From NCBI RefSeq assembly GCF_003075095.1, contig NZ_QCZF01000002.1, forward strand, positions 248,001 through 312,000: DNA of 64,000 bases, read 5' to 3'. Of the stretch, positions 1 to 64,000 are shown one piece after another (within the stretch, counting starts at the first letter, position 1; each line of letters begins with the position of its first letter). Below the pieces are notes generated by a model. The model was not told where the DNA came from and ran no database searches. It saw only the letters and a program-made list of their open reading frames with translations. Source of the stretch: Blastococcus litoris. Its GTDB lineage: Bacteria > Actinomycetota > Actinomycetes > Mycobacteriales > Geodermatophilaceae. The translations under genes and the position numbers were made by a program.

Positions 1-138
1 GAACTGCCGGTCCAGGGGGAGCAGCACGTACACCAGCAGGACGCCGGTGGTGGTGAGCGCTGAACGCCACAGGGCACGGCTGACCGCGTGCCGGCCGGGT
101 GCCGCGCCGTCCAGCAGGGGGCCGTCCACGCCGGGCAT
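1..138 (-). CDS. N-terminal fragment of a membrane protein, possibly a potassium channel family member
   Basis: On the minus strand an ATG at 138 opens a frame of 46 codons that runs off the left edge. It reads a polar start (MPGVDGPLLDGAAPGRHAVS), then the beginning of a hydrophobic helix ending in YVLLPLDRQF. A helix followed by LPLDR is a pattern I associate with the first transmembrane segment of small actinobacterial ion-channel proteins. That is recognition from a short fragment and may be wrong. A GTG at 129 is an alternative start and is better spaced from the AGGAG at about 140-144. The gene is divergent from nothing visible and shares its strand with the DUF2252 gene to its right. 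Confidence 0.4.
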   Translation of the reverse strand, partial: MPGVDGPLLDGAAPGRHAVSRALWRSALTTTGVLLVYVLLPLDRQF

Positions 139-188
139 GCTCCTGGGCCGGAGCCCGTCGGAGGATCACCCGTCCCGGGTGAGACCGG

Positions 189-1631
189 TCAGAGGTCGGA
201 CCGCGCCTCCAAGCGGCCGGCCGCGACCGCGGCGGCCAGCCGGTCGTGGTCGACCTCCGTCACGTCCGCGTAGGCCTCGGCGAAGTCCGCGAGCGCGTTC
301 TCGAACGCGGGGGACGAACCGAGGTAGCCCGCGACGGCGATCCGGTCACCCGACCGGGCGTGCGCCCGTGCGAGGCACCAGGCGCACAGCTCGCCGTAGG
401 TGGTCAGGCCCTCCGGCCGCAGCTCGCCGACCTCGATCGAGCCCTTCCAGTCCCGCAGCTGGCGGACGTAGAAGTCCCGCTCGATCCCGTCGATCCCGGT
501 GGTGCGCTGCCAGCCGAGGAAGATGTCGCTGGCCTGCTGCATCAGCCGCTGCCCGGCCACCACGCGGTGGCCCTGGTTGGTGTACGAGCTCCGGCCGACG
601 ACGTCCTCGTGCACCGAGCGGGACGCCTCCTTCACCTGGAGCAGCAGCGGGTCGTCGGAATCCCGGCCGGTGAGCAGGACGACCCAGCACCGGGTGCCCA
701 CGCTGCCGACGCCGACGACCTTGCGGGCCATGTCGACGAACGAGTACCGCTCGAGCAGCGTGCGCCGGTCGGACTGGAGCGTCCCCCGGTACTGCCGGAT
801 CAGGGCGTGGAACCTCGACTCGAGGTCGCGCTCCTCGGTCTCGGGCAGCAGGTCGCGCAGGGGGACCAGCAACGGCGGCTCGGCCCGGATGCGGAGCCTC
901 CCGTCCACCACCTCCGTGAGCTTGCCGAACGCCTGCATCGTGTCGCGGCTGTGCGCCTTCTCGATGGCCTTCGCCAGCCGCTTCCGGGGACCGCTCTCCA
1001 GCTGCTCGCTCAGATCGCGCTGCAGCTCCTCGGCGTCGATCCGCGAGTACCAGACCTCGATGTCCCGGGCCTCGGCGAACTCCGCCATCGCCGTCCGGTA
1101 GCGCCGGCCGGCGGCGAGGGCGAGTGCACGGCGCTGCTTGCGGCCCACGCCCTGCCCGCGGGCCGCGACGACGAGGCTGGCGACCAGCCGCTGGACGTCG
1201 TGCTCGAACGGGCCGGGCAGCGTCTCGTCGAAATCGTTGGCGTCGAAGACCAGCCGGCGTTCCGGTGAGCCGTACAGGCCGAAATTGGCGACGTGCGCGT
1301 CACCGCACATCTGCACGGTCAGCCCGGAACGGGGTGCGCCGGCGAGGTCGGCGGCCATCACGCGAGCGGCACCCCGGTAGAACGCGAAGGGGGACTGCAG
1401 CATCCGCCCGTACCGGATGGGGACCAGCTCCGGCACGCGGTCGGCGGACTGCTCCTCCAGCAGCGCGACGGGGTCGCGGCCGGCGCGCCCGGGGTCGAAC
1501 GCGCCGATGCCGTCGAGCGGCGCCCGGGCCCGCAGGGCCTTGCCCGAGGCCCGTCGCTCCTTCGGGGTCGGCCGCCCGCCGCGCCGAGCTGCCCCGTCCG
1601 GGCCGGGCGCCGGCCGCTCCACGGTCAGCAC
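189..1631 (-). CDS. DUF2252 family protein
   Basis: A protein of about 480 aa of the DUF2252 family, whose biochemical role is unknown. It carries the family's central signature CGDAHVANFG, followed about 15 residues later by FDANDFDET. This pair resembles the catalytic loop and metal-binding segment of aminoglycoside-phosphotransferase-like kinases, so a phosphotransfer activity is plausible but unproven. The GTG start at 1631 is chosen because AGGAGGT lies nine bases upstream; it overlaps the stop of the upstream lipoprotein gene (TGA at 1625-1627), so the two are probably translationally coupled. A GTG at 1622 is the alternative. No signal peptide is seen, so it is probably cytoplasmic. 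Confidence 0.85.
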   Translation of the reverse strand: MLTVERPAPGPDGAARRGGRPTPKERRASGKALRARAPLDGIGAFDPGRAGRDPVALLEEQSADRVPELVPIRYGRMLQSPFAFYRGAARVMAADLAGAPRSGLTVQMCGDAHVANFGLYGSPERRLVFDANDFDETLPGPFEHDVQRLVASLVVAARGQGVGRKQRRALALAAGRRYRTAMAEFAEARDIEVWYSRIDAEELQRDLSEQLESGPRKRLAKAIEKAHSRDTMQAFGKLTEVVDGRLRIRAEPPLLVPLRDLLPETEERDLESRFHALIRQYRGTLQSDRRTLLERYSFVDMARKVVGVGSVGTRCWVVLLTGRDSDDPLLLQVKEASRSVHEDVVGRSSYTNQGHRVVAGQRLMQQASDIFLGWQRTTGIDGIERDFYVRQLRDWKGSIEVGELRPEGLTTYGELCAWCLARAHARSGDRIAVAGYLGSSPAFENALADFAEAYADVTEVDHDRLAAAVAAGRLEARSDL

Positions 1632-2083
1632 GTCGCACCCACCTCCTCGAGCAGCGCGCGGGCGTCCTGGACGAAGGCCCCCACCGCGGCGGCCACGTCG
1701 CCGAGCGTCTGCGCGGTCGCCTCCTCCTGGGTGGTCTCGACGCTCGACTGCACCGCGCCCGCCGCGGCCTCCACGTCGTGGACCTGGTCGGCGAAGCGCT
1801 CGCCGGCGGCCTCCGCGAGCTCCGACCAATCGTCCTGCACCGCCGTCCACGCCCGCTGGACGGCGTCCGTGCCCTCCTGGGCCACCTGGACGTCGCCGAG
1901 ATCGGACAACGACCCGCGGAGGGAGTCCGCGGACGCGCAGACGTCCGGCTCCGCGGACGCCGTCTCCGCTCCGGTGTCCGACGAGCAGGAGACCAGCCCC
2001 ACCCCGACCAGCACGACGACGACACCCACTGCCCAGCTCCGCATGGGCCGACGGTGCCGGGAGGTGGGGCGCCGGTGCGTCAT
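1625..2083 (-). CDS. Predicted small lipoprotein
   Basis: About 152 aa. After a short basic start (MTHRRPTSRHRRPMRSW) comes a hydrophobic helix ending in GVGLVSC, a good lipobox with Cys at about residue 35, then an SSDTGAE linker. The rest is an acidic alpha-helical stretch rich in Ala, Glu, Asp and Gln, with regular spacing suggestive of a helical bundle or coiled coil. It should be exported and lipid-anchored on the outer face of the membrane. No family is recognised. An internal ATG at 2044 just before the hydrophobic core is an alternative start; neither has a convincing ribosome site. The gene overlaps and probably co-transcribes with the DUF2252 gene. Confidence 0.7.
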   Translation of the reverse strand: MTHRRPTSRHRRPMRSWAVGVVVVLVGVGLVSCSSDTGAETASAEPDVCASADSLRGSLSDLGDVQVAQEGTDAVQRAWTAVQDDWSELAEAAGERFADQVHDVEAAAGAVQSSVETTQEEATAQTLGDVAAAVGAFVQDARALLEEVGATC

Positions 2084-2159
2084 CCGCGCGGGATGAGGTG
2101 CCCGCCGCGCTCGGGAGCGAGCCTCGGAGTCCCTGATCGGAACGGTGGAAGGAGCCGGC

Positions 2160-2735
2160 ATGACCGCCGACGTCTCCAGCCCGCACGCAGCGGTGACCTC
2201 CCGGCACACCGGCCTGCGCGTGGTCGTCGGGCTGCTCGGGGTGGCCGCCCTCGTCGTCGGGATCGTCCTCCTGTTCGACCCGGTGGCCGCCGCACGGACC
2301 CTCGCGCTGCTCCTCGGCCTCTCCCTCGCCATCGGCGGCCTGCTCGAGATCGCCGTCGCCTGGAACGCGGGGAAGGGGCGGGGGGTCTCGCTCGTCCTCG
2401 GCGGGATCCTCGTCCTCGGTGGTGTCCTCGCCGTCGTCTGGCCCGGTGTCACCCTCCTCGCCCTCGCCTGGATCACCGGCCTGACGCTGGTCGTCCACGG
2501 TGCGTTGCGCGTGGGGCTCGCGCTCGCCGCCCGCCACGAGATCCCCAGCTGGGGCTGGCTGGTCCTCGCCGGCGCGGTGAACGTGCTGCTCGGCGTCCTG
2601 GCCATCGCCTGGCCCGAGGCCACCGTCCTCGTGCTGTCCCTGATCCTCGGCGCGCAGATCGCCGCCTTCGGGCTGCTGCTGCTGGTCGCGGCCTTCGCCT
2701 CCGGCGGGAGCCGGACGGGCGCGCGCCCCATCTGA
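2160..2735 (+). CDS. HdeD-like (DUF308) membrane protein
   Basis: About 191 aa made almost entirely of six hydrophobic helices in three similar hairpins, separated by short basic or tryptophan-containing loops (for example AWNAGKGRG and HEIPSWGWLV). This is the pattern of the HdeD/DUF308 family. E. coli HdeD is linked to acid resistance, but the actinobacterial members have no settled function. The ATG at 2160 is preferred over one 15 bases upstream because GGAAGGA precedes it. The gene is divergent from the lipoprotein/DUF2252 pair and begins a run of three small stress-type genes (HdeD, SHOCT, DUF1269). Confidence 0.75.
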   Translation: MTADVSSPHAAVTSRHTGLRVVVGLLGVAALVVGIVLLFDPVAAARTLALLLGLSLAIGGLLEIAVAWNAGKGRGVSLVLGGILVLGGVLAVVWPGVTLLALAWITGLTLVVHGALRVGLALAARHEIPSWGWLVLAGAVNVLLGVLAIAWPEATVLVLSLILGAQIAAFGLLLLVAAFASGGSRTGARPI

Positions 2736-2756
2736 TCGCACTGGCCCGCCCCCACC

Positions 2757-2774
2757 CGACACCGACACCGACAC
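2757..2774 (+). repeat. Three tandem CGACAC hexamers
   Basis: Three perfect head-to-tail copies of CGACAC lie just upstream of the GAAGGAG ribosome site of the SHOCT gene. Slippage in this short array could alter spacing upstream of the gene. No function is implied. Confidence 0.6.
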
Positions 2775-2787
2775 CGAAGGAGTCGAC

Positions 2788-3051
2788 ATGCCCGGACTGC
2801 TCCGCGGGATGGCCCGCACCGCCGTCGTCGCCGGCACGGCCACCGCCGTGTCCAACCGCGTCTCGCGGCGCCAGGCGGGGAGGTGGGCGAGCCAGGCCGC
2901 GTACGCCCCCGAGCCGCAGGCGGCGCCGCCGCAGGGCACCGACACGAACACCAAGCTCGCGCAGCTGCGCGAGCTGGCCCAGCTGCGCGACTCCGGGGTC
3001 CTCGACGAGGCGGAGTTCGAGCTGCAGAAGAGCCAGATCCTCAATTCCTGA
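2788..3051 (+). CDS. SHOCT domain protein
   Basis: A protein of 87 aa with two parts: a basic and hydrophobic N-terminus (ARTAVVAGTATAVSNRVSRRQ) and a C-terminal SHOCT-type helical hairpin. The hairpin reads LAQLRELAQLRDSGVLDEAE, then FELQKSQIL. SHOCT segments are short oligomerisation motifs at the ends of many bacterial proteins. A GAAGGAG ribosome site lies six bases before the ATG. It sits between the HdeD-like and DUF1269 genes on the same strand and is probably part of one stress-related transcript. Confidence 0.8.
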   Translation: MPGLLRGMARTAVVAGTATAVSNRVSRRQAGRWASQAAYAPEPQAAPPQGTDTNTKLAQLRELAQLRDSGVLDEAEFELQKSQILNS

Positions 3052-3095
3052 CCCCGGACCGACCGGTCCGGCCGAGCACACCCGAGGAGAAGTCC

Positions 3096-3611
3096 ATGGC
3101 CACGATGACCGTCTGGAAGTTCCCCACCGCCAACGGTGCGGCGATCGCCGAGGAGACGCTGAAGAGCCTGCAGCGCCGGGAGCTCATCCAGGTCCACGAC
3201 GCCGCGATCGTCAGCTGGCGGGAGGGGACGAAGAAGCCGAAGACCCAGCAGCTCCGCAGCCTGGCCGGAGCCGGGGCCCTCGGCGGCGCCTTCTGGGGGA
3301 TGCTCTTCGGGCTGATCTTCTTCGTACCGCTGCTCGGCATGGCCATCGGTGCCGGCATGGGCGCTCTCACCGGCAGCCTCAGCGACGTCGGGATCGACGA
3401 CTCCTTCATCCGGCGCATGCGGGACGAGATCCAGCCCGGCACCTCCGCCCTGTTCCTGCTGTCCTCCGGGGCGGTCGTCGACAAGGTGAAGGACGCCTTC
3501 GAGGGCCAGCAGATGGTGCTCGTCGAGACCAACCTCAGCCACGAGCAGGAGGACAAGCTGCGCGAGGTGTTCTCGGAGGAGGAGGCGCCGGCGACGGCGG
3601 CAGCCGGCTGA
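3096..3611 (+). CDS. DUF1269 family membrane-associated protein
   Basis: A protein of 171 aa. A ferredoxin-like N-terminal half (MATMTVWKFPTANGAAIAEE) leads into a glycine-rich hydrophobic hairpin (LAGAGALGGAFWGMLFGLIF, then AIGAGMGALTGSLSDVGIDD). It continues to the conserved FIRRMRDEIQPGTSALFLL segment and an acidic tail. This matches the DUF1269 family, often found with stress genes and of unknown function. The ATG at 3096 follows GAGGAGAAG. A strong stem-loop immediately follows the gene. Confidence 0.82.
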   Translation: MATMTVWKFPTANGAAIAEETLKSLQRRELIQVHDAAIVSWREGTKKPKTQQLRSLAGAGALGGAFWGMLFGLIFFVPLLGMAIGAGMGALTGSLSDVGIDDSFIRRMRDEIQPGTSALFLLSSGAVVDKVKDAFEGQQMVLVETNLSHEQEDKLREVFSEEEAPATAAAG

Positions 3612-3629
3612 GCCCGCTCCCCCGCCCGC

Positions 3630-3663
3630 CCGGGGCCCGGCTGCGACAGCAGCCGGGCCCCGG
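3630..3663 (+). terminator. Stem-loop terminator after the DUF1269 gene
   Basis: A perfect 15-bp stem (3630-3644 with 3649-3663) closes a four-base loop GACA, starting 18 bases after the DUF1269 stop. No T-run follows, as is usual for high-GC actinobacterial terminators. It separates the HdeD-SHOCT-DUF1269 group from the arginine module. Confidence 0.7.
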
Positions 3664-3783
3664 TGCGTCCCGGGCAGGGCGTCACGGACGACCGCGCGGG
3701 GCCATTCATCCGCTCGGGAGGAGGTCCCGCGGACGACCCGTCGCTGCAATGACCTGGCCGAGACCGCGCCCGGAGGGGGTCCC

Positions 3784-5196
3784 ATGAGCACCGCATCCGC
3801 ACCGCCGGCCGGCTCCGCCCCCGTCCAGGAGCAGGAGCCGCGCGGCACGCTCGGACTGGGCGCGGCGACCGCGCTGATCGTCGGCAGCATCATCGGGGTC
3901 GGCATCTTCAACCTGCCGGCGTCCCTGGCCTCCTACGGGCCCATCAGCCTGATCGCCATGGCGCTGACCACCGTCGGCGCGCTGGCCCTCGCCGTCATGT
4001 TCGCCTCGCTGTCCCGGCGGCTGCCCGCGGACGGCGGGCCGTACGCCTACGCGCGGGCGGCGTTCGGCAACCTGGCCGGCTTCTCCAACGCCTGGCTGTA
4101 CTGGATCACCGCATGGTCGGGGAACGCGGCGATCGTCGTGGGCTGGGTGCTCTACGTCGAGGAGTTCGTCAACACCGACCAGAACAAGGTGTTCTCCGTC
4201 GTCCTCGCCCTGATCGGGCTCTGGATCCCGGCCGCGATCAACCTCGGCGGGGTCAAGGCGATGGGCGCGGTCCAGACGTGGACCTCGGTGCTGAAGTTCA
4301 TCCCGCTGGTCTTCATGTCCACGGTCGGCCTGTTCTACATGAGCAGCGCGAACTTCGACGTCTGGAACACCAGCGGCGACAGTGCCATCGGCGCCATCGG
4401 CGGGGCCATGGCGCTGTGCCTGTTCAGCTACCTCGGCGTCGAGACGGCGGCGGTCGCCGCCGCCAAGGTGCGCGACCCGGACCGGAACGTCCCCCGGGCC
4501 ACGGTCTTCGGCACCCTCGGGACCGCCGTCGTCTACCTGCTGTCGCTGACCGCCGTCTTCGGCATCGTCTCGGCCTCGGCGCTGTCGGAGTCCACCGCCC
4601 CGTTCGCCACCGCCGTCAACGAGATCGCCGGCGGCACCTGGGCCGGTTACGTGATGTCGGCGCTGGTCGTCATCTCCGGCTTCGGCGCGCTCAACGGCTG
4701 GACGATGATCTGCGCCGAGATGCCGCTGGCGGCGGCGAAGGACGGCCTCTTCCCGCAGGCGTTCCGGAAGCTCAACAAGAACGGCGTGCCGTGGTTCGGC
4801 ATCGTCTCCTCGACCGTGCTGGCGTCGGTCTTCATGGTCATGTCGTACGCGGGCTCGGTCGGCATCACCGTGTTCAACACCCTGGTCTACATGTCGGGGA
4901 TCACCGCGGCGATCCCGTACGCGTTCTCCGCCCTCGCCCAGGTCAAGTGGCGGCTGGTCGACCACCGCGAGCTGCAGACCCCTCGCTTCGTGCGCGACGT
5001 CGGGGTCGCCGTCGTGGGTCTGGTCTTCTCGGTGCTCTTCATCTGGTACTCGCGCAACACCGGCGAGGACAGCTTCATCGGGGAGTACCTGCCGTTCATC
5101 TTCGCCGGCGGCGCCTTCCTCGCCGGCATCCCGATCTACCTCAAGCACCGCACCTCGATGTCCCAGCCACCGGCCGTCCCGGCCTGGCGGCCCTGA
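3784..5196 (+). CDS. APC superfamily amino acid permease, probable arginine/ornithine antiporter
   Basis: An integral membrane protein of 470 aa with about 12 helices. The APC signature [16 protein letters not shown] lies in the first helix (about residues 36-51), and the helix 6 segment [20 protein letters not shown] carries the helix-breaking S/T-x-x-G-V-E. By position it should exchange extracellular arginine for ornithine: it starts the cluster with arginine deiminase, ornithine carbamoyltransferase and carbamate kinase. Transport specificity is inferred from context only. The start is an ATG a few bases after GGAGGGGG. The gap to arcA is 25 bases, so co-transcription is likely. Confidence 0.85.
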
Positions 5197-5221
5197 CCCG
5201 CGCGCCCAGAGGAGCCCAGCC

Positions 5222-6445
5222 ATGCCGTTCCACGTCGACTCGGAGGTCGGTCGACTCCACCAGGTGATCCTCCATCGGCCCGGTCTGGAGCTGACCCGGC
5301 TGTCGCCGCAGAACGTCGACGAGCTGCTGTTCGACGACGTGATGTGGGCGCAGCGGGCGCGCGAGGAGCACGATGCCTTCGCCGAGAAGCTGCGCCAGAA
5401 GGGCGTGAAGGTCCACCTCTTCCACGACCTGCTCGCCCAGGCGATCGACCAGCCCGGCGCTCGGGAGTTCCTCCAGGAGGAACTCACCACCGCGACCCGG
5501 TTCGGCCCGGCGCTGGACGCCCCGCTGGACGAGCTGGTCGCCAACCGTCCCGCGGACCTGCTGGCCGAGGCTCTGGTGGGCGGCGTCCTCAAGTCCGATC
5601 TCGACCTGCCGAAGACCTCCAGTCTCCTGCTGGAGTACCTCGACGACGACGACTTCCTGCTGCCGCCGCTGCCCAACCACCTCTTCCAGCGCGACAACTC
5701 CGCCTGGGTCTACGACGGCCTCTCGGTCAACCCGATGAGCAAGGCGGCGCGCAAGCGGGAGACGATCAACTCGCGGGTGGTCTGGAACTACCACCCCATG
5801 TTCGCCGCCGACCCGCCGCACTTCTACTACGGCAACGACAACGAGAACCACGACCCGGCCAACTGCGAGGGCGGGGACATCCTCGTCATCGGCAACGGCG
5901 CCGTCATGATCGGCATGGGGGAGCGGACCAGCCCCCAGGGCATCGAGTTCCTCGCCCGCCGCTACTTCGAGCACGGCGCGGTCACGAAGGTGATCGCCGT
6001 CGAGCTCCCGAAGACCCGTGCGTTCATGCACCTCGACACCGCGATGACGATGATCGACCGCGACGCGTTCAGCGTGTACCCGCACCTGCCCGAGACCCTC
6101 CGGTCCTTCACTCTGACGCCGATCGGCAGCGGCGGCGACTACCAGGTCACCGAGAACGCCGAGCTCTGGCCCGTCGTGGCCGATGCGATCGGCGTGGACG
6201 AGATCCGCGTGATGCGCACGCCCATCGACGTGCTGGGCGCCCAGCGCGAGCAGTGGGACGACGGCAACAACTTCCTGGCCGTGGCCCCGGGCGTGATCTT
6301 CGGCTACGAGCGCAACACCACGACGAACACGTTCCTGCGCCGCAACGGCATCGAGATCGTGACGATCGCCGGCGAGGAGCTCGGCCGCGGTCGCGGCGGC
6401 CCGCGCTGCATGTCCTGCCCCATCGAGCGCGACGCCGTCGCCTGA
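5222..6445 (+). CDS. arcA: Arginine deiminase
   Basis: Hydrolyses L-arginine to citrulline and ammonia, the first step of the arginine deiminase pathway. The 407 aa match the usual length. Family motifs visible are FQRDNSAW (about 155-162), the EGGDI segment, the catalytic His in FMHLDT (His270) and the nucleophile Cys396 in GGPRCMSCP. The second cysteine, Cys399, is a small departure from the commoner CMSMP. It lies 16 bases upstream of the ornithine carbamoyltransferase gene, with GGAGCTCAGCC before that gene's start, so the two are co-transcribed. The product is cytoplasmic. Confidence 0.95.
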
Positions 6446-6461
6446 CACCGGGAGCTCAGCC

Positions 6462-7466
6462 ATGGCCCTCAACCTGAACGGTCGCGACTTCCTCAAGGAG
6501 GTCGACTTCACGACCGCCGAGCTGCAGTTCCTGCTCGACCTCTCCCACGACCTCAAGCGCGCCAAGGCGACCGGCACCGAGCGGCAGCGCATGCGCGGGC
6601 GGGACGTCGCGCTGATCTTCGAGAAGACGTCGACCCGCACCCGCTGCGCCTTCGAGGTGGCGGCCTACGACCAGGGCGGGCACGTCACCTACCTGGACCC
6701 CGCGTCGTCGCAGATCGGGCACAAGGAGTCCGCGGCCGACACCGCACAGGTGCTGGCGCGGATGTTCGACGCCATCGAGTTCCGCGGCAAGGCGCAGGCC
6801 ACCGTCGAGGAGCTGGCCGCCAACTCCGCGGTGCCGGTCTACAACGGCCTCACCGACGAGTGGCACCCGACCCAGATGCTCGCCGACTTCCTGACGATGA
6901 CCGAGCACTCGGGCAAGCGGCCGCACGAGCTGGCCTACTGCTACATGGGGGACGGCCGGTTCAACATGGGCCGCTCGCTGCTGGTCACCGGCGCGATCAT
7001 GGGCGCCGACGTGCGCATCTGCGCCCCCGAGGCGCTGTGGCCGGACAAGGACGTCCGCGACCTCGCCCAGGAGCGCGCCGACGAGTCCGGTGGCCGCATC
7101 ACGCTCACCGCGGACCCGGACGAGGCGCTGCCCGGCGCCGACTTCGTGCACACCGACGTGTGGGTGTCGATGGGCGAGCCGGACGACGTCTGGAAGACGC
7201 GGGTCGACGAGCTGCTGCCCTACCAGGTCAACCGCGCGGCGCTGGAGAGGACCGGCAACCCGCGGGCCCGGTTCATGCACTGCCTGCCGGCCTTCCACGA
7301 CACGAAGACCGCCGTCGGACGCAAGGTCGCCGACCTCACCGGGATCACCGACGGTCTCGAGGTCACCGACGAGGTGTTCCGGTCGCCGGCGAACATCGCC
7401 TTCGACCAGGCGGAGAACCGGCTGCACACGATCAAGGCGGTCATGGTCGCCACGATCGGGGACTGA
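6462..7466 (+). CDS. arcB: Ornithine carbamoyltransferase, catabolic by context
   Basis: In the ADI pathway this enzyme phosphorolyses citrulline to ornithine and carbamoyl phosphate; the same family also runs the reverse, biosynthetic reaction. Its 334 aa contain the carbamoyl-phosphate site STRTR (57-61), HPTQ (from His135) and the ornithine-binding HCLP loop (from His273). Sequence alone does not separate the catabolic ArcB from the biosynthetic ArgF. The catabolic call rests on its place between arcA and arcC and the absence of other arg genes here. The carbamate kinase start follows one base after its stop. Confidence 0.92.
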
Positions 7467-7467
7467 C

Positions 7468-8400
7468 GTGAGGATCGTCGTCGCCCTCGGCGGCAACGCC
7501 CTGCAGCGCCGGGGCGAACCGATGACCGTCGAGGGCCAGCGGCACAACGTGGCGCTGGCCTGCATCCCGCTGGCGCCGGTCGCCGAGCGGCACGAGCTGG
7601 TCATCTCGCACGGCAACGGGCCGCAGGTCGGCCTGCTGGCCCTCCAGGCCGCGGCCTACGACGACGTGTCGATCTACCCGTTCGACGTCCTCGGGGCGCA
7701 GACCGAGGGCATGATCGGCTACCTCATCGAGCAGGAGCTCGGGAACCTGGTGCCGCAGGACAAGCGCCTGGCCACCCTGCTCACGATGACGCTGGTCGAC
7801 GCGGCGGATCCCGCGTTCTCGAACCCGACGAAGTTCGTCGGGCCCGTCTACACGGCCGAGCAGGCGGAGAAGCTCGCCGAGCAGCGCGGCTGGGCGTTCC
7901 GGGCCGACGGCGACAAGCAGCGCCGCGTGGTGCCCTCGCCGATCCCGCGCCGGATCGTGGAGGTCGAGGCCGTCGAGGCGCTGCTCGACCGCGGGTACGT
8001 GGTCGTGTGCGCCGGCGGCGGCGGCATCCCCACGATGTACTCGCCGGGTACGACCACGCTGGTCGGCGTCGAGGCGGTCATCGACAAGGACCGCGCCAGC
8101 GCCGTCCTGGCCACCGACCTGGGTGCCGACCTGCTGGTGATCGCCACCGACGTCGACGGCGTCTACCTGGACTGGGGCACCCCGCAGCAGCGGCGGGTCG
8201 TCGCGGCGCACCCGGATGCGCTCGACCCCGGTCTCTTCCCGGCCGGCTCGATGGGCCCGAAGGTCGAGGCGGCGGCGGACTTCGCGCGCGCCTCCGGCCG
8301 GACGGCCGTCATCGGCTCGCTCGAGCAGCTGTCCAGCATCCTCGCCGGTGACGGCGGGACCCGGATCTCGGTGCAGACCGAGGGGATGGAGACCCGATGA
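7468..8400 (+). CDS. arcC: Carbamate kinase
   Basis: Transfers the phosphate of carbamoyl phosphate to ADP, giving ATP, CO2 and ammonia; this is the energy-yielding step of arginine fermentation. The GTG start at 7468 gives 310 aa, the usual length. It begins [11 protein letters not shown] and carries the HGNGPQVG loop, the CAGGGGIPT segment, and the KDR and ATDVDGVY motifs of the amino acid kinase fold. The stop overlaps the ATG of the P-type ATPase gene as ATGA, tying ATP production from arginine to synthesis of an ATP-driven pump. Confidence 0.95.
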
Positions 8401-11231
8401 GCGCCTCGACGGACCCGCGCAGCGACACCACCGCGCCGGCGGGCGCGACCGCCCGGCTGCCCGTGCCGGAGCCGCGGACGGTACCCGACGAGGGGACCGC
8501 GCCCTACCTGCGCTCGGTCGACCAGGTCGTGCTGGAGACCGGTGCGGACCTGGCGCGCGGACTCTCCCACCGCGAGGCGGCCCGCCGGCTGCAGGAGCAC
8601 GGCCCGAACAAGCTCACCAGCGAGAAGCCGCCGTCCACGTGGGCGGTGGCGCTGGCCCAGCTGCGCGACCCGATGAACATCATGCTGATCGCGGTGGCGG
8701 TGGCCAGCCTGCTGATCGGCCAGGTGTCCACCGCCGTCCTCGTGGCGGCACTGGTGCTGCTCAACGTCCTGCTCGGTGCCCGGCAGGAGCTCAAGGCGCG
8801 AGCCAGCGTGGACGCGCTGGCCAAGCTGCAGGTGCCCCAGACGCGCGTGCTGCGCGAGGGGGCGCTGGAGATGGTCCCGGCCGAGGAGGTCGTGCCGGGG
8901 GACGTCGTCCGGCTCGAGGCCGGCGACATCGTGCCGGCCGACGGGCGGATCGCCGCGTCGGCGACGCTGGAGACGCAGGAGGCGGCGCTGACGGGGGAGA
9001 GCGCGCCGATCAGCAAGGGCGCGGACACCCTGACCGGTCCGGAGGTGGGGCTCGGCGACCGCGTCAACATGCTGTTCCAGAACACGTCGGTCACCCGCGG
9101 CACGGCGACCATGGTCGTCACGGCCACCGGCATGCAGACCGAGATGGGCCGGATCGCCACGATGCTCAGCTCGGTCGACCGCACCCGGTCACCGCTGCAG
9201 AAGGAGCTCGACGGGCTGACGAAGGTGCTCGGGATCGTCGCCTGGTCCGCGGTGGCGCTCATCATCGTGGTGGGCCTCGCCCGCGACATGCCGATCGAGG
9301 ACGTGCTGCTCCTGGGCACGGCGATGGCGATCTCGGCGATCCCCACGGGCCTGCCGACCTTCGTGCAGGGGATGCTCTCGTTCGGGGCCCGCCAGCTGGC
9401 CGAGGCCAAGGCCGTCGTGAAGAACCTGACCGACGTCGAGACCCTCGGGGCCACCAGCGTCATCAACACCGACAAGACCGGCACGCTGACGCTGAACCAG
9501 ATGATGGTCTCCACCCTCTACACCGAGGGCGCGTGGTTCACCGTCGATGGCGAGGGCTACCGGAAGACCGGGTCGATCCGGTCGGTGGCCGGGTCGCGGG
9601 TGCCGGACTTCACCCGGCTCGCCTACGCGCTGGTGCTCGACAGCGACGCCACCGTCGGCGACGACGGGACGGTCGTGGGCGACCCGACCGAGGCCGCTCT
9701 CGTGGTGCTGGCCGCCAAGCTCGGGGTGGACGCGGACCAGACCCGGCGGGCCTACCCGCGCCTGGCCGAGGTGCCGTTCGACTCCGACTACAAGTTCATG
9801 GCCACGTACCACAAGGTGGAGATCGACGGGGCCTACTACGTCGTCGAGCTGGTGAAGGGCGCCCCCGACGTGGTCCTGGCCCGGTGCAGCGTGGCCGGGG
9901 GCCCGTTCCGGTCGCCGCAGGTGCCGATCGAGCAGGAGCGGGACCGCATCGAGGCGGCCAACCGGCACATGGGGGAGCAGGGTCTGCGGGTGCTCGCCTT
10001 CGCCGCGCGCGTGGTGCGCGACGAGGAGATCCCGACGATGCACGCCGACCCGATGGCGCTGACCACGGACCTCGGCTTCGTGGGGATGGTCGGCATCATC
10101 GACCCGCTGCGGCCCTCGGCGAAGGCCGCGGTCGAGACGGCCCTGCGGGCCGGTATCGACGTCCGCATGATCACCGGCGACCACGCCGTCACCGCGCATG
10201 CCATCGGCGAGTCCCTGGGGCTCGGCGAGGGGTCCATCAGCGGGGCGGAGCTCCAGGCGCTCTCCGACGAGGAACTGCGCCGCCGGCTGCCGCACCTGCA
10301 CGTGTTCGGGCGGGTCACGCCGGAGGACAAGCTGCGCCTGGCCCGCACCATGCAGGGCGAGGGCATGATCGTCGCGATGACCGGCGACGCGGTCAACGAC
10401 GCCGCGGCGCTCAAGCAGGCCGACATCGGCGTCGCGATGGGCAGCGGCAGCGAGGTGTCCAAGCAGGCCGCGCGGATGATCCTCACCGACGACAACTTCG
10501 GCACCCTGGTGCATGCCGTCGAGCTCGGCCGCAGCATCTACGGCAAGGTCGTCTCCTACATCCGCTACCAGATGAGCCAGCTGCTCTCGCTGGTCCTGCT
10601 GTTCGTCACCGCGACGATCTTCAACATCAACTCCGGTGTGGCGATGACGCCGCTGATGGTGCTGTTCCTGAACTTCTTCGTCGCGATCTTCCCGGTCGTC
10701 GTGATCATGCTGGACCCGGCCGACCCGGAGATCATGAACCGGCCGCCCCGCGACCCGAAGGTGCCGATCACCAACGCCGCCGCGGTCACCCGCTGGGTCC
10801 TGTACGGCACCATCCTGTTCGCGTCCGCGCTGATCCCGCTCGTCCTCGGCCCGGACGACCCGCGGACCGACGCGGCGAGCGCGTCGATGACCATGTGCTA
10901 CGTCGTCATCGGCCTGGGGACCATCTTCAGCGGCGTCGTCATGCGGCGGGACCCCACGTCGGGGCTGATCCCGCCGATGCTGACCGCGGTCAAGTGGTCG
11001 GCCATCCCGGCCGGCCTGCTGATCCTGTCCACCGAGCTGGAGTTCCTGCAGAACGGCCTGCTCACCCAGTCCCTGACCGGTCTGCAGTGGCTGGCCTGCA
11101 TCGGTCTCGGCCTGGTCATGCCGCTGGCCGTCGAGCTCGACAAGTGGATCCGCCGGCGGCGGCTCAGCCCGCCGGCGCCGGTGCCCGTCGCGGCGGCCGT
11201 GGCCCCCGTCCGCGCCGCCGTCCCGGCCTGA
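8397..11231 (+). CDS. P-type ATPase with non-canonical ion-binding helices
   Basis: A membrane ATPase of 944 aa with complete catalytic machinery: actuator TGES, phosphorylation motif DKTGTLT (Asp359), nucleotide-domain KGAPD, and hinge [17 protein letters not shown]. Its overall order is that of P2-type (SERCA/PACL-like) pumps, and it includes an N-terminal cation-ATPase domain ([17 protein letters not shown]). The ion-binding helices differ, however. The M4 motif is IPTGLP (Thr317) where Ca2+ pumps have IPEGLP. M5 has Leu729 and Leu732 where SERCA has Asn768 and Glu771. M6 reads LNFFVAIFP, with Val762 and Ala763 in place of Thr799 and Asp800. The substrate is therefore unknown; it should not be called a calcium pump. 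It overlaps arcC by four bases. Confidence 0.9.
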
Positions 11232-11241
11232 GGGGGCCCGC

Positions 11242-12084
11242 ATGTGCCGCTGGATGGCCTACACCGGTTCGCCGCTGTCGATCGAGGACCTGCTCTACAC
11301 ACCCGAGAACTCCCTCGTCGTGCAGAGCCTGCACTCGCGGCTGGGCGTGGAGCCTACGAACGGCGACGGGTTCGGGATCGGCTGGTACGACGACAACGAG
11401 TTCCCGGGCCGGTACCGGAGCATCGAGCCGGCCTGGAACGACCGCAACCTCCGGGAGGTCTCCGCGCACGTGCGCTCGCGGCTCGTCCTCGCGCACGTGC
11501 GCGCCTCCACGGGCACGCCGGTCCAGCAGACCAACTGCCACCCGTTCCGGCACGGCGGGTGGCTCTGGGTGCACAACGGCGCGATCGCCGGGTTCCGGGA
11601 GTGCGAGCGGGAGCTGCTCCTGGCGGTCGACCCGGACCTCTTCCCGGACATCGCGGGGTCCACCGACTCGGAGCTCTTCTTCTACCTGGCGCTCACGTAC
11701 GGGCTGGTGGACGACCCGCCCGCCGCCGTCGCCCGGGCCGTGGGCCTGATCGAGGACGTCGGACGGCGGCACGGCGTGCAGTTCCCGCTGCAGATGACGG
11801 TGGGGACGACGGACGGCGAGACGCTCTGGGCGTTCCGGTACTCCAGCGAGGGGCGCTCCCGGTCGCTGTTCCACAGCACGGACATCTCGACGCTCCGGGC
11901 GCAGTACCCCGACAACCCCGTGCTGCACCGGTTGGCCGACGACGCCCGGGTGGTCGTCTCCGAACCGCTGGGCGGGCTGCGCGGCGCCTGGCGGGAGGTG
12001 CCCGAGGGCACCTGCGTCGTCGTGCGGGACGGCCGGGAGGAGCTGCGCCCCTTCGGCCCGGCCGTCCTCGAGCCGGTCGGGTGA
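11242..12084 (+). CDS. Class II glutamine amidotransferase (YafJ-like)
   Basis: A 280-aa protein with an N-terminal nucleophile hydrolase fold. The nucleophile Cys2 is exposed after removal of Met in MCRWMAYTGS. Further conserved segments are SLHSRLG, NGDGFGIGWYD, the RASTGTPVQQTNCHPF substrate loop and WVHNGAI. The family hydrolyses glutamine, or a related gamma-glutamyl amide, to supply or remove an amino group. No synthase domain is attached, so the partner substrate is unknown. The start resembles YafJ more than the ergothioneine enzyme EgtC, which typically begins MCRHLGY. It begins 10 bases after the ATPase stop, and its own stop overlaps the next gene as GTGA. Confidence 0.85.
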   Translation: MCRWMAYTGSPLSIEDLLYTPENSLVVQSLHSRLGVEPTNGDGFGIGWYDDNEFPGRYRSIEPAWNDRNLREVSAHVRSRLVLAHVRASTGTPVQQTNCHPFRHGGWLWVHNGAIAGFRECERELLLAVDPDLFPDIAGSTDSELFFYLALTYGLVDDPPAAVARAVGLIEDVGRRHGVQFPLQMTVGTTDGETLWAFRYSSEGRSRSLFHSTDISTLRAQYPDNPVLHRLADDARVVVSEPLGGLRGAWREVPEGTCVVVRDGREELRPFGPAVLEPVG

Positions 12085-13274
12085 CGAGCCCGCTGCCGCC
12101 GGCGGGCCCGGTCGCGGTGGCCGGGCCCGCCGCCGCCATCTGCCGGCCGCGGCCCGCCGCCGACCTGCTGGTGCCCGTGGCCGGTGACGCCGTCCCGACC
12201 ATCGGGGTGGAGGAGGAGTTCCTGCTCCTCTGGCCCGACGGCGGCACCGCCACCGTGGCCCCCGACGTCATCGCCGCGGTGGCGCCGGAGATCCGGGCCG
12301 CGGCGGAGTTCTCGCGGTGCCAGGTGGAGAGCTCGACGGGGATCTGCCGTGATCTCTCCTCGGTCGGCGTCGACCTGTCGGTGGCCCGGCGGGCGCTCGC
12401 GCAGGCGGCGGCCGACCGCGGGGCCCGCCTCGTCCCCGTCGGAGCACCCCCCGTGGACGAGCCGGGGGCGGCCGACCTCACCGACGACGACCGCTACCGC
12501 CGGCTGCTCACGACGGTCCCCGGGGTGACGGGGGAGGAGATCACCTGCGCGGGCCAGGTGCACGTCGCCGTCCCCTCCCGCGACGTGGGGGTGGCGGTCC
12601 TCGGCCGGCTGCGGCCGTGGCTGCCGCTCCTGCTGGCGCTGACCGGCAACAGCCCGGTCCGGCGGGGACGGGACACCGGCTGGAGCAGCACCCGCTTCCT
12701 GGTGCAGCGACGGTGGCCCTCGTTCCTGCCGCCGCCGCGATGCGCCGGCGCGGCCGAGTACGACGCCGGCGTGGACCGGCTGATGTCGTGCCGGGCGGCC
12801 CTCGACGAGCGCGGCGTCTACTACTGGGCGCGGCTCTCGCCGCGGTACCCGACGGTCGAGGTCCGCATCGCCGACGTCGGGCTGACCGTGGGGGAGGCGG
12901 TGCTGCTGGCCGGGCTGTGCCGGGCGGCTGTCATGACCGCGCTGGCCGACGAGCTGGCGGGGCGGCCGCTGCCGGACGTCCCCGAGCGGGTGCTGCTCGC
13001 CGCCGGGTATGCCGCCGCCCGCCGGGGGCTCGGCGCCGTGGTGCTGGACCCGGCGCACGGGGGCTGGGCGCCGGCGCGCGCCCTCCTTCCCGCCTGGCTG
13101 GACGTCCTCGGTCCGGCGCTGGAGGCCGCGGGGGACCGCTCCCTGGTCGAGACGCTGCTGGCCGCGCAGCTCTGCCGGGGGCCGGGCAGCGACCGGCAGC
13201 GGGCGCTGCTGCGCCGGGGACGCCGCGGCTTCGTCCAGGCGCTGGCCAACCTCGGGGCCGGCATCGACGCCTAG
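12081..13274 (+). CDS. YbdK-like carboxylate-amine ligase (GCS2 family)
   Basis: About 397 aa of the glutamate-cysteine ligase type 2 superfamily. A proline- and alanine-rich leader of some 40 residues precedes the family signature TIGVEEEFLLL. Later come CQVESSTGICRDL, the metal-binding region CAGQVHVAVPSRD and TVEVRIADVG near the C-terminus. Members activate a carboxylate with ATP and couple it to an amine. YbdK itself shows weak gamma-glutamylcysteine ligase activity, and the true substrates of actinobacterial copies are largely unknown. The GTG at 12081 overlaps the amidotransferase stop, so the two are likely made together and may act on one gamma-glutamyl compound. Confidence 0.82.
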   Translation: MTSPLPPAGPVAVAGPAAAICRPRPAADLLVPVAGDAVPTIGVEEEFLLLWPDGGTATVAPDVIAAVAPEIRAAAEFSRCQVESSTGICRDLSSVGVDLSVARRALAQAAADRGARLVPVGAPPVDEPGAADLTDDDRYRRLLTTVPGVTGEEITCAGQVHVAVPSRDVGVAVLGRLRPWLPLLLALTGNSPVRRGRDTGWSSTRFLVQRRWPSFLPPPRCAGAAEYDAGVDRLMSCRAALDERGVYYWARLSPRYPTVEVRIADVGLTVGEAVLLAGLCRAAVMTALADELAGRPLPDVPERVLLAAGYAAARRGLGAVVLDPAHGGWAPARALLPAWLDVLGPALEAAGDRSLVETLLAAQLCRGPGSDRQRALLRRGRRGFVQALANLGAGIDA

Positions 13275-13402
13275 AGGGGCGCCGACCGCGAGGAGGTCCG
13301 CCACTGCGTCGGGCTGACGCCGAAGCGCTGCCGGAACCAGCGCGAGAGGGCGCCGGGAGAGGCGAACCCGAGCAGCTCGGAGGCGTCGGTGAGCGATCTG
13401 TG
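13271..13402 (-). pseudogene. C-terminal remnant of an AraC-family regulator
   Basis: About 42 codons on the minus strand read HRSLTDASELLGFASPGALS, then RWFRQRFGVSPTQWR and a short tail. This is the second helix-turn-helix of an AraC regulator, and it resembles the end of the intact AraC gene at 22813-23862. Upstream of it (above about 13402) homology stops abruptly, so the ligand-binding domain and first HTH are missing. It meets the YeiH remnant at this point. The stop codon is intact. It is probably non-functional. Confidence 0.75.
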
Positions 13403-13735
13403 AGCGTCCGGAAGCAGATGGCCGGCGGGGAGACCACCGGACGCCGGCCGCCGGTCGTGCCCCTGTTCGTGCTCGGCTTCCTCGCCTGCGTCGCCCTCCG
13501 GAGCACCGGCGTGGTGCCGGCGGCGGCCCTCGGGGCGGTCTCCCAGGTGCAGGCCGCCGCGCTCGCCGCCGCCCTCTTCGGCATGGGCGCCTCGGTGCAG
13601 GTGCGGGCGCTGTGCCGCGGCACCGGGCGGCTGCTGGTGGTCTCGGCGGCGTCCACGCTCCTGGTCGTGGGGCTGGCGCTGGTCGCGTCGTGGTCCTGCT
13701 CTGAAGGGCGGGGTCACCCCGGCGGGATGACGTGA
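13400..13735 (+). pseudogene. C-terminal remnant of a YeiH-type putative sulfate exporter
   Basis: A plus-strand frame of about 111 codons reads RRPPVVPLFVLGFLACVALR, then STGVVPAAALGAVSQ and two hydrophobic helices. This matches the last three helices of YeiH/UPF0324 transporters, which are normally about 330-350 aa. The first two thirds are absent. The end (SCSEGRGHPGGMT) looks like frame run-on past the natural stop. A GTG at 13400 could start translation, but no good ribosome site is seen. Its missing N-terminus abuts the missing N-terminus of the AraC remnant. Confidence 0.7.
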
Positions 13736-13789
13736 CCAGCGCGCGCCGCGAGCAGGCTGGGCCAGGGACGCCGTCGACGGAGGTGCGCC

Positions 13790-14104
13790 GTGCTCGCTGC
13801 GGAGTCGGACGAGGGGCTGCCGCTCCTGGACCTGTTCTGGACGATGCTGCTGTTCTTCTACCTCGCCCTGGTCGTGTGGCTGGTCGTCCGCGCGCTGCGG
13901 GACCTCTTCGGCCGCGACGACGTCGGCACCGGCGCACGGGTGGGCTGGACGCTGTTCGTGCTGGCGCTGCCGCTCGTGGGCGCGTTGGCCTACCTGGTGT
14001 CGCACGAGCGGGACACGGGCGTCCCGGACCAGCTGGTGGAGGAGCGGGACCTGTGGCGGGTCGAGCGCAGCCAGCACAGCACGTACGTGCCGAACTTCCA
14101 CTGA
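13790..14104 (+). CDS. Small two-helix membrane protein, PLDc_N-like
   Basis: A protein of 104 aa with two transmembrane helices: FWTMLLFFYLALVVWLVVRA, and WTLFVLALPLVGALAYLV followed by SHERD. The arrangement of a short acidic start, two helices and a charged tail with RDTG and an aromatic end resembles phospholipase D N-terminal (PLDc_N) type membrane proteins, which lack the nuclease domain. The GTG start is chosen for the GGAGG six bases upstream. It is cytoplasmic-membrane located by prediction, with unknown function. Confidence 0.65.
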   Translation: MLAAESDEGLPLLDLFWTMLLFFYLALVVWLVVRALRDLFGRDDVGTGARVGWTLFVLALPLVGALAYLVSHERDTGVPDQLVEERDLWRVERSQHSTYVPNFH

Positions 14105-14137
14105 GCGCCGCCTCTCGCTGGGCACAGCTCGCGGGGA

Positions 14138-14629
14138 TCAGTGAACCAGCGACTTCAGCACGATCAGCCCCGCACCGATCAGCGCCACGAGCACTCCCTT
14201 GAGGAGCGCGCGGTGGGGGGCGGCGCCGGCGAAGCGGGCCGCCCAGAACCCGTAGAAGCCGATCAGCCCGAGGCCGCTCCACTTCGCGATGGAGAAGGCC
14301 CGCTCCACCTCCATCAGGCCGAGCGCGGAGAGCACGAAGAACAGCGCCGGGAAGGCGACCCCGAAGGCCACCGCGCCGGCGTCCTCGAGCATGTGGCGCA
14401 GCTGGTGGCGGGCGACCGGGCGTCGGGTGCTCGTCTCGAGCCCGACCACCTCGCTGTAGATCTCGGCGAGGCCGACCGCCAGGGCGGTCCCCGCCAGCCA
14501 CACGGCCATCACCCCGGGTGCCGGCGGGTGGCTCTCGATCGCCACCACCAGCGCCAGGCCGATGATCGAGCCGTAGACGACCCTGCCGACCTGCCGTGAC
14601 CCGAGGTGCTGTTCGAGGCTCGCGCGCAT
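14138..14629 (-). CDS. Four-helix membrane protein of unknown function
   Basis: A protein of 163 aa with about four or five hydrophobic helices. The second helical pair contains VWLAGTALAVGLAEIYSEVV, a Glu-containing segment faintly reminiscent of VIT1/CCC1-type iron or manganese transporters. The protein is shorter and the resemblance is weak, so no transport role is claimed. It lies between a convergent small membrane gene and the alpha/beta-hydrolase on the same strand. Confidence 0.6.
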   Translation of the reverse strand: MRASLEQHLGSRQVGRVVYGSIIGLALVVAIESHPPAPGVMAVWLAGTALAVGLAEIYSEVVGLETSTRRPVARHQLRHMLEDAGAVAFGVAFPALFFVLSALGLMEVERAFSIAKWSGLGLIGFYGFWAARFAGAAPHRALLKGVLVALIGAGLIVLKSLVH

Positions 14630-14692
14630 GCGCGAACCATCGACCGCTCCCGGGCGCCGTGCACCGTCCCGCGCGGAGGATGTTCGGAGCGG

Positions 14693-16660
14693 TCAGCCGA
14701 CCGCGCCGGGGACGACGGCGAACAGCCGCTCGCGGACGGTCTCCCGCAGCTGCAGCGTCTCCTCGATCCGGTGCAGCTGCTGCGGCGAGGCGGGCAGGTC
14801 GTAGACCCGGCTGAGGAAACGGGGGAGGTCCGCGCGGTAGTCGTGCTGGAACGCCCGGTACTCCCCGGCGGTCTGCGCGTTCTTCATGTCGACCAGGCTC
14901 TGGAAGAACGTGGTCAGCGGCCGCCAGCGCATGGCCGGAGGTATCCCGCGGGGGCTGCCGCCGTCGACCTGCTGGGGGAGCGAACGGCCGGGGCCGAGCC
15001 AGTCCGGCGAGTGCCAGAGGAGGTCGGGCCCGAACCTCGTCACGCCGTCGTTGTCGTGGCTGAGCAGGACGAACCGCGGGCGGGTGCCGCGCTGCTCCGT
15101 CACCGCGTCCAGCTGCTGGAGGTCGTTGACGACGGCCACGGCGTCGGGCTCCACGTCGAGCCGGTCGCCCCGGGTGACCTGGCGCATCCAGCCGCTGCCG
15201 TACGGCGTCCCGATCCAGAGCGCGCGGTCGATGCCCATCGCGTCCAGGCCGAGCGTGCCCCAGTGCAGGAAGACGTCCTGGCTCGTGTGCGCGCCCAGGC
15301 TCTCCCCGAACAGGACCACCCGCGGCCGCGGGCCGGGGCGGTCGCGGATCCGCTGGAGGACGCGCAGCCAGAGCAACCGGTTCTGCTCCCTGGCCGTGCG
15401 GATCATGGCGAGGGACAGCGGGGAGGGCCGGCGCGAGTACTGCAGGGTGACCGTGGCGACGTCGCCCAGCGCGAGGTACTGCAGCGCGGCCGTCGCCACG
15501 TAGTTGAGGTAGCCGGTGCCGGTCGGGGAGGCGAGGACGAGCAGCGACCTGTCCAGGGCGCCGGTGCGCTCGAGCTCGGCGAGGGCCAGGTCGACCCGCT
15601 CCCGGGGCGTCGCCCCGTTGTCCAGCCCCACGTAGACGGCGGCCGGCGTCGCCCGGGCGGGCGTGCCCATGACCGTCTCGACCGAGAGGTCCGGCACGGT
15701 GTCCGGGAGCCCCTCGGCGGGCCGGGGCCGCACGGTCGCGAGGACGTGCAGCCGGCCGTCGCGCCCCAATCCCGCCCAGGGCACCCGGCTTCCGGGAGCG
15801 CCGCTCACCGTCGGGAGGAGCCAGCGCTTCTCCTCGCCCGGTTCGATCACCGGCACCTCCACCGAGGTGGTCGACTCGATCCGCAGCATCGCCCGGTGCC
15901 ACACGGCGGAGGCGCCCGCCCCCAGAGCCGCCAGGAACGCGCCGTGGCCGGCCAGCCGCCACAGGGCCTGCGGCCCTGGCAGGACGGCGGTCAGCCGGCG
16001 GGCCAGCAGGTCGGCCACGGCGTGCTCGCCGTACGCGGCCCCGGCGAGGCCGCCCACCACCCCCGCCGCGATGCCGAACGAGGACAGCGGCGGTCCTGCT
16101 CCCTCGGGGGTGCCGGGGTCGTCGGCGACCTCCTGCCGGCGCAGCCGGTCGACGACGTAGGCCAGCCCGAGACCGACCGGGACGGCCAGGGGGACGGCGG
16201 CCAGGCGGCCTCCCAGCCCGAGCCGCGCGTCCAGGGTCCGGGTCCCCGCCTGCGCCGCCGCGAGCAGCGAGCCGCTCAGCCCGGCGACCCCGAGCCGCCA
16301 GGCCGCCTGGCGGACCAGGCCGCGCAGCGGGTCCTCCGACGTCGGCAGTGCCCGCAGCACCGCGAGCCCCAGCGGCACCGCCGCGAGGTCGACGGCGACC
16401 GCGGCCCGGCGCGCCGCGGCGGGTGGGGCGGCGGCGTCCAGGAGGGCGCGCGCCGCCGCCTCCAGCGCGTCCTGGGCACCGGCCGACAGCAGGTAGTGCA
16501 GCCCGGTCGCCAGGCCGGTGACCAGCCCTTGGTCCACCGCGCTACGCGGGGAGAGCGAGGGCGCGAAGGTGCCCGGTGCCGTGGCGGACGCGATCACCAG
16601 CCCCACGCCCGGTGCGCTCGACGCCGTGACCGCCCACGCGTGATCCCTCACCCGCTCCAT
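14693..16660 (-). CDS. Membrane-anchored alpha/beta-hydrolase (Abhydrolase_9 type)
   Basis: About 655 aa. The N-terminal half contains several hydrophobic segments and corresponds to the membrane domain paired with the Abhydrolase_9 family. The C-terminal half has the nucleophile elbow in VVLFGESLGAHTSQD. It also has AYVGLDNGATPRERVDLALAELER, which mirrors the neighbouring divergent paralogue's AYVGLASAEDVGDRAALAV. Substrate is unknown; a lipid or ester is plausible. I chose ATG 16660. An ATG at 16699 is possible, but the GGGAGG directly abuts it. The first 15 or so residues therefore remain uncertain. Confidence 0.75.
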   Translation of the reverse strand: MERVRDHAWAVTASSAPGVGLVIASATAPGTFAPSLSPRSAVDQGLVTGLATGLHYLLSAGAQDALEAAARALLDAAAPPAAARRAAVAVDLAAVPLGLAVLRALPTSEDPLRGLVRQAAWRLGVAGLSGSLLAAAQAGTRTLDARLGLGGRLAAVPLAVPVGLGLAYVVDRLRRQEVADDPGTPEGAGPPLSSFGIAAGVVGGLAGAAYGEHAVADLLARRLTAVLPGPQALWRLAGHGAFLAALGAGASAVWHRAMLRIESTTSVEVPVIEPGEEKRWLLPTVSGAPGSRVPWAGLGRDGRLHVLATVRPRPAEGLPDTVPDLSVETVMGTPARATPAAVYVGLDNGATPRERVDLALAELERTGALDRSLLVLASPTGTGYLNYVATAALQYLALGDVATVTLQYSRRPSPLSLAMIRTAREQNRLLWLRVLQRIRDRPGPRPRVVLFGESLGAHTSQDVFLHWGTLGLDAMGIDRALWIGTPYGSGWMRQVTRGDRLDVEPDAVAVVNDLQQLDAVTEQRGTRPRFVLLSHDNDGVTRFGPDLLWHSPDWLGPGRSLPQQVDGGSPRGIPPAMRWRPLTTFFQSLVDMKNAQTAGEYRAFQHDYRADLPRFLSRVYDLPASPQQLHRIEETLQLRETVRERLFAVVPGAVG

Positions 16661-16769
16661 GACCCCGATGGTGGCGCCGGAAGGGTCGGTGCAGTTCATC
16701 CTCCCGGTGTGAGTCCTGGGGAGCGGTCGTCCCCCTAGCGTCGGAGCCGCCGGAGGAGCGGAGGCGGGC
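16661..16769. promoter_or_regulatory. Divergent control region between two hydrolase paralogues
   Basis: These 109 bases separate the starts of two oppositely oriented genes of one family. Both promoters must lie here or within the coding starts. I see no convincing -10/-35 pair or operator repeat. GGAGGAGCGGAGG precedes the plus-strand ATG. Confidence 0.4.
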
Positions 16770-18494
16770 ATGACGGCTGAGCCGACCACGAGGCCTCCCC
16801 GGGAGGACGTCGCGACAGTGCGGCCGGAGGCCTCCGCGGGGGCCGGGGACGTCCCTCCCCGCGGGCGGTGGCTCCGGCTGCCGCATTACACCTGGAGCGG
16901 CACCCTGGGCGCGCTGCTCTTCGGAGGCGCGTCCCTCATGCCGTCCCTGCTGCCGCGTGGGTGGGTCCTGCAGGGGCTGATCGCCGGCCTCACCGCGGCC
17001 ATCGGGTACGGCGTCGGCGTGGCCGTGGCGTGGTTCGTCGCGGAGGTCACCGAGAGCCGCATGTCGGCGGGGTTCCGCCGGCGCGCCTGGCAGGTCCTCG
17101 CCGTGGCAGGACCGATCTTCGCCGTCGTCATGCTGGTGTTCGGCGCGATCTGGCAGCGGCGGATCCACGAGCTCATGGGCCTCGACGCCCCGGCGGGCTG
17201 GTCCTCGATCGGCATCGTCGTCCTGGCGGTGGTGGTGTTCGCGCTGTTCGTGGGGATCGGCCGCGGCGTGCGGTTCCTCGGGCGCTGGTTCGTCCGCCTC
17301 CTCGGCCGGTTCCTGCCGCGGCGGGTCGCCCGGCCGCTCGGCGTCCTCGCGGTGACGGTGCTGGTCGTCTTCCTGCTCAACGGGGTGCTCTTCCAGGGTC
17401 TGGTGAACGCGATGAACTCGGCGTTCAGCGTCAAGGACGACGGCACGGAGGAGGGGGCGGTCGAGCCCACCGCTCCCGAGCGGTCGGGCAGCCCGGACTC
17501 CCTGGTGCCCTGGGACGACCTCGGCCTGCAGGGGCGCAACTTCGTCGGGCTGGGCCCGACGCCGGAGGACCTGGAGGAGTTCTCCGGCGGGCCGGCGGAG
17601 CAACCGGTCCGCGCCTACGTCGGCCTGGCCAGCGCCGAGGACGTCGGGGACCGGGCGGCCCTGGCCGTCCGCGAGCTCGAGAGGGCGGGCGGCTTCGAGC
17701 GCTCGGTGCTCGTCGTCGTGACGACGACGGGCACCGGTTGGGTGGACCCGGCGGCCAGCGACTCGCTCGAGTACGAGTTCAACGGCGACACCGCGATGGT
17801 CGCCATGCAGTACTCCTACCTGCCCAGCTGGCTGTCGTTCCTGGTGGACCAGGTCAAGGCGCGCGATGCCGGCCGCGCGCTGTTCGACGCGGTGTACGGC
17901 ACGTGGGCGCAGCTGCCACCCGACGACCGACCCCGGCTCTACGTGTTCGGGGAGAGCCTGGGCACGTTCGGCGGCGAGGCGGCGTTCAGCGGGCTGGCCG
18001 ACATCCAGAACCGCACCGACGGCGTGCTGTGGGCCGGGCCGCCGAACTTCAACGCCCTGTGGCGGGACATCGTGGCCGATCGCGAGGAGGGCACGCCGGA
18101 GTGGCTGCCGGTCGTGGACGAGGGGCGCACCGTCCGGTTCGCCGACGCCGCCCCCGACCTGGGCCGGCCGGCCGGCCCCTGGGGGGAGCCGCGGCTGGTC
18201 TACCTGCAGAACGCGTCCGACCCGATCGTCTGGTGGTCGCCGCAGCTCATCCTGGGCCGCCCCGACTGGCTCGAGGGGGACCGCGGCCCCGACGTGTCGC
18301 CCGGCATGGTCTGGCTGCCGCTCGTGACCTTCTGGCAGGTCACCGCCGACATGGCCTTCTCGACCGGCGTGCCCGACGGGCACGGGCACAAGTACCAGGC
18401 CGACTACGTGGACGGGTGGGCCCAGGTCGCCCAGCCGCCCGGGTGGACCGACGCCGACACCGAGCGGCTGCGGTCGCTGGTCAGCGACGGCTGA
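16770..18494 (+). CDS. Membrane-anchored alpha/beta-hydrolase (Abhydrolase_9 type), paralogue
   Basis: A protein of 574 aa. A proline-rich cytoplasmic start is followed by about five hydrophobic helices (roughly residues 45-220), then a linker and a soluble hydrolase domain. The nucleophile elbow is LYVFGESLGTFGGEA at about residue 395. The domain also has VVVTTTGTGWVDP and WAGPPNFN, all in the same order as in the divergent neighbour. The family is common in actinobacteria and its substrate is unknown. The ATG lies eight bases after GGAGG. The CPBP gene follows 15 bases after the stop. Confidence 0.8.
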   Translation: MTAEPTTRPPREDVATVRPEASAGAGDVPPRGRWLRLPHYTWSGTLGALLFGGASLMPSLLPRGWVLQGLIAGLTAAIGYGVGVAVAWFVAEVTESRMSAGFRRRAWQVLAVAGPIFAVVMLVFGAIWQRRIHELMGLDAPAGWSSIGIVVLAVVVFALFVGIGRGVRFLGRWFVRLLGRFLPRRVARPLGVLAVTVLVVFLLNGVLFQGLVNAMNSAFSVKDDGTEEGAVEPTAPERSGSPDSLVPWDDLGLQGRNFVGLGPTPEDLEEFSGGPAEQPVRAYVGLASAEDVGDRAALAVRELERAGGFERSVLVVVTTTGTGWVDPAASDSLEYEFNGDTAMVAMQYSYLPSWLSFLVDQVKARDAGRALFDAVYGTWAQLPPDDRPRLYVFGESLGTFGGEAAFSGLADIQNRTDGVLWAGPPNFNALWRDIVADREEGTPEWLPVVDEGRTVRFADAAPDLGRPAGPWGEPRLVYLQNASDPIVWWSPQLILGRPDWLEGDRGPDVSPGMVWLPLVTFWQVTADMAFSTGVPDGHGHKYQADYVDGWAQVAQPPGWTDADTERLRSLVSDG

Positions 18495-18509
18495 CGCGGG
18501 GACGGGGGG

Positions 18510-19226
18510 ATGACGACCTCGGCCGCCCGCCGGGCCCGCTTCCGCGTGGTCTCGGGGGCGGTCGTGCTGGTGCTCGCCGGGGTCAACGTCGTCGACCACA
18601 CGCTGCACCCGCCCTGGTGGGTGCGGGCGCTGGGTGGGGCCGCTCTCCTCGCCTGGGCCCGTCTGGAGGGGCTGACGTGGTCGCAGCTCGGGCTGGGCCG
18701 CGACCGCCTGGCGGCCGGGTCCCGCTGGGCCCTGGGAGCCATCGGCCTGGTCGCCGGCATCTACGTGATCGGGGTGCTGCTGCCCCTCACCCGGCCGGGG
18801 TTCCAGGACGTCCGGTACGACCTGCCGGTGCCGGACGTGCTGCACAAGGCGTTCGTCGCCATCCCGCTGGGCACCGTGGCCCTGGAGGAGCTCGCGTTCC
18901 GCTCGGTGCTGTGGGGCGTGCTGGCCCGGCACCTGCGCACGTGGCAGGTCCTGATGACGACGTCGGTGCTCTTCGGTCTCTGGCACGTGATCCCGGCGGT
19001 GGGCGTCGGCGAGACCAACCGGGGCGTGTCCGAGACCGTCGGTGCGGCCGGCAGCACCGCCCTCGTCCTCGGGACCGTCGCGCTCACGACGGTCGGGGGC
19101 CTGGTCTTCGGCGAGCTGCGACGGCGCAGCGGCAGCGTCCTCGCCAGCGCGGGCGCGCACTGGGCGACCAACGCCCTCGGTGTGCTCTTCGGGCTGCTGG
19201 CCCGGCGGCTCGACCGTGCGGGGTAG
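18510..19226 (+). CDS. CPBP family intramembrane metalloprotease
   Basis: A protein of 238 aa with six to eight helices. The CPBP (Rce1/abortive-infection) motifs are present: the glutamate pair EELAFRSVLWG (motif 1), FGLWHVIP (His motif) and a final HWATNALGVLFG. Bacterial members cleave membrane-bound or prenylated substrates, or protect against bacteriocins; the target here is unknown. All expected catalytic residues (Glu-Glu, Arg, two His) are visible, so it is probably active. It is likely co-transcribed with the hydrolase upstream. Confidence 0.82.
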   Translation: MTTSAARRARFRVVSGAVVLVLAGVNVVDHTLHPPWWVRALGGAALLAWARLEGLTWSQLGLGRDRLAAGSRWALGAIGLVAGIYVIGVLLPLTRPGFQDVRYDLPVPDVLHKAFVAIPLGTVALEELAFRSVLWGVLARHLRTWQVLMTTSVLFGLWHVIPAVGVGETNRGVSETVGAAGSTALVLGTVALTTVGGLVFGELRRRSGSVLASAGAHWATNALGVLFGLLARRLDRAG

Positions 19227-19316
19227 GCGCCCTCATCCCGCCCGGGTGATGCCCGGTGCCGGTCACCCCCGCCACGCTGCTGCACGATCCGGTCGTCGAC
19301 GGCGAGGAGGCCCGCG

Positions 19317-19601
19317 GTGTCCCTGCCCGCCACGGTGGTCCTCGCCGGGGACGACGGCGCAGCCCGTCCCGCCGGGCCGGGGGACCCGCCGTTCCTCGCG
19401 TCCCTGGTCGAGCGCCTGCACGCCGAGTTCGGGGTCGACCGGCTCCTGGTCCGGCGGCTGGCCACCGCCGTGCTCGACGGGTTCGCCACCGCCCGCGTCC
19501 AGACGTTCGTCCCCATCCTGGTCGAGAAGAACCTGCGGGCGGCCTTCCGCAGCCAGGGCGAGATCGCCGCCGCCCGCGGGGCGGCCTCCCCGGTGGTGTG
19601 A
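19317..19601 (+). CDS. Small three-helix protein coupled to the SulP gene
   Basis: A protein of 94 aa with a Gly/Pro-rich start and a compact helical C-terminal two thirds (FLASLVERLHAEFGVDRLLV, then RRLATAVLDGFATARVQTFV and PILVEKNLR). The spacing suits a three-helix bundle dimerisation domain found in small actinobacterial proteins. The GTG start follows GAGGAGG. Its stop overlaps the SulP start as GTGA, implying coupled translation and perhaps a regulatory or accessory role for the transporter. Function is unknown. Confidence 0.7.
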   Translation: MSLPATVVLAGDDGAARPAGPGDPPFLASLVERLHAEFGVDRLLVRRLATAVLDGFATARVQTFVPILVEKNLRAAFRSQGEIAAARGAASPVV

Positions 19602-21385
19602 GCACCGGCCCGGTGCCGCCCGGTGTCCGGGCGCTGCACGGATACCGCGGCTCGTGGCTGCCGAAGGACCTCGTGGCGGGGGTGGTCCTGACCGCCCTGC
19701 TCGTACCCCAGGGCATGGCCTACGCGGAGCTCGCCGGTCTGCCGGCGATCACCGGGCTGTACACGTCCATCACCTGCCTGCTCGCGTACGCGGTGTTCGG
19801 CCCCTCCCGGATCCTGGTGCTCGGGCCGGACTCCTCGCTGGGACCGATGATCGCCGCCACCGTGCTGCCGCTGGTGGTGGCCGGCGGGGACCCGGACCGC
19901 GCCGTCGCCCTCGCGTCCATGCTCGCGTTGATGGTCGCCGTCGTCATGATCGCGGCCGGCTTCGCCGGCCTGGGCTTCGTGGCCGACCTGCTGTCGAAGC
20001 CCACCATGATCGGCTACATGAACGGGCTCGCCCTCACCATCCTGGTGGGCCAGCTGCCCAAGCTGCTCGGCTTCTCCGTCGACGCCGACGGGCTGCTGGG
20101 CGAGATCGGCGGGTTCGCCTCCGGCGTGGCCGGCGGCGAGGTGGTCCCGGCCGCGGCAGCCGTCGGGATCGGCGGCGTCGTCGTGATCCGCGCGCTCCAG
20201 CGGTGGCTCCCCAAGGTCCCCGCGGTGCTGGTCATGGTGGTCCTGGCGATCGCTGCCACCACGGTGTTCGACCTGGAGGAGCGGGGGGTCGGCCTGGTCG
20301 GCGAACTGCCCCAGGGCTTCCCGCCGCTGACCTTCCCGGGCGTCGAGTGGTCCGACGTCCCCCCGCTGGTCGGCGGCGCCCTCGCCATCGCCCTGGTGGC
20401 ACTGGCCGACACCATCTCCACCGCGTCGGCGTTCGCCGAGCGCACCGGGCAGGAGGTCCGGGGGAACCAGGAGATGATCGGCATCGGTGCGGCCAACCTG
20501 GCCGCCGGGCTGTTCCAGGGTTTCGCGGTCAGCACCAGCGCCTCCCGGACGGCGGTGGCCGAGCGGGCCGGCGCGCGCTCCCAGCTCACCGGCGTCGTCG
20601 GGGCCGTCCTGATCCTGCTGATGATCCTGCTGCTGCCCGGGCTGTTCCGGAACCTGCCGGACGCCGCGCTGGCAGCCGTCGTGATCACGGCCGCGCTGTC
20701 GCTGGCCGACCTCCCCGGGGTGGTCCGCCTCTGGCACCAGCGGAGGGTGGAGTTCGGCCTGTCGCTGGCGGCCTTCGCCGGGGTGGCGCTGCTCGGCGTC
20801 CTGCCCGGCATCGCGATCGCCGTCGGCCTGTCGATCCTCAACGTCTTCCGTCGGGCATGGCGGCCCTACCAGACGACGCTGGGGCGGGTCGGCGCCGTCG
20901 CCGGCTACCACGACGTGCGCTCCTACCCGGACGCCGAACTGCTGCCGGGCCTGGTCATCCTGCGCTTCGACGCGCCGCTGTTCTTCGCGAACGCCAAGAC
21001 GTTCCGCGACGCGGTCACGGCGCTCGCCCGCCAGGAGCCGGCGCCGCGCTGGATCGTGGTGGCCGCCGAGCCGATCACCGACGTCGACACGACGGCCGCC
21101 GACGTGCTGTTCGACCTGGACCGCCGGTTGGACGAGAACGGCCAGTCGCTCGTGTTCGCGGAGCTGAAGGACCCGGTGCGGGCCAAGATCGAGCGGTACG
21201 GCCTGACCCGCGAGATCGAGCCCCAGCACTTCTTCCCCACGGTCGAGTCCGCGGTGGAGGGCTTCCGGGCGCGTACGGGGGCGACCTGGGCCGACGGCAC
21301 GGCGGCCCCGTTACCGACGGTGCTCCCGCGTCCCGCGGCACCGCTGCCGGAGCCTGCTCCCGGGGGCAGCGGGCACCCGGGCTGA
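19598..21385 (+). CDS. SulP family anion transporter with STAS domain
   Basis: About 595 aa. The N-terminal signature DLVAGVVLTALLVPQGMAYA, then ELAGLPAITGLYTSI, begins the helical membrane domain of roughly 14 helices. A cytoplasmic STAS domain follows from about residue 440 (VILRFDAPLFFANAKTFRDA through the DVDTTAADVLFDL strand-loop). SulP proteins carry sulfate, bicarbonate, dicarboxylates or other anions; specificity cannot be read here. The GTG at 19598 is chosen because it overlaps the small helical gene and places the family signature about 25 residues in. It converges on the diacylglycerol kinase-like gene with 10 bases between. Confidence 0.85.
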   Translation: MSTGPVPPGVRALHGYRGSWLPKDLVAGVVLTALLVPQGMAYAELAGLPAITGLYTSITCLLAYAVFGPSRILVLGPDSSLGPMIAATVLPLVVAGGDPDRAVALASMLALMVAVVMIAAGFAGLGFVADLLSKPTMIGYMNGLALTILVGQLPKLLGFSVDADGLLGEIGGFASGVAGGEVVPAAAAVGIGGVVVIRALQRWLPKVPAVLVMVVLAIAATTVFDLEERGVGLVGELPQGFPPLTFPGVEWSDVPPLVGGALAIALVALADTISTASAFAERTGQEVRGNQEMIGIGAANLAAGLFQGFAVSTSASRTAVAERAGARSQLTGVVGAVLILLMILLLPGLFRNLPDAALAAVVITAALSLADLPGVVRLWHQRRVEFGLSLAAFAGVALLGVLPGIAIAVGLSILNVFRRAWRPYQTTLGRVGAVAGYHDVRSYPDAELLPGLVILRFDAPLFFANAKTFRDAVTALARQEPAPRWIVVAAEPITDVDTTAADVLFDLDRRLDENGQSLVFAELKDPVRAKIERYGLTREIEPQHFFPTVESAVEGFRARTGATWADGTAAPLPTVLPRPAAPLPEPAPGGSGHPG

Positions 21386-21395
21386 GCGCCCCGGC

Positions 21396-22751
21396 TCAGG
21401 CGTCCCCGGCGGCGGAGGCGGCCGGCTCTCCGGCCGGCGTCCCGCCGCGGAGGGGGACCTGCCGCCCGGCCGCCAGCGCCCAGAGCGTCGCCCAGTGCAG
21501 GCGACCCCGCGGTGCGCGCACGCCCGGCCGGTGCCGGGGAAGCCGGACGCGCAAGGCCGCCGGGCGCGACGTGCAGCGCACCGGGACCGTCATCCGCAGC
21601 GTCTCGCCGTCGACGCCCACGGGGATGTCCGGCTCGTCCGCCGTGACGACGACCTCGCGGACCTCCAGCCGGCGCAGCCCGGTGCTGTGCGCGCCGTTGA
21701 GCAGGCCCACGGCCTGCCGGGCGCTGTCCACGCGGACGGCGACGACCCCGAGGAGCCCGCGGTCCAGCCGGGAGCGGCGGCCCAGCCCGGCCAGGTCGGA
21801 CGCCTCGTAGGGGTCGTTGCTCACCAGCAGCGCCTGTGGGGCGCGCACCGTCACCTCGCCGACGTCGGCCACCAGCCGGGCGCCGCGGCGACGGCTGAGC
21901 ACGTCGGGCAGGGCGGCGAGGGTCGTGCCGCGCTTGTCGTCGCGGTACGCCGGGTTCTCCACGATCTCGGCGTAGGCCCCGAACGAGGCGTTGTTCACGA
22001 AGACGCGGCCGTTGATCTCGCCCAGGTCGATCCGGGCCTCCACCCCGTCGCGGAGCGCGTCCAGGCACCGAGTGGGGTCGTCGCGGTCCAGCCCCAGGTC
22101 GAGCGCGAAGTGGTTCCGCGTGCCGGCGCTGACCACGAGGAAGGGGACGTCGTGCTCGGCCGCGACCTGTGCGACGAGAGCCTGGGTGCCGTCACCGCCC
22201 GCCACGCCGAGGAGGTCGGCGCCCCTGGCCACGGCCTCGCGGGCGAGCTGCTGGACGTCGGTGCCCGGCCGGTCGAGCAGCGCCACCTCCGCCCCGAGCT
22301 CCTCGGCGCGCTCGCGGAGCCGGAACCGGATCACCTTGCCGCCACCCGAGCGGGGGTTCATGACCAGGAAGGGGCGCCGCGGCGCGGGGGCCTCGGCGAC
22401 CGGCAGCGCCCACTCCGACGGATCGGGGCGCAGGGCCTCGTGCGCCGCGGCCGTCGCAGCGGCGAGCAGGGCGGCGGCGACCAGGGCGACCCAGAGCAGG
22501 CCGTCGGTCACCAGGGCCCAGCCGACCGCCACGGGGGCGCAGACCGCCAGGGCCAGCGCGATCCAGCGCAGCGGCGCCCGTTCACGGAGGAACCAGAAGA
22601 GCGCCGCGACGACTCCTGCGCAGGCGGCCGCGACCAGGGCCAGCAGCCACAGGCTGCGCGGGCCGGCGGCGGCCAGCAGGAGGAGCACGGTGAGGACCAC
22701 CAGACCGAGGGACGCCCGTGCCCACCAGCGTCGAGCTGCCGTCGAGCCCAC
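21396..22751 (-). CDS. Diacylglycerol kinase-like lipid kinase with N-terminal membrane helices
   Basis: A protein of 451 aa. Four hydrophobic helices occupy about residues 12-110, followed by a DAGK catalytic domain. The domain has FLVMNPRSGGGKV (nucleotide-binding loop), GVAGGDGTQAL (GGDGT motif), VSAGTRNHFALDLGL and a C-terminal GVDGETLRM. This should phosphorylate a membrane lipid such as diacylglycerol. YegS/BmrU-type homologues usually lack the helices, so the membrane anchor is notable. The GTRNHFA segment departs from the usual GTGNDFA but keeps the GT-x-N core. Confidence 0.82.
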   Translation of the reverse strand: MGSTAARRWWARASLGLVVLTVLLLLAAAGPRSLWLLALVAAACAGVVAALFWFLRERAPLRWIALALAVCAPVAVGWALVTDGLLWVALVAAALLAAATAAAHEALRPDPSEWALPVAEAPAPRRPFLVMNPRSGGGKVIRFRLRERAEELGAEVALLDRPGTDVQQLAREAVARGADLLGVAGGDGTQALVAQVAAEHDVPFLVVSAGTRNHFALDLGLDRDDPTRCLDALRDGVEARIDLGEINGRVFVNNASFGAYAEIVENPAYRDDKRGTTLAALPDVLSRRRGARLVADVGEVTVRAPQALLVSNDPYEASDLAGLGRRSRLDRGLLGVVAVRVDSARQAVGLLNGAHSTGLRRLEVREVVVTADEPDIPVGVDGETLRMTVPVRCTSRPAALRVRLPRHRPGVRAPRGRLHWATLWALAAGRQVPLRGGTPAGEPAASAAGDA

Positions 22752-22812
22752 GTCGCCTCCCGTCGGTCCGCCGCGTCGACCCGACCATGGCCGTTCGAGG
22801 CGACCGCCGGCA

Positions 22813-23862
22813 TCACCCCCCGGGGACGGTCGGCAGCGTGGTGTCGCGCGACCGGTCGGGTGCGGCGAGGGCGGTGCGCCGCCAGTCGGCCGCGGTCACG
22901 CCGAAGTGCTGGCGGAACCAGCGGGAGAAGGCGCTCGGGGCGTCGAAGCCCAGGAGCATCGCCACCTCGGTCAGGGAGTAGCGCTCCGCCGCCAGGTAGC
23001 GCTCGGCCTCACGGGCGCGGGTGGCGTGCACGATCGCCGAGAAGCGCGTCCCCTCACCGGCGAGCAGGCGCTGCAGCGCCCGCGGCCGGGCGCCGAGGTA
23101 CTGCGCGACGTCGGTCAGCGAGCAGCGGCCGAGCGGCAGCAGCACCTCGACGACCTCGCCGACCTGCCCGGCCGCGGTCGGCGCCGCGGTGTCGACGATC
23201 GCGCGCAGGAACTCGTGGGTGTAGCGGCGGAGGGAAGGGTCGGCGATGACCACCGGGACGTCGAGGTCCCGGCTGGGCAGCACCAGGCCGGTGAAGTCCC
23301 CGCCGAAGCGCAGACCGAGGCCGAAGACGGACCGGTAGGGAGCCACGTCTGCCGGCGCCGGCCGCGCGAAGGTGGGCGTCAGCGGCTGCCACCCGTCACC
23401 GACCAGCGCGCGCACGATGCCGACCAGCGCGCCCATCACCAGGTCGATCGACTGGGTGCTGGGCACGGGCTCCTCGAACTCGAGCCAGACCTCGATCGAG
23501 GCCAGCTCGCCGGCCTCCCGGAGACGAAGGTGCAGCGCTTCGTTGTAGGCCCGCTCGTGGCGGACGAGGAGCTGCACCGCGCTGCGCAGGTCGGGCTCGT
23601 CGCGGAGGACGACGCTGAGGGGTCCGAGCGCCCCGAGCGGTCGCAACGCCGCGAGTCGCAGGCCGAAGTCGGGGCACGAGGACTGCTCCGCGGACCGTTC
23701 GAGCAGCCGTGCGACGCGGGCGGCGAGCACCCACCTGTCCGGGACGGCGAGGTCGCCGAGGTCCAGGCCCGCTTCGTGCAGCAGGGCCGCGGGATCGAGA
23801 CCCAGCGACCGCGCCAGGCCGACGAACCCGGTCAGCGCGGCGGTCCGGACGCGAGGTCGCAC
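22813..23862 (-). CDS. AraC-family transcriptional regulator
   Basis: A protein of 349 aa. An N-terminal ligand-binding region of the Arabinose_bd type (TAALTGFVGLARSLGLDPAA to about residue 200) precedes a C-terminal double HTH. The first HTH is CSLTDVAQYLGARPRALQRL and the second SLTEVAMLLGFDAPSAFSRW, followed by FRQHFGV. Such regulators respond to a small molecule and usually control an adjacent gene. The GTG start follows AGGAGGGACCTC. It is divergent from the LuxR-HTH gene and shares a 148-base control region with it. Its effector is unknown. Confidence 0.85.
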   Translation of the reverse strand: MRPRVRTAALTGFVGLARSLGLDPAALLHEAGLDLGDLAVPDRWVLAARVARLLERSAEQSSCPDFGLRLAALRPLGALGPLSVVLRDEPDLRSAVQLLVRHERAYNEALHLRLREAGELASIEVWLEFEEPVPSTQSIDLVMGALVGIVRALVGDGWQPLTPTFARPAPADVAPYRSVFGLGLRFGGDFTGLVLPSRDLDVPVVIADPSLRRYTHEFLRAIVDTAAPTAAGQVGEVVEVLLPLGRCSLTDVAQYLGARPRALQRLLAGEGTRFSAIVHATRAREAERYLAAERYSLTEVAMLLGFDAPSAFSRWFRQHFGVTAADWRRTALAAPDRSRDTTLPTVPGG

Positions 23863-24010
23863 GAGGTCCCTCCTGGGCGTGCGCGAAAAGGTACGCCCGG
23901 GGGTGGGATCGGTAAAGCGTCAGGACCCCACGCTGCCTACTCTCGGCGAACCGGACGTTGGCAACCGAGCGGCGCGGCCTCCGGACGACGGCGGCGCGGA
24001 GGAGGGCCCG
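23863..24010. promoter_or_regulatory. Divergent control region, AraC regulator and LuxR-HTH gene
   Basis: These 148 bases separate the two divergent starts. The stretch 23890-23950 is visibly less GC-rich than its surroundings and probably holds the promoters. I do not find a clear matched -35/-10 pair. Confidence 0.4.
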
Positions 24011-24286
24011 ATGACCTCGAAACTGCCGTCGTCCCGAGGCCGCACGGCCATCCCGGTTCCGCGCCGCCCGTCCGGCGCCGCGGTGACCGGACTGCCGGTC
24101 CTGGGCGACCGCGACCGCGAGCTGCTCGCGCTCCTCGCGGAGGGCAGGTCGGTCCGCCAGATCGCCGCTGCGATGGCGGTCACCACCAACACGACGCGGA
24201 CCAGGATCCGCCGCGTACAGCGGAAGCTGACCGTCGCCGACCGCGAGCAGGTCGTGCGGGCGGCGCGCACCCTCGTCCCCGCCTGA
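24011..24286 (+). CDS. Stand-alone LuxR-type HTH protein
   Basis: A protein of 91 aa. After a basic leader of about 30 residues, the rest is one LuxR/FixJ-type DNA-binding domain (LGDRDRELLALLAEGRSVRQ, then IAAAMAVTTNTTRTRIRRVQ and RKLTVADREQ). No receiver or sensor domain is present. It may act as a constitutive or antagonistic DNA-binding protein, or need a partner. The ATG at 24011 follows GGAGGAGGGCCCG. The downstream STAS gene suggests a stress-regulation setting. Confidence 0.75.
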   Translation: MTSKLPSSRGRTAIPVPRRPSGAAVTGLPVLGDRDRELLALLAEGRSVRQIAAAMAVTTNTTRTRIRRVQRKLTVADREQVVRAARTLVPA

Positions 24287-24344
24287 CCGCCCGGCGGGAC
24301 ACCGTCCCCGGCGGAGGAGGCCGGGCGTCCGCGGAGGGCGGACC

Positions 24345-24851
24345 ATGCCGGGCAGGGGCCAGGCGTCTCCCGTGGGACGTCCTCCCGGTCCCCGCGTCCG
24401 CGGAGCGAGGTGCAGAGGGGTGGGAGCCGACCGTGCCGACACGCCGGCGCGCCGCCAGGCCGCCCGGCGGCGGGCGGTCGCGGTCGCGGCTGCCTCGGCC
24501 AGGCCCGGCGCCCAGGGCAGCACCGACCTCCCGCCGCTGGTCGTCCGGGTGGACCTCTCGGACGGGCGGGTGACGCTCACGGGACGCCTGGCCGGCGGCG
24601 GCGCGCACGTGCTGCAGGAGGCGGTGTCCGCCATGCTGCGCGCCGGGAGGACCAGCTGGGACGTCGACGTCGCGGGGCTCGACGTCGCGGACGACGACGG
24701 TCTGCGGGTCCTCGTCGGTGCCTACCGCCGGGCGGTGCGCCACGGCCGACGGCTGACCCTGCACCGGGCATCGGCGCAGCTGCAGGGGGCGCTGGGCCGG
24801 CTGCGCCTGGAGCGGCACCTGCTCCCGGCGGGGGAGGAGCCCCCGGGCTGA
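24345..24851 (+). CDS. STAS domain protein
   Basis: A protein of about 168 aa. The first 60 residues are Arg/Ala-rich and may not all be translated. The remainder is a STAS-like fold (RVTLTGRLAGGGAHVLQEAV, then WDVDVAGLDVADDDGLRVLV and a final helix). The position equivalent to the phosphorylated Ser of anti-sigma antagonists falls in VADDDGLRVL, where Asp-Asp precedes Gly-Leu. That may mimic a phosphoserine or mean another role. It ends one base before the convergent MBL gene stop. Start uncertain. Confidence 0.6.
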   Translation: MPGRGQASPVGRPPGPRVRGARCRGVGADRADTPARRQAARRRAVAVAAASARPGAQGSTDLPPLVVRVDLSDGRVTLTGRLAGGGAHVLQEAVSAMLRAGRTSWDVDVAGLDVADDDGLRVLVGAYRRAVRHGRRLTLHRASAQLQGALGRLRLERHLLPAGEEPPG

Positions 24852-24852
24852 C

Positions 24853-25539
24853 CTACCAGCCGCGCTCCCGCCACTCGGCCAGGTGCGGGCGCTCGGCCCC
24901 GATCGTCGTGTCGCTGCCGTGGCCGGGGTAGACCCACGCCTCGTCCGGGAGGGCGCCGAACAGCCGCTCCTCGACGTCGTCGATCAGGCTCGCGAAGCGG
25001 GCCGGGTCCTGCTGGGTGTTGCCGACGCCGCCGGGGAAGAGGCTGTCCCCGGTGAAGACGTGGACGCCTCCCTCGCCCGGGCCGCGCCAGACCAGGGCGA
25101 TGCTGCCGGGCGTGTGCCCGCGCAGGTGGACCACCTCCAGGGTCTGGTCGCCGACGGTCACCGTGTCCCCGTGCTCGACGGTGCGCTGGACGGGCACCGG
25201 CAGGTCCGCCGCGTCTGCGGTCCCGGCAACCGTCACCGCTCCGCTGGCCGCGACGACCTCGGGCAGCGCCCGGTGGTGGTCCCAGTGCCCGTGGGTGGTG
25301 ACGACGGTGCGCACGCCGGCGTCGCCGATCAGCGCGAGCAGCGCCTCCGGCTCGGCGGCGGCGTCGATCAGCAGCCCCTCGCCGGTGGCCGTCGAGCGCA
25401 GCAGGTACACGTTGTTGGCCATCTCGCTCACCGCGAGCTTCGTGATGGTGAGCCCGGGCAGCTCGCGCACGTCGGCGGGCCCGCCCACCTCGACGTCGCC
25501 GGTGTAGGTCCGGTCGCCGGACGGGGGGGAGGCGGTCAT
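24853..25539 (-). CDS. MBL-fold metallo-hydrolase
   Basis: A protein of 228 aa of the glyoxalase II-like metallo-beta-lactamase family. The metal motif is TTHGHWDHHRAL (HxHxDH) at about residues 80-90. Further ligands are HTPGSIALV, the TGDSLFPGG aspartate and a C-terminal YPGHGSDTT. All zinc ligands appear present, so it is probably an active hydrolase, perhaps on a thioester such as an S-acyl thiol. An MBL gene next to uvrA is also seen in mycobacteria. The ATG is at 25539, divergent from the amidase. Confidence 0.85.
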   Translation of the reverse strand: MTASPPSGDRTYTGDVEVGGPADVRELPGLTITKLAVSEMANNVYLLRSTATGEGLLIDAAAEPEALLALIGDAGVRTVVTTHGHWDHHRALPEVVAASGAVTVAGTADAADLPVPVQRTVEHGDTVTVGDQTLEVVHLRGHTPGSIALVWRGPGEGGVHVFTGDSLFPGGVGNTQQDPARFASLIDDVEERLFGALPDEAWVYPGHGSDTTIGAERPHLAEWRERGW

Positions 25540-25575
25540 CGAGGACTCCGATCGGAAAGTGTCGGCGGACGCCGT

Positions 25576-25581
25576 TACGGT
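25576..25581 (+). promoter_or_regulatory. Possible -10 box of the amidase gene
   Basis: TACGGT fits TANNNT and ends six bases before the ATG at 25588. Transcription would then begin at or next to the start codon, giving a leaderless message. No ribosome site is seen before this ATG, which agrees. No clear -35. Confidence 0.4.
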
Positions 25582-25587
25582 CCAGGC

Positions 25588-27036
25588 ATGGACGCTAGCG
25601 GAGCCCTCGACAGTGCCCGTCCCGCTCCGAGCGCGGCCGCGACGGTGGGCCTGCCGGCCACCGAGATCGCGCGGCTGGTCCGCTCGGGGGAGGTGACGGC
25701 GGTCGACGTCGTCCGCGCCCACCTCGACCACATCGACGCCGTGGACGCCCGCGTCGGCGCCTTCCGCCTGGTCCGGCGCGAGGCCGCGCTCGCCGAGGCG
25801 CACGCCATCGACACGGCGCTCACCCGCTTCGCGCTCCCGCTCGCCGGCGTCCCCGTCGCGGTGAAGGACAACGTGGCCGTCGCGGGGGAGGTCTGCACCG
25901 ACGGCTCGCCGGCCTGCCCGGAGCGGACGGCGGAGCGGGACCACCCGGTGGTCGCCCGGCTGCGCAAGGCCGGGGCCGTCGTCGTCGGCATCACCCGCGC
26001 CCCCGAGCTGTGCCTCTACGCCGCGACCGACGGCCCGGGCGCCGTCAGCCGCAACCCCTGGGACACGGCGCGCTCGCCGGCCGGCAGCTCGGGGGGCAGC
26101 GCCGCGGCGGTCGCCTCCGGGTCGGTCCCGCTGGCGCACGGCAACGACGGCATGGGGTCCCTGCGCCTCCCGGCCGCCGCCTGCGGACTCGTCACCCTCA
26201 AGCCCGGCACCGGTGTCGTCCCGGCCGAGATCGGCGCCGACAGCTGGTCGGGCATGGCGGTGAACGGCGCCCTGGCGACCACGGTGTCCGACCTCGCGGT
26301 GGCCCACGCCGTCCTGGCGGGGGAGGAGCCGAGCGAGCCCGAGGCGCCCGGCCGGCCGCTGCGCATCGTCCTGTCCACCCGCTCCCCGGTCCCGGGTGTG
26401 CGTGCCGACGCCGCCACCCGCGCGGCGGTCGAGGCGGTGGTCGAGCGCCTCCGGGCGGCCGGCCACACGGTGGTGCGCCGCGAGCCCCCGATCACCCTGG
26501 GCGCGGCGGCCGGGGCGCTGACCCGCTGGATGGTCGGTGCGGAGGACGACGCGGAGCACCTCGGGATCGACCGGCGCGCGCTCCAGCCGCGCAGCCGCAC
26601 GCACGCCCGGATCGGTCGCCTCGTCCGCCGGGCGGGCCTGGTCCGGCCCCGGACGGCGGAGCGGTTCCGGGAGCGCATGGTCGGCTTCTTCGGCGACGTC
26701 GACGTGCTGCTCAGCCCCGTCACGACCGGCCCGCCGCTGCCCGCGCGCCCCTGGCACGAGCGCGGGTTCCTCGCCAACATCACGGCCAACGCCCGCTGGG
26801 CGCCCTGGACCGCGGCCTGGAACCTCGCCGGCCTGCCGGCCGCCGTGGTACCCGCCGGCAGCCGACCCGACGGGCTGCCGGTCGCCGTCCAGTTCGTGGG
26901 CCCCCCGGGTGCCGAATCGCGACTACTCTGGCTGGCCGGAGAGCTGGAACGCCTGCAGCCGTGGCGGCGCTACGCCCCCGTCTTCGATCCCACCGCGCCA
27001 CCGTCCGCGCCGCCCGCCGGGGCGTCCGCGGAGTAG
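25588..27036 (+). CDS. Amidase signature family hydrolase
   Basis: A protein of 482 aa. The Ser-cisSer-Lys triad of the amidase signature family is visible: Lys in PVAVKDNVAV, and SPAGSSGGSAAAVASG carrying the cis-Ser and nucleophile region. The oxyanion segment reads GNDGMGSLRLPAA rather than the commoner GTDGGGSIR. The family hydrolyses amides, including gatA-type substrates, but the lack of gatB/gatC here and the divergent middle argue for a small-molecule amidase. The substrate is unknown. It lies just upstream of uvrA on the same strand, separated by 129 bases. Confidence 0.85.
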   Translation: MDASGALDSARPAPSAAATVGLPATEIARLVRSGEVTAVDVVRAHLDHIDAVDARVGAFRLVRREAALAEAHAIDTALTRFALPLAGVPVAVKDNVAVAGEVCTDGSPACPERTAERDHPVVARLRKAGAVVVGITRAPELCLYAATDGPGAVSRNPWDTARSPAGSSGGSAAAVASGSVPLAHGNDGMGSLRLPAAACGLVTLKPGTGVVPAEIGADSWSGMAVNGALATTVSDLAVAHAVLAGEEPSEPEAPGRPLRIVLSTRSPVPGVRADAATRAAVEAVVERLRAAGHTVVRREPPITLGAAAGALTRWMVGAEDDAEHLGIDRRALQPRSRTHARIGRLVRRAGLVRPRTAERFRERMVGFFGDVDVLLSPVTTGPPLPARPWHERGFLANITANARWAPWTAAWNLAGLPAAVVPAGSRPDGLPVAVQFVGPPGAESRLLWLAGELERLQPWRRYAPVFDPTAPPSAPPAGASAE

Positions 27037-27165
27037 CGCGGCGCGCCGTCGCGCGAGCGTGACGGGAGCGACACGGGGGCACGCCGAGCGGGGGGAACAG
27101 CTCCCTGACCGGGGACCTTGCTCCCGGTGATGATGCATCTGGCCACAGCGACTGACAGGGATCAC

Positions 27166-30057
<2,892 letters not shown>

Positions 30058-30066
30058 GTTCCCTGA

Positions 30067-30103
30067 CGTCGCCTGACCCGGATCCGGTCCGGGTCAGGCG
30101 ACG
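30067..30103. terminator. Bidirectional terminator between uvrA and a convergent gene
   Basis: A perfect 16-bp stem (30067-30082 with 30088-30103) has a five-base loop TCCGG. It begins 10 bases after uvrA and contains the stop codon (30094-30096) of the minus-strand gene, so it can serve both transcripts. The stem is followed by no T-run on either side. Confidence 0.8.
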
Positions 30104-30630
30104 GGCTGCGGCCGGGAGGGCGGCCGCTGGTCGACGACGTCCACCAGCACCGCGCCCCATGGCTCCGGTACCCGACCGGCGGACACTGCCGCCACGACCG
30201 TGGTCACCGTCTGCGCGGCGGCCTCCGCCCCGGTGATCTGCCAGCGGCCCCAGCGCCGGATCCGGCCGCGTGCCACCAGTTCGACCTCCCAGGTCTCCGA
30301 CTTCGGCGTCCGCAGGTGGGCGATCGCCTCACCGACGAGCCGGACGGCGTGACCGACGGCCCACGGTGCGGTGCCCTGACGCATCGGGGTGTCCCGGAAC
30401 TCCGCGAAGACCAGTTCGCGCTCCACGTCGACCGTGTCGGCCGGCAGACGCCAGTCGCCGCACCCCGGAGCGATCGCAGGAGGGGGCAGCGGGGACAGCG
30501 CTGCCGTCAGCCGGCGCCGCAGCGACTCCTCCTCCGGTCCGGGCAGCGGTGGGGGCGTCCCGGTCCCGCGCAGCTGCCGCGCGCGCACCGTCCAGCGGGC
30601 ACCCCACGCGTCGGTCACCGTTCGGCGCAC
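30094..30630 (-). CDS. Hypothetical protein
   Basis: A protein of 178 aa, soluble, with no signal or membrane segment. It starts MRRTVTDAWGARWTVRARQL, has a proline-rich stretch (TGTPPPLPGP) and later GRIRRWGRWQITGAEAAAQT. The repeated Trp-Arg pattern and short beta-like segments suggest a small sandwich or barrel. I do not recognise a family. It is convergent with uvrA and shares its terminator. The last residues lie within the stem. Confidence 0.6.
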   Translation of the reverse strand: MRRTVTDAWGARWTVRARQLRGTGTPPPLPGPEEESLRRRLTAALSPLPPPAIAPGCGDWRLPADTVDVERELVFAEFRDTPMRQGTAPWAVGHAVRLVGEAIAHLRTPKSETWEVELVARGRIRRWGRWQITGAEAAAQTVTTVVAAVSAGRVPEPWGAVLVDVVDQRPPSRPQPVA

Positions 30631-30772
30631 TGCACCCGCCCTCCGTCGTCAGGAGGAAGGAGCGTGCCATCGCGCCGCGGACCTCCGGACCCTCTGTCCA
30701 CAGGTACTCCCGCTTGACCGGCCGACCGCGTCCCGGTAGGCCCGACAGGGACATCAGGCGGAGGGACGTGCG

Positions 30773-31699
30773 ATGAGCTTCAAGGCCGAGGACGGAGTGC
30801 TGCAGGGGCCGGACGGGTCCCGGGTGCGCTACCGGCACTGGCAGCCGGGCGGCGACGTCCGGGGGACCGTCCAGGTCGTGCACGGGGCCTCGGAGCACTC
30901 CGGTCGCTACAGCCGTCTCGCCGGCGCGCTCACCGACCGTGGCATCGCCGTCTACGCGATGGACCTGCGCGGCCACGGCCGGACGGCGGAGAGCACCGGC
31001 ATCGGCCGGTTCGGCGGGCTCGGCGTCGACGCGGTCCTCGACGACGTCGAGGCGCTGCACCTGGTGATGGACGAGCGCCACCCCGGGGTGCCGCGCGTGC
31101 TGCTGGGGCACTCGATGGGCTCGATCATCGCCCTGGCCGCCGCCGAGCGGAACGGCACCGACCTCGCGGGGCTCGCGCTCTCGGGACCGATCGGCGTCGC
31201 CCCGCACCTCGCCGACAGCGTCACGGCGCTCGAGGAGGCCGTCGCCGCCGGCGCGGGCGACCACGCCCTCGATGCGCTCGGCGCCTTCAACGAGTCGTTC
31301 GAGCCCGCCCGCACCCGGTACGACTGGCTCTCCCGCGACCCGGCAGAGGTCGACGCCTACATCGCCGATCCGTTGAGCGGGGACGAGATGCCGCTGACCG
31401 CGGCGTACGCCGCGGGCGTCTTCGCGCTCGCGGTCCGGGCCGCGACGCCCGAGGCGGTGGCCACCCTGCCCGCGGGGCTGCCGGTGCTGCTGCTCTCCGG
31501 GCAGCTCGACCCGGTCGGTGGCGCCGACGCCGTCCAGGTCACGGCCCTCGCCCAGCTGTTCACCGAGCGCGGCCTGCCCGTGGAGCAGCACGTGTACCCG
31601 GAGGCCAGGCACGAGGTCTTCAACGAGACGAACCGCGACGAGGTGGTCGCCGACCTCCTCGCCTGGCTCGACCAGCGGCTGGCCGTGGGCACCGGCTGA
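30773..31699 (+). CDS. Alpha/beta-hydrolase, monoacylglycerol lipase-like
   Basis: A protein of 308 aa of the serine aminopeptidase S33/monoglyceride lipase group. It has the oxyanion HGASEHSGRY, the VYAMDLRGHGRT turn, the nucleophile elbow VLLGHSMGSIIAL, and catalytic Asp and His in LLSGQLDPVGG and YPEARHEVFNE. It should cleave a lipid ester and is probably cytoplasmic. GGAGGGACGTGCG precedes the ATG. A single gene by spacing; the next gene has its own promoter. Confidence 0.88.
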   Translation: MSFKAEDGVLQGPDGSRVRYRHWQPGGDVRGTVQVVHGASEHSGRYSRLAGALTDRGIAVYAMDLRGHGRTAESTGIGRFGGLGVDAVLDDVEALHLVMDERHPGVPRVLLGHSMGSIIALAAAERNGTDLAGLALSGPIGVAPHLADSVTALEEAVAAGAGDHALDALGAFNESFEPARTRYDWLSRDPAEVDAYIADPLSGDEMPLTAAYAAGVFALAVRAATPEAVATLPAGLPVLLLSGQLDPVGGADAVQVTALAQLFTERGLPVEQHVYPEARHEVFNETNRDEVVADLLAWLDQRLAVGTG

Positions 31700-31720
31700 T
31701 CACCCCCCGGGGGCGCGGGC

Positions 31721-31750
31721 TTGATACGAGCGGTCCCGGCCGCCTATGGT
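31721..31750 (+). promoter_or_regulatory. Sigma-A-type promoter of the small membrane protein gene
   Basis: TTGATA (31721-31726), an 18-base spacer, then TATGGT (31745-31750). This is the clearest -35/-10 pair in the window. The predicted start of transcription is near 31757, leaving a leader of about 50 bases with GAGGAGG before the ATG at 31806. Confidence 0.65.
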
Positions 31751-31805
31751 CCGTGTGACGGACGTCACCCCAGGTCGCCGGACGGTGGCCGCGAGGAGGC
31801 AGTGG

Positions 31806-32114
31806 ATGACCGCGCTCACGCCCGGCTGCGACCCCGACATGTCCACCACCGGGGCGCCTTTCGGCTCCGTGCCCGCTCGCCCGCGCCTGGTGTCCGGGGC
31901 GGTCCTGCTGGGGTTCGTGGTCCTGGCAGCGCTCCTCGTCCGGGCCGGCGCCCCCGGCGTCCTCGCCGTCCCCGTGCTGGTCGTCGCCGTCCCGTGCGCC
32001 GTCGCCCTCGTCGCGCGCGCCGTGCGGCTCGCGCAGCACGCCGGAGGAGCCGCCGCGGCTCCCGTGGCCCGTGCGCTGCACCTGTCCCGTCCGGTGCCCG
32101 GCACGACGTCCTGA
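31806..32114 (+). CDS. Small two-helix membrane protein
   Basis: A protein of 102 aa. A short polar start is followed by two hydrophobic helices (LVSGAVLLGFVVLAALLVRA and VLAVPVLVVAVPCAVALVAR) and a basic, alanine-rich tail. No family is recognised. The ATG at 31806 is chosen because GAGGAGG lies eight bases upstream; an ATG at 31746 would fall inside the -10 box. It has its own promoter and precedes uvrC. Confidence 0.6.
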   Translation: MTALTPGCDPDMSTTGAPFGSVPARPRLVSGAVLLGFVVLAALLVRAGAPGVLAVPVLVVAVPCAVALVARAVRLAQHAGGAAAAPVARALHLSRPVPGTTS

Positions 32115-32187
32115 GCCGCCCCGCCCGTCCGATGTGACGCCAGGGGCGGACGGGTACCGGGCCCGGCGGCCTGTCGGTCCCGCGACC

Positions 32188-32193
32188 TAATGT
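32188..32193 (+). promoter_or_regulatory. Probable -10 box of uvrC
   Basis: TAATGT ends six bases before the ATG at 32200, so the uvrC transcript is likely leaderless or nearly so. No -35 is convincing at 17 bases upstream. Confidence 0.45.
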
Positions 32194-32199
32194 GGGGGC

Positions 32200-34236
32200 A
32201 TGCCCGATCCGTCCACGTACCGCCCGGCGGTCGGCAGCATCCCGGAGTCCCCGGGGGTCTACAAGTTCCGCGACCCGAACGGCCGGGTCATCTACGTCGG
32301 CAAGGCCAAGAGCCTGCGCCAGCGGCTGAACAGCTACTTCGCCGACGTGGCCGGCCTGCACCCCCGCACCCGCCAGATGGTCACGACGGCGGGCAGCGTC
32401 GAGTGGACGGTCGTCGGCACCGAGGTCGAGGCCCTCCAGCTCGAGTACAACTGGATCAAGGAGTTCGACCCCCGGTTCAACGTCCGCTACCGCGACGACA
32501 AGAGCTACCCGTCGCTGGCCGTGACGCTGAACGAGGAGTACCCGCGGCTGCAGGTCATGCGTGGCCCCAAGAAGAAGGGCGTGCGCTACTTCGGCCCCTA
32601 CGCGCACGCCTGGGCCATCCGCGAGACGCTGGACACCCTCACCCGCGTCTTCCCCGCGCGCACCTGCTCGAACGGGGTCTTCAAGCGGGCGGGCCAGATC
32701 GGGCGCCCCTGCCTGCTGGGCTACATCGGCAAGTGCGCGGCGCCCTGCGTCGGCCGGGTCAGCGCCGACGAGCACCGGGCGATCGTCGACGACTTCTGCG
32801 ACTTCATGGCCGGGAAGACCGAGTCGATGATCAAGCGGCTCGAGCGCGAGATGGCTGCCGCCGCCGAGTCGATGGAGTACGAGAAGGCCGCCCGGCTGCG
32901 CGACGACCTCGGCGCCCTGCGCCGGGCCCTCGAGAAGCAGGCCGTCGTGCTCGGTGACGGCACCGACGCCGACGTCGTCGCCTTCGCCCAGGACGAGCTG
33001 GAGGCCGCCGTCCAGGTCTTCCACGTGCGCGGTGGGCGGGTCCGCGGCCAGCGCGGCTGGATCGTCGACAAGGTCGAGGCGGTCACCACCGGGGAGCTCG
33101 TCGAGCAGTTCCTGCTGCAGGTGTACGGCGGCGTGGACGAGCAGACCGGCGTCGGCGAGGCGGGGGAGGCCGTGCCCCGGGAGGTGCTCGTCCCCGAGCT
33201 GCCGGAGGACGCCGACGTCTACACCGAGCTGCTCGAGGAGCTCCGTGGTGGCCGGGTGTCCCTGCGGGTGCCCCAGCGCGGTGACAAGCGGAGCCTGCTG
33301 GAGACGGTGGAGCGCAACGCCAAGGAGGCGTTCGCCCGCCACCGGGTGAAGCGGGCCAGCGACCTGACCGCCCGCTCGCTGGCGCTGTCGGAGCTGCAGG
33401 AGGCGCTGGAGCTCCCGGACGCGCCGCTGCGCATCGAGTGCATCGACATCTCGCACGTCCAGGGCACCAACGTGGTGGCCAGCATGGTCGTGTTCGAGGA
33501 CGGGCTGGCGAAGAAGTCCGACTACCGCCGGTTCTCGGTGGCCCAGGGGACCGACGACACCGCGGCGATGGCCGAGGTCGTCCGCCGCCGCTTCGCCCGG
33601 CACCTCAAGGAGGAGGCCGACCGCCGCGACGAGCAGGGCGTGGCGGCCGAGGAGGGCCGCCCGCGCCGGTTCGCCTACCCGCCGAACCTCCTCGTGGTCG
33701 ACGGCGGCGCGCCCCAGGTGGCCGCCGCCAGCAGGTCACTGACGGAACTCGGCATCGTCGACGTCGCGGTGTGCGGGCTGGCCAAGCGCATGGAGGAGGT
33801 GTGGCTGCCCGGCGACAGCGACCCCGTGATCCTGCCGCGCACCTCCGAGGCGCTGTACCTGCTGCAGCGGGTCCGCGACGAGGCCCACCGGTTCGCGATC
33901 ACGTACCACCGGCAGAAGCGGTCCACCAGCATGCTGGTGTCGATGTTGGACGACGTCCCCGGCCTCGGGGAGACGCGGCGGAAGGCGCTGATGAAGCAGT
34001 TCGGGTCCCTCAAACGGCTGCGCGCCGCCACCGTCGACGAGCTCACCGCGGTGCCGGGCATCGGCCGGCGCACGGCGGAGGCTGTGCAGGCGGCGATCGC
34101 GCTGCCGGCGGTGGAGGAGGGGCAGCCGGACGACGGGGCCACCGAGTCGACCACCGCACCGCAGGGGCCCGCCGAACGCGGCACGCCCCGGCCGGGCGCG
34201 GGGGAGACCGCCGAGGTCGGCCGGGTGGCCTCGTGA
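32200..34236 (+). CDS. uvrC: Excinuclease ABC subunit C
   Basis: Makes both incisions in nucleotide excision repair after UvrA and UvrB. Its 678 aa match the family. The N-terminal GIY-YIG nuclease begins [20 protein letters not shown] followed by GKAKSLRQR. The UVR domain lies near residue 215, the RNase H-like nuclease includes [13 protein letters not shown] and [11 protein letters not shown], and the C-terminal tandem helix-hairpin-helix reads [19 protein letters not shown] and [13 protein letters not shown]. After it comes a Pro/Thr-rich tail of about 40 residues. It overlaps rapZ as GTGA. Confidence 0.97.
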
Positions 34237-35180
34237 GCGACGGGCTCGACGGCCGGGGGCCGAATCCGGCCGGACCGCAGACCGACGTCCCGCCCGGGCT
34301 CGACCCGGCGAGCACCGAGGTGCAGCCGCTCGAGGTCGTCGTCGTCACGGGCCTCTCCGGGGCGGGGAAGCTCAGCGCCGGCCGGGTCCTCGAGGACCTC
34401 GGCTGGTTCGTCGTCGACAACCTGCCGCCGGCGCTGCTGCAGCCGATGGTCGAGCTGGGCGCACGCGGCGACATCCGCCGCTTCGCCGCCGTCGTCGACG
34501 TGCGCAGCCGCGCCTTCTCCAGCGACCTGCAGGAGTCCATCCGGGTCCTGTCCGACGCGGGCAACCGGCCGCGCGTCATCTACGTGCACGCCCGCGACGA
34601 GGTGCTCGTGCGCCGCTACGAGTCGGTGCGCCGCGAGCACCCGCTGCAGGGCAACGGCACCCTCATCGACGGCATCTCGGCGGAGCGGGCGCTGCTGACC
34701 GGGATCGCCGGTGACGCCGACCTGTGGGTCGACACCAGCGACCTGAACGTGCACCAGCTGCGCGCGACCCTGGAGAACGCCTTCGCCCGCGAGGGCCGCA
34801 CGCAGCCGCTGACCGCGACGGTCATGAGCTTCGGCTTCAAGTACGGCCTGCCGCTCGACGCCGACCTGGTCGTGGACGCGCGCTTCCTCCCGAACCCGCA
34901 CTGGATCCCCGAGCTGCGGCCGAAGACCGGGCAGGACGCCGACGTGAGCGCCTACGTGCTGGGCCAGCCCGACGCCGGCGAGTTCCTCGACAGGTACACC
35001 GACGTCCTCCGCCTGCTCATCCCCGGCTACCGGCGGGAGGGCAAGCGGTACCTCACGCTCGCCGTCGGCTGCACCGGGGGCAAGCACCGCAGCGTCGCCA
35101 TCGCCGAGGAGTTCGCTCGGCGGCTCACCGCGGAGGGCCTCACCGCCGCGGCCCGGCACCGCGACCTGGGCCGCGAGTAG
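34233..35180 (+). CDS. rapZ: RapZ family nucleotide-binding protein
   Basis: About 315 aa. The N-terminal ATP-binding domain has [20 protein letters not shown], followed by [11 protein letters not shown]. The C-terminal domain ends [16 protein letters not shown]. In E. coli RapZ binds small RNAs and controls amino-sugar synthesis; in actinobacteria its role is less clear, but its place between uvrC and yvcK is highly conserved. The P-loop is unusual: Gly-Lys-Leu replaces Gly-Lys-Ser/Thr (codons AAG CTC), losing the hydroxyl that normally binds magnesium. The GTG start overlaps the uvrC stop, and its stop TAG overlaps the next GTG by one base. Confidence 0.93.
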
Positions 35181-36130
35181 TGGGCGCCGGACCCCGCGTC
35201 GTCGCCTTCGGCGGCGGGCACGGGCTGGCGGCCGCTCTCGCCGCCTGGCGGCGGATCACGCCGGAGCTGACCGCCGTCGTCACCGTCGCCGACGACGGCG
35301 GATCGTCCGGCCGGATCCGGCGCGAGATGCCCATGCTGCCGCCCGGCGACCTCCGGATGGCGCTGGCCGCCCTCGCCGGGGACACCGAGCAGGGGCGCGA
35401 GCTGGCCGACCTGCTGCAGCACCGCCTCGGCGGCACGGGCGTCCTCGCCGGGCACCCGGTCGGGAACCTCATGCTCACCGGGCTCACCGAGATGCACGGC
35501 GGCGACCTCACCCGTGCCCTCGACCAGCTCGGGCAGCTGCTCGGCTGCTGCGGGCGGGTGCTGCCGATGGCCGACGTGCCGCTGGACCTCGTGGCCCGCG
35601 TGGAGAGCACCGACCCCGACGACCCTGAACGCAGCCGCACCATCCGCGGTCAGGTGGCGATCGCCGCCACCCCGGGGCACGTCCGCGACATCCTGCTGTC
35701 CCCGCCCGACCCGCCGGTGCACCCGGACGTGCTGTCGGCGATCGCCGCGGCGGACGTGGTCTCCCTCGGTCCCGGTTCCTGGTACACCTCTGTCCTGCCG
35801 CACCTGCTCGTGCCCCGGCTGCGCGCTGCGCTGACCGCGTCGGAGGCCCGGGTGGTCGTGGTGCTCAACCTCGTCCCGCAGCCGGGCGAGACCGACGGCT
35901 TTTCCCCGGAGGAGCATCTGAGCGTCCTGCGGGCACACCTGGGCGGAGTGGCGTTGCACACGGTGATCGCCGATGCTGACTCGGTGGTTGACCGCCGTGG
36001 TCTCCTGTCTGCGGTGCGCGAGTGCGGTGCCGAGCTCGTCCTGGCTCCGGTCGCCGAGCTCGACGGCGCGCCGCGGCACGATCCCGTGCGACTGTCCGCC
36101 GCGCTGGCCTCCGTGGTCGGTGCCCGGTGA
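35180..36130 (+). CDS. yvcK: YvcK/CofD-like gluconeogenesis factor
   Basis: About 316 aa of the CofD-like family, binding UDP-sugars in B. subtilis and needed for cell shape and growth on gluconeogenic substrates. In mycobacteria the homologue CuvA is linked to cell wall growth. Visible motifs are VVAFGGGHGLAAAL, VVTVADDGGSSGRIR, HPVGNLMLTGL, and GPGSWYTSVLPHLLV. The GTG at 35180 shares one base with the rapZ stop. It is followed 91 bases later by whiA. Confidence 0.93.
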   Translation: MGAGPRVVAFGGGHGLAAALAAWRRITPELTAVVTVADDGGSSGRIRREMPMLPPGDLRMALAALAGDTEQGRELADLLQHRLGGTGVLAGHPVGNLMLTGLTEMHGGDLTRALDQLGQLLGCCGRVLPMADVPLDLVARVESTDPDDPERSRTIRGQVAIAATPGHVRDILLSPPDPPVHPDVLSAIAAADVVSLGPGSWYTSVLPHLLVPRLRAALTASEARVVVVLNLVPQPGETDGFSPEEHLSVLRAHLGGVALHTVIADADSVVDRRGLLSAVRECGAELVLAPVAELDGAPRHDPVRLSAALASVVGAR

Positions 36131-36221
36131 GGGAGTACGGGTGTCCGATCGGGTATCGGAACTGGCGTTCGACAGCTTTCGATCCTGAGCGGTCGGTACA
36201 AGGGGGAAGGGGACGCCGCAC

Positions 36222-37202
36222 ATGGCGATGACCGCAATGGTCAAGGACGAGCTCTCGCGGGTCGAGTGCACGAAGACGTCCGAGCGCAAGGCCGAGGTCA
36301 CGGCGCTGCTGCGCTTCTCGGGCGGGCTGCACATCGTGGGCGGGCGCGTGGTCATCGAGGCCGAGCTCGACACGGGCTCGGTGGCCAGACGGCTGCGCCG
36401 CGACATCAGCGAGGTGTACGGCTACACGAGCGGCGTGAGCGTGCTCGCCGGCGGCAACATCCGCCGCGGGGTGCGCTACCTGGTCCGGATCGCCAAGCAC
36501 GGCGAGGGCCTGGCCCGGCAGACCGGGCTCGTCGACCAGCGCGGCCGGCCGGTCCGCGGGCTGCCGCCCGCGGTCGTGTCCGGCGGCATCAACGACGCCG
36601 AGGCCGCCTGGCGCGGCGCGTTCCTCGCGCACGGCTCCCTCACCGAGCCGGGCCGCTCCTCCTCGCTCGAGGTGACCTGCCCCGGGCCGGAGGCCGCGAT
36701 GGCGCTCGTGGGCGCCGCCCGCCGGCTCGGGATCCCGGCCAAGGCGCGCGAGGTCCGCGGCGCCGACCGGGTCGTCATCCGGGACGGCGACGCCATCAGC
36801 GCGCTGCTGACCCGCATGGGTGCGCACGACGCCGTCCTCGCCTGGGAGGAGCGGCGCATGCGCCGCGAGGTCCGGGCCACCGCCAACCGGCTGGCCAACT
36901 TCGACGACGCCAACCTGCGTCGGTCGGCTCGCGCCGCCGTCGCGGCCAGCGCCCGCGTGGAGCGCGCCCTGGAGATCCTGGCCAACGACGCGCCCGAGCA
37001 CCTGCTGGTCGCCGGCCGCTTGCGTCTGGAGTACGGCCAGGCGTCGCTGGAGGAGCTCGGGCAGCGCGCCGACCCGCCGATGACCAAGGACGCCGTCGCC
37101 GGTCGCATACGGCGTCTGCTCGCCATGGCGGACAAGCGCGCGAAGGACCTCGGCATCCCCGACACGGAGTCCGTCGTCACCGACGACATGCTCGCCCAGT
37201 AG
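36222..37202 (+). CDS. whiA: Sporulation and cell-division regulator WhiA
   Basis: A protein of 326 aa. WhiA combines a LAGLIDADG-type homing-endonuclease fold ([20 protein letters not shown] and later [11 protein letters not shown]) with a C-terminal HTH ([20 protein letters not shown], then IRRLLAMA). In Streptomyces it activates sporulation septation with WhiB; in non-sporulating relatives it affects division. No endonuclease activity is expected. GGGGGAAGGGG precedes the ATG. Two stem-loops follow the gene. Confidence 0.96.
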
Positions 37203-37210
37203 CGCCGTCC

Positions 37211-37294
37211 GTCCTGGCTCACCGTTCCGGGTCCTGGCTCACCGTCCACCGTGAGCCAGGACCCGTGATGATCAGGAGAGCTGATCATCACGGG
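37211..37294 (+). repeat. Tandem stem-loops with a 15-bp direct repeat between whiA and gap
   Basis: GTCCTGGCTCACCGT occurs twice as a direct repeat (37211-37225 and 37231-37245). The second copy forms the left arm of a 14-bp perfect stem (37229-37242 with 37251-37264, eight-base loop). A second 14-bp perfect stem follows (37262-37275 with 37281-37294, loop GAGAG). The two share CCC at 37262-37264. Together they could end whiA transcription, or be a dispersed repeat family of this genome; the second stem is unusually AT-rich for this region. Confidence 0.75.
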
Positions 37295-37326
37295 CGGCAG
37301 GAGCCTCGGACGCGCCGGACCGATAG

Positions 37327-38390
<1,064 letters not shown>

Positions 38391-38391
<1 letters not shown>

Positions 38392-39584
38392 TGCGTTCAG
38401 TCGACGACCTCATCACCGAGGGGGTCTCGGGTCGGCGCGTGCTCCTGCGCGCCGACCTGAACGTCCCGCTCGACAAGACCACCCGCCAGATCACCGACGA
38501 CGGCCGCATCCGCGCCAGCCTGCCCACCCTGCAGGCGCTGCGCGAGGCCGGCGCGCGCGTGATCGTCTCCGCGCACCTCGGCCGCCCGAAGGGTGCCCCG
38601 GACCCGCAGTTCTCCCTCGCGCCGGTCGCCGCGCGCCTGGGCGAGCTGCTGGGGACGGCCGTGCCGCTGGCGACCGACGTCGCGGGGGACGACGCCCGGG
38701 CCAAGGCCGGGGCGCTCGGCGACGGCGAGGTCCTGCTGCTGGAGAACGTGCGCTTCGAGGCCGCCGAGACCTCGAAGGACGACGCCGAGCGGGGGGAGCT
38801 GGCCGACCGGTTCGCCGCCCTGGCCGACGTCTACGTGGACGACGCGTTCGGCGCGGTGCACCGCAAGCACGCGTCGGTCTACGACGTCGCCCTGCGGCTG
38901 CCGCACTACGCCGGCCGGCTGGTGGCGCAGGAGCTCGACGTGCTGCGCCGCCTCACCAGCGACCCCGAGCGGCCCTACGTCGTCGTCCTCGGCGGGTCGA
39001 AGGTCAGCGACAAGCTGGCGGTCATCGAGGCGCTGCTGCCCAAGGTCGACCGGCTGCTCGTGGGCGGCGGGATGTGCTTCACCTTCCTCGCGGCCCAGGG
39101 CCACGGCGTCGGGAAGTCGCTGCTGGAGGCCGACCAGGTCGACACCTGCCGGCGGCTGCTCGACGAGGCGGGCGACCGGATCGTGCTGCCGGTCGACGTG
39201 GTGTGCGCGCCGGAGTTCAGCGCCGACGCCCCGACCACCACGGTCGGCGTCGACGCCATCCCGGACGACCAGATGGGCCTCGACGTCGGCCCCCGCACGG
39301 TGGAGCTGTTCGGGCGCGAGCTCGGCGGCGCGCTGACGGTCTTCTGGAACGGCCCGATGGGCGTGTTCGAGCTGGCCCCGTTCCAGGCGGGCACCCGCGG
39401 GGTGGCCGGGGCGGTGTCGCACGTCGAAGGGCTGTCCGTCGTCGGCGGCGGCGACTCGGCGGCGGCGGTGCGGCAGCTCGGGCTCGACGAGAGCGCCTAC
39501 GGGCACATCAGCACCGGCGGCGGTGCCTCCCTCGAGTACCTCGAGGGCCGGGACCTCCCGGGCCTCGCGGTCCTCGCCGACTGA
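38391..39584 (+). CDS. pgk: Phosphoglycerate kinase
   Basis: Transfers the acyl phosphate of 1,3-bisphosphoglycerate to ADP. 397 aa. It has the [12 protein letters not shown] start motif, the substrate HLGRPKG loop, [25 protein letters not shown] and the nucleotide-binding [11 protein letters not shown] and GGGDSAAAV. The order gap-pgk-tpiA is the common actinobacterial glycolytic operon. The start overlaps the gap stop. Confidence 0.96.
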
Positions 39585-39595
39585 ACGGGGCCGAG

Positions 39596-40420
39596 ATGGC
39601 ACGCAAGGAGTCCGCACCGCGGCGCGGGGCCTTCCAGGGCGGTGACCGGCGGACGCTGATCGCCGGCAACTGGAAGATGAACATGACCCACCTCGAGGCC
39701 ATCGGTCTCGTGCAGAAGCTCGCGTTCACCGTCGCGGGGCCGGTCCTCGACACCGCCGAGGTGGTCGTCCTGCCGCCGTTCACCGCGCTGCGCAGCGTGC
39801 AGACACTGGTGACCGGCGACAAGCTGTCGGTCGGGTTCGGGGCGCAGGACGTCTCCGTCCACGACTCCGGGGCCTACACCGGCGAGGTCAGCGGCGGCAT
39901 GCTCGCCGCCCTGGCCTGCCAGTACGTGACGGTCGGGCACTCCGAGCGCCGCGCGATGCACGCCGAGGGCGACGCCGTCGTCGCGGCCAAGGCGCAGGCG
40001 GCCCTTCGGCACGGCGTCGTGCCGATCGTGTGCGTGGGGGAGGGGCTCGACGTCCGCAAGGCCGAGGAGCACGTCGGCTACTGCACGACCCAGCTCGACG
40101 CCTCGCTCGACGGGCTCACCGCCGAGCAGGTCGCCGGCATCGTCATCGCCTACGAGCCCGTGTGGGCGATCGGCACGGGTGAGGTGGCCACCCCGGAGGA
40201 CGCGCAGGAGGTCTGCGGGGCACTCCGGGCGCGGCTCGCCGAGCGGTTCGGACCCGAGACCGCCGAGTCCGTCCGTATCCTCTACGGCGGGTCGGTGAAG
40301 GCCGCGAGCACGGCCGGGATCCTGGCCGGGCCGGACATCGACGGTGCACTGGTCGGCGGCGCAAGCCTGGACGCCGACGAGTTCGCGCAGATCTGTCGGA
40401 TCGCCGCCGACGGCAGCTGA
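39596..40420 (+). CDS. tpiA: Triosephosphate isomerase
   Basis: Interconverts dihydroxyacetone phosphate and glyceraldehyde 3-phosphate. About 274 aa, with an N-terminal extension of some 18 residues ([18 protein letters not shown]) before the family start [12 protein letters not shown]. The catalytic His is in VGHSERR and the catalytic Glu in [12 protein letters not shown]; phosphate-binding LYGGSVKA and VGGASLDA follow. It begins 12 bases after pgk. Confidence 0.95.
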
Positions 40421-40469
40421 GCCCCGCTGTCGCCGCCGGCCGCATGGAACTGGGGGCGGGCAGCAGGCA

Positions 40470-42245
40470 GTGGAGAACACCCTGGAGCGGCTGACCGGCC
40501 GGCTGCCGGCGTGGGCCCGGAACCGGTCGCCGCGCCGCATCCTCGCGTCGGCCGCCGTCGTCCTGCTGATCGTCGTCATCGCCGTCAGCTGCGGCGGCGG
40601 CTCCGGCGGCCGAGCCGACGTCCCGGTCGTCGAGGGCCAGCCGGACGCCGGCGTGACCGGCGTCCGCGCGCCGTCGACGGCGACCGGCGAGACGCTGCGC
40701 GTGGTGTCGGCCGAGATCGACAGCCTCGACCCGCAGCGCTCCTACCTGCCCGGGGTCTGGAACCTGATGCGGCTCTACACCCGCACCCTGGTCACCTACT
40801 CCACCGAGCCCGGCCGCACGGACGAGCTCGTGCCGGACCTCGCCACCGACCTGGGGACGCCGTCCGAGGACGGGCTGAGCTGGACGTTCACGCTGCGCGA
40901 GGGCGCGATGTTCGAGACCGGGCGTCCGATCACCAGCCGTGACGTCAAGTACGGCATCGAGCGGTCCTTCGCCTCCGACGTGATCGTCGGCGGTCCGACC
41001 TACGTCGTGGACCTGCTCGACGTGCCGGGCAACGAGTACGCCGGCCCCTACCAGGACGAGGCCGCCGACAAGCTCGGCCTGCCGACGATCGAGACCCCCG
41101 ACGACCTCACGATCGTCTTCCGCCTGCGCGCCCCGCAGCCCGACCTCCCGTTCGTGATGGCGCTCCCCTCGAGCAGCCCGGTGCCCATCGAGGCCGACAC
41201 CGGCGCCGGCTACGGCGCCGACCCGGTGTCGTCGGGGCCCTACGCGATCACGTCGGTCGACCCGGCGACCGGCATCCTGCTCGAGCGGAACCCGCAGTGG
41301 AACCCCGACTCCGACGACGTCCGCACCGCGCTGCCCGACCGCGTCGTCGTGCGCACCGGCCTGAACGGCGTCGAGCGCGACCAGGCCCTGCTGGCCGGCT
41401 CGGCCGACATCGACATCACCGGCACCGGCGTCGCGACGACCTCGCGGTTCTCCTCGGACGACGGCAGCCCCGTCCTGGACCGGGTGGACGACACGACCAC
41501 CGGGGCCATGCGGCTGCTCGCCATGCCCACGGACGTCGCGCCGATGAACAACCCGGACTGCCGCGCCGCCGTGGCCGCGACCGTGGACCGCGCGGCGATC
41601 CAGGACCAGCTCGGCGGGCCGGTCAACGCCGTCCGCCGGTCGGTCCTCTGGCCGCGCGCCCTCGACGGCGGCCCGGAGGACCCCGACACGCGCCCCGACC
41701 TCGGCGCCGCCCGCGCCGCGCTGGAGGCCTGCGGGCAGCCCGACGGCTTCAGCACCGTCCTCGCCGTCGCCGACACACCGACCAGCGTCGACGTCGCCGA
41801 CCTCATCGCCGGGCAGCTCGGCGAGGTCGGCATCGACGTGACCGTGCAGCCGCTCGGCGCGACGAGCTTCTACGCCACCGACGTCGGATCCCCGGACAAC
41901 GTGGCCGCGAACGGTTTCGGGCTCGTCCTGGCGACGTGGACGGCGGACTTCCCGACGCCGGCGTCGTTCCTGGCGCCGCTGGTCGACAGCCGCAGCATCC
42001 GCGCGGTGGGCAACACGAACTACGCGCGTCTGGCCGTCCCCGAGATCGACGCGCTGGTGGACGCCGCCCGGGTGGCGGGCGACCCCGCGGCGTGGCGGGA
42101 GGTGGCCGCCGCGGTGGACGCCGCGTCCGTGTACGTGCCGCTCGCCGAGACCCGGGTCCAGCTGCTGGCGGGGCAGCGGTTGCACAACGGCGTCGTGATG
42201 CAGCCCTACAGCGGCTACGACCTCGCGACCGCGGGCGTCAAGTAG
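40470..42245 (+). CDS. Lipoprotein of the peptide-binding ABC family (SBP_bac_5), orphan
   Basis: About 591 aa from a GTG at 40470. A basic start (RLPAWARNRSPRRIL) precedes a hydrophobic helix ending VIAVSC, a lipobox with Cys at about residue 37, then GGGSGG. The rest is a family 5 extracellular solute-binding domain (TLRVVSAEIDSLDPQRSYLP to VMQPYSGYDLA), the type that binds di- and oligopeptides or nickel. No permease or ATPase genes lie nearby, so it may serve a transporter elsewhere or act as a sensor. It is inserted between tpiA and secG. Confidence 0.88.
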   Translation: MENTLERLTGRLPAWARNRSPRRILASAAVVLLIVVIAVSCGGGSGGRADVPVVEGQPDAGVTGVRAPSTATGETLRVVSAEIDSLDPQRSYLPGVWNLMRLYTRTLVTYSTEPGRTDELVPDLATDLGTPSEDGLSWTFTLREGAMFETGRPITSRDVKYGIERSFASDVIVGGPTYVVDLLDVPGNEYAGPYQDEAADKLGLPTIETPDDLTIVFRLRAPQPDLPFVMALPSSSPVPIEADTGAGYGADPVSSGPYAITSVDPATGILLERNPQWNPDSDDVRTALPDRVVVRTGLNGVERDQALLAGSADIDITGTGVATTSRFSSDDGSPVLDRVDDTTTGAMRLLAMPTDVAPMNNPDCRAAVAATVDRAAIQDQLGGPVNAVRRSVLWPRALDGGPEDPDTRPDLGAARAALEACGQPDGFSTVLAVADTPTSVDVADLIAGQLGEVGIDVTVQPLGATSFYATDVGSPDNVAANGFGLVLATWTADFPTPASFLAPLVDSRSIRAVGNTNYARLAVPEIDALVDAARVAGDPAAWREVAAAVDAASVYVPLAETRVQLLAGQRLHNGVVMQPYSGYDLATAGVK

Positions 42246-42302
42246 GCTCGGAAGTCAGAGCCCGGTGCCGTCCTGCCGGCCGCCCAACCTGGAGAAGTCG
42301 TC

Positions 42303-42536
42303 ATGGAGCTGGTCCTCAACGTGCTGCTGGTCCTCACCAGCGCGATCCTCGTGGTGCTGATCCTGCTGCACCGCGGCAAGGGCGGCGGTCTGTCCTCCAT
42401 GTTCGGCGGCGCGGTGTCCTCGTCCCTCAGCGGCTCGTCCGTGGTCGAGAAGAACCTCAACCGGCTCACCGTCTTCTGCGCGCTGATCTGGGCCGTCTGC
42501 ATCGTGGGCCTGGGCATCCTCCTCAAGGTCGGCTAG
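42303..42536 (+). CDS. secG: Preprotein translocase subunit SecG
   Basis: A protein of 77 aa with two helices (LVLNVLLVLTSAILVVLILL and FCALIWAVCIVGLGILLKVG) separated by the conserved HRGKGGGLSSMFGG loop. SecG assists protein export by SecYE and SecA. GGAGAAG lies six bases before the ATG. Downstream of glycolytic genes is its usual actinobacterial place. Confidence 0.95.
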   Translation: MELVLNVLLVLTSAILVVLILLHRGKGGGLSSMFGGAVSSSLSGSSVVEKNLNRLTVFCALIWAVCIVGLGILLKVG

Positions 42537-42571
42537 CGCTCCTCGGGACGGATCGGCACCGATCCGGAGCG
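42537..42571 (+). terminator. Stem-loop after secG
   Basis: An inner 7-bp stem (42549-42555 with 42560-42566, loop GCAC) sits inside an outer short pairing CGCTCC/GGAGCG with a six-base bulge. It starts right after the secG stop and is followed by AAAA. Probable terminator, moderate support. Confidence 0.5.
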
Positions 42572-42603
42572 AAAACGTGACCGGAGATCGCGCCTCCAGG
42601 CCC

Positions 42604-42609
42604 TAGACT
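42604..42609 (+). promoter_or_regulatory. Possible -10 box of rbpA
   Basis: TAGACT fits TANNNT, 52 bases upstream of the rbpA GTG. The -35 region is unconvincing. Confidence 0.35.
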
Positions 42610-42660
42610 GCCCGCGCGGCCGTGATCTGCCGCACGATCCCGAAGACACAGGGGGCGCTC

Positions 42661-42999
42661 GTGGCTGGTGGCAACGCGATCCGGGGGACCCGGGTCGGCG
42701 CAGGTCCGATGGGGGAGGCCGAGCGCGGTGAGGCCGCGCCGCGCAACCGGATCCCGTTCTGGTGCGCGAACCGGCACGAGACGCGGGTGGCCTTCGCGTC
42801 CGATGCCGACGTGCCCGAGTTCTGGGACTGCCCTCGTTGCGGCCTGCCCGCCGGCCAGGACCAGCAGAACCCACCGCCGGCACCGCGCACCGAGCCGTAC
42901 AAGACGCACCTGGCCTACGTCCGCGAGCGGCGCAGCGACGCCGACGGGGACGCGCTGCTCGAGGAGGCCCTGACCCGGCTGCACCAGCGCCGGGCCTGA
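42661..42999 (+). CDS. rbpA: RNA polymerase-binding protein RbpA
   Basis: A protein of 112 aa from GTG 42661, preceded by AGGGGGCG. RbpA binds group 1 and some group 2 sigma factors and stabilises open promoter complexes in actinobacteria. Recognised by MAGGNAIRGTRVGAGPMGEA (GTG start read as Met), the CANRHETRV segment and CPRCGLPAG (the second cysteine pair, here with the CAN cysteine), followed by EPYKTHLAYVRERRS. An actinobacterial hallmark gene. Confidence 0.96.
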   Translation: MAGGNAIRGTRVGAGPMGEAERGEAAPRNRIPFWCANRHETRVAFASDADVPEFWDCPRCGLPAGQDQQNPPPAPRTEPYKTHLAYVRERRSDADGDALLEEALTRLHQRRA

Positions 43000-43008
43000 T
43001 CCGCCCGG

Positions 43009-43209
43009 TCAGTCGCCCCGGCGCGGGCCGGGGACGGGCGGACGGGTGACCCACCCGGCGGTCTCGACGTCCCAGTACTGCGACCGCGGCCGCGTGCCGC
43101 GCGGGAACTGCCCCGGCTCCAGCCAGGGCAGCGGGCGCGCAGCTCCCGGCGTGCGCGGCGCGGGGACCACTCCGGTCGTCGGGCGGGTGAGAACTGTGCC
43201 GTCGGTCAT
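43009..43209 (-). CDS. Small hypothetical protein coupled to the PIG-L gene
   Basis: A protein of 66 aa, Pro- and Arg-rich, reading LPWLEPGQFPRGTRPRSQYW, then DVETAGWVTRPP. No membrane segment. Its ATG overlaps the stop of the PIG-L deacetylase gene as ATGA, and AGGAG lies seven bases upstream, so translation is likely. No family is recognised. It ends 9 bases from the convergent rbpA stop. Confidence 0.6.
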   Translation of the reverse strand: MTDGTVLTRPTTGVVPAPRTPGAARPLPWLEPGQFPRGTRPRSQYWDVETAGWVTRPPVPGPRRGD

Positions 43210-44090
43210 GGGGTGCTCCTGCTCGCGGGGTCCACTCGGCGGCAGCTTGCCGCCTCGGTAGGGAAGAGGAACCGCCCCCGCCGCGCGGATACCGAGCGCG
43301 CCGCCGGTCGCTGCCGGCTGCGGTCGGGAAGTCGCACGCGGGCGAGGTGGTCGACGGTCAGGAACGCCCGGCGCAGCCCCTCGCTGAGCCCCTCGAACGG
43401 CGACACCTGGGAGCGGTGCTCGGCGATCGCCGCCTCGCGGCGGTCGAGCACGTCGCTGGTGCCGACGACGTCGGTGATGTCGGCGTCGTCCCGGCCGAGG
43501 CCGGCCGGGTCGAGCGCGTGGTACGCGGTGTCGGGTCGCACCGCCCGCATCTCGTCCAGCCACCGTCGGAGCAGGCTGTTGGGCAGGCACTGCTCGACGA
43601 GCAGGGGAGCGGGGCCCTCCAGCGCGGCGACCGCCTCGCGGACGGCGGCGCCGACGTGCAGGTGGTCGCGGTGCCCGTCGCTGCCGTCCAGGGTGAGCAG
43701 CACCTGCGGCGCCTGCTCCCGGATCAGCGAGCCCAGCACGGCGGCCACCTCCTCCACCGGCGCCGCGCAGAGCGAGCCGCCGGGCAGGTCGCCGTCGAAC
43801 CCGGAGTCGCGGTAGCCGAGGAGGTCGACCCGGGCGACGCCCAGCCGAGCGGCGGCCCGCCGGAGCTCGGCCTCCCGCACCGTGCCGAGGTCGCCGTCCG
43901 CGGTGCCGGGCACGGTCTCGCCGGCCTCACCCCGGGTGGCGCACACGACGGTGACGTCGGCCCCGCGGGTGGCCGCGTAGGCGATCGTCGAGCCGCAGCC
44001 GAACGACTCGTCGTCGGGGTGCGCGACCGCGACCAGCCAGCGGTCGCCCGGGTGGACATCGAGCAGGGGGTCACGGGCGCTGTCGGTCAT
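43206..44090 (-). CDS. PIG-L family deacetylase
   Basis: About 294 aa. The zinc-binding motif AHPDDESFGCGS at about residue 22 and the second zinc His in GSDGHRDHLHVG are those of N-acetylglucosaminyl deacetylases, including mycothiol enzymes MshB and Mca. Closest assignment within the family is uncertain; context next to pgl gives no clue. The last 25 residues are Arg-rich. The ATG at 44090 is chosen because an upstream extension would be low-complexity. Its stop overlaps the 66-aa gene. Confidence 0.82.
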   Translation of the reverse strand: MTDSARDPLLDVHPGDRWLVAVAHPDDESFGCGSTIAYAATRGADVTVVCATRGEAGETVPGTADGDLGTVREAELRRAAARLGVARVDLLGYRDSGFDGDLPGGSLCAAPVEEVAAVLGSLIREQAPQVLLTLDGSDGHRDHLHVGAAVREAVAALEGPAPLLVEQCLPNSLLRRWLDEMRAVRPDTAYHALDPAGLGRDDADITDVVGTSDVLDRREAAIAEHRSQVSPFEGLSEGLRRAFLTVDHLARVRLPDRSRQRPAARSVSARRGRFLFPTEAASCRRVDPASRSTP

Positions 44091-44130
44091 GCGGCCATCC
44101 GTCCTCGCAGACGCCGGCCGCCGGGCGCGG

Positions 44131-44904
44131 CTAGCCGGGGGGTGCCGGCAGCTTGCCCGCGGCGGCGCGGTCGAGCAACCACCTCGTGGCCCGCACGCCG
44201 TGGACACCCGCTGCGGGCAGCTGCACCGGGTCGGCGCCGTCGGCCAGCGCGCCGGCCACCGCCGCCGCCTTGCCCTCCCCGGCGACGAGCAGCCACACCT
44301 CGTCGGCCGCGTTGATGGCCGTGAACCCCAGGCTCACCCGGGTGGGCGGCGGCTTCGGGCAGTCGCGCACAGCGACGACCGGGCGCTCGTCCCGGACGGC
44401 AGGGGAGTCGGGGAAGATCGAGGCGACGTGCCCCTCGGGCCCCATGCCGAGCAGCAGGACGTCGATGTGCGGGAGCGCCTGCCCCTCGTCGGCCGCGCCG
44501 GCCAGCTCCGCGGCGTACCAGTCGGCCGCCTCCTCGGGATCGGCGAACTCGCCGTCGGACGCCGGCATCGCGTGGATCCGGTGCTCGGGGACGCCGACGC
44601 GCGCGAGCAGCGCCTCGCGGGCCTGCTTCTCGTTGCGGTCGTCGCTGCCGGCGGGGACGAAGCGCTCGTCGCCCCACCAGAAGTCGACGTGCTCCCAGTC
44701 GACGGTCTCGCGCACCGGCTCCTCGGCGAGGCCGGCGACGTGCTCGAGCACCGCGATGCCCACGCCGCCGCCGGTCAGCACCACCGACGCCCGCCCGTGC
44801 AGGATCTGCGCCGCGGCGAGCCGGGCCACCAGGGCCTCGGCCACGGCCCGCGCGAGGCCGTCGGCGTCGGCCTCGACGACGACGTCCGGCCGGGGGGCGG
44901 TCAC
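44131..44904 (-). CDS. pgl: 6-phosphogluconolactonase
   Basis: Hydrolyses 6-phosphogluconolactone in the oxidative pentose phosphate pathway. About 257 aa from GTG 44904. Family motifs are VVLTGGGVGIAVLEHV, VDFWWGDERFVP, DVLLLGMGPEGHVASIFP and LGFTAINAADEVWLLV. The start overlaps the opcA stop as GTGA, so opcA and pgl are coupled. It is the last gene of the zwf-opcA-pgl set. Confidence 0.94.
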   Translation of the reverse strand: MTAPRPDVVVEADADGLARAVAEALVARLAAAQILHGRASVVLTGGGVGIAVLEHVAGLAEEPVRETVDWEHVDFWWGDERFVPAGSDDRNEKQAREALLARVGVPEHRIHAMPASDGEFADPEEAADWYAAELAGAADEGQALPHIDVLLLGMGPEGHVASIFPDSPAVRDERPVVAVRDCPKPPPTRVSLGFTAINAADEVWLLVAGEGKAAAVAGALADGADPVQLPAAGVHGVRATRWLLDRAAAGKLPAPPG

Positions 44905-45953
44905 GAGTCGCCGGCCGGCTTCGCGGCGGCCTTCTTGCGCGGCCGGCCGTTGCCCTCGCCGTTCTCGGCGGGGTCGAACCAGACGTGCTCGCGGTCGGGG
45001 GAGCGGCCCGACAGCCCGGTCATGCCGGTCGCCGCCTGCAGCGCGTCGCTGTAGGGCTCGTCGCGGTCCAGCCGCCGCAGCTCCTCGCTGAGCAGGTCGC
45101 CGAGCACGCGGTCCGGGAGCGCCACCGTCGCGTCCGGGCGGAAGGGCTGAGAGATGACCGCCCCACCCCGGCGGTCGGCCTGGATCCGCACCTCCTCGTC
45201 CTGGTCGAGCTGGAGGGTGACGGAGTCGACCCCGCTGGAGTTCGGCTTGCGTCCGCCGTCCTCCACCGAGACGGGGCAGCCGCACCGGGACGAGAGCCAG
45301 CCGGCCAGCAGCTGGGCGGTCGGGTTGGCCGAGTCGCCCTCGACGCGCGCTCCGTGGACCGCGACGGGCTCGCCCCGCCGGCCGGAGACGGAGTCCAGCG
45401 TGGACGCCAGGATCGACCGCCAGGCCGTGCTGCGGGTCCACGCCAGGTCGGTGTCACCAGGCGCGTAGTCGACCGCGCGGGTCCGGAGCGCGGCCAGCGG
45501 GTCCGCGGCGATCGAGCTGTCGGTGATCCGCCTGTGGGCGAAGACCGCGAGGGCATCGGTGGCCAGCTTGTCCGGGGGAGCCGCGTGCCACCAGGCCACG
45601 ACCGGGGCGTCGGCGGCCAGCAGCGGCAGGACGACGGACTCGGCGTGCAGCCCGAGGCGGCCGTACATCCGCATGACCACGGCCTCGCCGGGGCCGAGGC
45701 GCCCGCCGATGAGCACCTCGGCGTCGAGCCGCGGCGCCGGGGCCTCCAGCTGGCGGCGGACCACGACCAGGATGCGGCAGGGGTGGGCCTCGGCAGCCTG
45801 GGTGGCGGCCTCCTCGGCCTCGTTCACCCGGCTCTCGTCGGCGATCACGACCAGCGTCAGCGCTACCCCGGAGAGCACCGCGCCGCCGGTGCGCCGCTGG
45901 GCGGCCAGTTCCTTGACCACGGCCGAGCCGGTGGTGTCCCAGAGGGTCGTCAC
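44901..45953 (-). CDS. opcA: Glucose-6-phosphate dehydrogenase assembly protein OpcA
   Basis: A protein of 350 aa, with the MTTLWDTTGSAVVKELAAQR start typical of OpcA. OpcA is needed for full glucose-6-phosphate dehydrogenase activity in cyanobacteria and actinobacteria and is nearly always next to zwf, as here. Conserved stretches include ADAPVVAWWHAAPP, and DLAWTRSTAWRSILAS. An acidic/basic tail (KKAAAKPAGDS) follows. The gap to zwf is 37 bases. Confidence 0.95.
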   Translation of the reverse strand: MTTLWDTTGSAVVKELAAQRRTGGAVLSGVALTLVVIADESRVNEAEEAATQAAEAHPCRILVVVRRQLEAPAPRLDAEVLIGGRLGPGEAVVMRMYGRLGLHAESVVLPLLAADAPVVAWWHAAPPDKLATDALAVFAHRRITDSSIAADPLAALRTRAVDYAPGDTDLAWTRSTAWRSILASTLDSVSGRRGEPVAVHGARVEGDSANPTAQLLAGWLSSRCGCPVSVEDGGRKPNSSGVDSVTLQLDQDEEVRIQADRRGGAVISQPFRPDATVALPDRVLGDLLSEELRRLDRDEPYSDALQAATGMTGLSGRSPDREHVWFDPAENGEGNGRPRKKAAAKPAGDS

Positions 45954-45990
45954 GGTGTCTCCTCGGTTCGGAGTGCGGGGAGGGGCGCGG

Positions 45991-47508
45991 TCACGGTCGC
46001 CGCCACCGCCGTCCCTCGGCGGCCAGCATCTCCTCGGCGGCGCGCGGGCCCCACTCGCCGGCGCGGTAGGGGTGCGGCGTCGACCCGGCCCAGAACTCCT
46101 CGAGCGGGTCGATCACCGCCCACGAGGCCTCCACCTCGGCGTTGCGGGGGAACAGCGTCGCGTCGCCGAGCAGCACGTCGAGCAGCAGCCGCTCGTAGGC
46201 CTCGGGGCTGGCCTCGGTGAACTGCTCGCCGTAGAGGAAGTCCATCGAGACGTCGCGGACCTCCATGACGCTCCCGGGAACCTTGGACCCGAACTTGAGG
46301 GTGACCCCCTCGTCGGGCTGGACCCGCACCACGAGCTGGTTGTTGCCGAGCTCCTCGGTGTCGGTGTCGGCGAAGGGCAGGTGCGGGGCGCGCTTGAACA
46401 CGAGCGCGATCTCGGTGACGCGGCGGGGGAGCCGCTTGCCGGTGCGCAGGTAGAACGGCACCCCGGCCCAGCGGCGGGTCTCCACGCCGAGCCGTACGGC
46501 CGCGAAGGTCTCGGTCTTCGAGCGCGGGTCGACGCCCTCCTCCTGCCGGTAGCCGTTCGCCCGCTGACCGGCCAGCCAGCCCTGCTCGTACTGGCCGCGG
46601 ACGGCGAAGGTCTCGAGGTCCTCGGGCAGCGAGATGGCGCGCAGGACCTTCAGCTTCTCGGTGCGGATCTCCTCGGCGGAGAACTCGACCGGCTCCTCCA
46701 TCGCGGTCAGCGCGAGCAGCTGGAGGAGGTGGTTCTGCAGCACGTCCCGGGCGGCGCCGGTCTTCTCGTAGAACTGCGCCCGGCCGCCGATGCCGACGTC
46801 CTCCGCCATGGTGATCTGCACCGAGTCGACGTTCTGCGCGTTCCAGATGGGCTCGAACAGGCTGTTGGCGAAGCGCAGGGCCAGCAGGTTCTGGACCGTC
46901 TCCTTGCCCAGGTAGTGGTCGATCCGGAAGACGTCCTCGGCGCTGAACACCGAGTCCACCAGTTCGTTGAGCTCGCGGCTCGAGGGAAGGTCCTCGCCGA
47001 AGGGCTTCTCGACGACGACGCGACGCCACCGGTCCGGCGTGCTCTGCGCCATGCCCGTGCGCTCCATCTGCTTGAGCACGGTGGGGAACATGGCCGGCGG
47101 GATGGAGAGGTAGAACGCGGCGTTCCCCCCGATGCCGTGCGAGCCCTCCAGCTCGCGCAGCGTGGCGGCCAGCTGGTCGAAGGCGTCGTCGTCGTCGAAC
47201 GAGCCCTGGACGAAGTGGACGGTCGCGGCCAGGCGCTCCCAGACCTCCTCGCGCCACGGGGTCCGCGCGTGCTCGCGTGCGGAGTCGCGCGAGAGCTCGG
47301 CGAAGTCCTGGTCCTCCCAGTCACGACGGGCGAACCCGAGCAGCGCGAAGTTGGTGGGGAGCAGCCCCCGGTTGGCCAGGTCGTACACCGCGGGGAGCAG
47401 CTTCTTGCGGGCGAGGTCGCCGGTGATGCCGAAGACGACCAGGGCGCACGGCTCGGGTACCCGGGGCAGCCGCCGGTCCCGCGGGTCGCGCAGCGGGTTG
47501 GGGATCAT
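45991..47508 (-). CDS. zwf: Glucose-6-phosphate dehydrogenase
   Basis: The NADP-dependent entry enzyme of the oxidative pentose phosphate pathway. 505 aa. It has CALVVFGITGDLARKKLLPA (NADP-binding), the substrate motif RIDHYLGKETVQNLLALRFA, and NQLVVRVQPDEGVTLKFGSK. All catalytic residues (Asp-His pair, Lys in GKE) are seen. A terminator separates it from pgi upstream. Confidence 0.96.
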   Translation of the reverse strand: MIPNPLRDPRDRRLPRVPEPCALVVFGITGDLARKKLLPAVYDLANRGLLPTNFALLGFARRDWEDQDFAELSRDSAREHARTPWREEVWERLAATVHFVQGSFDDDDAFDQLAATLRELEGSHGIGGNAAFYLSIPPAMFPTVLKQMERTGMAQSTPDRWRRVVVEKPFGEDLPSSRELNELVDSVFSAEDVFRIDHYLGKETVQNLLALRFANSLFEPIWNAQNVDSVQITMAEDVGIGGRAQFYEKTGAARDVLQNHLLQLLALTAMEEPVEFSAEEIRTEKLKVLRAISLPEDLETFAVRGQYEQGWLAGQRANGYRQEEGVDPRSKTETFAAVRLGVETRRWAGVPFYLRTGKRLPRRVTEIALVFKRAPHLPFADTDTEELGNNQLVVRVQPDEGVTLKFGSKVPGSVMEVRDVSMDFLYGEQFTEASPEAYERLLLDVLLGDATLFPRNAEVEASWAVIDPLEEFWAGSTPHPYRAGEWGPRAAEEMLAAEGRRWRRP

Positions 47509-47538
47509 GTCCGTCCGTCCTCGAGGTCTGGGAGGGGG

Positions 47539-47575
47539 CCCGTCGTCCGGCCCGGCGGGAGGACCGGACGACGGG
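47539..47575 (-). terminator. Terminator after pgi
   Basis: A perfect 12-bp stem (47539-47550 with 47564-47575) with a 13-base loop begins six bases after the pgi stop on the minus strand. It probably separates tkt-tal-pgi from zwf-opcA-pgl. Confidence 0.6.
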
Positions 47576-47580
47576 GTCGG

Positions 47581-49179
47581 TCAGGCGAGGGCCGAGAGGA
47601 GCTGGCCCAACCCGGCGGCGCGGTCGGTCAGGTGCAGGTGCAGCAGCGGGCGGTCGCGGTCGGCGAGGGCCTTGCGGTCGCCACCGGCCTGGGCCGCCTG
47701 GAGCGTCGCGAAGCTGTACGGCTGGTCGGGCACGGCCAGGTCCTCGGCGACCACGCCGGTCACCTGCAGGAACGCCCCGACCTGCGGACCGCCCTTGTGG
47801 TACTGCCCGGTGGAGTGCAGGAACCGGGGTCCCCAGCCGAAGGTGACCGCGTGCTCGCCCCGCCGGGCCAGGGCGGAGCGCAGGTTCTCGGCGCTCGCGT
47901 CGGCCTCCCGGTCGAGGTAGGCCATCACCGCGAGGTAGCCGCGCGGCGGGACGGAGGCCAGCAGCGCGTCGACGGCCAGGACCACGCCGTCGTGCGAGGA
48001 CAGGTCGACCCCGTCGAGCACGCCGCCGCTGCCGCGGATCTCGATCGCGCCGATCGTCGCCGCCGGCTGCTCGTCGGGGAGGCCCTCGCCGAGGATCCGC
48101 TGGGTGTTCTCCTTGCTCTCGGTGACGTTGGGCTGGTCGAAGGGGTTGATGCCCAGGACCCGCCCGGCCACCGCGGTGGCGTACTCCCAGCCGAGGAACT
48201 GCGCGCCGAGCGGCCCGTCGACGGTCACCGAGGGCCCGGTGCCGGGGCCGCCGGAGCCGATGACGGCGAGCAGGACGTCGCTGCCGGCGGCGCCGGGTGC
48301 GTCGACCGACTCGAGGACGACGGGCAGGATGCCGCGCCCCTCCTTGCCGGTCGACTCGGCGATGAGCTGCTCGGCCCAGTCGCCGAAGCCGGTGATCCCG
48401 GAGCCGGCGTCCGCGAGGGCGAGCTTGTCGCGCCCGGCGCGGAAGCCGGCGCCGAGGGCGACGCCCAGCTCGAGGGCGGGGTTGCCCGGCTCGGCGAGCG
48501 TGCCGGCGAGCTCCTCGGCCTGGTCGAGCAGGGCGCCTACGTCGGCACCCGCGAGGGCCGAGGGAACCAGCCCGAAGGCGGAGAGGGCGGAGTAGCGGCC
48601 GCCGACGTTCGGGTCGGCCAGGAAGACCGCCCGCGCGCCCATGGCCGCGGCCGTCTCGGAGAGGGGCGACCCGGGGTCGGTGACGACGACGAAGCGCCGG
48701 CCGATCTCCTTGTCGTCGAGGCCCGCCTCGGCGAACGCGGCGATGAACGCCCGTCGCTGGCTGTCGGTCTCCACGGTGCCGCCCGACTTCGAGCTGACGA
48801 CGACCACGGTGCGGTCGAGGTCGGACATGGCCGCCGCCACCTGGCCGGGGTCGGTGGTGTCGAGGACGATGAGGGGCACCCCCGCCGTCCGGCAGATGAC
48901 CTCCGGCGCGAGCGAGGAGCCGCCCATGCCGCAGAGCACGATCCGGTCCAGCCCCTCGCCGGCCAGCTCGGCGCGCAGGTCGGCCAGCCGGGCGACCAGC
49001 TCGCGCGAGGTGGCCGGCAGGTCCAGCCAGCCGAGGCGGATCGACGCCTCGCTCTCGGCGTCGGGACCCCACAGCGTGGCGTCCTTGCCGACCAGCCGGC
49101 CGGCGACGTCGTCCTCGCTGAGCGGGCCCCGGACGGAGTCCGGGATGTCCAGCCCGGAGACGCTGACCTGCAGGGTCAT
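47581..49179 (-). CDS. pgi: Glucose-6-phosphate isomerase
   Basis: Interconverts glucose 6-phosphate and fructose 6-phosphate. 532 aa. It is of the type found as a partner or fusion with transaldolase: SIS domain with [40 protein letters not shown] and the catalytic region [20 protein letters not shown]. The C-terminal portion includes [14 protein letters not shown]. The ATG at 49179 overlaps the tal stop as ATGA. Confidence 0.92.
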
Positions 49180-50276
49180 GCCTTGTCCTCGAGCTCGGTG
49201 CGCACCGACTCGGTCAGCTCGTCCCAGGAGTCGACGAACTTCTGCACGCCCTCCTCCTCGAGGACCCGGAAGACGTCGTCGAGGTCCACGCCGGCGTCGT
49301 GCACCGACTGCATGACGGCGGCGGCGTCCTCGTAGGCCTTCTGCACCGGCGTGCCGGGGCTGCCGTGGTCGGCGTAGGCCATCATCGTCTTCTCGGGCAT
49401 GGTGTTGACCGTGCCGGGCGCGATGAGCTCGCTGATGTACATCGTGTCCGAGTACTCGGGGTTCTTGACCCCGGTCGAGGCCCACAGCGGCCGCTGCGCG
49501 ACCGCGCCCTGCGCCTCCAGTGCCCGCCACCGGTCGGAGGAGAAGACCTCCTCGTAGGCCTGGTAGGCCAGCTGCGCGTTGGCGATGCCGGCCTTGCCCT
49601 TCAGCGACGGGTCGGCGCCGGCCTTGTCGAGGCGCTTGTCGATCTCGGTGTCCACCCGGGACACGAAGAACGACGCGACCGATGCGATGCCCTCCAGCGA
49701 CCCGCCGTCCGCGACCCGCTTCTCCAGGCCGGAGAGGTAGGCGTCCATGACCGCGCGGTAGCGCTCCAGGCTGAAGATCAAGGTGACGTTGACGCTGATG
49801 CCGTTGGCGATCGTCTCGGTGATCGCCGGCAGACCGGCCTCGGTCGCGGGGATCTTGATGAACAGGTTCGGCCGGTCGACCAGCCACCACAGGTGCCCGG
49901 CCTCGGCGGCGGTCGCGTCGGTGTCGTGGGCGAGGCCGGGGGCGACCTCGAGCGACACCCGGCCGTCACCGGGGGAGGCCTCCGCGACCGGCGCGAGCAG
50001 GTCGCACGCGTCGCGGACGTCGGCGGCCGTGATGGTGCGCAGGGCCTCCTCGACGCTCACCTTGCGGACGGCGAGGGCGTGCAGCTGGTCGTCGTAGGAG
50101 TCCGACCCGCTGATCGCCGCGGCGAAGATCGTCGGGTTGGTGGTGACGCCGACGACGGAGTACTCGTCCACCAGGGACTGCAGGTTGCCGCTGCGGATCC
50201 GGTCGCGGGAGAGGTCGTCGAGCCAGACGGCGACCCCTGCCTCGGAGAGCTCGGCCAGCTTCTCGTTCTGTGCCAT
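49176..50276 (-). CDS. tal: Transaldolase
   Basis: Transfers a dihydroxyacetone unit between sugar phosphates in the non-oxidative pentose phosphate pathway. 366 aa. It has the start [20 protein letters not shown], the [15 protein letters not shown] signature, the Lys-containing [12 protein letters not shown] segment and the [12 protein letters not shown] motif. It is of the long bacterial class seen in tal-pgi pairs. The stop overlaps the pgi start; 32 bases separate it from tkt, with AAAGG before the ATG. Confidence 0.95.
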
Positions 50277-50308
50277 GGCTGTTGCCTTTCGGGCTGGGTG
50301 GTGCGGGG

Positions 50309-52519
<2,211 letters not shown>

Positions 52520-52804
52520 GTGCTGGGTGCTCCCTCGGAAGATGGTCCTGCGTGCGGCCGGCGCCCGCTCGGTCCCGCGCTGGACCGGGGGCGCACCGTC
52601 GTCGACGTCGGCCCTACCCGCTGCACACGCAGCAACAACGCGATCAACCCTAGTCATCCGCGCTCATGCCGCGACGTGGCCGGTGCGTCGTCCGGGCTAC
52701 AGTGGCCGGAGTTCACGTCCCCGGTTTCGGAGTGGCCCCCTCGTGCTCTTCATCTGGCCGGCAGCACCCTGCTGCCCGCGCGCCGCCGCGCACGAGGGCA
52801 CCCG
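52520..52804. promoter_or_regulatory. Divergent control region of tkt and ctaB
   Basis: Two plausible -10 boxes point outward: TAGGGT on the minus strand (52647-52652) for tkt and TACAGT on the plus strand (52698-52703) for ctaB. Neither has a good -35. The remaining bases hold no repeat or gene I can support. Confidence 0.4.
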
Positions 52805-53737
52805 GTGACGGCGCTGTCGGAGCGCCGCTCCGCCCCCGCCCACCGCGACCCGAGCTCGCTGCGCGCTCGCGTGAGCGCCTACGTGGCGCTGACCAAGCCG
52901 CGGATCATCGAGCTGCTCCTGGTGACGACGGTCCCGGCGATGATGCTGGCGGCCCGGGGCTGGCCGTCCCTGTCGCTGCTGCTGGTCACCCTGCTCGGCG
53001 GGACGCTGGCCGCCGGCGCGGCGAACGTCTTCAACTGCTACTTCGACCGCGACATCGACCGGTTGATGAAGCGGACCCAGAACCGGCCGCTGGTCACCGG
53101 CGCGGTCACCCCGAAGGCGGCGCTGGTCTTCGGCGTCGTGCTGACGGTGTCGTCGATCGTGCTGCTCGCGGTGACCACGACGCTGCTGGCCGCCGCCCTC
53201 GCCGCGGGCGCGATCTTCTACTACGCCGTGCTCTACACGATGGTGTTCAAGCGGCACACCCGCCGCAGCACCGAGTTCGGCGGCGTCCCCGGGGCGGCGC
53301 CGGTGCTCATCGGCTGGGCCGCGGTCACCGGATCGCTGGACTGGCCGGCCGTCGTCGTGTTCGGCATCGTCTTCTGCTGGCAGATGCCGCACTTCTGGGC
53401 GCTGGCCATGCGGTTCAAGGACGACTACGCGCGGGCCGACGTCCCGATGCTGCCGGTGGTGACCACCGACCTGTCGGTGGGCCGGCAGACCGTCGTCTGG
53501 GCCTGGATCACCGTCGCCGTCTCGCTGCTGCTGTGGCCGGTCGCCTCCGGTTACGGCATCGGGCTGGGCTACACGATCCCAGCGGCGCTGCTCGGCGGCT
53601 GGTTCGTCGTCGAGTCGCACCGCCTGCTCGGCCGCATCAAGCGCGGCGGCGAGACCAAGCCGATGCAGCTGTTCCACGTCTCGATCTCGTACCTGGCGCT
53701 GCTGATGGTCGCGATCGTCGTCGACGCCATCGTGTGA
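52805..53737 (+). CDS. ctaB: Protoheme IX farnesyltransferase (heme O synthase)
   Basis: Adds a farnesyl group to heme B, making heme O for the cytochrome c oxidase. 310 aa from GTG 52805 with GAGGGC six bases upstream. It is a UbiA-type prenyltransferase with nine helices: YVALTKPRIIELLLVTTVPA, the first aspartate motif NCYFDRDIDRLMKRTQNRPL, and the second MRFKDDYARADVPMLPVV. Its partner ctaA lies nearby on the other strand. Confidence 0.96.
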   Translation: MTALSERRSAPAHRDPSSLRARVSAYVALTKPRIIELLLVTTVPAMMLAARGWPSLSLLLVTLLGGTLAAGAANVFNCYFDRDIDRLMKRTQNRPLVTGAVTPKAALVFGVVLTVSSIVLLAVTTTLLAAALAAGAIFYYAVLYTMVFKRHTRRSTEFGGVPGAAPVLIGWAAVTGSLDWPAVVVFGIVFCWQMPHFWALAMRFKDDYARADVPMLPVVTTDLSVGRQTVVWAWITVAVSLLLWPVASGYGIGLGYTIPAALLGGWFVVESHRLLGRIKRGGETKPMQLFHVSISYLALLMVAIVVDAIV

Positions 53738-53760
53738 GGCGCGACCTCGCGAACGCCCGG

Positions 53761-54018
53761 ATGGGGCAGCTCGTGGGGGCCGACGGGCGCACGTACTCGA
53801 TCCGCCGGCCGCGCATCGAGGCGGCCGAGGTCGAGGCGCTGATCGAGGACGGGTGGCCGGTGGTCACCTACTTCGCGGGCGGGCGGCTCGTCTGGCACGA
53901 CGAGACCGATGCCTGGCCCGCGTGGGCGGACGCACGCAGCGCGACGGAGACCGTCACCGCCGGGCGCTGGGAGTCACCCGACGGGTCGCTCGCCGTCGTC
54001 CTCGTCTGGCACGAGTGA
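53761..54018 (+). CDS. Small hypothetical protein after ctaB
   Basis: A protein of 85 aa. Beta-rich, tryptophan-containing sequence (GADGRTYSIRRPRIEAAEVE, then LIEDGWPVVTYFAGGRLVWH). No family is recognised. A GTG at 53734 overlaps the ctaB stop as GTGA and would add nine residues; the ATG is chosen as the cleaner start. It is convergent with ctaA. Confidence 0.6.
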   Translation: MGQLVGADGRTYSIRRPRIEAAEVEALIEDGWPVVTYFAGGRLVWHDETDAWPAWADARSATETVTAGRWESPDGSLAVVLVWHE

Positions 54019-54027
54019 GCCGGTCCG

Positions 54028-54084
54028 GCGTTGTCCCCGGAGCGGCCACTATCGAGCGGGAAGTGACCGGCTCAGGGACAACGC
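54028..54084. repeat. Long imperfect palindrome between convergent genes
   Basis: Left arm 54028-54050 and right arm 54062-54084 pair over about 23 positions. The outer ten (GCGTTGTCCC with GGGACAACGC) are perfect, and the inner part has small mismatches; the loop is ATCGAGCGGGA. In addition TGAGCCGGTC (54016-54025, including the stop of the upstream gene) is perfectly complementary to GACCGGCTCA (54065-54074) inside the right arm. The two pairings exclude each other. It may act as a bidirectional terminator or be a dispersed repeat. Confidence 0.75.
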
Positions 54085-54088
54085 TCGG

Positions 54089-55033
54089 TCAGCGGGTGGC
54101 GGCAGCCTCCGGCGTCGACGGTGCGAGCGGCAGCTCCGAGGCCGGGCCACGGACGGACCAGACCAGCCGCGCGGTGTAGGCGGTGATCAGCACCGCGCCC
54201 AGCATGTGCAGCAGCACCAGCGCGATCGGCAGGTCGGTGAAGTACTGCACGTAGCCGACGACGCCCTGGGCAAGCTGGACGATCAGCAGGTCGCGAGCTG
54301 CCCGGCGGACCCGGCCGGGGGAGTCGGTGGCGTAGAGCGCGACCAGCAGCGCGACGGTCAGCCCGATCAGCAGGAAGACGACGTCGGCGTGCAGCTGGCT
54401 GACCAGCTCGGGGTCGAAGCCCATCCGGTCGCCGGTCGGGACGTCGTTCGAGTCGACGTCGCCGCTGTGCGGACCGCTGCCGGTGACGATCGTGCCGAGC
54501 ACCAGCACGGCGGCGGTGACGGCGGCGATGCCCCAGGTGAGCAGGACGAAGGGACGGCGGAGCAGCGGCTGGCCCACGCCGGGTTCCCGCGAGCGCAGCC
54601 ACAGCGTCGTGGCCAGCGCCACGAGGACGGCGGAGAGCAGGAAGTGCGCGGCGACCGTCCACGGGTTCAGGCCGGTGAGCACGGTGATGCCGCCCAGCAG
54701 CGCCTGCGCCGGGATGCCGAGGAAGGTGACGACGGCGAGCGGCCGCAGGTCGCGCCGGGCCGACCGCCACACGACGACGACGGTCGCGATCGCCACGACG
54801 GCCAGCACGAAGGTGAGCAGGCGGTTGCCGAACTCGATGGCGCCGTGGCCGGCGAGCTCCGGCGTCGCGACGAAGCTCTCCGAGGTGCAGCGTGGCCACG
54901 TCGGGCAGCCCAGGCCGGAGCCGGTCAGCCGCACGGCGCCGCCGGTGACGACGATCAGCCCGTTCGCCACGGCGTTGGCCAGGGCCACGCGGGAGACGGT
55001 CGCGGGGGAGAAGACGGAGGGGAGAACCGGCAC
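54089..55033 (-). CDS. ctaA: Heme A synthase
   Basis: Oxidises the heme O methyl group to a formyl, giving heme A. 314 aa, eight helices. The VVTGGAVRLTGSGLGCPTWP and RCTSES segment carries the conserved cysteine pair of class B-type enzymes. Heme-binding histidines are visible in GHGAIEFGNRLLT, VAAHFLLSAVLV, SQLHADVVFLLIG and LLHMLGAVL. It is divergent from sufR. Confidence 0.95.
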   Translation of the reverse strand: MPVLPSVFSPATVSRVALANAVANGLIVVTGGAVRLTGSGLGCPTWPRCTSESFVATPELAGHGAIEFGNRLLTFVLAVVAIATVVVVWRSARRDLRPLAVVTFLGIPAQALLGGITVLTGLNPWTVAAHFLLSAVLVALATTLWLRSREPGVGQPLLRRPFVLLTWGIAAVTAAVLVLGTIVTGSGPHSGDVDSNDVPTGDRMGFDPELVSQLHADVVFLLIGLTVALLVALYATDSPGRVRRAARDLLIVQLAQGVVGYVQYFTDLPIALVLLHMLGAVLITAYTARLVWSVRGPASELPLAPSTPEAAATR

Positions 55034-55114
55034 GCGTCGATGCTAGGCGGTGGGCCGCGGCGTGAGGCTGCTCACGAGTCGTCCCCCGGAGGCCTCTTCT
55101 TAGGTGCACCTTCC

Positions 55115-55152
55115 TTGCGAGGTCGCCGAAATAGGACACACTCGTGTTGTGG
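55115..55152 (+). promoter_or_regulatory. Probable sufR promoter and SufR operator
   Basis: ACACT-CGTGT-TGTGG (55138-55152) matches the ACACT-N5-TGTGA site reported, as I recall, for mycobacterial SufR, with one mismatch. TTGCGA (55115-55120) and CACACT (55137-55142), 16 bases apart, may be the -35 and -10. The operator would then cover the -10 and the GTG start at 55149, giving a leaderless, autoregulated transcript. Confidence 0.55.
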
Positions 55153-55967
55153 AAAGCGTCGTGGCACACCCGCGCTCGTCGGCTGCGGCCGACGACGGGC
55201 GTACCCGCGACCGCGTCAGCGCCCTGCTCATGGAACACGGCCCGCAGACCGCCACCGAGCTCGCGGGCCGGCTGGGCATCTCGCCGGCCGCCGTCCGTCG
55301 CCACCTGGACTCGCTCGTCGCCGCGGGGCGGCTCGAGGAGCGCATGACGCGGGAGGCGCACCGCGGCCGCGGCCGCCCGGCCCGCCGCTTCCACCTCACC
55401 GACGCCGGCCGTGCGACCTTCCCGCACGCCTACGACGACCTCGCCCTGACGGCGCTGCGCTACGTCGCCGCCTCCGGGGGGCCGGACGCCGTCCGTGCCG
55501 TCGCCGAGCAGCAGCTCGCCGGGCTCGAGGCCCGCGCCTCCAGCGCCGTCCGGCAGGCGGTCGACGGCCGCGGGGGAGAGCCCGCCGACCGGGCGCAGGC
55601 CCTCGCCGCCGCCCTCACGGCCGAGGGCTACGCTGCCACCGCCTCGGCGATCTCCAGCGGGGGGCAGCTCTGCCAGCACCACTGCCCGGTGGCGCACGTG
55701 GCCGCGGAGTTCCCCCAGCTGTGCGAGGCCGAGACAGCGGTGATCGGCCGGCTCGTCGGCACCCACGTGCAGCGGCTGGCGACGATCGCCCACGGCGACG
55801 GGATCTGCACCACCCACATCCCCGGGCCGCTGCAGTCGGGATCACCGCGCCGGGGGAACAGATCGGCCCCCGAACGCCCTGTACCACGTGAGCCCGCAGC
55901 GCCCGAGCGCGCGCGCACGAGCACCAGCACCACCCCCACGAACGACCGGGAGAGGACGCCCGCATGA
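55149..55967 (+). CDS. sufR: Iron-sulfur cluster biogenesis repressor SufR
   Basis: About 272 aa. An N-terminal winged HTH ([20 protein letters not shown], then [20 protein letters not shown]) is followed by a C-terminal region with cysteines in [22 protein letters not shown] and [10 protein letters not shown] that bind a 4Fe-4S cluster. SufR represses the suf operon when clusters are sufficient. An Arg/Thr/Pro-rich tail of about 40 residues follows. GTG 55149 is chosen from the leaderless promoter layout; GTG 55161 is possible. It overlaps sufB as ATGA. Confidence 0.92.
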
Positions 55968-57391
55968 CCAGCACCCAGCAGCCGCTGACCCAGGACGAGC
56001 AGATCGACCAGCTCGGCCGCTACGAGTACGGCTGGGCTGACGCCGACGTCGCCGGTGCGTCGGCCAAGCGTGGGCTGAGCGAGGACGTCGTCCGCGACAT
56101 CTCCGCCCGCAAGAGCGAGCCCGAGTGGATGCTCGAGCGGCGCCTCAAGGCCCTCAAGCTGTTCGACCGCAAGCCCATGCCCGACTGGGGTTCGGACCTC
56201 TCCGGCATCGACTTCCAGAACATCAAGTACTTCGTGCGCTCCACCGAGGCCCAGGCCGCCTCGTGGGAGGACCTGCCCGACGACATCAAGAACACCTACG
56301 ACCGGCTGGGCATCCCGGAGGCGGAGAAGCAGCGTCTCGTCTCGGGTGTCGCGGCGCAGTACGAGTCCGAGGTCGTCTACCACCAGATCCAGAAGGAGCT
56401 CGAGGACCAGGGCGTCATCTTCCTGGACACCGACAGCGCCCTGAAGGAGCACCCGGAGATCTTCCAGGAGTACTTCGGCTCGGTGATCCCGTCCGGCGAC
56501 AACAAGTTCGCCGCGCTGAACACCGCCGTCTGGTCGGGTGGCTCGTTCATCTACGTGCCGAAGGGCGTGCACGTCGACATCCCGCTGCAGGCCTACTTCC
56601 GGATCAACACCGAGAACATGGGCCAGTTCGAGCGGACGCTGATCATCGTCGACGAGGGCGCCTACGTGCACTACGTCGAGGGCTGCACCGCGCCGATCTA
56701 CAAGAGCGACTCGCTGCACTCCGCGGTCGTCGAGATCATCGTCAAGAAGAACGCGCGCTGCCGGTACACGACCATCCAGAACTGGTCGAACAACGTCTAC
56801 AACCTGGTCACCAAGCGGGCCGTGGCCCACGAGGGCGCGACCATGGAGTGGGTCGACGGCAACCTCGGCTCCAAGGTGACGATGAAGTACCCGGCGGTCT
56901 GGATGACCGGTGAGCACGCCAAGGGCGAGGTCCTCTCGATCGCCTTCGCGGGCGAGGGCCAGCACCAGGACGCCGGCGCCAAGATGGTGCACGCCGCCCC
57001 GCACACCTCCTCGACGATCGTGTCGAAGTCGGTGGCCCGTGGCGGTGGCCGCACGTCCTACCGCGGCCTGGTCCAGATCGACGAGGGCGCCTACGGCTCC
57101 AAGTCGACGGTCAAGTGCGACGCCCTGCTCGTCGACACGATCAGCCGCTCGGACACCTACCCCTACGTCGACGTCCGCGAGGACGACGTGGCGATGGGTC
57201 ACGAGGCGACCGTCTCGCGCGTCAGCGACGACCAGCTCTTCTACCTGATGAGCCGTGGTCTGTCCGAGGACGAGGCCATGGCCATGGTCGTGCGCGGGTT
57301 CGTGGAGCCGATCGCCCGCGAGCTGCCCATGGAGTACGCCCTCGAGCTCAACCGGCTCATCGAACTGCAGATGGAAGGTGCCGTCGGCTGA
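55964..57391 (+). CDS. sufB: Fe-S cluster assembly scaffold SufB
   Basis: A protein of 475 aa, the usual length; no intein is present, unlike in mycobacterial SufB. SufB with SufC and SufD forms the scaffold on which clusters are built. It has the start [48 protein letters not shown] and the C-terminal [20 protein letters not shown]. It is coupled to sufR and sufD by overlapping stop-start codons. Confidence 0.97.
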
Positions 57392-58707
57392 TGACCGACC
57401 AGAACACCGGCACGACCGACCTCACCACCCAGCCGAGCACCCTCGCCTCGGAGTTGTTCGCTCCGGGCGTGGGCGCGCAGGCGGGCCCGCCGACCACCCC
57501 GGCCTCCGACACCGGCAGCGCCGGCGACGTCCAGCCCGGTGCGCACTCGCACGGCGGCCCGACGCCGACCGGTTCGCCGGCGGAGCGGTTCACCTCGACC
57601 GACCCGGACGCCTTCGGCGTGCCCACCGGTCGCGAGGAGACGTGGCGCTTCACGCCGATGAAGCGGATCCGTCCGCTGCTGGACGGCGCGGCGTCGGACG
57701 CCCACCTCAGCTGGACGACCGACCTGCCCGAGGGCGTCGAGCTGACCAGCGTCGAGGCCGACGACCCGCTGCTCAAGGGCCTGCCCGAGCCGGTCGACCG
57801 GCTCGCCGCGCTCACCCGCCAGCGCAGCGGCGGCGCCGCCGTCGTCCGCGTGGCGAAGGAGGCCGAACTGGACCGGCCGGTCACTCTCGGCCTGGCCGGC
57901 ACCGGCTCGGACGACGTCGTGTGGGGCCAGCTGGTCGTCGAGGTCGGCGCGTTCGCCAAGGCGACGATCGTGCTCGACCACTCCGGCCTGGCCCGCTACT
58001 CCGGCGGCGTCTCGGTGCTCGTCGGCGACGGCGCGCAGGTGGATCTCGTCTCGGTGCAGGACTGGGCGCCCGGCTCCGTGCACGGCGGCCAGTACGACGC
58101 CGTCGTCGGCCGCGACGCCACCTTCACGCAGGTCGTGGTCACCCTCGGCGGCGATCTCGTGCGCCTGGTCAGCAACGTGCAGTACGCCGGCCCCGGCGGC
58201 ACCGCGGAGCTGTTCGGCGTCTACTTCGCCGACGAGACCCAGCACCAGGAGCACCGTCTCTGGGTCGACCACGCCGTCCCGAACTGCCGCAGCAACGTCC
58301 TCTACAAGGGTGCGCTGCAGGGCGAGGAGGCGCGCACCGTCTGGATCGGCGACGTCCGCATCCGCCCCGCCGCCACCGGCACCGAGACCTACGAGCTCAA
58401 CCGCAACCTGGTGCTCACCGACGGCGCCCGCGCCGACTCGGTGCCGAACCTGGAGATCGAGACCGGCGAGATCGTCGGCGCCGGCCACGCCAGCGCCACC
58501 GGCCGCTTCGACGACGAGCAGCTGTTCTACCTCTGCTCGCGCGGCATCGACGCGGAGACCGCGCGCCGCCTGGTCGTCCGGGGATTCTTCGCCGACGTCG
58601 TCCAGCGCATCGGGATCGATGCCCTGCAGGACCGGCTCATGCGCTCCATCGAGACCCGCCTGGGCGCGCTGCCCGGTCTCGACGAGCAGGAGGTCGTGCC
58701 GGCATGA
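57391..58707 (+). CDS. sufD: Fe-S cluster assembly protein SufD
   Basis: About 438 aa. An N-terminal leader of some 65 residues rich in Thr, Pro and Gly is followed by the family region (REETWRFTPMKRIRPLLDGA). The right-handed beta-helix ends with the conserved HASATGRFDDEQLFYLCSRG, the C-terminal segment shared with SufB. SufD partners SufB in the SufBC2D complex. The ATG shares one base with the sufB stop; its stop overlaps the Rieske gene as ATGA. Confidence 0.95.
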   Translation: MTDQNTGTTDLTTQPSTLASELFAPGVGAQAGPPTTPASDTGSAGDVQPGAHSHGGPTPTGSPAERFTSTDPDAFGVPTGREETWRFTPMKRIRPLLDGAASDAHLSWTTDLPEGVELTSVEADDPLLKGLPEPVDRLAALTRQRSGGAAVVRVAKEAELDRPVTLGLAGTGSDDVVWGQLVVEVGAFAKATIVLDHSGLARYSGGVSVLVGDGAQVDLVSVQDWAPGSVHGGQYDAVVGRDATFTQVVVTLGGDLVRLVSNVQYAGPGGTAELFGVYFADETQHQEHRLWVDHAVPNCRSNVLYKGALQGEEARTVWIGDVRIRPAATGTETYELNRNLVLTDGARADSVPNLEIETGEIVGAGHASATGRFDDEQLFYLCSRGIDAETARRLVVRGFFADVVQRIGIDALQDRLMRSIETRLGALPGLDEQEVVPA

Positions 58708-59060
58708 GCTTCGAGCGGGTCTGCGCCCTCTCCGACATCAAGGAGCCCGGCTCCCTGAGGGTCGAGCTGGACGACGTCGACATCGCCGTCGTCCGGTTCG
58801 AGGGAGAGGTCTACGCGATCCAGGACCTCTGCTCGCACGCCGAGGTGCCGCTGTCCGAAGGGGACGTCGAGGAGTTCAAGGGCGCCCCCACCATCGAGTG
58901 CTGGCTGCACGGGTCGTGCTTCGACCTGCGCACCGGCGAGCCCACCAACCTGCCGGCCACCGAGCCGGTCGATGTCTACCCGGTCCGCGTGGAGGGGGAG
59001 GACGTGTACGTCGACACCGAGTCGAACGGCGCGCTCCCCGCCATGCGTGCGACCAACTAG
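58704..59060 (+). CDS. Rieske-type ferredoxin in the suf operon
   Basis: A protein of 118 aa with a Rieske 2Fe-2S domain: CSH in DLCSHAEVPL and CWLHGS about 20 residues later supply the two Cys and two His ligands. It resembles the ferredoxin components of aromatic dioxygenases (BphF type). Its position between sufD and sufC is common in actinobacteria, where it may pass electrons to the assembly machinery. That role is inferred. Confidence 0.9.
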   Translation: MSFERVCALSDIKEPGSLRVELDDVDIAVVRFEGEVYAIQDLCSHAEVPLSEGDVEEFKGAPTIECWLHGSCFDLRTGEPTNLPATEPVDVYPVRVEGEDVYVDTESNGALPAMRATN

Positions 59061-59079
59061 CCAGCAACTGAGGAGCGAA

Positions 59080-61163
<2,084 letters not shown>

Positions 61164-61173
61164 GGCGCGACTG

Positions 61174-61629
61174 ATGCAGCTGGAGTCGATGTACCAGGAG
61201 ATCATCCTGGACCACTACAAGAACCCGCACGGGCGTGGCCTGCGCGAGCCGTTCGAGGCCGAGGTGCACCACGTCAACCCGACCTGCGGTGACGAGGTGA
61301 CGCTGCGGCTGCACGTCGAGGGCGACACCATCGCCGACGTCTCCTACGAGGGCATGGGCTGCTCGATCAGCCAGGCGTCGATCTCGGCGATGTACGACCT
61401 CGTCGTCGGCAAGACCGTGCCGGAGGCGCTCGAGACCGGCGAGCACTTCATGACGCTGATGCAGGCCAAGGGCGACCCGTCGGTCGCCGAGAAGCTCGAG
61501 GACGAGCTGGAGGACGCCGTCGCGTTCGCCGGCGTGTCCAAGTACCCCGCGCGCATCAAGTGCGCCCTGATGAGCTGGATGGCGTTGAAGGACGCCTCCG
61601 CCCGAGCCTGGGGAGGCACCGCAGCATGA
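61174..61629 (+). CDS. sufU: Zinc-dependent sulfurtransferase SufU
   Basis: A protein of 151 aa that accepts sulfur from SufS. The zinc/sulfur ligands are Cys38 and Asp40 in NPTCGDEV, the cysteine in GMGCSISQAS and the one in RIKCALMSW. The spacing with an extra insert before the last cysteine is the SufU rather than the IscU type. The stop overlaps sufT as ATGA. Confidence 0.95.
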   Translation: MQLESMYQEIILDHYKNPHGRGLREPFEAEVHHVNPTCGDEVTLRLHVEGDTIADVSYEGMGCSISQASISAMYDLVVGKTVPEALETGEHFMTLMQAKGDPSVAEKLEDELEDAVAFAGVSKYPARIKCALMSWMALKDASARAWGGTAA

Positions 61630-62021
61630 GCGAGACCACCGAGAACGTGACCACCGACGAGACCCCCGCCGAGCTGCCCGCCTACAAGTCGGCGCTCATC
61701 GAGGACGTCGAGGAGGCCATGCGCGACGTCGTCGACCCCGAGCTCGGTGTCAACGTGGTCGACCTGGGTCTCGTCTACGGCCTGGACGTCGCCGAGGAGG
61801 GGGCGTCGCAGGTGGCGATCATCGACATGACGCTGACCTCCGCGGCCTGCCCGCTGACCGACGTCATCGAGGACCAGGCGCGCCAGGCGCTGACCGGCGG
61901 CCCCGGCCCCGGCCTCGTCGACGACATCCGGATCAACTGGGTCTGGATGCCGCCGTGGGGCCCGGACAAGATCACCGACGACGGCCGCGAGCAGCTGCGC
62001 GCCCTGGGCTTCCGCGTCTGA
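61626..62021 (+). CDS. sufT: SufT-like metal-sulfur cluster maturation factor (DUF59)
   Basis: A protein of 131 aa. Acidic leader, then the DUF59/MIP18 domain (EEAMRDVVDPELGVNVVDLG, LVYGLDV; the cysteine in TSAACPLTDVI). It helps mature Fe-S proteins and closes the suf operon. A stem-loop follows. Confidence 0.93.
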   Translation: MSETTENVTTDETPAELPAYKSALIEDVEEAMRDVVDPELGVNVVDLGLVYGLDVAEEGASQVAIIDMTLTSAACPLTDVIEDQARQALTGGPGPGLVDDIRINWVWMPPWGPDKITDDGREQLRALGFRV

Positions 62022-62025
62022 CACC

Positions 62026-62053
62026 CTCATCGCATGCCGACTGCATGGATGAG
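62026..62053 (+). terminator. Stem-loop after the suf operon
   Basis: Six pairs (CTCATC with GATGAG), a one-base bulge, five pairs (CATGC with GCATG) and a loop CGACT. It starts five bases after the sufT stop and marks the end of the core operon. Confidence 0.5.
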
Positions 62054-62221
62054 GCGGGAGTCCACTCCGAGGCCGTGAGACCGGGAGTGCAGGACTGCCG
62101 CACTCAGCCGGGTCACGGCAGGCGCGGTCACCGTCCGGAGCAGCCCGTCGAGCGATACGCACCGGTCAACGGACGCACGTCGACGGCTTTATGGTCGTCA
62201 AGCGGGGTCTGAACCGCGGTC
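62054..62221. other. Intergenic region at the core-accessory boundary
   Basis: Holds no gene or repeat I can support. A partly AT-richer patch near 62188-62195 (TTTATGG) may hold the promoter of the following gene. Confidence 0.4.
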
Positions 62222-62794
62222 GTGCTCGTCTCGGGGGTGTTGGTCGTGGATTGGGGCTCTGTGCCGGACTGGCTGGCCGGTGGAGGGACGATCACCGCGC
62301 TCGTGGCTCTGGGGGCGGAAGTGCGGCGGAACCGCCGAGCGAACGAGCAGCGCGGCCGGGAGGAGCGAGCCGCGGAAGCCCGTCGTCTCCAGGACGCGCG
62401 CGAACAGCAAGCGCGCGGAGTGACGGCCTGGGTGGAGGCGACCCAGACGGAGGAGCGCGTCCAGAACGTGCACGTGGTGGTCGCCAATGCGACGGCATTC
62501 GCAGTTTTCGACGTACGAGCTCGGCCGGAAGATCTGGGGCCACTGGAGGAGGCCGTCCTCCCCGTCGTGTCGCCCGGTCAGACCATGAGGACCAAGTCCT
62601 GGCTGGCCGTCGAGGTCCCGGAGGGGTACTTCTTCCGCGCGTCGGTCACGTTCTCCGACGCCCATGGTGTCCGCTGGATACGGCAGGGCGCCGACGTCTA
62701 CGAACTCACGTCTTCGCGATCCGAGCCCGCCGGCGGACGGCTGCCGGCTCAGACCTGGCTGAGCCACGTCGACAGCGTCGACCGGACGAAGTGA
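62222..62794 (+). CDS. Small membrane-anchored protein of unknown function
   Basis: About 190 aa from GTG 62222 (other GTGs follow within 30 bases). One hydrophobic segment near the N-terminus (DWGSVPDWLAGGGTITALVA) is followed by a basic, highly charged helix (EVRRNRRANEQRGREERAAE). Then comes a beta-rich domain (VHVVVANATAFAVFDVRARP, VSPGQTMRTKSWL). The layout of one helix, coiled segment and immunoglobulin-like end is common in actinobacterial accessory regions. Its final 46 bases overlap the end of the opposing gene. Confidence 0.65.
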   Translation: MLVSGVLVVDWGSVPDWLAGGGTITALVALGAEVRRNRRANEQRGREERAAEARRLQDAREQQARGVTAWVEATQTEERVQNVHVVVANATAFAVFDVRARPEDLGPLEEAVLPVVSPGQTMRTKSWLAVEVPEGYFFRASVTFSDAHGVRWIRQGADVYELTSSRSEPAGGRLPAQTWLSHVDSVDRTK

Positions 62795-64000
62795 AGGGCC
62801 GGACGTTCGTCCTCGTCGGGGGCCAGCATGCGCGACATCATGCGGCGCAGGTCGTTGTCGACGCCCAGTTGTACGAGTTGGCGTACAGGCGAGCTCGTGT
62901 CCGCGCAGCCGGAAGCTGACAACGGGTAGGGGTGCTCTCCATGCGGGTCGAGGGCCGCATACATGATCGCACCGAGGGCGAATACGTCGTCGGCGTGCTT
63001 GTGCGTGCCACCTGCCAGCCAGCGCTCGGCCTGGGCTTGCGGCCGAAAGCCGTTGGGGCGGAACGCCGTCCAGGGAGTCCGTCGACCTCTGCTGCCGTAG
63101 ACCCAGTCGGCGAGGAACACGCCAGAGCTGCCGCGGTCGATCACGTTCTCCGGCGTGAGATTCCCGTGGACCCAGCCGTCGCGCTCCTCCGCCTCGACGA
63201 GTACCGACAGAGCCTGTTGCGCGAGACGGACCACGCGATGGGTGTCCCGTGCCTCCCACTCCTGCGCCCGGTGGGCAGCTCCCTCGGACAGCCGCCGTCC
63301 TGCGCAGTGCAGGACGATGGCCCAGCGGTCGACGCGCTCCACGAACATGCCGACGGACGACGTCTGCGGGTCGTGGCCGACGGGGACGGCGTCGGTCAGC
63401 CCTTCGTCCCCCGGTCCACCGCTGGGACGCAGGTTACGGGCCTGGTAGATGACGGAGTCGCGCTCGAGGCCGATGCTCTCGCCGAACTCGTCGACGTCGT
63501 TGCGGATGATGCGAAAGCCCCGGTCGCGCAGGGCGGCGAAGTCCCGGCGGTCTTCGAGAGCGGCTCGCCTCATCTCCAAGTGCAGGGAGTTCTCGACGAG
63601 CCACCGGCGGAGGAGGCCGTTCGCCACCGTGACCGCGCCGTCGGCGCTGGACTGCAGGAGCCCGAGGCGGACGAACCGGTTGATCCCCTCCTCGTAGTCC
63701 GTACCGACGAGGTCGATGAGCTCGCGCATCGTGAGCCCATCGCCGTCCTCGTCGTCGGAGCCGTACACCGAGGCCAGATTCGCGAGCACTCGCTCCTGGT
63801 ACTCGTGCTCGCGTTCCCGGCCGAGCAGATGCTCCACGACCGTGCGTCCGCGGCGCACCAGCGCGTCGGCCGCCTGCGCCACGATGTCGGAGGAGACGAG
63901 CCTCCGCCGTCGTTCGTTGAGGACGCGGGCGACCTCGGCTCCCAACAGGTGCACGTGGTTCGGGTATCCGGCGGTCAAGTCCCAGAAGGCTTGGTGCGCG
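62749..64000 (-). CDS. C-terminal part of an NTPase-like protein fused to a degenerate kinase domain
   Basis: The frame is open from the right edge for about 416 codons. Visible parts in order: AHQAFWDLTAGYPNHVHLLG, typical of the helical lid of STAND/AAA-like ATPases; a winged-helix segment ending GAVTVANGLLRRWLVE; then a kinase-like domain. In the latter the catalytic loop is HGNLTPENV (63143-63169), where active kinases have HRDLKPEN, and LADWVYG replaces DFG. No clear beta-3 lysine is seen; the later KHADDVFALGAIMYAAL matches the SDVWSLG helix. So it is probably a pseudokinase. The P-loop, if any, lies beyond the window. Confidence 0.7.
   Translation of the reverse strand, partial: AHQAFWDLTAGYPNHVHLLGAEVARVLNERRRRLVSSDIVAQAADALVRRGRTVVEHLLGREREHEYQERVLANLASVYGSDDEDGDGLTMRELIDLVGTDYEEGINRFVRLGLLQSSADGAVTVANGLLRRWLVENSLHLEMRRAALEDRRDFAALRDRGFRIIRNDVDEFGESIGLERDSVIYQARNLRPSGGPGDEGLTDAVPVGHDPQTSSVGMFVERVDRWAIVLHCAGRRLSEGAAHRAQEWEARDTHRVVRLAQQALSVLVEAEERDGWVHGNLTPENVIDRGSSGVFLADWVYGSRGRRTPWTAFRPNGFRPQAQAERWLAGGTHKHADDVFALGAIMYAALDPHGEHPYPLSASGCADTSSPVRQLVQLGVDNDLRRMMSRMLAPDEDERPALHFVRSTLSTWLSQV

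Follow-up and report, generated by a model that had tools for sequence, protein, structure and literature searches.

Pseudogene fusions generated by deletion are a general phenomenon in bacterial genomes, and end-joining of the Ku type is one of the routes by which deletions are made. Operons for the catabolism of organosulfonates are recognized by a TauD-type dioxygenase encoded together with a sulfite/sulfate exporter. The YeiH family (TIGR00698/PF03601) is one of putative sulfate exporters, and the members of the BKACE family (PF05853) are beta-keto acid cleavage enzymes. Here we describe a site in the genome of Blastococcus litoris at which the ends of an AraC-type regulator gene and of a yeiH-type gene are joined. 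The window, which is the whole stretch of 64,000 nucleotides of contig NZ_QCZF01000002.1 that was analysed, carries at this site what is very probably the scar of an operon-sized deletion of about 7 kb, made by one break-and-join. Positions are those of the window unless another contig or stretch is named.

Two gene remnants and their junction

The last 41 codons and the stop codon of an AraC-type regulator lie on the reverse strand at 13271..13396. The end of the AraC helix-turn-helix domain is matched at 13271-13420 (-) by Pfam family PF12833 (E 5.2e-9, profile positions 39-79 of 80), and PF00165 also matches this piece (E 1.1e-8). In an alignment with the 337-residue regulator of the related genome G004, the remnant corresponds to residues 296-331 with 27 of 36 positions identical; about 295 N-terminal codons and the promoter have been lost. 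On the forward strand, 13400..13681 holds what is left of a YeiH-type transporter gene, approximately its last 94 codons, with the 3' end out of frame. The end of the Cons_hypoth698/YeiH profile is matched at 13400-13732 (+) (PF03601, E 1.8e-8, positions 231-303 of 304), and TIGR00698 gives a weak match (E 7.8e-4; 18.8 bits, where the cut-off is 232.6; model positions 240-326 of 335). The alignment of this piece with residues 253-348 of the 356-residue YeiH of G004 begins at the first codon of the remnant (13400), and 57-66 residues over 94-100 aligned columns are identical in comparisons with five copies of this gene from the clusters of four genomes. Both pieces are thus C-terminal parts of real gene families, on opposite strands and facing outward, which is beyond chance. 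An earlier note on this DNA had proposed that both remnants keep their C-termini without the N-termini and that they meet at about 13400, and both observations are confirmed.

The junction is sharp. Homology to the AraC gene stops at 13396 and homology to yeiH starts at 13400, leaving three bases (13397..13399) that nucleotide and protein alignments assign to neither parent gene; as the remnants and the intact loci are about 57-75% identical in protein, the breakpoints could be a few bases off. Neither kind of alignment revealed homologous sequence between the breakpoints or any trace of the five genes that lie there in relatives. The motif GTGAGCG occurs once on each side of the junction on the forward strand, at 13389-13395 and 13400-13406 (together 13389..13406), and this pair may be due to chance, 1.4% of the points of the window falling between two 7-base copies of such spacing (offset 7-15). 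These 7 bases are also the longest direct repeat at the junction in a search for 7-mers at offsets 4-19. Both copies have been kept, and simple recombination between them is consequently not the explanation.

Homology to yeiH runs to about 13681, and the remainder of the open reading frame, up to the stop codon at 13735, is out of register with the relatives. Near this 3' end the nucleotide alignment shows 5 bases in the window that are absent from the five cluster copies. Such a frame-changing length difference fits a decaying pseudogene whose function would have been lost once the promoter and the front of the gene had gone.

To the left of the junction, an EgtC-like class II glutamine amidotransferase gene (11242..12084, +; TIGR03442, E 1e-50, 172.4 bits, below the cut-off of 218.65) is followed by a gene for a protein of glutamate-cysteine ligase family 2 (GCS2; 12081..13274, +; PF04107, E 1.1e-37), the stop codon of which overlaps that of the AraC remnant. 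To the right lie genes for a small PLDc_N-type protein (13790..14104, +; PF13396, E 8.2e-8), a 163-residue protein with no Pfam family above cut-off (14138..14629, -) and an Abhydrolase_9 family protein (14693..16789, -; PF10081, E 1.5e-62).

The intact cluster in related genomes

The clearest counterpart of the locus is found in another genus of the same family, in genome G107 (stretch L062, which begins inside a P-type ATPase gene). The order there is ATPase, EgtC, GCS2, AraC (-), quinone oxidoreductase (qor), tauD, BKACE, MFS transporter, hydrolase, yeiH and PLDc_N, then the 163-residue protein (-) and two Abhydrolase_9 proteins, which is the order of the window from approximately 10 to 18.5 kb, on both sides, with the cluster in place. 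The protein identities to the window are 80% for EgtC, 65% for GCS2, which directly precedes the AraC gene, 45% for PLDc_N after yeiH, 77% for the 163-residue protein and 73% for Abhydrolase_9. A scan of named genomes with an alignment of GCS2 retained 80 of 207 loci, none of them more than 47% identical.

When 16 genomes of the genus, that of B. litoris included, were searched at the DNA level, most gave short scattered matches, and a clear split match was obtained in one, G004, its two parts lying 7.2 kb apart. In this genome (L034) the GCS2 gene (+; 49% identical) again directly precedes AraC (-), which is followed by the same six genes (+), the 163-residue protein (-; 79%) and Abhydrolase_9 (75%, order kept). 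By Pfam the cluster proteins of G004 are Arabinose_bd + HTH_18, a zinc-type dehydrogenase (an NADPH:quinone reductase by NCBIfam, just under cut-off), TauD, BKACE, MFS_1, Ser_hydrolase and Cons_hypoth698/YeiH. The G004 locus is less than perfectly collinear with the window: neither EgtC nor PLDc_N was matched next to the cluster in L034, the GCS2 protein is just 49% identical, and the counterpart of the window sequence past 16.7 kb is found on the G004 contig some 30 kb farther on. An EgtC-like gene of G004 lies at C8:126074-126902 (L176/L181), where the match falls into two abutting parts (residues 1-177 and 177-275), as though the gene were broken. Intact versions of the locus thus occur with the neighbours seen in the window on both sides in G107 and, except for EgtC and PLDc_N, in G004.

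BKACE was detected at E 1e-20 in four of 112 genomes of the family (G004, G053, G058 and G107). In G058 the whole cluster lies on a single contig, and the 18 kb analysed around it (L061) contain no match to EgtC or GCS2. In G053 the cluster is split over contig ends inside BKACE, and the part on contig C8 follows EgtC and GCS2. Two side observations concern these genomes. The BKACE proteins of G004 (L034:9350-10438) and G058 are 96% identical and the other six cluster genes 67-86%, which indicates either unusually strong conservation or recent exchange. In G053 the BKACE gene is cut at four contig ends (both ends of C24 and one end each of C8 and C15; L057-L060); this pattern suggests two copies of the cassette in the genome, as if assembly had halted at an exactly repeated middle part of BKACE.

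A further genome, G109, has EgtC and GCS2 side by side with no regulator or cluster match within 12 kb (L185), and the cluster is therefore not a fixed part of this locus in the family. Among the 15 other members of the genus searched, five of which are 76-88% complete, G004 was the only one with BKACE, so that it is the remnants, together with G004 and G107, that argue for the presence of the cluster in the direct ancestor.

The cassette on plasmids

The core of the lost cluster also occurs on plasmids of actinomycetes and proteobacteria. With the G004 BKACE as query, 24 plasmid records were retrieved at E 1e-40, of which 15 were listed; stretches from 14 of these were examined, a second Cupriavidus metallidurans (H8) being left out. 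The genes qor, tauD and BKACE were found together in nine of the 14 loci (L191, L192, L194-L199 and L203), from Rhodococcus gordoniae, Tsukamurella, Azoarcus, Novosphingobium, two Streptomyces, Embleya, Paraburkholderia and Caballeronia grimmiae. In the other five (L193, L200, L201, L202 and L204) the set was incomplete within 8 kb. The full set is carried by plasmid p2 of Novosphingobium sp. ES2-1, where AraC (-) is followed by qor, tauD, BKACE, a hydrolase, an MFS transporter and a protein of the sulfate exporter family. On pDND3A of R. gordoniae the order is AraC (-), qor, tauD, BKACE, hydrolase, CoA ligase and YeiH. Five genes separate AraC from yeiH on both plasmids. A yeiH gene was seen in three of the 14 loci, in one of them on the opposite strand. 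At the level of the class, a search for this yeiH at E 1e-80 matched 0 of 394 genomes, a set that contained no genome known to match, and the result therefore carries no weight.

Search for the lost genes in the own genome

No BKACE was found elsewhere in the B. litoris genome at E 1e-20, and the TauD-type protein of G004 as query retrieved nothing at E 1e-5 in a search run without a positive control. The 6.3-kb interior of the G004 cluster, used as a DNA query, gave 10 matches in this genome. Two of them are genes on C7, one for an MFS transporter (C7:104484, 72%) and one for YeiH (C7:24750, 71%); the other eight are short and span 27-79 query bases. For qor, the MFS transporter and the hydrolase this DNA search was the one made, and diverged copies could be missed by it.

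The MFS gene at C7:104484 adjoins a regulator paralog at C7:103400. In this region (L190:4400-6671, corresponding to C7:103400-105671) a regulator of the same type is directly followed by the MFS gene, whose product shares 62% identity with the MFS transporter of the lost cluster. The window itself contains, at 22867-23862 (-), a full-length AraC-type regulator (Arabinose_bd + HTH_18) that is 55% identical to the regulator of the G004 locus. Regulators 52-62% identical to it share contigs with an Abhydrolase_9 gene in G009, G053, G058 and G109.

The regulator paralog at 22867-23862 and the yeiH paralog on C7 were considered as sources of the remnants and rejected. The AraC remnant scores 151, 147, 135 and 136 against the cluster regulators of G004, G107, G058 and G053, respectively, and 113 against the paralog at 22867, with which it shares 20 of 36 residues compared with the 27 of 36 shared with G004; its adjacency to GCS2 also favours the regulator of the locus. 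For the yeiH remnant, the paralog on C7 gives a score of 183 (40 of 81 identical) compared with 282-326 for the five cluster copies.

Size and nature of the loss

The anchors on the two sides of the junction are 6,920 bases apart in G107, 7,193 in G004 and 11 in the window, from which 6,909 bp (relative to G107) or 7,182 bp (relative to G004) are missing. Altogether about 6.9-7.2 kb appears to have been lost, comprising the front parts of the regulator gene and of yeiH together with the divergent promoter region and the five complete genes between them. In the ancestor, an AraC-type regulator gene (-) between the GCS2 and PLDc_N genes would have been divergent from what was presumably a single six-gene operon (+), in the order quinone oxidoreductase, TauD/TfdA-type dioxygenase, BKACE, MFS transporter, serine hydrolase and yeiH. 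One break-and-join would then have run from inside the helix-turn-helix domain of the regulator to inside the last third of yeiH. We infer that this was a single event, and that it proceeded by end-joining rather than by recombination between repeats, since both GTGAGCG copies have been kept and Ku, which makes end-joining possible, is encoded in the same genome. The two remnants would do nothing today.

The earlier note had proposed one deletion in a divergent regulator-transporter pair, and its mechanism was right: the C-terminal ends of two outward-facing genes have been joined, with removal of the divergent promoter region and of both fronts. The size that it implied and the notion of a neighbouring pair were wrong. 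The intact arrangement for which it suggested looking in relatives does exist, at this locus in G107 and among largely the same adjoining genes in G004, with five genes between regulator and transporter. AraC and yeiH are in fact never neighbours in those three clusters of the family that lie on a single contig (G004, G058 and G107), a finding that the note would have counted against a deletion. It does not overturn one, since regulator and transporter form the outer ends of a single cluster.

The geometry of the remnants, taken alone, would fit equally well a small deletion in a true neighbour pair with a shared promoter, in which fronts of an estimated 1.8 kb or so were lost and the operon was inserted later in the relatives. 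The regulator-cassette-yeiH order is also not universal, yeiH belonging to the cassette in only three of the 14 plasmid loci. We nevertheless regard this as very unlikely, since five genes separate regulator and yeiH in the three single-contig clusters and also in the two of the 14 plasmid loci in which both are seen (L191 and L195), and in the seven of 14 with a regulator match the nearest cassette gene on the operon side is qor or BKACE. It is somewhat less difficult to imagine that the cluster was reduced stepwise to its two ends by successive deletions or gradual erosion. Nested deletions ending at the junction would give the same scar, and the further length change near the 3' end of the yeiH remnant indicates that change continued after, or had begun before, the main loss. 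Such a course still seems improbable, as no leftover of an inner gene is present and one homology stops and the other starts within 3 bases.

A misjoin of two pieces by the assembler deserves mention for a draft of 87 contigs, and yet it is hardly credible here: the junction is situated at about 261 kb on a contig of 541 kb, a single locus of G107 matches the gene order of both flanks, BKACE and TauD-type genes were not found at the thresholds given above elsewhere in an assembly rated 99.96% complete, and the search for 7-mers at offsets 4-19 showed no direct repeat longer than 7 bases at the junction. Equally hard to accept is a useful fusion, in which the GTG at 13400 would start a new short gene for a protein of 111 residues. 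This frame has a possible start codon, with GGTGAG six bases ahead of it, and stays open to 13735; against this, only the last third of the transporter has been kept, its end is out of register with the relatives, and the junction is found in no second genome among the 16 of the genus, its own included. The junction is known from one genome of the species. The loss of the whole cluster by one deletion of about 7 kb thus accounts best for the locus, and it is an ordinary gene loss, made unusually clear by a relative that keeps the complete set at the same place.

Comparison with known systems

The combination of an oxygenase, a beta-keto acid cleavage enzyme, a transporter and an occasional YeiH exporter suggests that the lost cluster served in the breakdown of a small organic acid, which may have been a sulfonate. 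PF02668 and PF03601 are both present in the G004 cluster. However, the TauD-type protein of G004 is below the cut-off of the taurine dioxygenase model (216.6 against 313), the full-length G004 YeiH is below that of TIGR00698 (136.0 against 232.6 bits), and yeiH is often missing from the cassette, all of which makes a sulfonate less likely. Matches to the YeiH family of putative sulfate exporters are found for the remnant and for its full-length relative, and as even the full-length protein is below cut-off, sulfate is no more than a putative substrate.

As in BKACE clusters, BKACE is found in the relatives' cluster with an MFS transporter and an AraC-type regulator. The set of qor, TauD-type dioxygenase, BKACE, MFS transporter and serine hydrolase differs from them in that no description of it was recognizable in the titles and abstract openings covered by a limited literature search. 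Tentatively, one may speculate that the scar is the trace of a mobile catabolic cassette not yet described, composed of an AraC-type regulator, qor, a TauD-type dioxygenase, BKACE, an MFS transporter, a serine hydrolase and an optional yeiH, in which an oxygenase step would be joined to beta-keto acid cleavage, and which would range from actinomycetes to proteobacteria and have been lost here by one end-joining deletion. The conservation of the cassette raises the question of the substrate on which the TauD-type oxygenase and BKACE, sometimes with YeiH, act together.

The site shares with other pseudogene fusions generated by deletion its two truncated genes, a single breakpoint, the absence of the interior and flanks collinear with a relative. 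It differs from them in that each of its breakpoints lies within a gene at one end of the same cluster, and the scar thereby names the operon that was lost. Scars that keep both gene ends allow the lost gene set and the manner of its loss to be named exactly; here it was a whole, apparently mobile and probably catabolic operon, most likely lost in one step.

Follow-up and report, generated by a model that had tools for sequence, protein, structure and literature searches.

The window analyzed here, a 64,000-nucleotide stretch of the Blastococcus litoris genome (G000:C2:248001-312000 in genome numbering), ends within a giant gene whose product could be a cytosolic STAND-type switch from a rare actinobacterial family, of which it would be a solitary, kinase-dead representative; to this reading, we give about even chances. 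The anatomy of the protein is that of a signal-transducing NTPase, with repeats, a switch, and an output, and the combination of superstructure-forming repeats with a P-loop NTPase in one chain is characteristic of STAND proteins. From the N terminus, it consists of a helical region, TPR-type repeats, a beta domain, a P-loop NTPase, a probable winged helix, and a kinase-fold tail. Coordinates of the features discussed are collected in Table 1.

Table 1. Features of the giant gene, its surroundings, and the partner genes of its homologs (positions are those of the window unless a locus, L, is named)
Feature	Position	Strand	Remarks
SufT-like FeS assembly gene	61560..62021	+	left border of the slot
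190-codon ORF	62222..62794	+	second gene of the insertion; convergent with the giant gene, 3' ends overlapping by 46 bp
Giant gene, visible 3' part	62749..64000	-	residues ~1698-2113 plus stop
Pseudokinase tail	62752..63534	-	residues ~1853-2113; kinase profile, MkoA/PD-T4-6 profiles, model
DFG equivalent, DWV	63100..63108	-	residues 1995-1997; Asp retained; alignments
Degenerate catalytic loop, HGNLTPEN (canonical HRDxKPxN)	63145..63168	-	residues 1975-1982; alignments
Probable winged helix after the NTPase	63586..63828	-	residues ~1755-1835
GYP, STAND-type GxP motif at the end of the NTPase	63961..63969	-	residues 1708-1710
NERD partner gene	L092:5720-8554	-	~930 residues
NERD partner gene	L091:12552-15332	+	~930 residues
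NERD partner gene	L093:5590-8466	-	~930 residues

Domain architecture of the giant protein

Within the window, the giant gene appears as an open reading frame (62749-63999, minus strand) that runs open at the right edge. The genome sequence supplies the full gene, which occupies L002:5750-12091 on the minus strand as a single frame of 2,113 codons, uninterrupted by any internal stop or frameshift, and which starts with a GTG at L002:12091 (G000:C2:317090), beyond the window. The DNA to the right of the window, up to position 12091 of L002, encodes the Walker A and Walker B motifs, the beta domain, the TPR-type repeats, and the helical N terminus. No family match covers residues 1 to 450, and a linker rich in proline, alanine, glycine, and serine occupies residues 441 to 490. 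TPR-type matches extend over residues ~670 to 1350, with TPR_19 above its curated cutoff. The beta domain (residues ~1361 to 1450) has seven predicted strands in a model that was built without any covering homolog and whose pLDDT is mostly 64 to 83. A search across the whole protein found no transmembrane segment, and no effector domain was recognized in it.

The first-pass annotation, made from the visible C terminus, had proposed an NTPase that ends in a pseudokinase and had pointed rightward for its Walker motifs. Both motifs are present and intact upstream of the kinase-fold tail, as GPRQVGKT (residues 1505 to 1512) and VVLAIDE (residues 1595 to 1601), and they are conserved, as is GYP, in all three of the full-length homologs described below. 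The isolated NTPase matches AAA_16 above the Pfam cutoff (E = 2.9e-8), while a match to nSTAND1 (query 13-367, E = 1.8e-5) falls just below it. Among the matches listed for the NTPase model, which is weak (mean pLDDT, 55.6), the nearest solved folds are of the Orc/Cdc6-type AAA+ class (2qby; Z = 13.7, rmsd of 4.5, 279 residues aligned), and the archaeal Walker-type ATPase 2qen matches too (Z = 10.2); absence from that list does not exclude other folds. The GxP motif favors STAND, but the fold matches are Orc/Cdc6-like and the model is weak, so this NTPase is best described, with caution, as "STAND or Orc/Cdc6-like."

A winged helix probably follows the NTPase, as the first-pass annotation had suggested. 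The region aligns with the C-terminal domain of related NTPases and with the homologs from the other genus, although it is modeled only with low confidence (pLDDT under 50).

The tail is too divergent for a significant match to Pfam Pkinase (E = 0.35). A profile built from 13 bacterial kinases matches it with an E value of 2e-19, which is not fully independent evidence, since those kinases were recruited with the giant protein itself. The MkoA and PD-T4-6 kinase profiles of the PADLOC defense set match it as well (E = 1e-10 and 6e-6, respectively). An AF2 model, the alignment for which included the same 13 kinases, has a mean pLDDT of 68, with most of the C-lobe at 85 to 96 and a poor N-lobe; Mycobacterium tuberculosis PknB leads the solved structures that match this model (Z of about 20). 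Profiles and model thus agree on a kinase fold, and no unrelated fold emerged.

Alignments, in which kinases and NTPases were treated separately, set the tail against kinases and against the full-length homologs. They uphold the earlier description of a catalytic loop in which the Asp of HRD is Asn (HGN) and the Lys two residues on is Thr. Likewise, neither a beta-3 VAIK Lys nor a glycine loop was visible in the tail when sought. The earlier reading of DFG as ADW, however, was off by one residue: LTDFG aligns with LADWV, so that DFG corresponds to DWV and the Asp is kept. This metal-binding Asp is retained along with the catalytic-loop Asn, the alpha-F Asp, and the C-lobe Arg, and the kinase-fold residues HG, PEN, DW, DD, and RP are preserved while catalytic positions have changed. 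With a kinase fold and the loss of both the VAIK Lys and the HRD Asp, the tail is a pseudokinase. The first-pass reading of an NTPase that ends in a pseudokinase therefore holds, the NTPase being of the STAND class or of the closely related Orc/Cdc6 class. The loss of these two residues and of the catalytic-loop Lys makes phosphotransfer unlikely. The tail may bind a nucleotide or metal, and it could be a nucleotide-binding switch, as the first-pass annotation suggested, because the DFG Asp and the catalytic-loop Asn are kept. It could also be a scaffold, another of the earlier suggestions; for the tail as a sensor of phage kinases, we found no evidence.

Homologs with a coupled NERD gene

The gene is very sporadic. 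Genome searches, for which the C-terminal 649 residues served as the query, found no other homolog in the family, same-genus genomes included (1 of 115 family genomes carries the gene). Samples of 399 genomes from the order and 396 from the phylum, searched with the NTPase or C-terminal query, yielded none, nor did 297 genomes of the class searched with the TPR part. Scans of genome contigs and of plasmid, phage, and viral collections found no homolog either, and a search of the open-access literature returned no account of the family.

Three homologs were found among 296 genomes of another actinobacterial genus, probably Streptomyces, the genomes of which are large (mostly 7 to 11 Mb). These proteins (L091, L092, and L093; E = 4e-33 to 7e-33) have 2,743 to 2,759 residues, are 73 to 80% identical among themselves, and can be aligned with the giant protein from end to end at about 29% identity over the whole alignment. 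They share its order of helical N terminus, TPR, beta-rich domain, NTPase, winged-helix region, and kinase tail, as well as the NTPase motifs GPRQVGKT, IDE.Q.LLD, LGSCSF, and GYP.HVH.

The tails differ. Those of the homologs keep VAK, HGD, the Lys, the Asn, and DWG, and their kinase is predicted to be active, although neither a glycine loop nor an unambiguous alpha-C Glu was seen in them. A tree joins the B. litoris tail with the homologs' kinase, on long branches and with support of 83/52 only, and several generic kinases give the tail a higher score than that kinase does. The tail could, therefore, have been swapped. Common descent of the tails would rest on the co-linearity of the proteins, the tree being undecided.

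In all three genomes, the stop codon of the homolog overlaps the ATG of a partner gene by 4 bp (ATGA), and synteny around the pair is conserved. In the partner protein, two degenerate kinase-like regions (Pkinase, E = 6.7e-6) flank a NERD nuclease domain (E = 1.2e-6), and the PglW, MkoA, and PD-T4-6 profiles match the protein as well. Its putative catalytic residues, DVD and ECK, are conserved in all three copies. An origin of the partner by tandem duplication was considered and rejected, as a profile comparison of its halves gave trivial overlap only. Together, the homolog and the NERD gene, which are translationally coupled, look like an undescribed two-gene operon. The partner query found no match in the B. 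litoris genome, and its relatives gave matches to the kinase region only. These comparisons suggest that, ancestrally, the output may have come from a kinase in partnership with a NERD nuclease. We propose, from this one case, that the absence of the partner and that of the catalytic residues may be coupled in B. litoris.

An accessory slot beside the SUF operon

The slot between the SufT-like gene and an SCO7613-type membrane gene measures 7.1 kb and holds two genes only, the giant gene and the 190-codon ORF, for which no family match was found. In same-genus relatives, the same slot spans about 95 bp (G006) or 114 bp (G013). Moreover, codon usage of the two inserted genes is atypical, with a GC3 of 0.83 to 0.84 versus 0.94 to 0.97 in the adjoining conserved genes. 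The giant gene and its small neighbor are an accessory insertion, and the accessory boundary placed here by the first-pass annotation is confirmed by this comparison of the slot among relatives. Other relatives carry an AI-2E transporter, a PhoD phosphatase, MDMPI-type, GNAT, or royal-jelly-like genes in the slot. Because this cargo is not defense related, the location gives no support for a defense function, and the contents of the slot in relatives do not support a defense hotspot; the slot is a general one, not a defense island. A scan of the neighbors, which include SUF, SCO7613-type, and ABC-F genes, among others, found no defense genes beside the giant gene.

The SCO7613_CTERM multipass membrane genes form a pair (L002:12147-16139, minus strand) beside the SUF operon, conserved in much of the family, and the slots around this pair are variable. 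Relative G015 has about 9 kb of additional DNA between the two SCO7613-type genes (L056, 2810-12043), a stretch with unclear gene calls. The pair was considered as a partner of the giant gene, but this idea is unsupported, as the pair is conserved in relatives without the giant gene. Farther along, a 216-codon TPR protein gene of low GC3 (0.87; L002:17935-18585, minus strand) lies between the ABC-F and enoyl-CoA hydratase genes, and no such gene was seen in most relatives. The lowest GC3 among the long ORFs of the window (0.67) belongs to an ORF at 52697-53677 on the minus strand.

Possible function and relation to known systems

If the giant protein is a STAND-type switch, its repeat half would sense or hold a ligand, ATP binding and exchange at the NTPase would drive assembly, and the tail would be the output. 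The tail of the homologs would do this as a kinase that either acts on the NERD partner or docks to it. The B. litoris tail would provide a noncatalytic docking surface or a nucleotide-gated surface for some partner. We tentatively extend this scheme, in a form that we consider somewhat unlikely, to a conflict system of two genes, so far undescribed, in actinobacteria: a TPR-STAND-kinase giant would signal to a translationally coupled NERD nuclease that has two degenerate kinase-like regions, and B. litoris would have a derived, partnerless form of the system with a noncatalytic pseudokinase.

A defense role for the giant protein is possible. The earlier inference of such a role draws some weak support from the NERD-coupled homologs with their PglW-like parts, while the general slot and the solitary gene do not favor it. 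A rather unlikely version is an anti-phage sensor, the TPR of which recognizes an invader molecule, the STAND NTPase of which oligomerizes, and the pseudokinase of which recruits a toxic effector encoded elsewhere. The recurrence of the same modules in conflict systems (PMC7159879), the coupling of homologs to the NERD protein, the match of the tail to defense-kinase profiles, and the accessory nature and codon usage of the gene are all consistent with this idea. Nevertheless, the protein has no recognized effector domain, the NERD partner was not found in this genome, relatives hold ordinary genes in the slot, and no homolog turned up in the plasmid, phage, or viral collections; also, the three homologous loci lie in conserved synteny and not in a mobile island.

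The combination of TPR, a STAND-like NTPase, and a winged helix is common to regulators. PknK-type proteins have the order kinase-ATPase-repeat, the reverse of the giant protein, in which repeats come first and the kinase last. A MalT- or PknK-like signaling scaffold that serves transcription, stress, or development as part of ordinary physiology and takes no part in conflict would suit that combination, the syntenic retention in the other genus, and the lack of defense neighbors. We judge it distinctly unlikely, given the sporadic distribution (1 of 115 genomes in the family and 3 of 296 in the other genus), the insertion with atypical GC3, and the nuclease-like partner of the homologs. Finally, it is very unlikely that the gene is a decaying remnant on its way out, with its partner lost and its kinase tail drifted: kinase residues and partner are indeed both missing here and both present in the homologs, but 2,113 codons are free of stops and frameshifts, and the NTPase motifs and kinase-fold residues persist beside changed catalytic positions, a pattern that looks selective rather than random.

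Returning to the STAND-type switch, known systems share parts of its design. PglW of type 2 BREX likewise unites a pseudokinase, winged helices, and a STAND/Orc-Cdc6-like domain in one large protein (PMC12839542), but its NTPase motifs are degenerate, whereas those of the giant protein are intact; the giant protein has no NERD match, and no BREX genes were found nearby. The homologs' partner resembles PglW in its NERD and kinase-like parts. Tandem inactive and active kinases with NERD occur in PglW (PMC12839542) and in DndF (PMC10853773); inactive kinases thus have precedents beside NERD and other nucleases.

Kinase domains of actinobacterial conflict systems are mostly catalytically disrupted and are taken to be nonenzymatic (PMC7159879). 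The kinase effectors of vWA-MoxR ternary systems have, like the tail, disrupted catalytic residues and sometimes lie beside a wHTH (PMC7159879); no vWA, MoxR, or third component was found among the scanned neighbors of the giant gene, and the insertion consists of two genes only. CP1 pseudokinases, compared by description only, are also degenerate kinases fused to a predicted ATPase (COG3899) without a transmembrane region, but they occur mainly in cyanobacteria and proteobacteria (PMC12599244). ActPs2 pseudokinases of actinobacteria are marked by a beta-3 Lys-to-Arg change, an HRD Asp-to-Asn change, a long activation-loop insert, and a C-terminal transmembrane region; the tail shares only the Asp-to-Asn change, with neither the long insert nor a transmembrane segment. 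Judged by their published descriptions, PglW, DndF, the ternary systems, and CP1 are all set apart from the arrangement of the giant protein.

If our reading is right, the homologs, with motifs and a nuclease-like partner, and the B. litoris protein, with neither, form a natural pair for learning which role is left to the kinase domain of a STAND-type protein once catalysis is gone. The operon would then be a candidate nuclease system that shares its parts with PglW and DndF but distributes them over two coupled genes, and the proposed nonenzymatic role of actinobacterial conflict kinases would become directly testable.

A 410-residue ATPase (L016) was considered as a member of the same family and rejected, as its profile returned stand-alone ATPases only; the NTPase class is shared, the family is not. 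Such stand-alone ATPases of ~410 residues (L069-L079, L082, and L016), with the motifs GERGVGKT and GLPHYTHLL, are widespread on viral contigs and in bacterial genomes and are distant relatives of the giant protein's NTPase.
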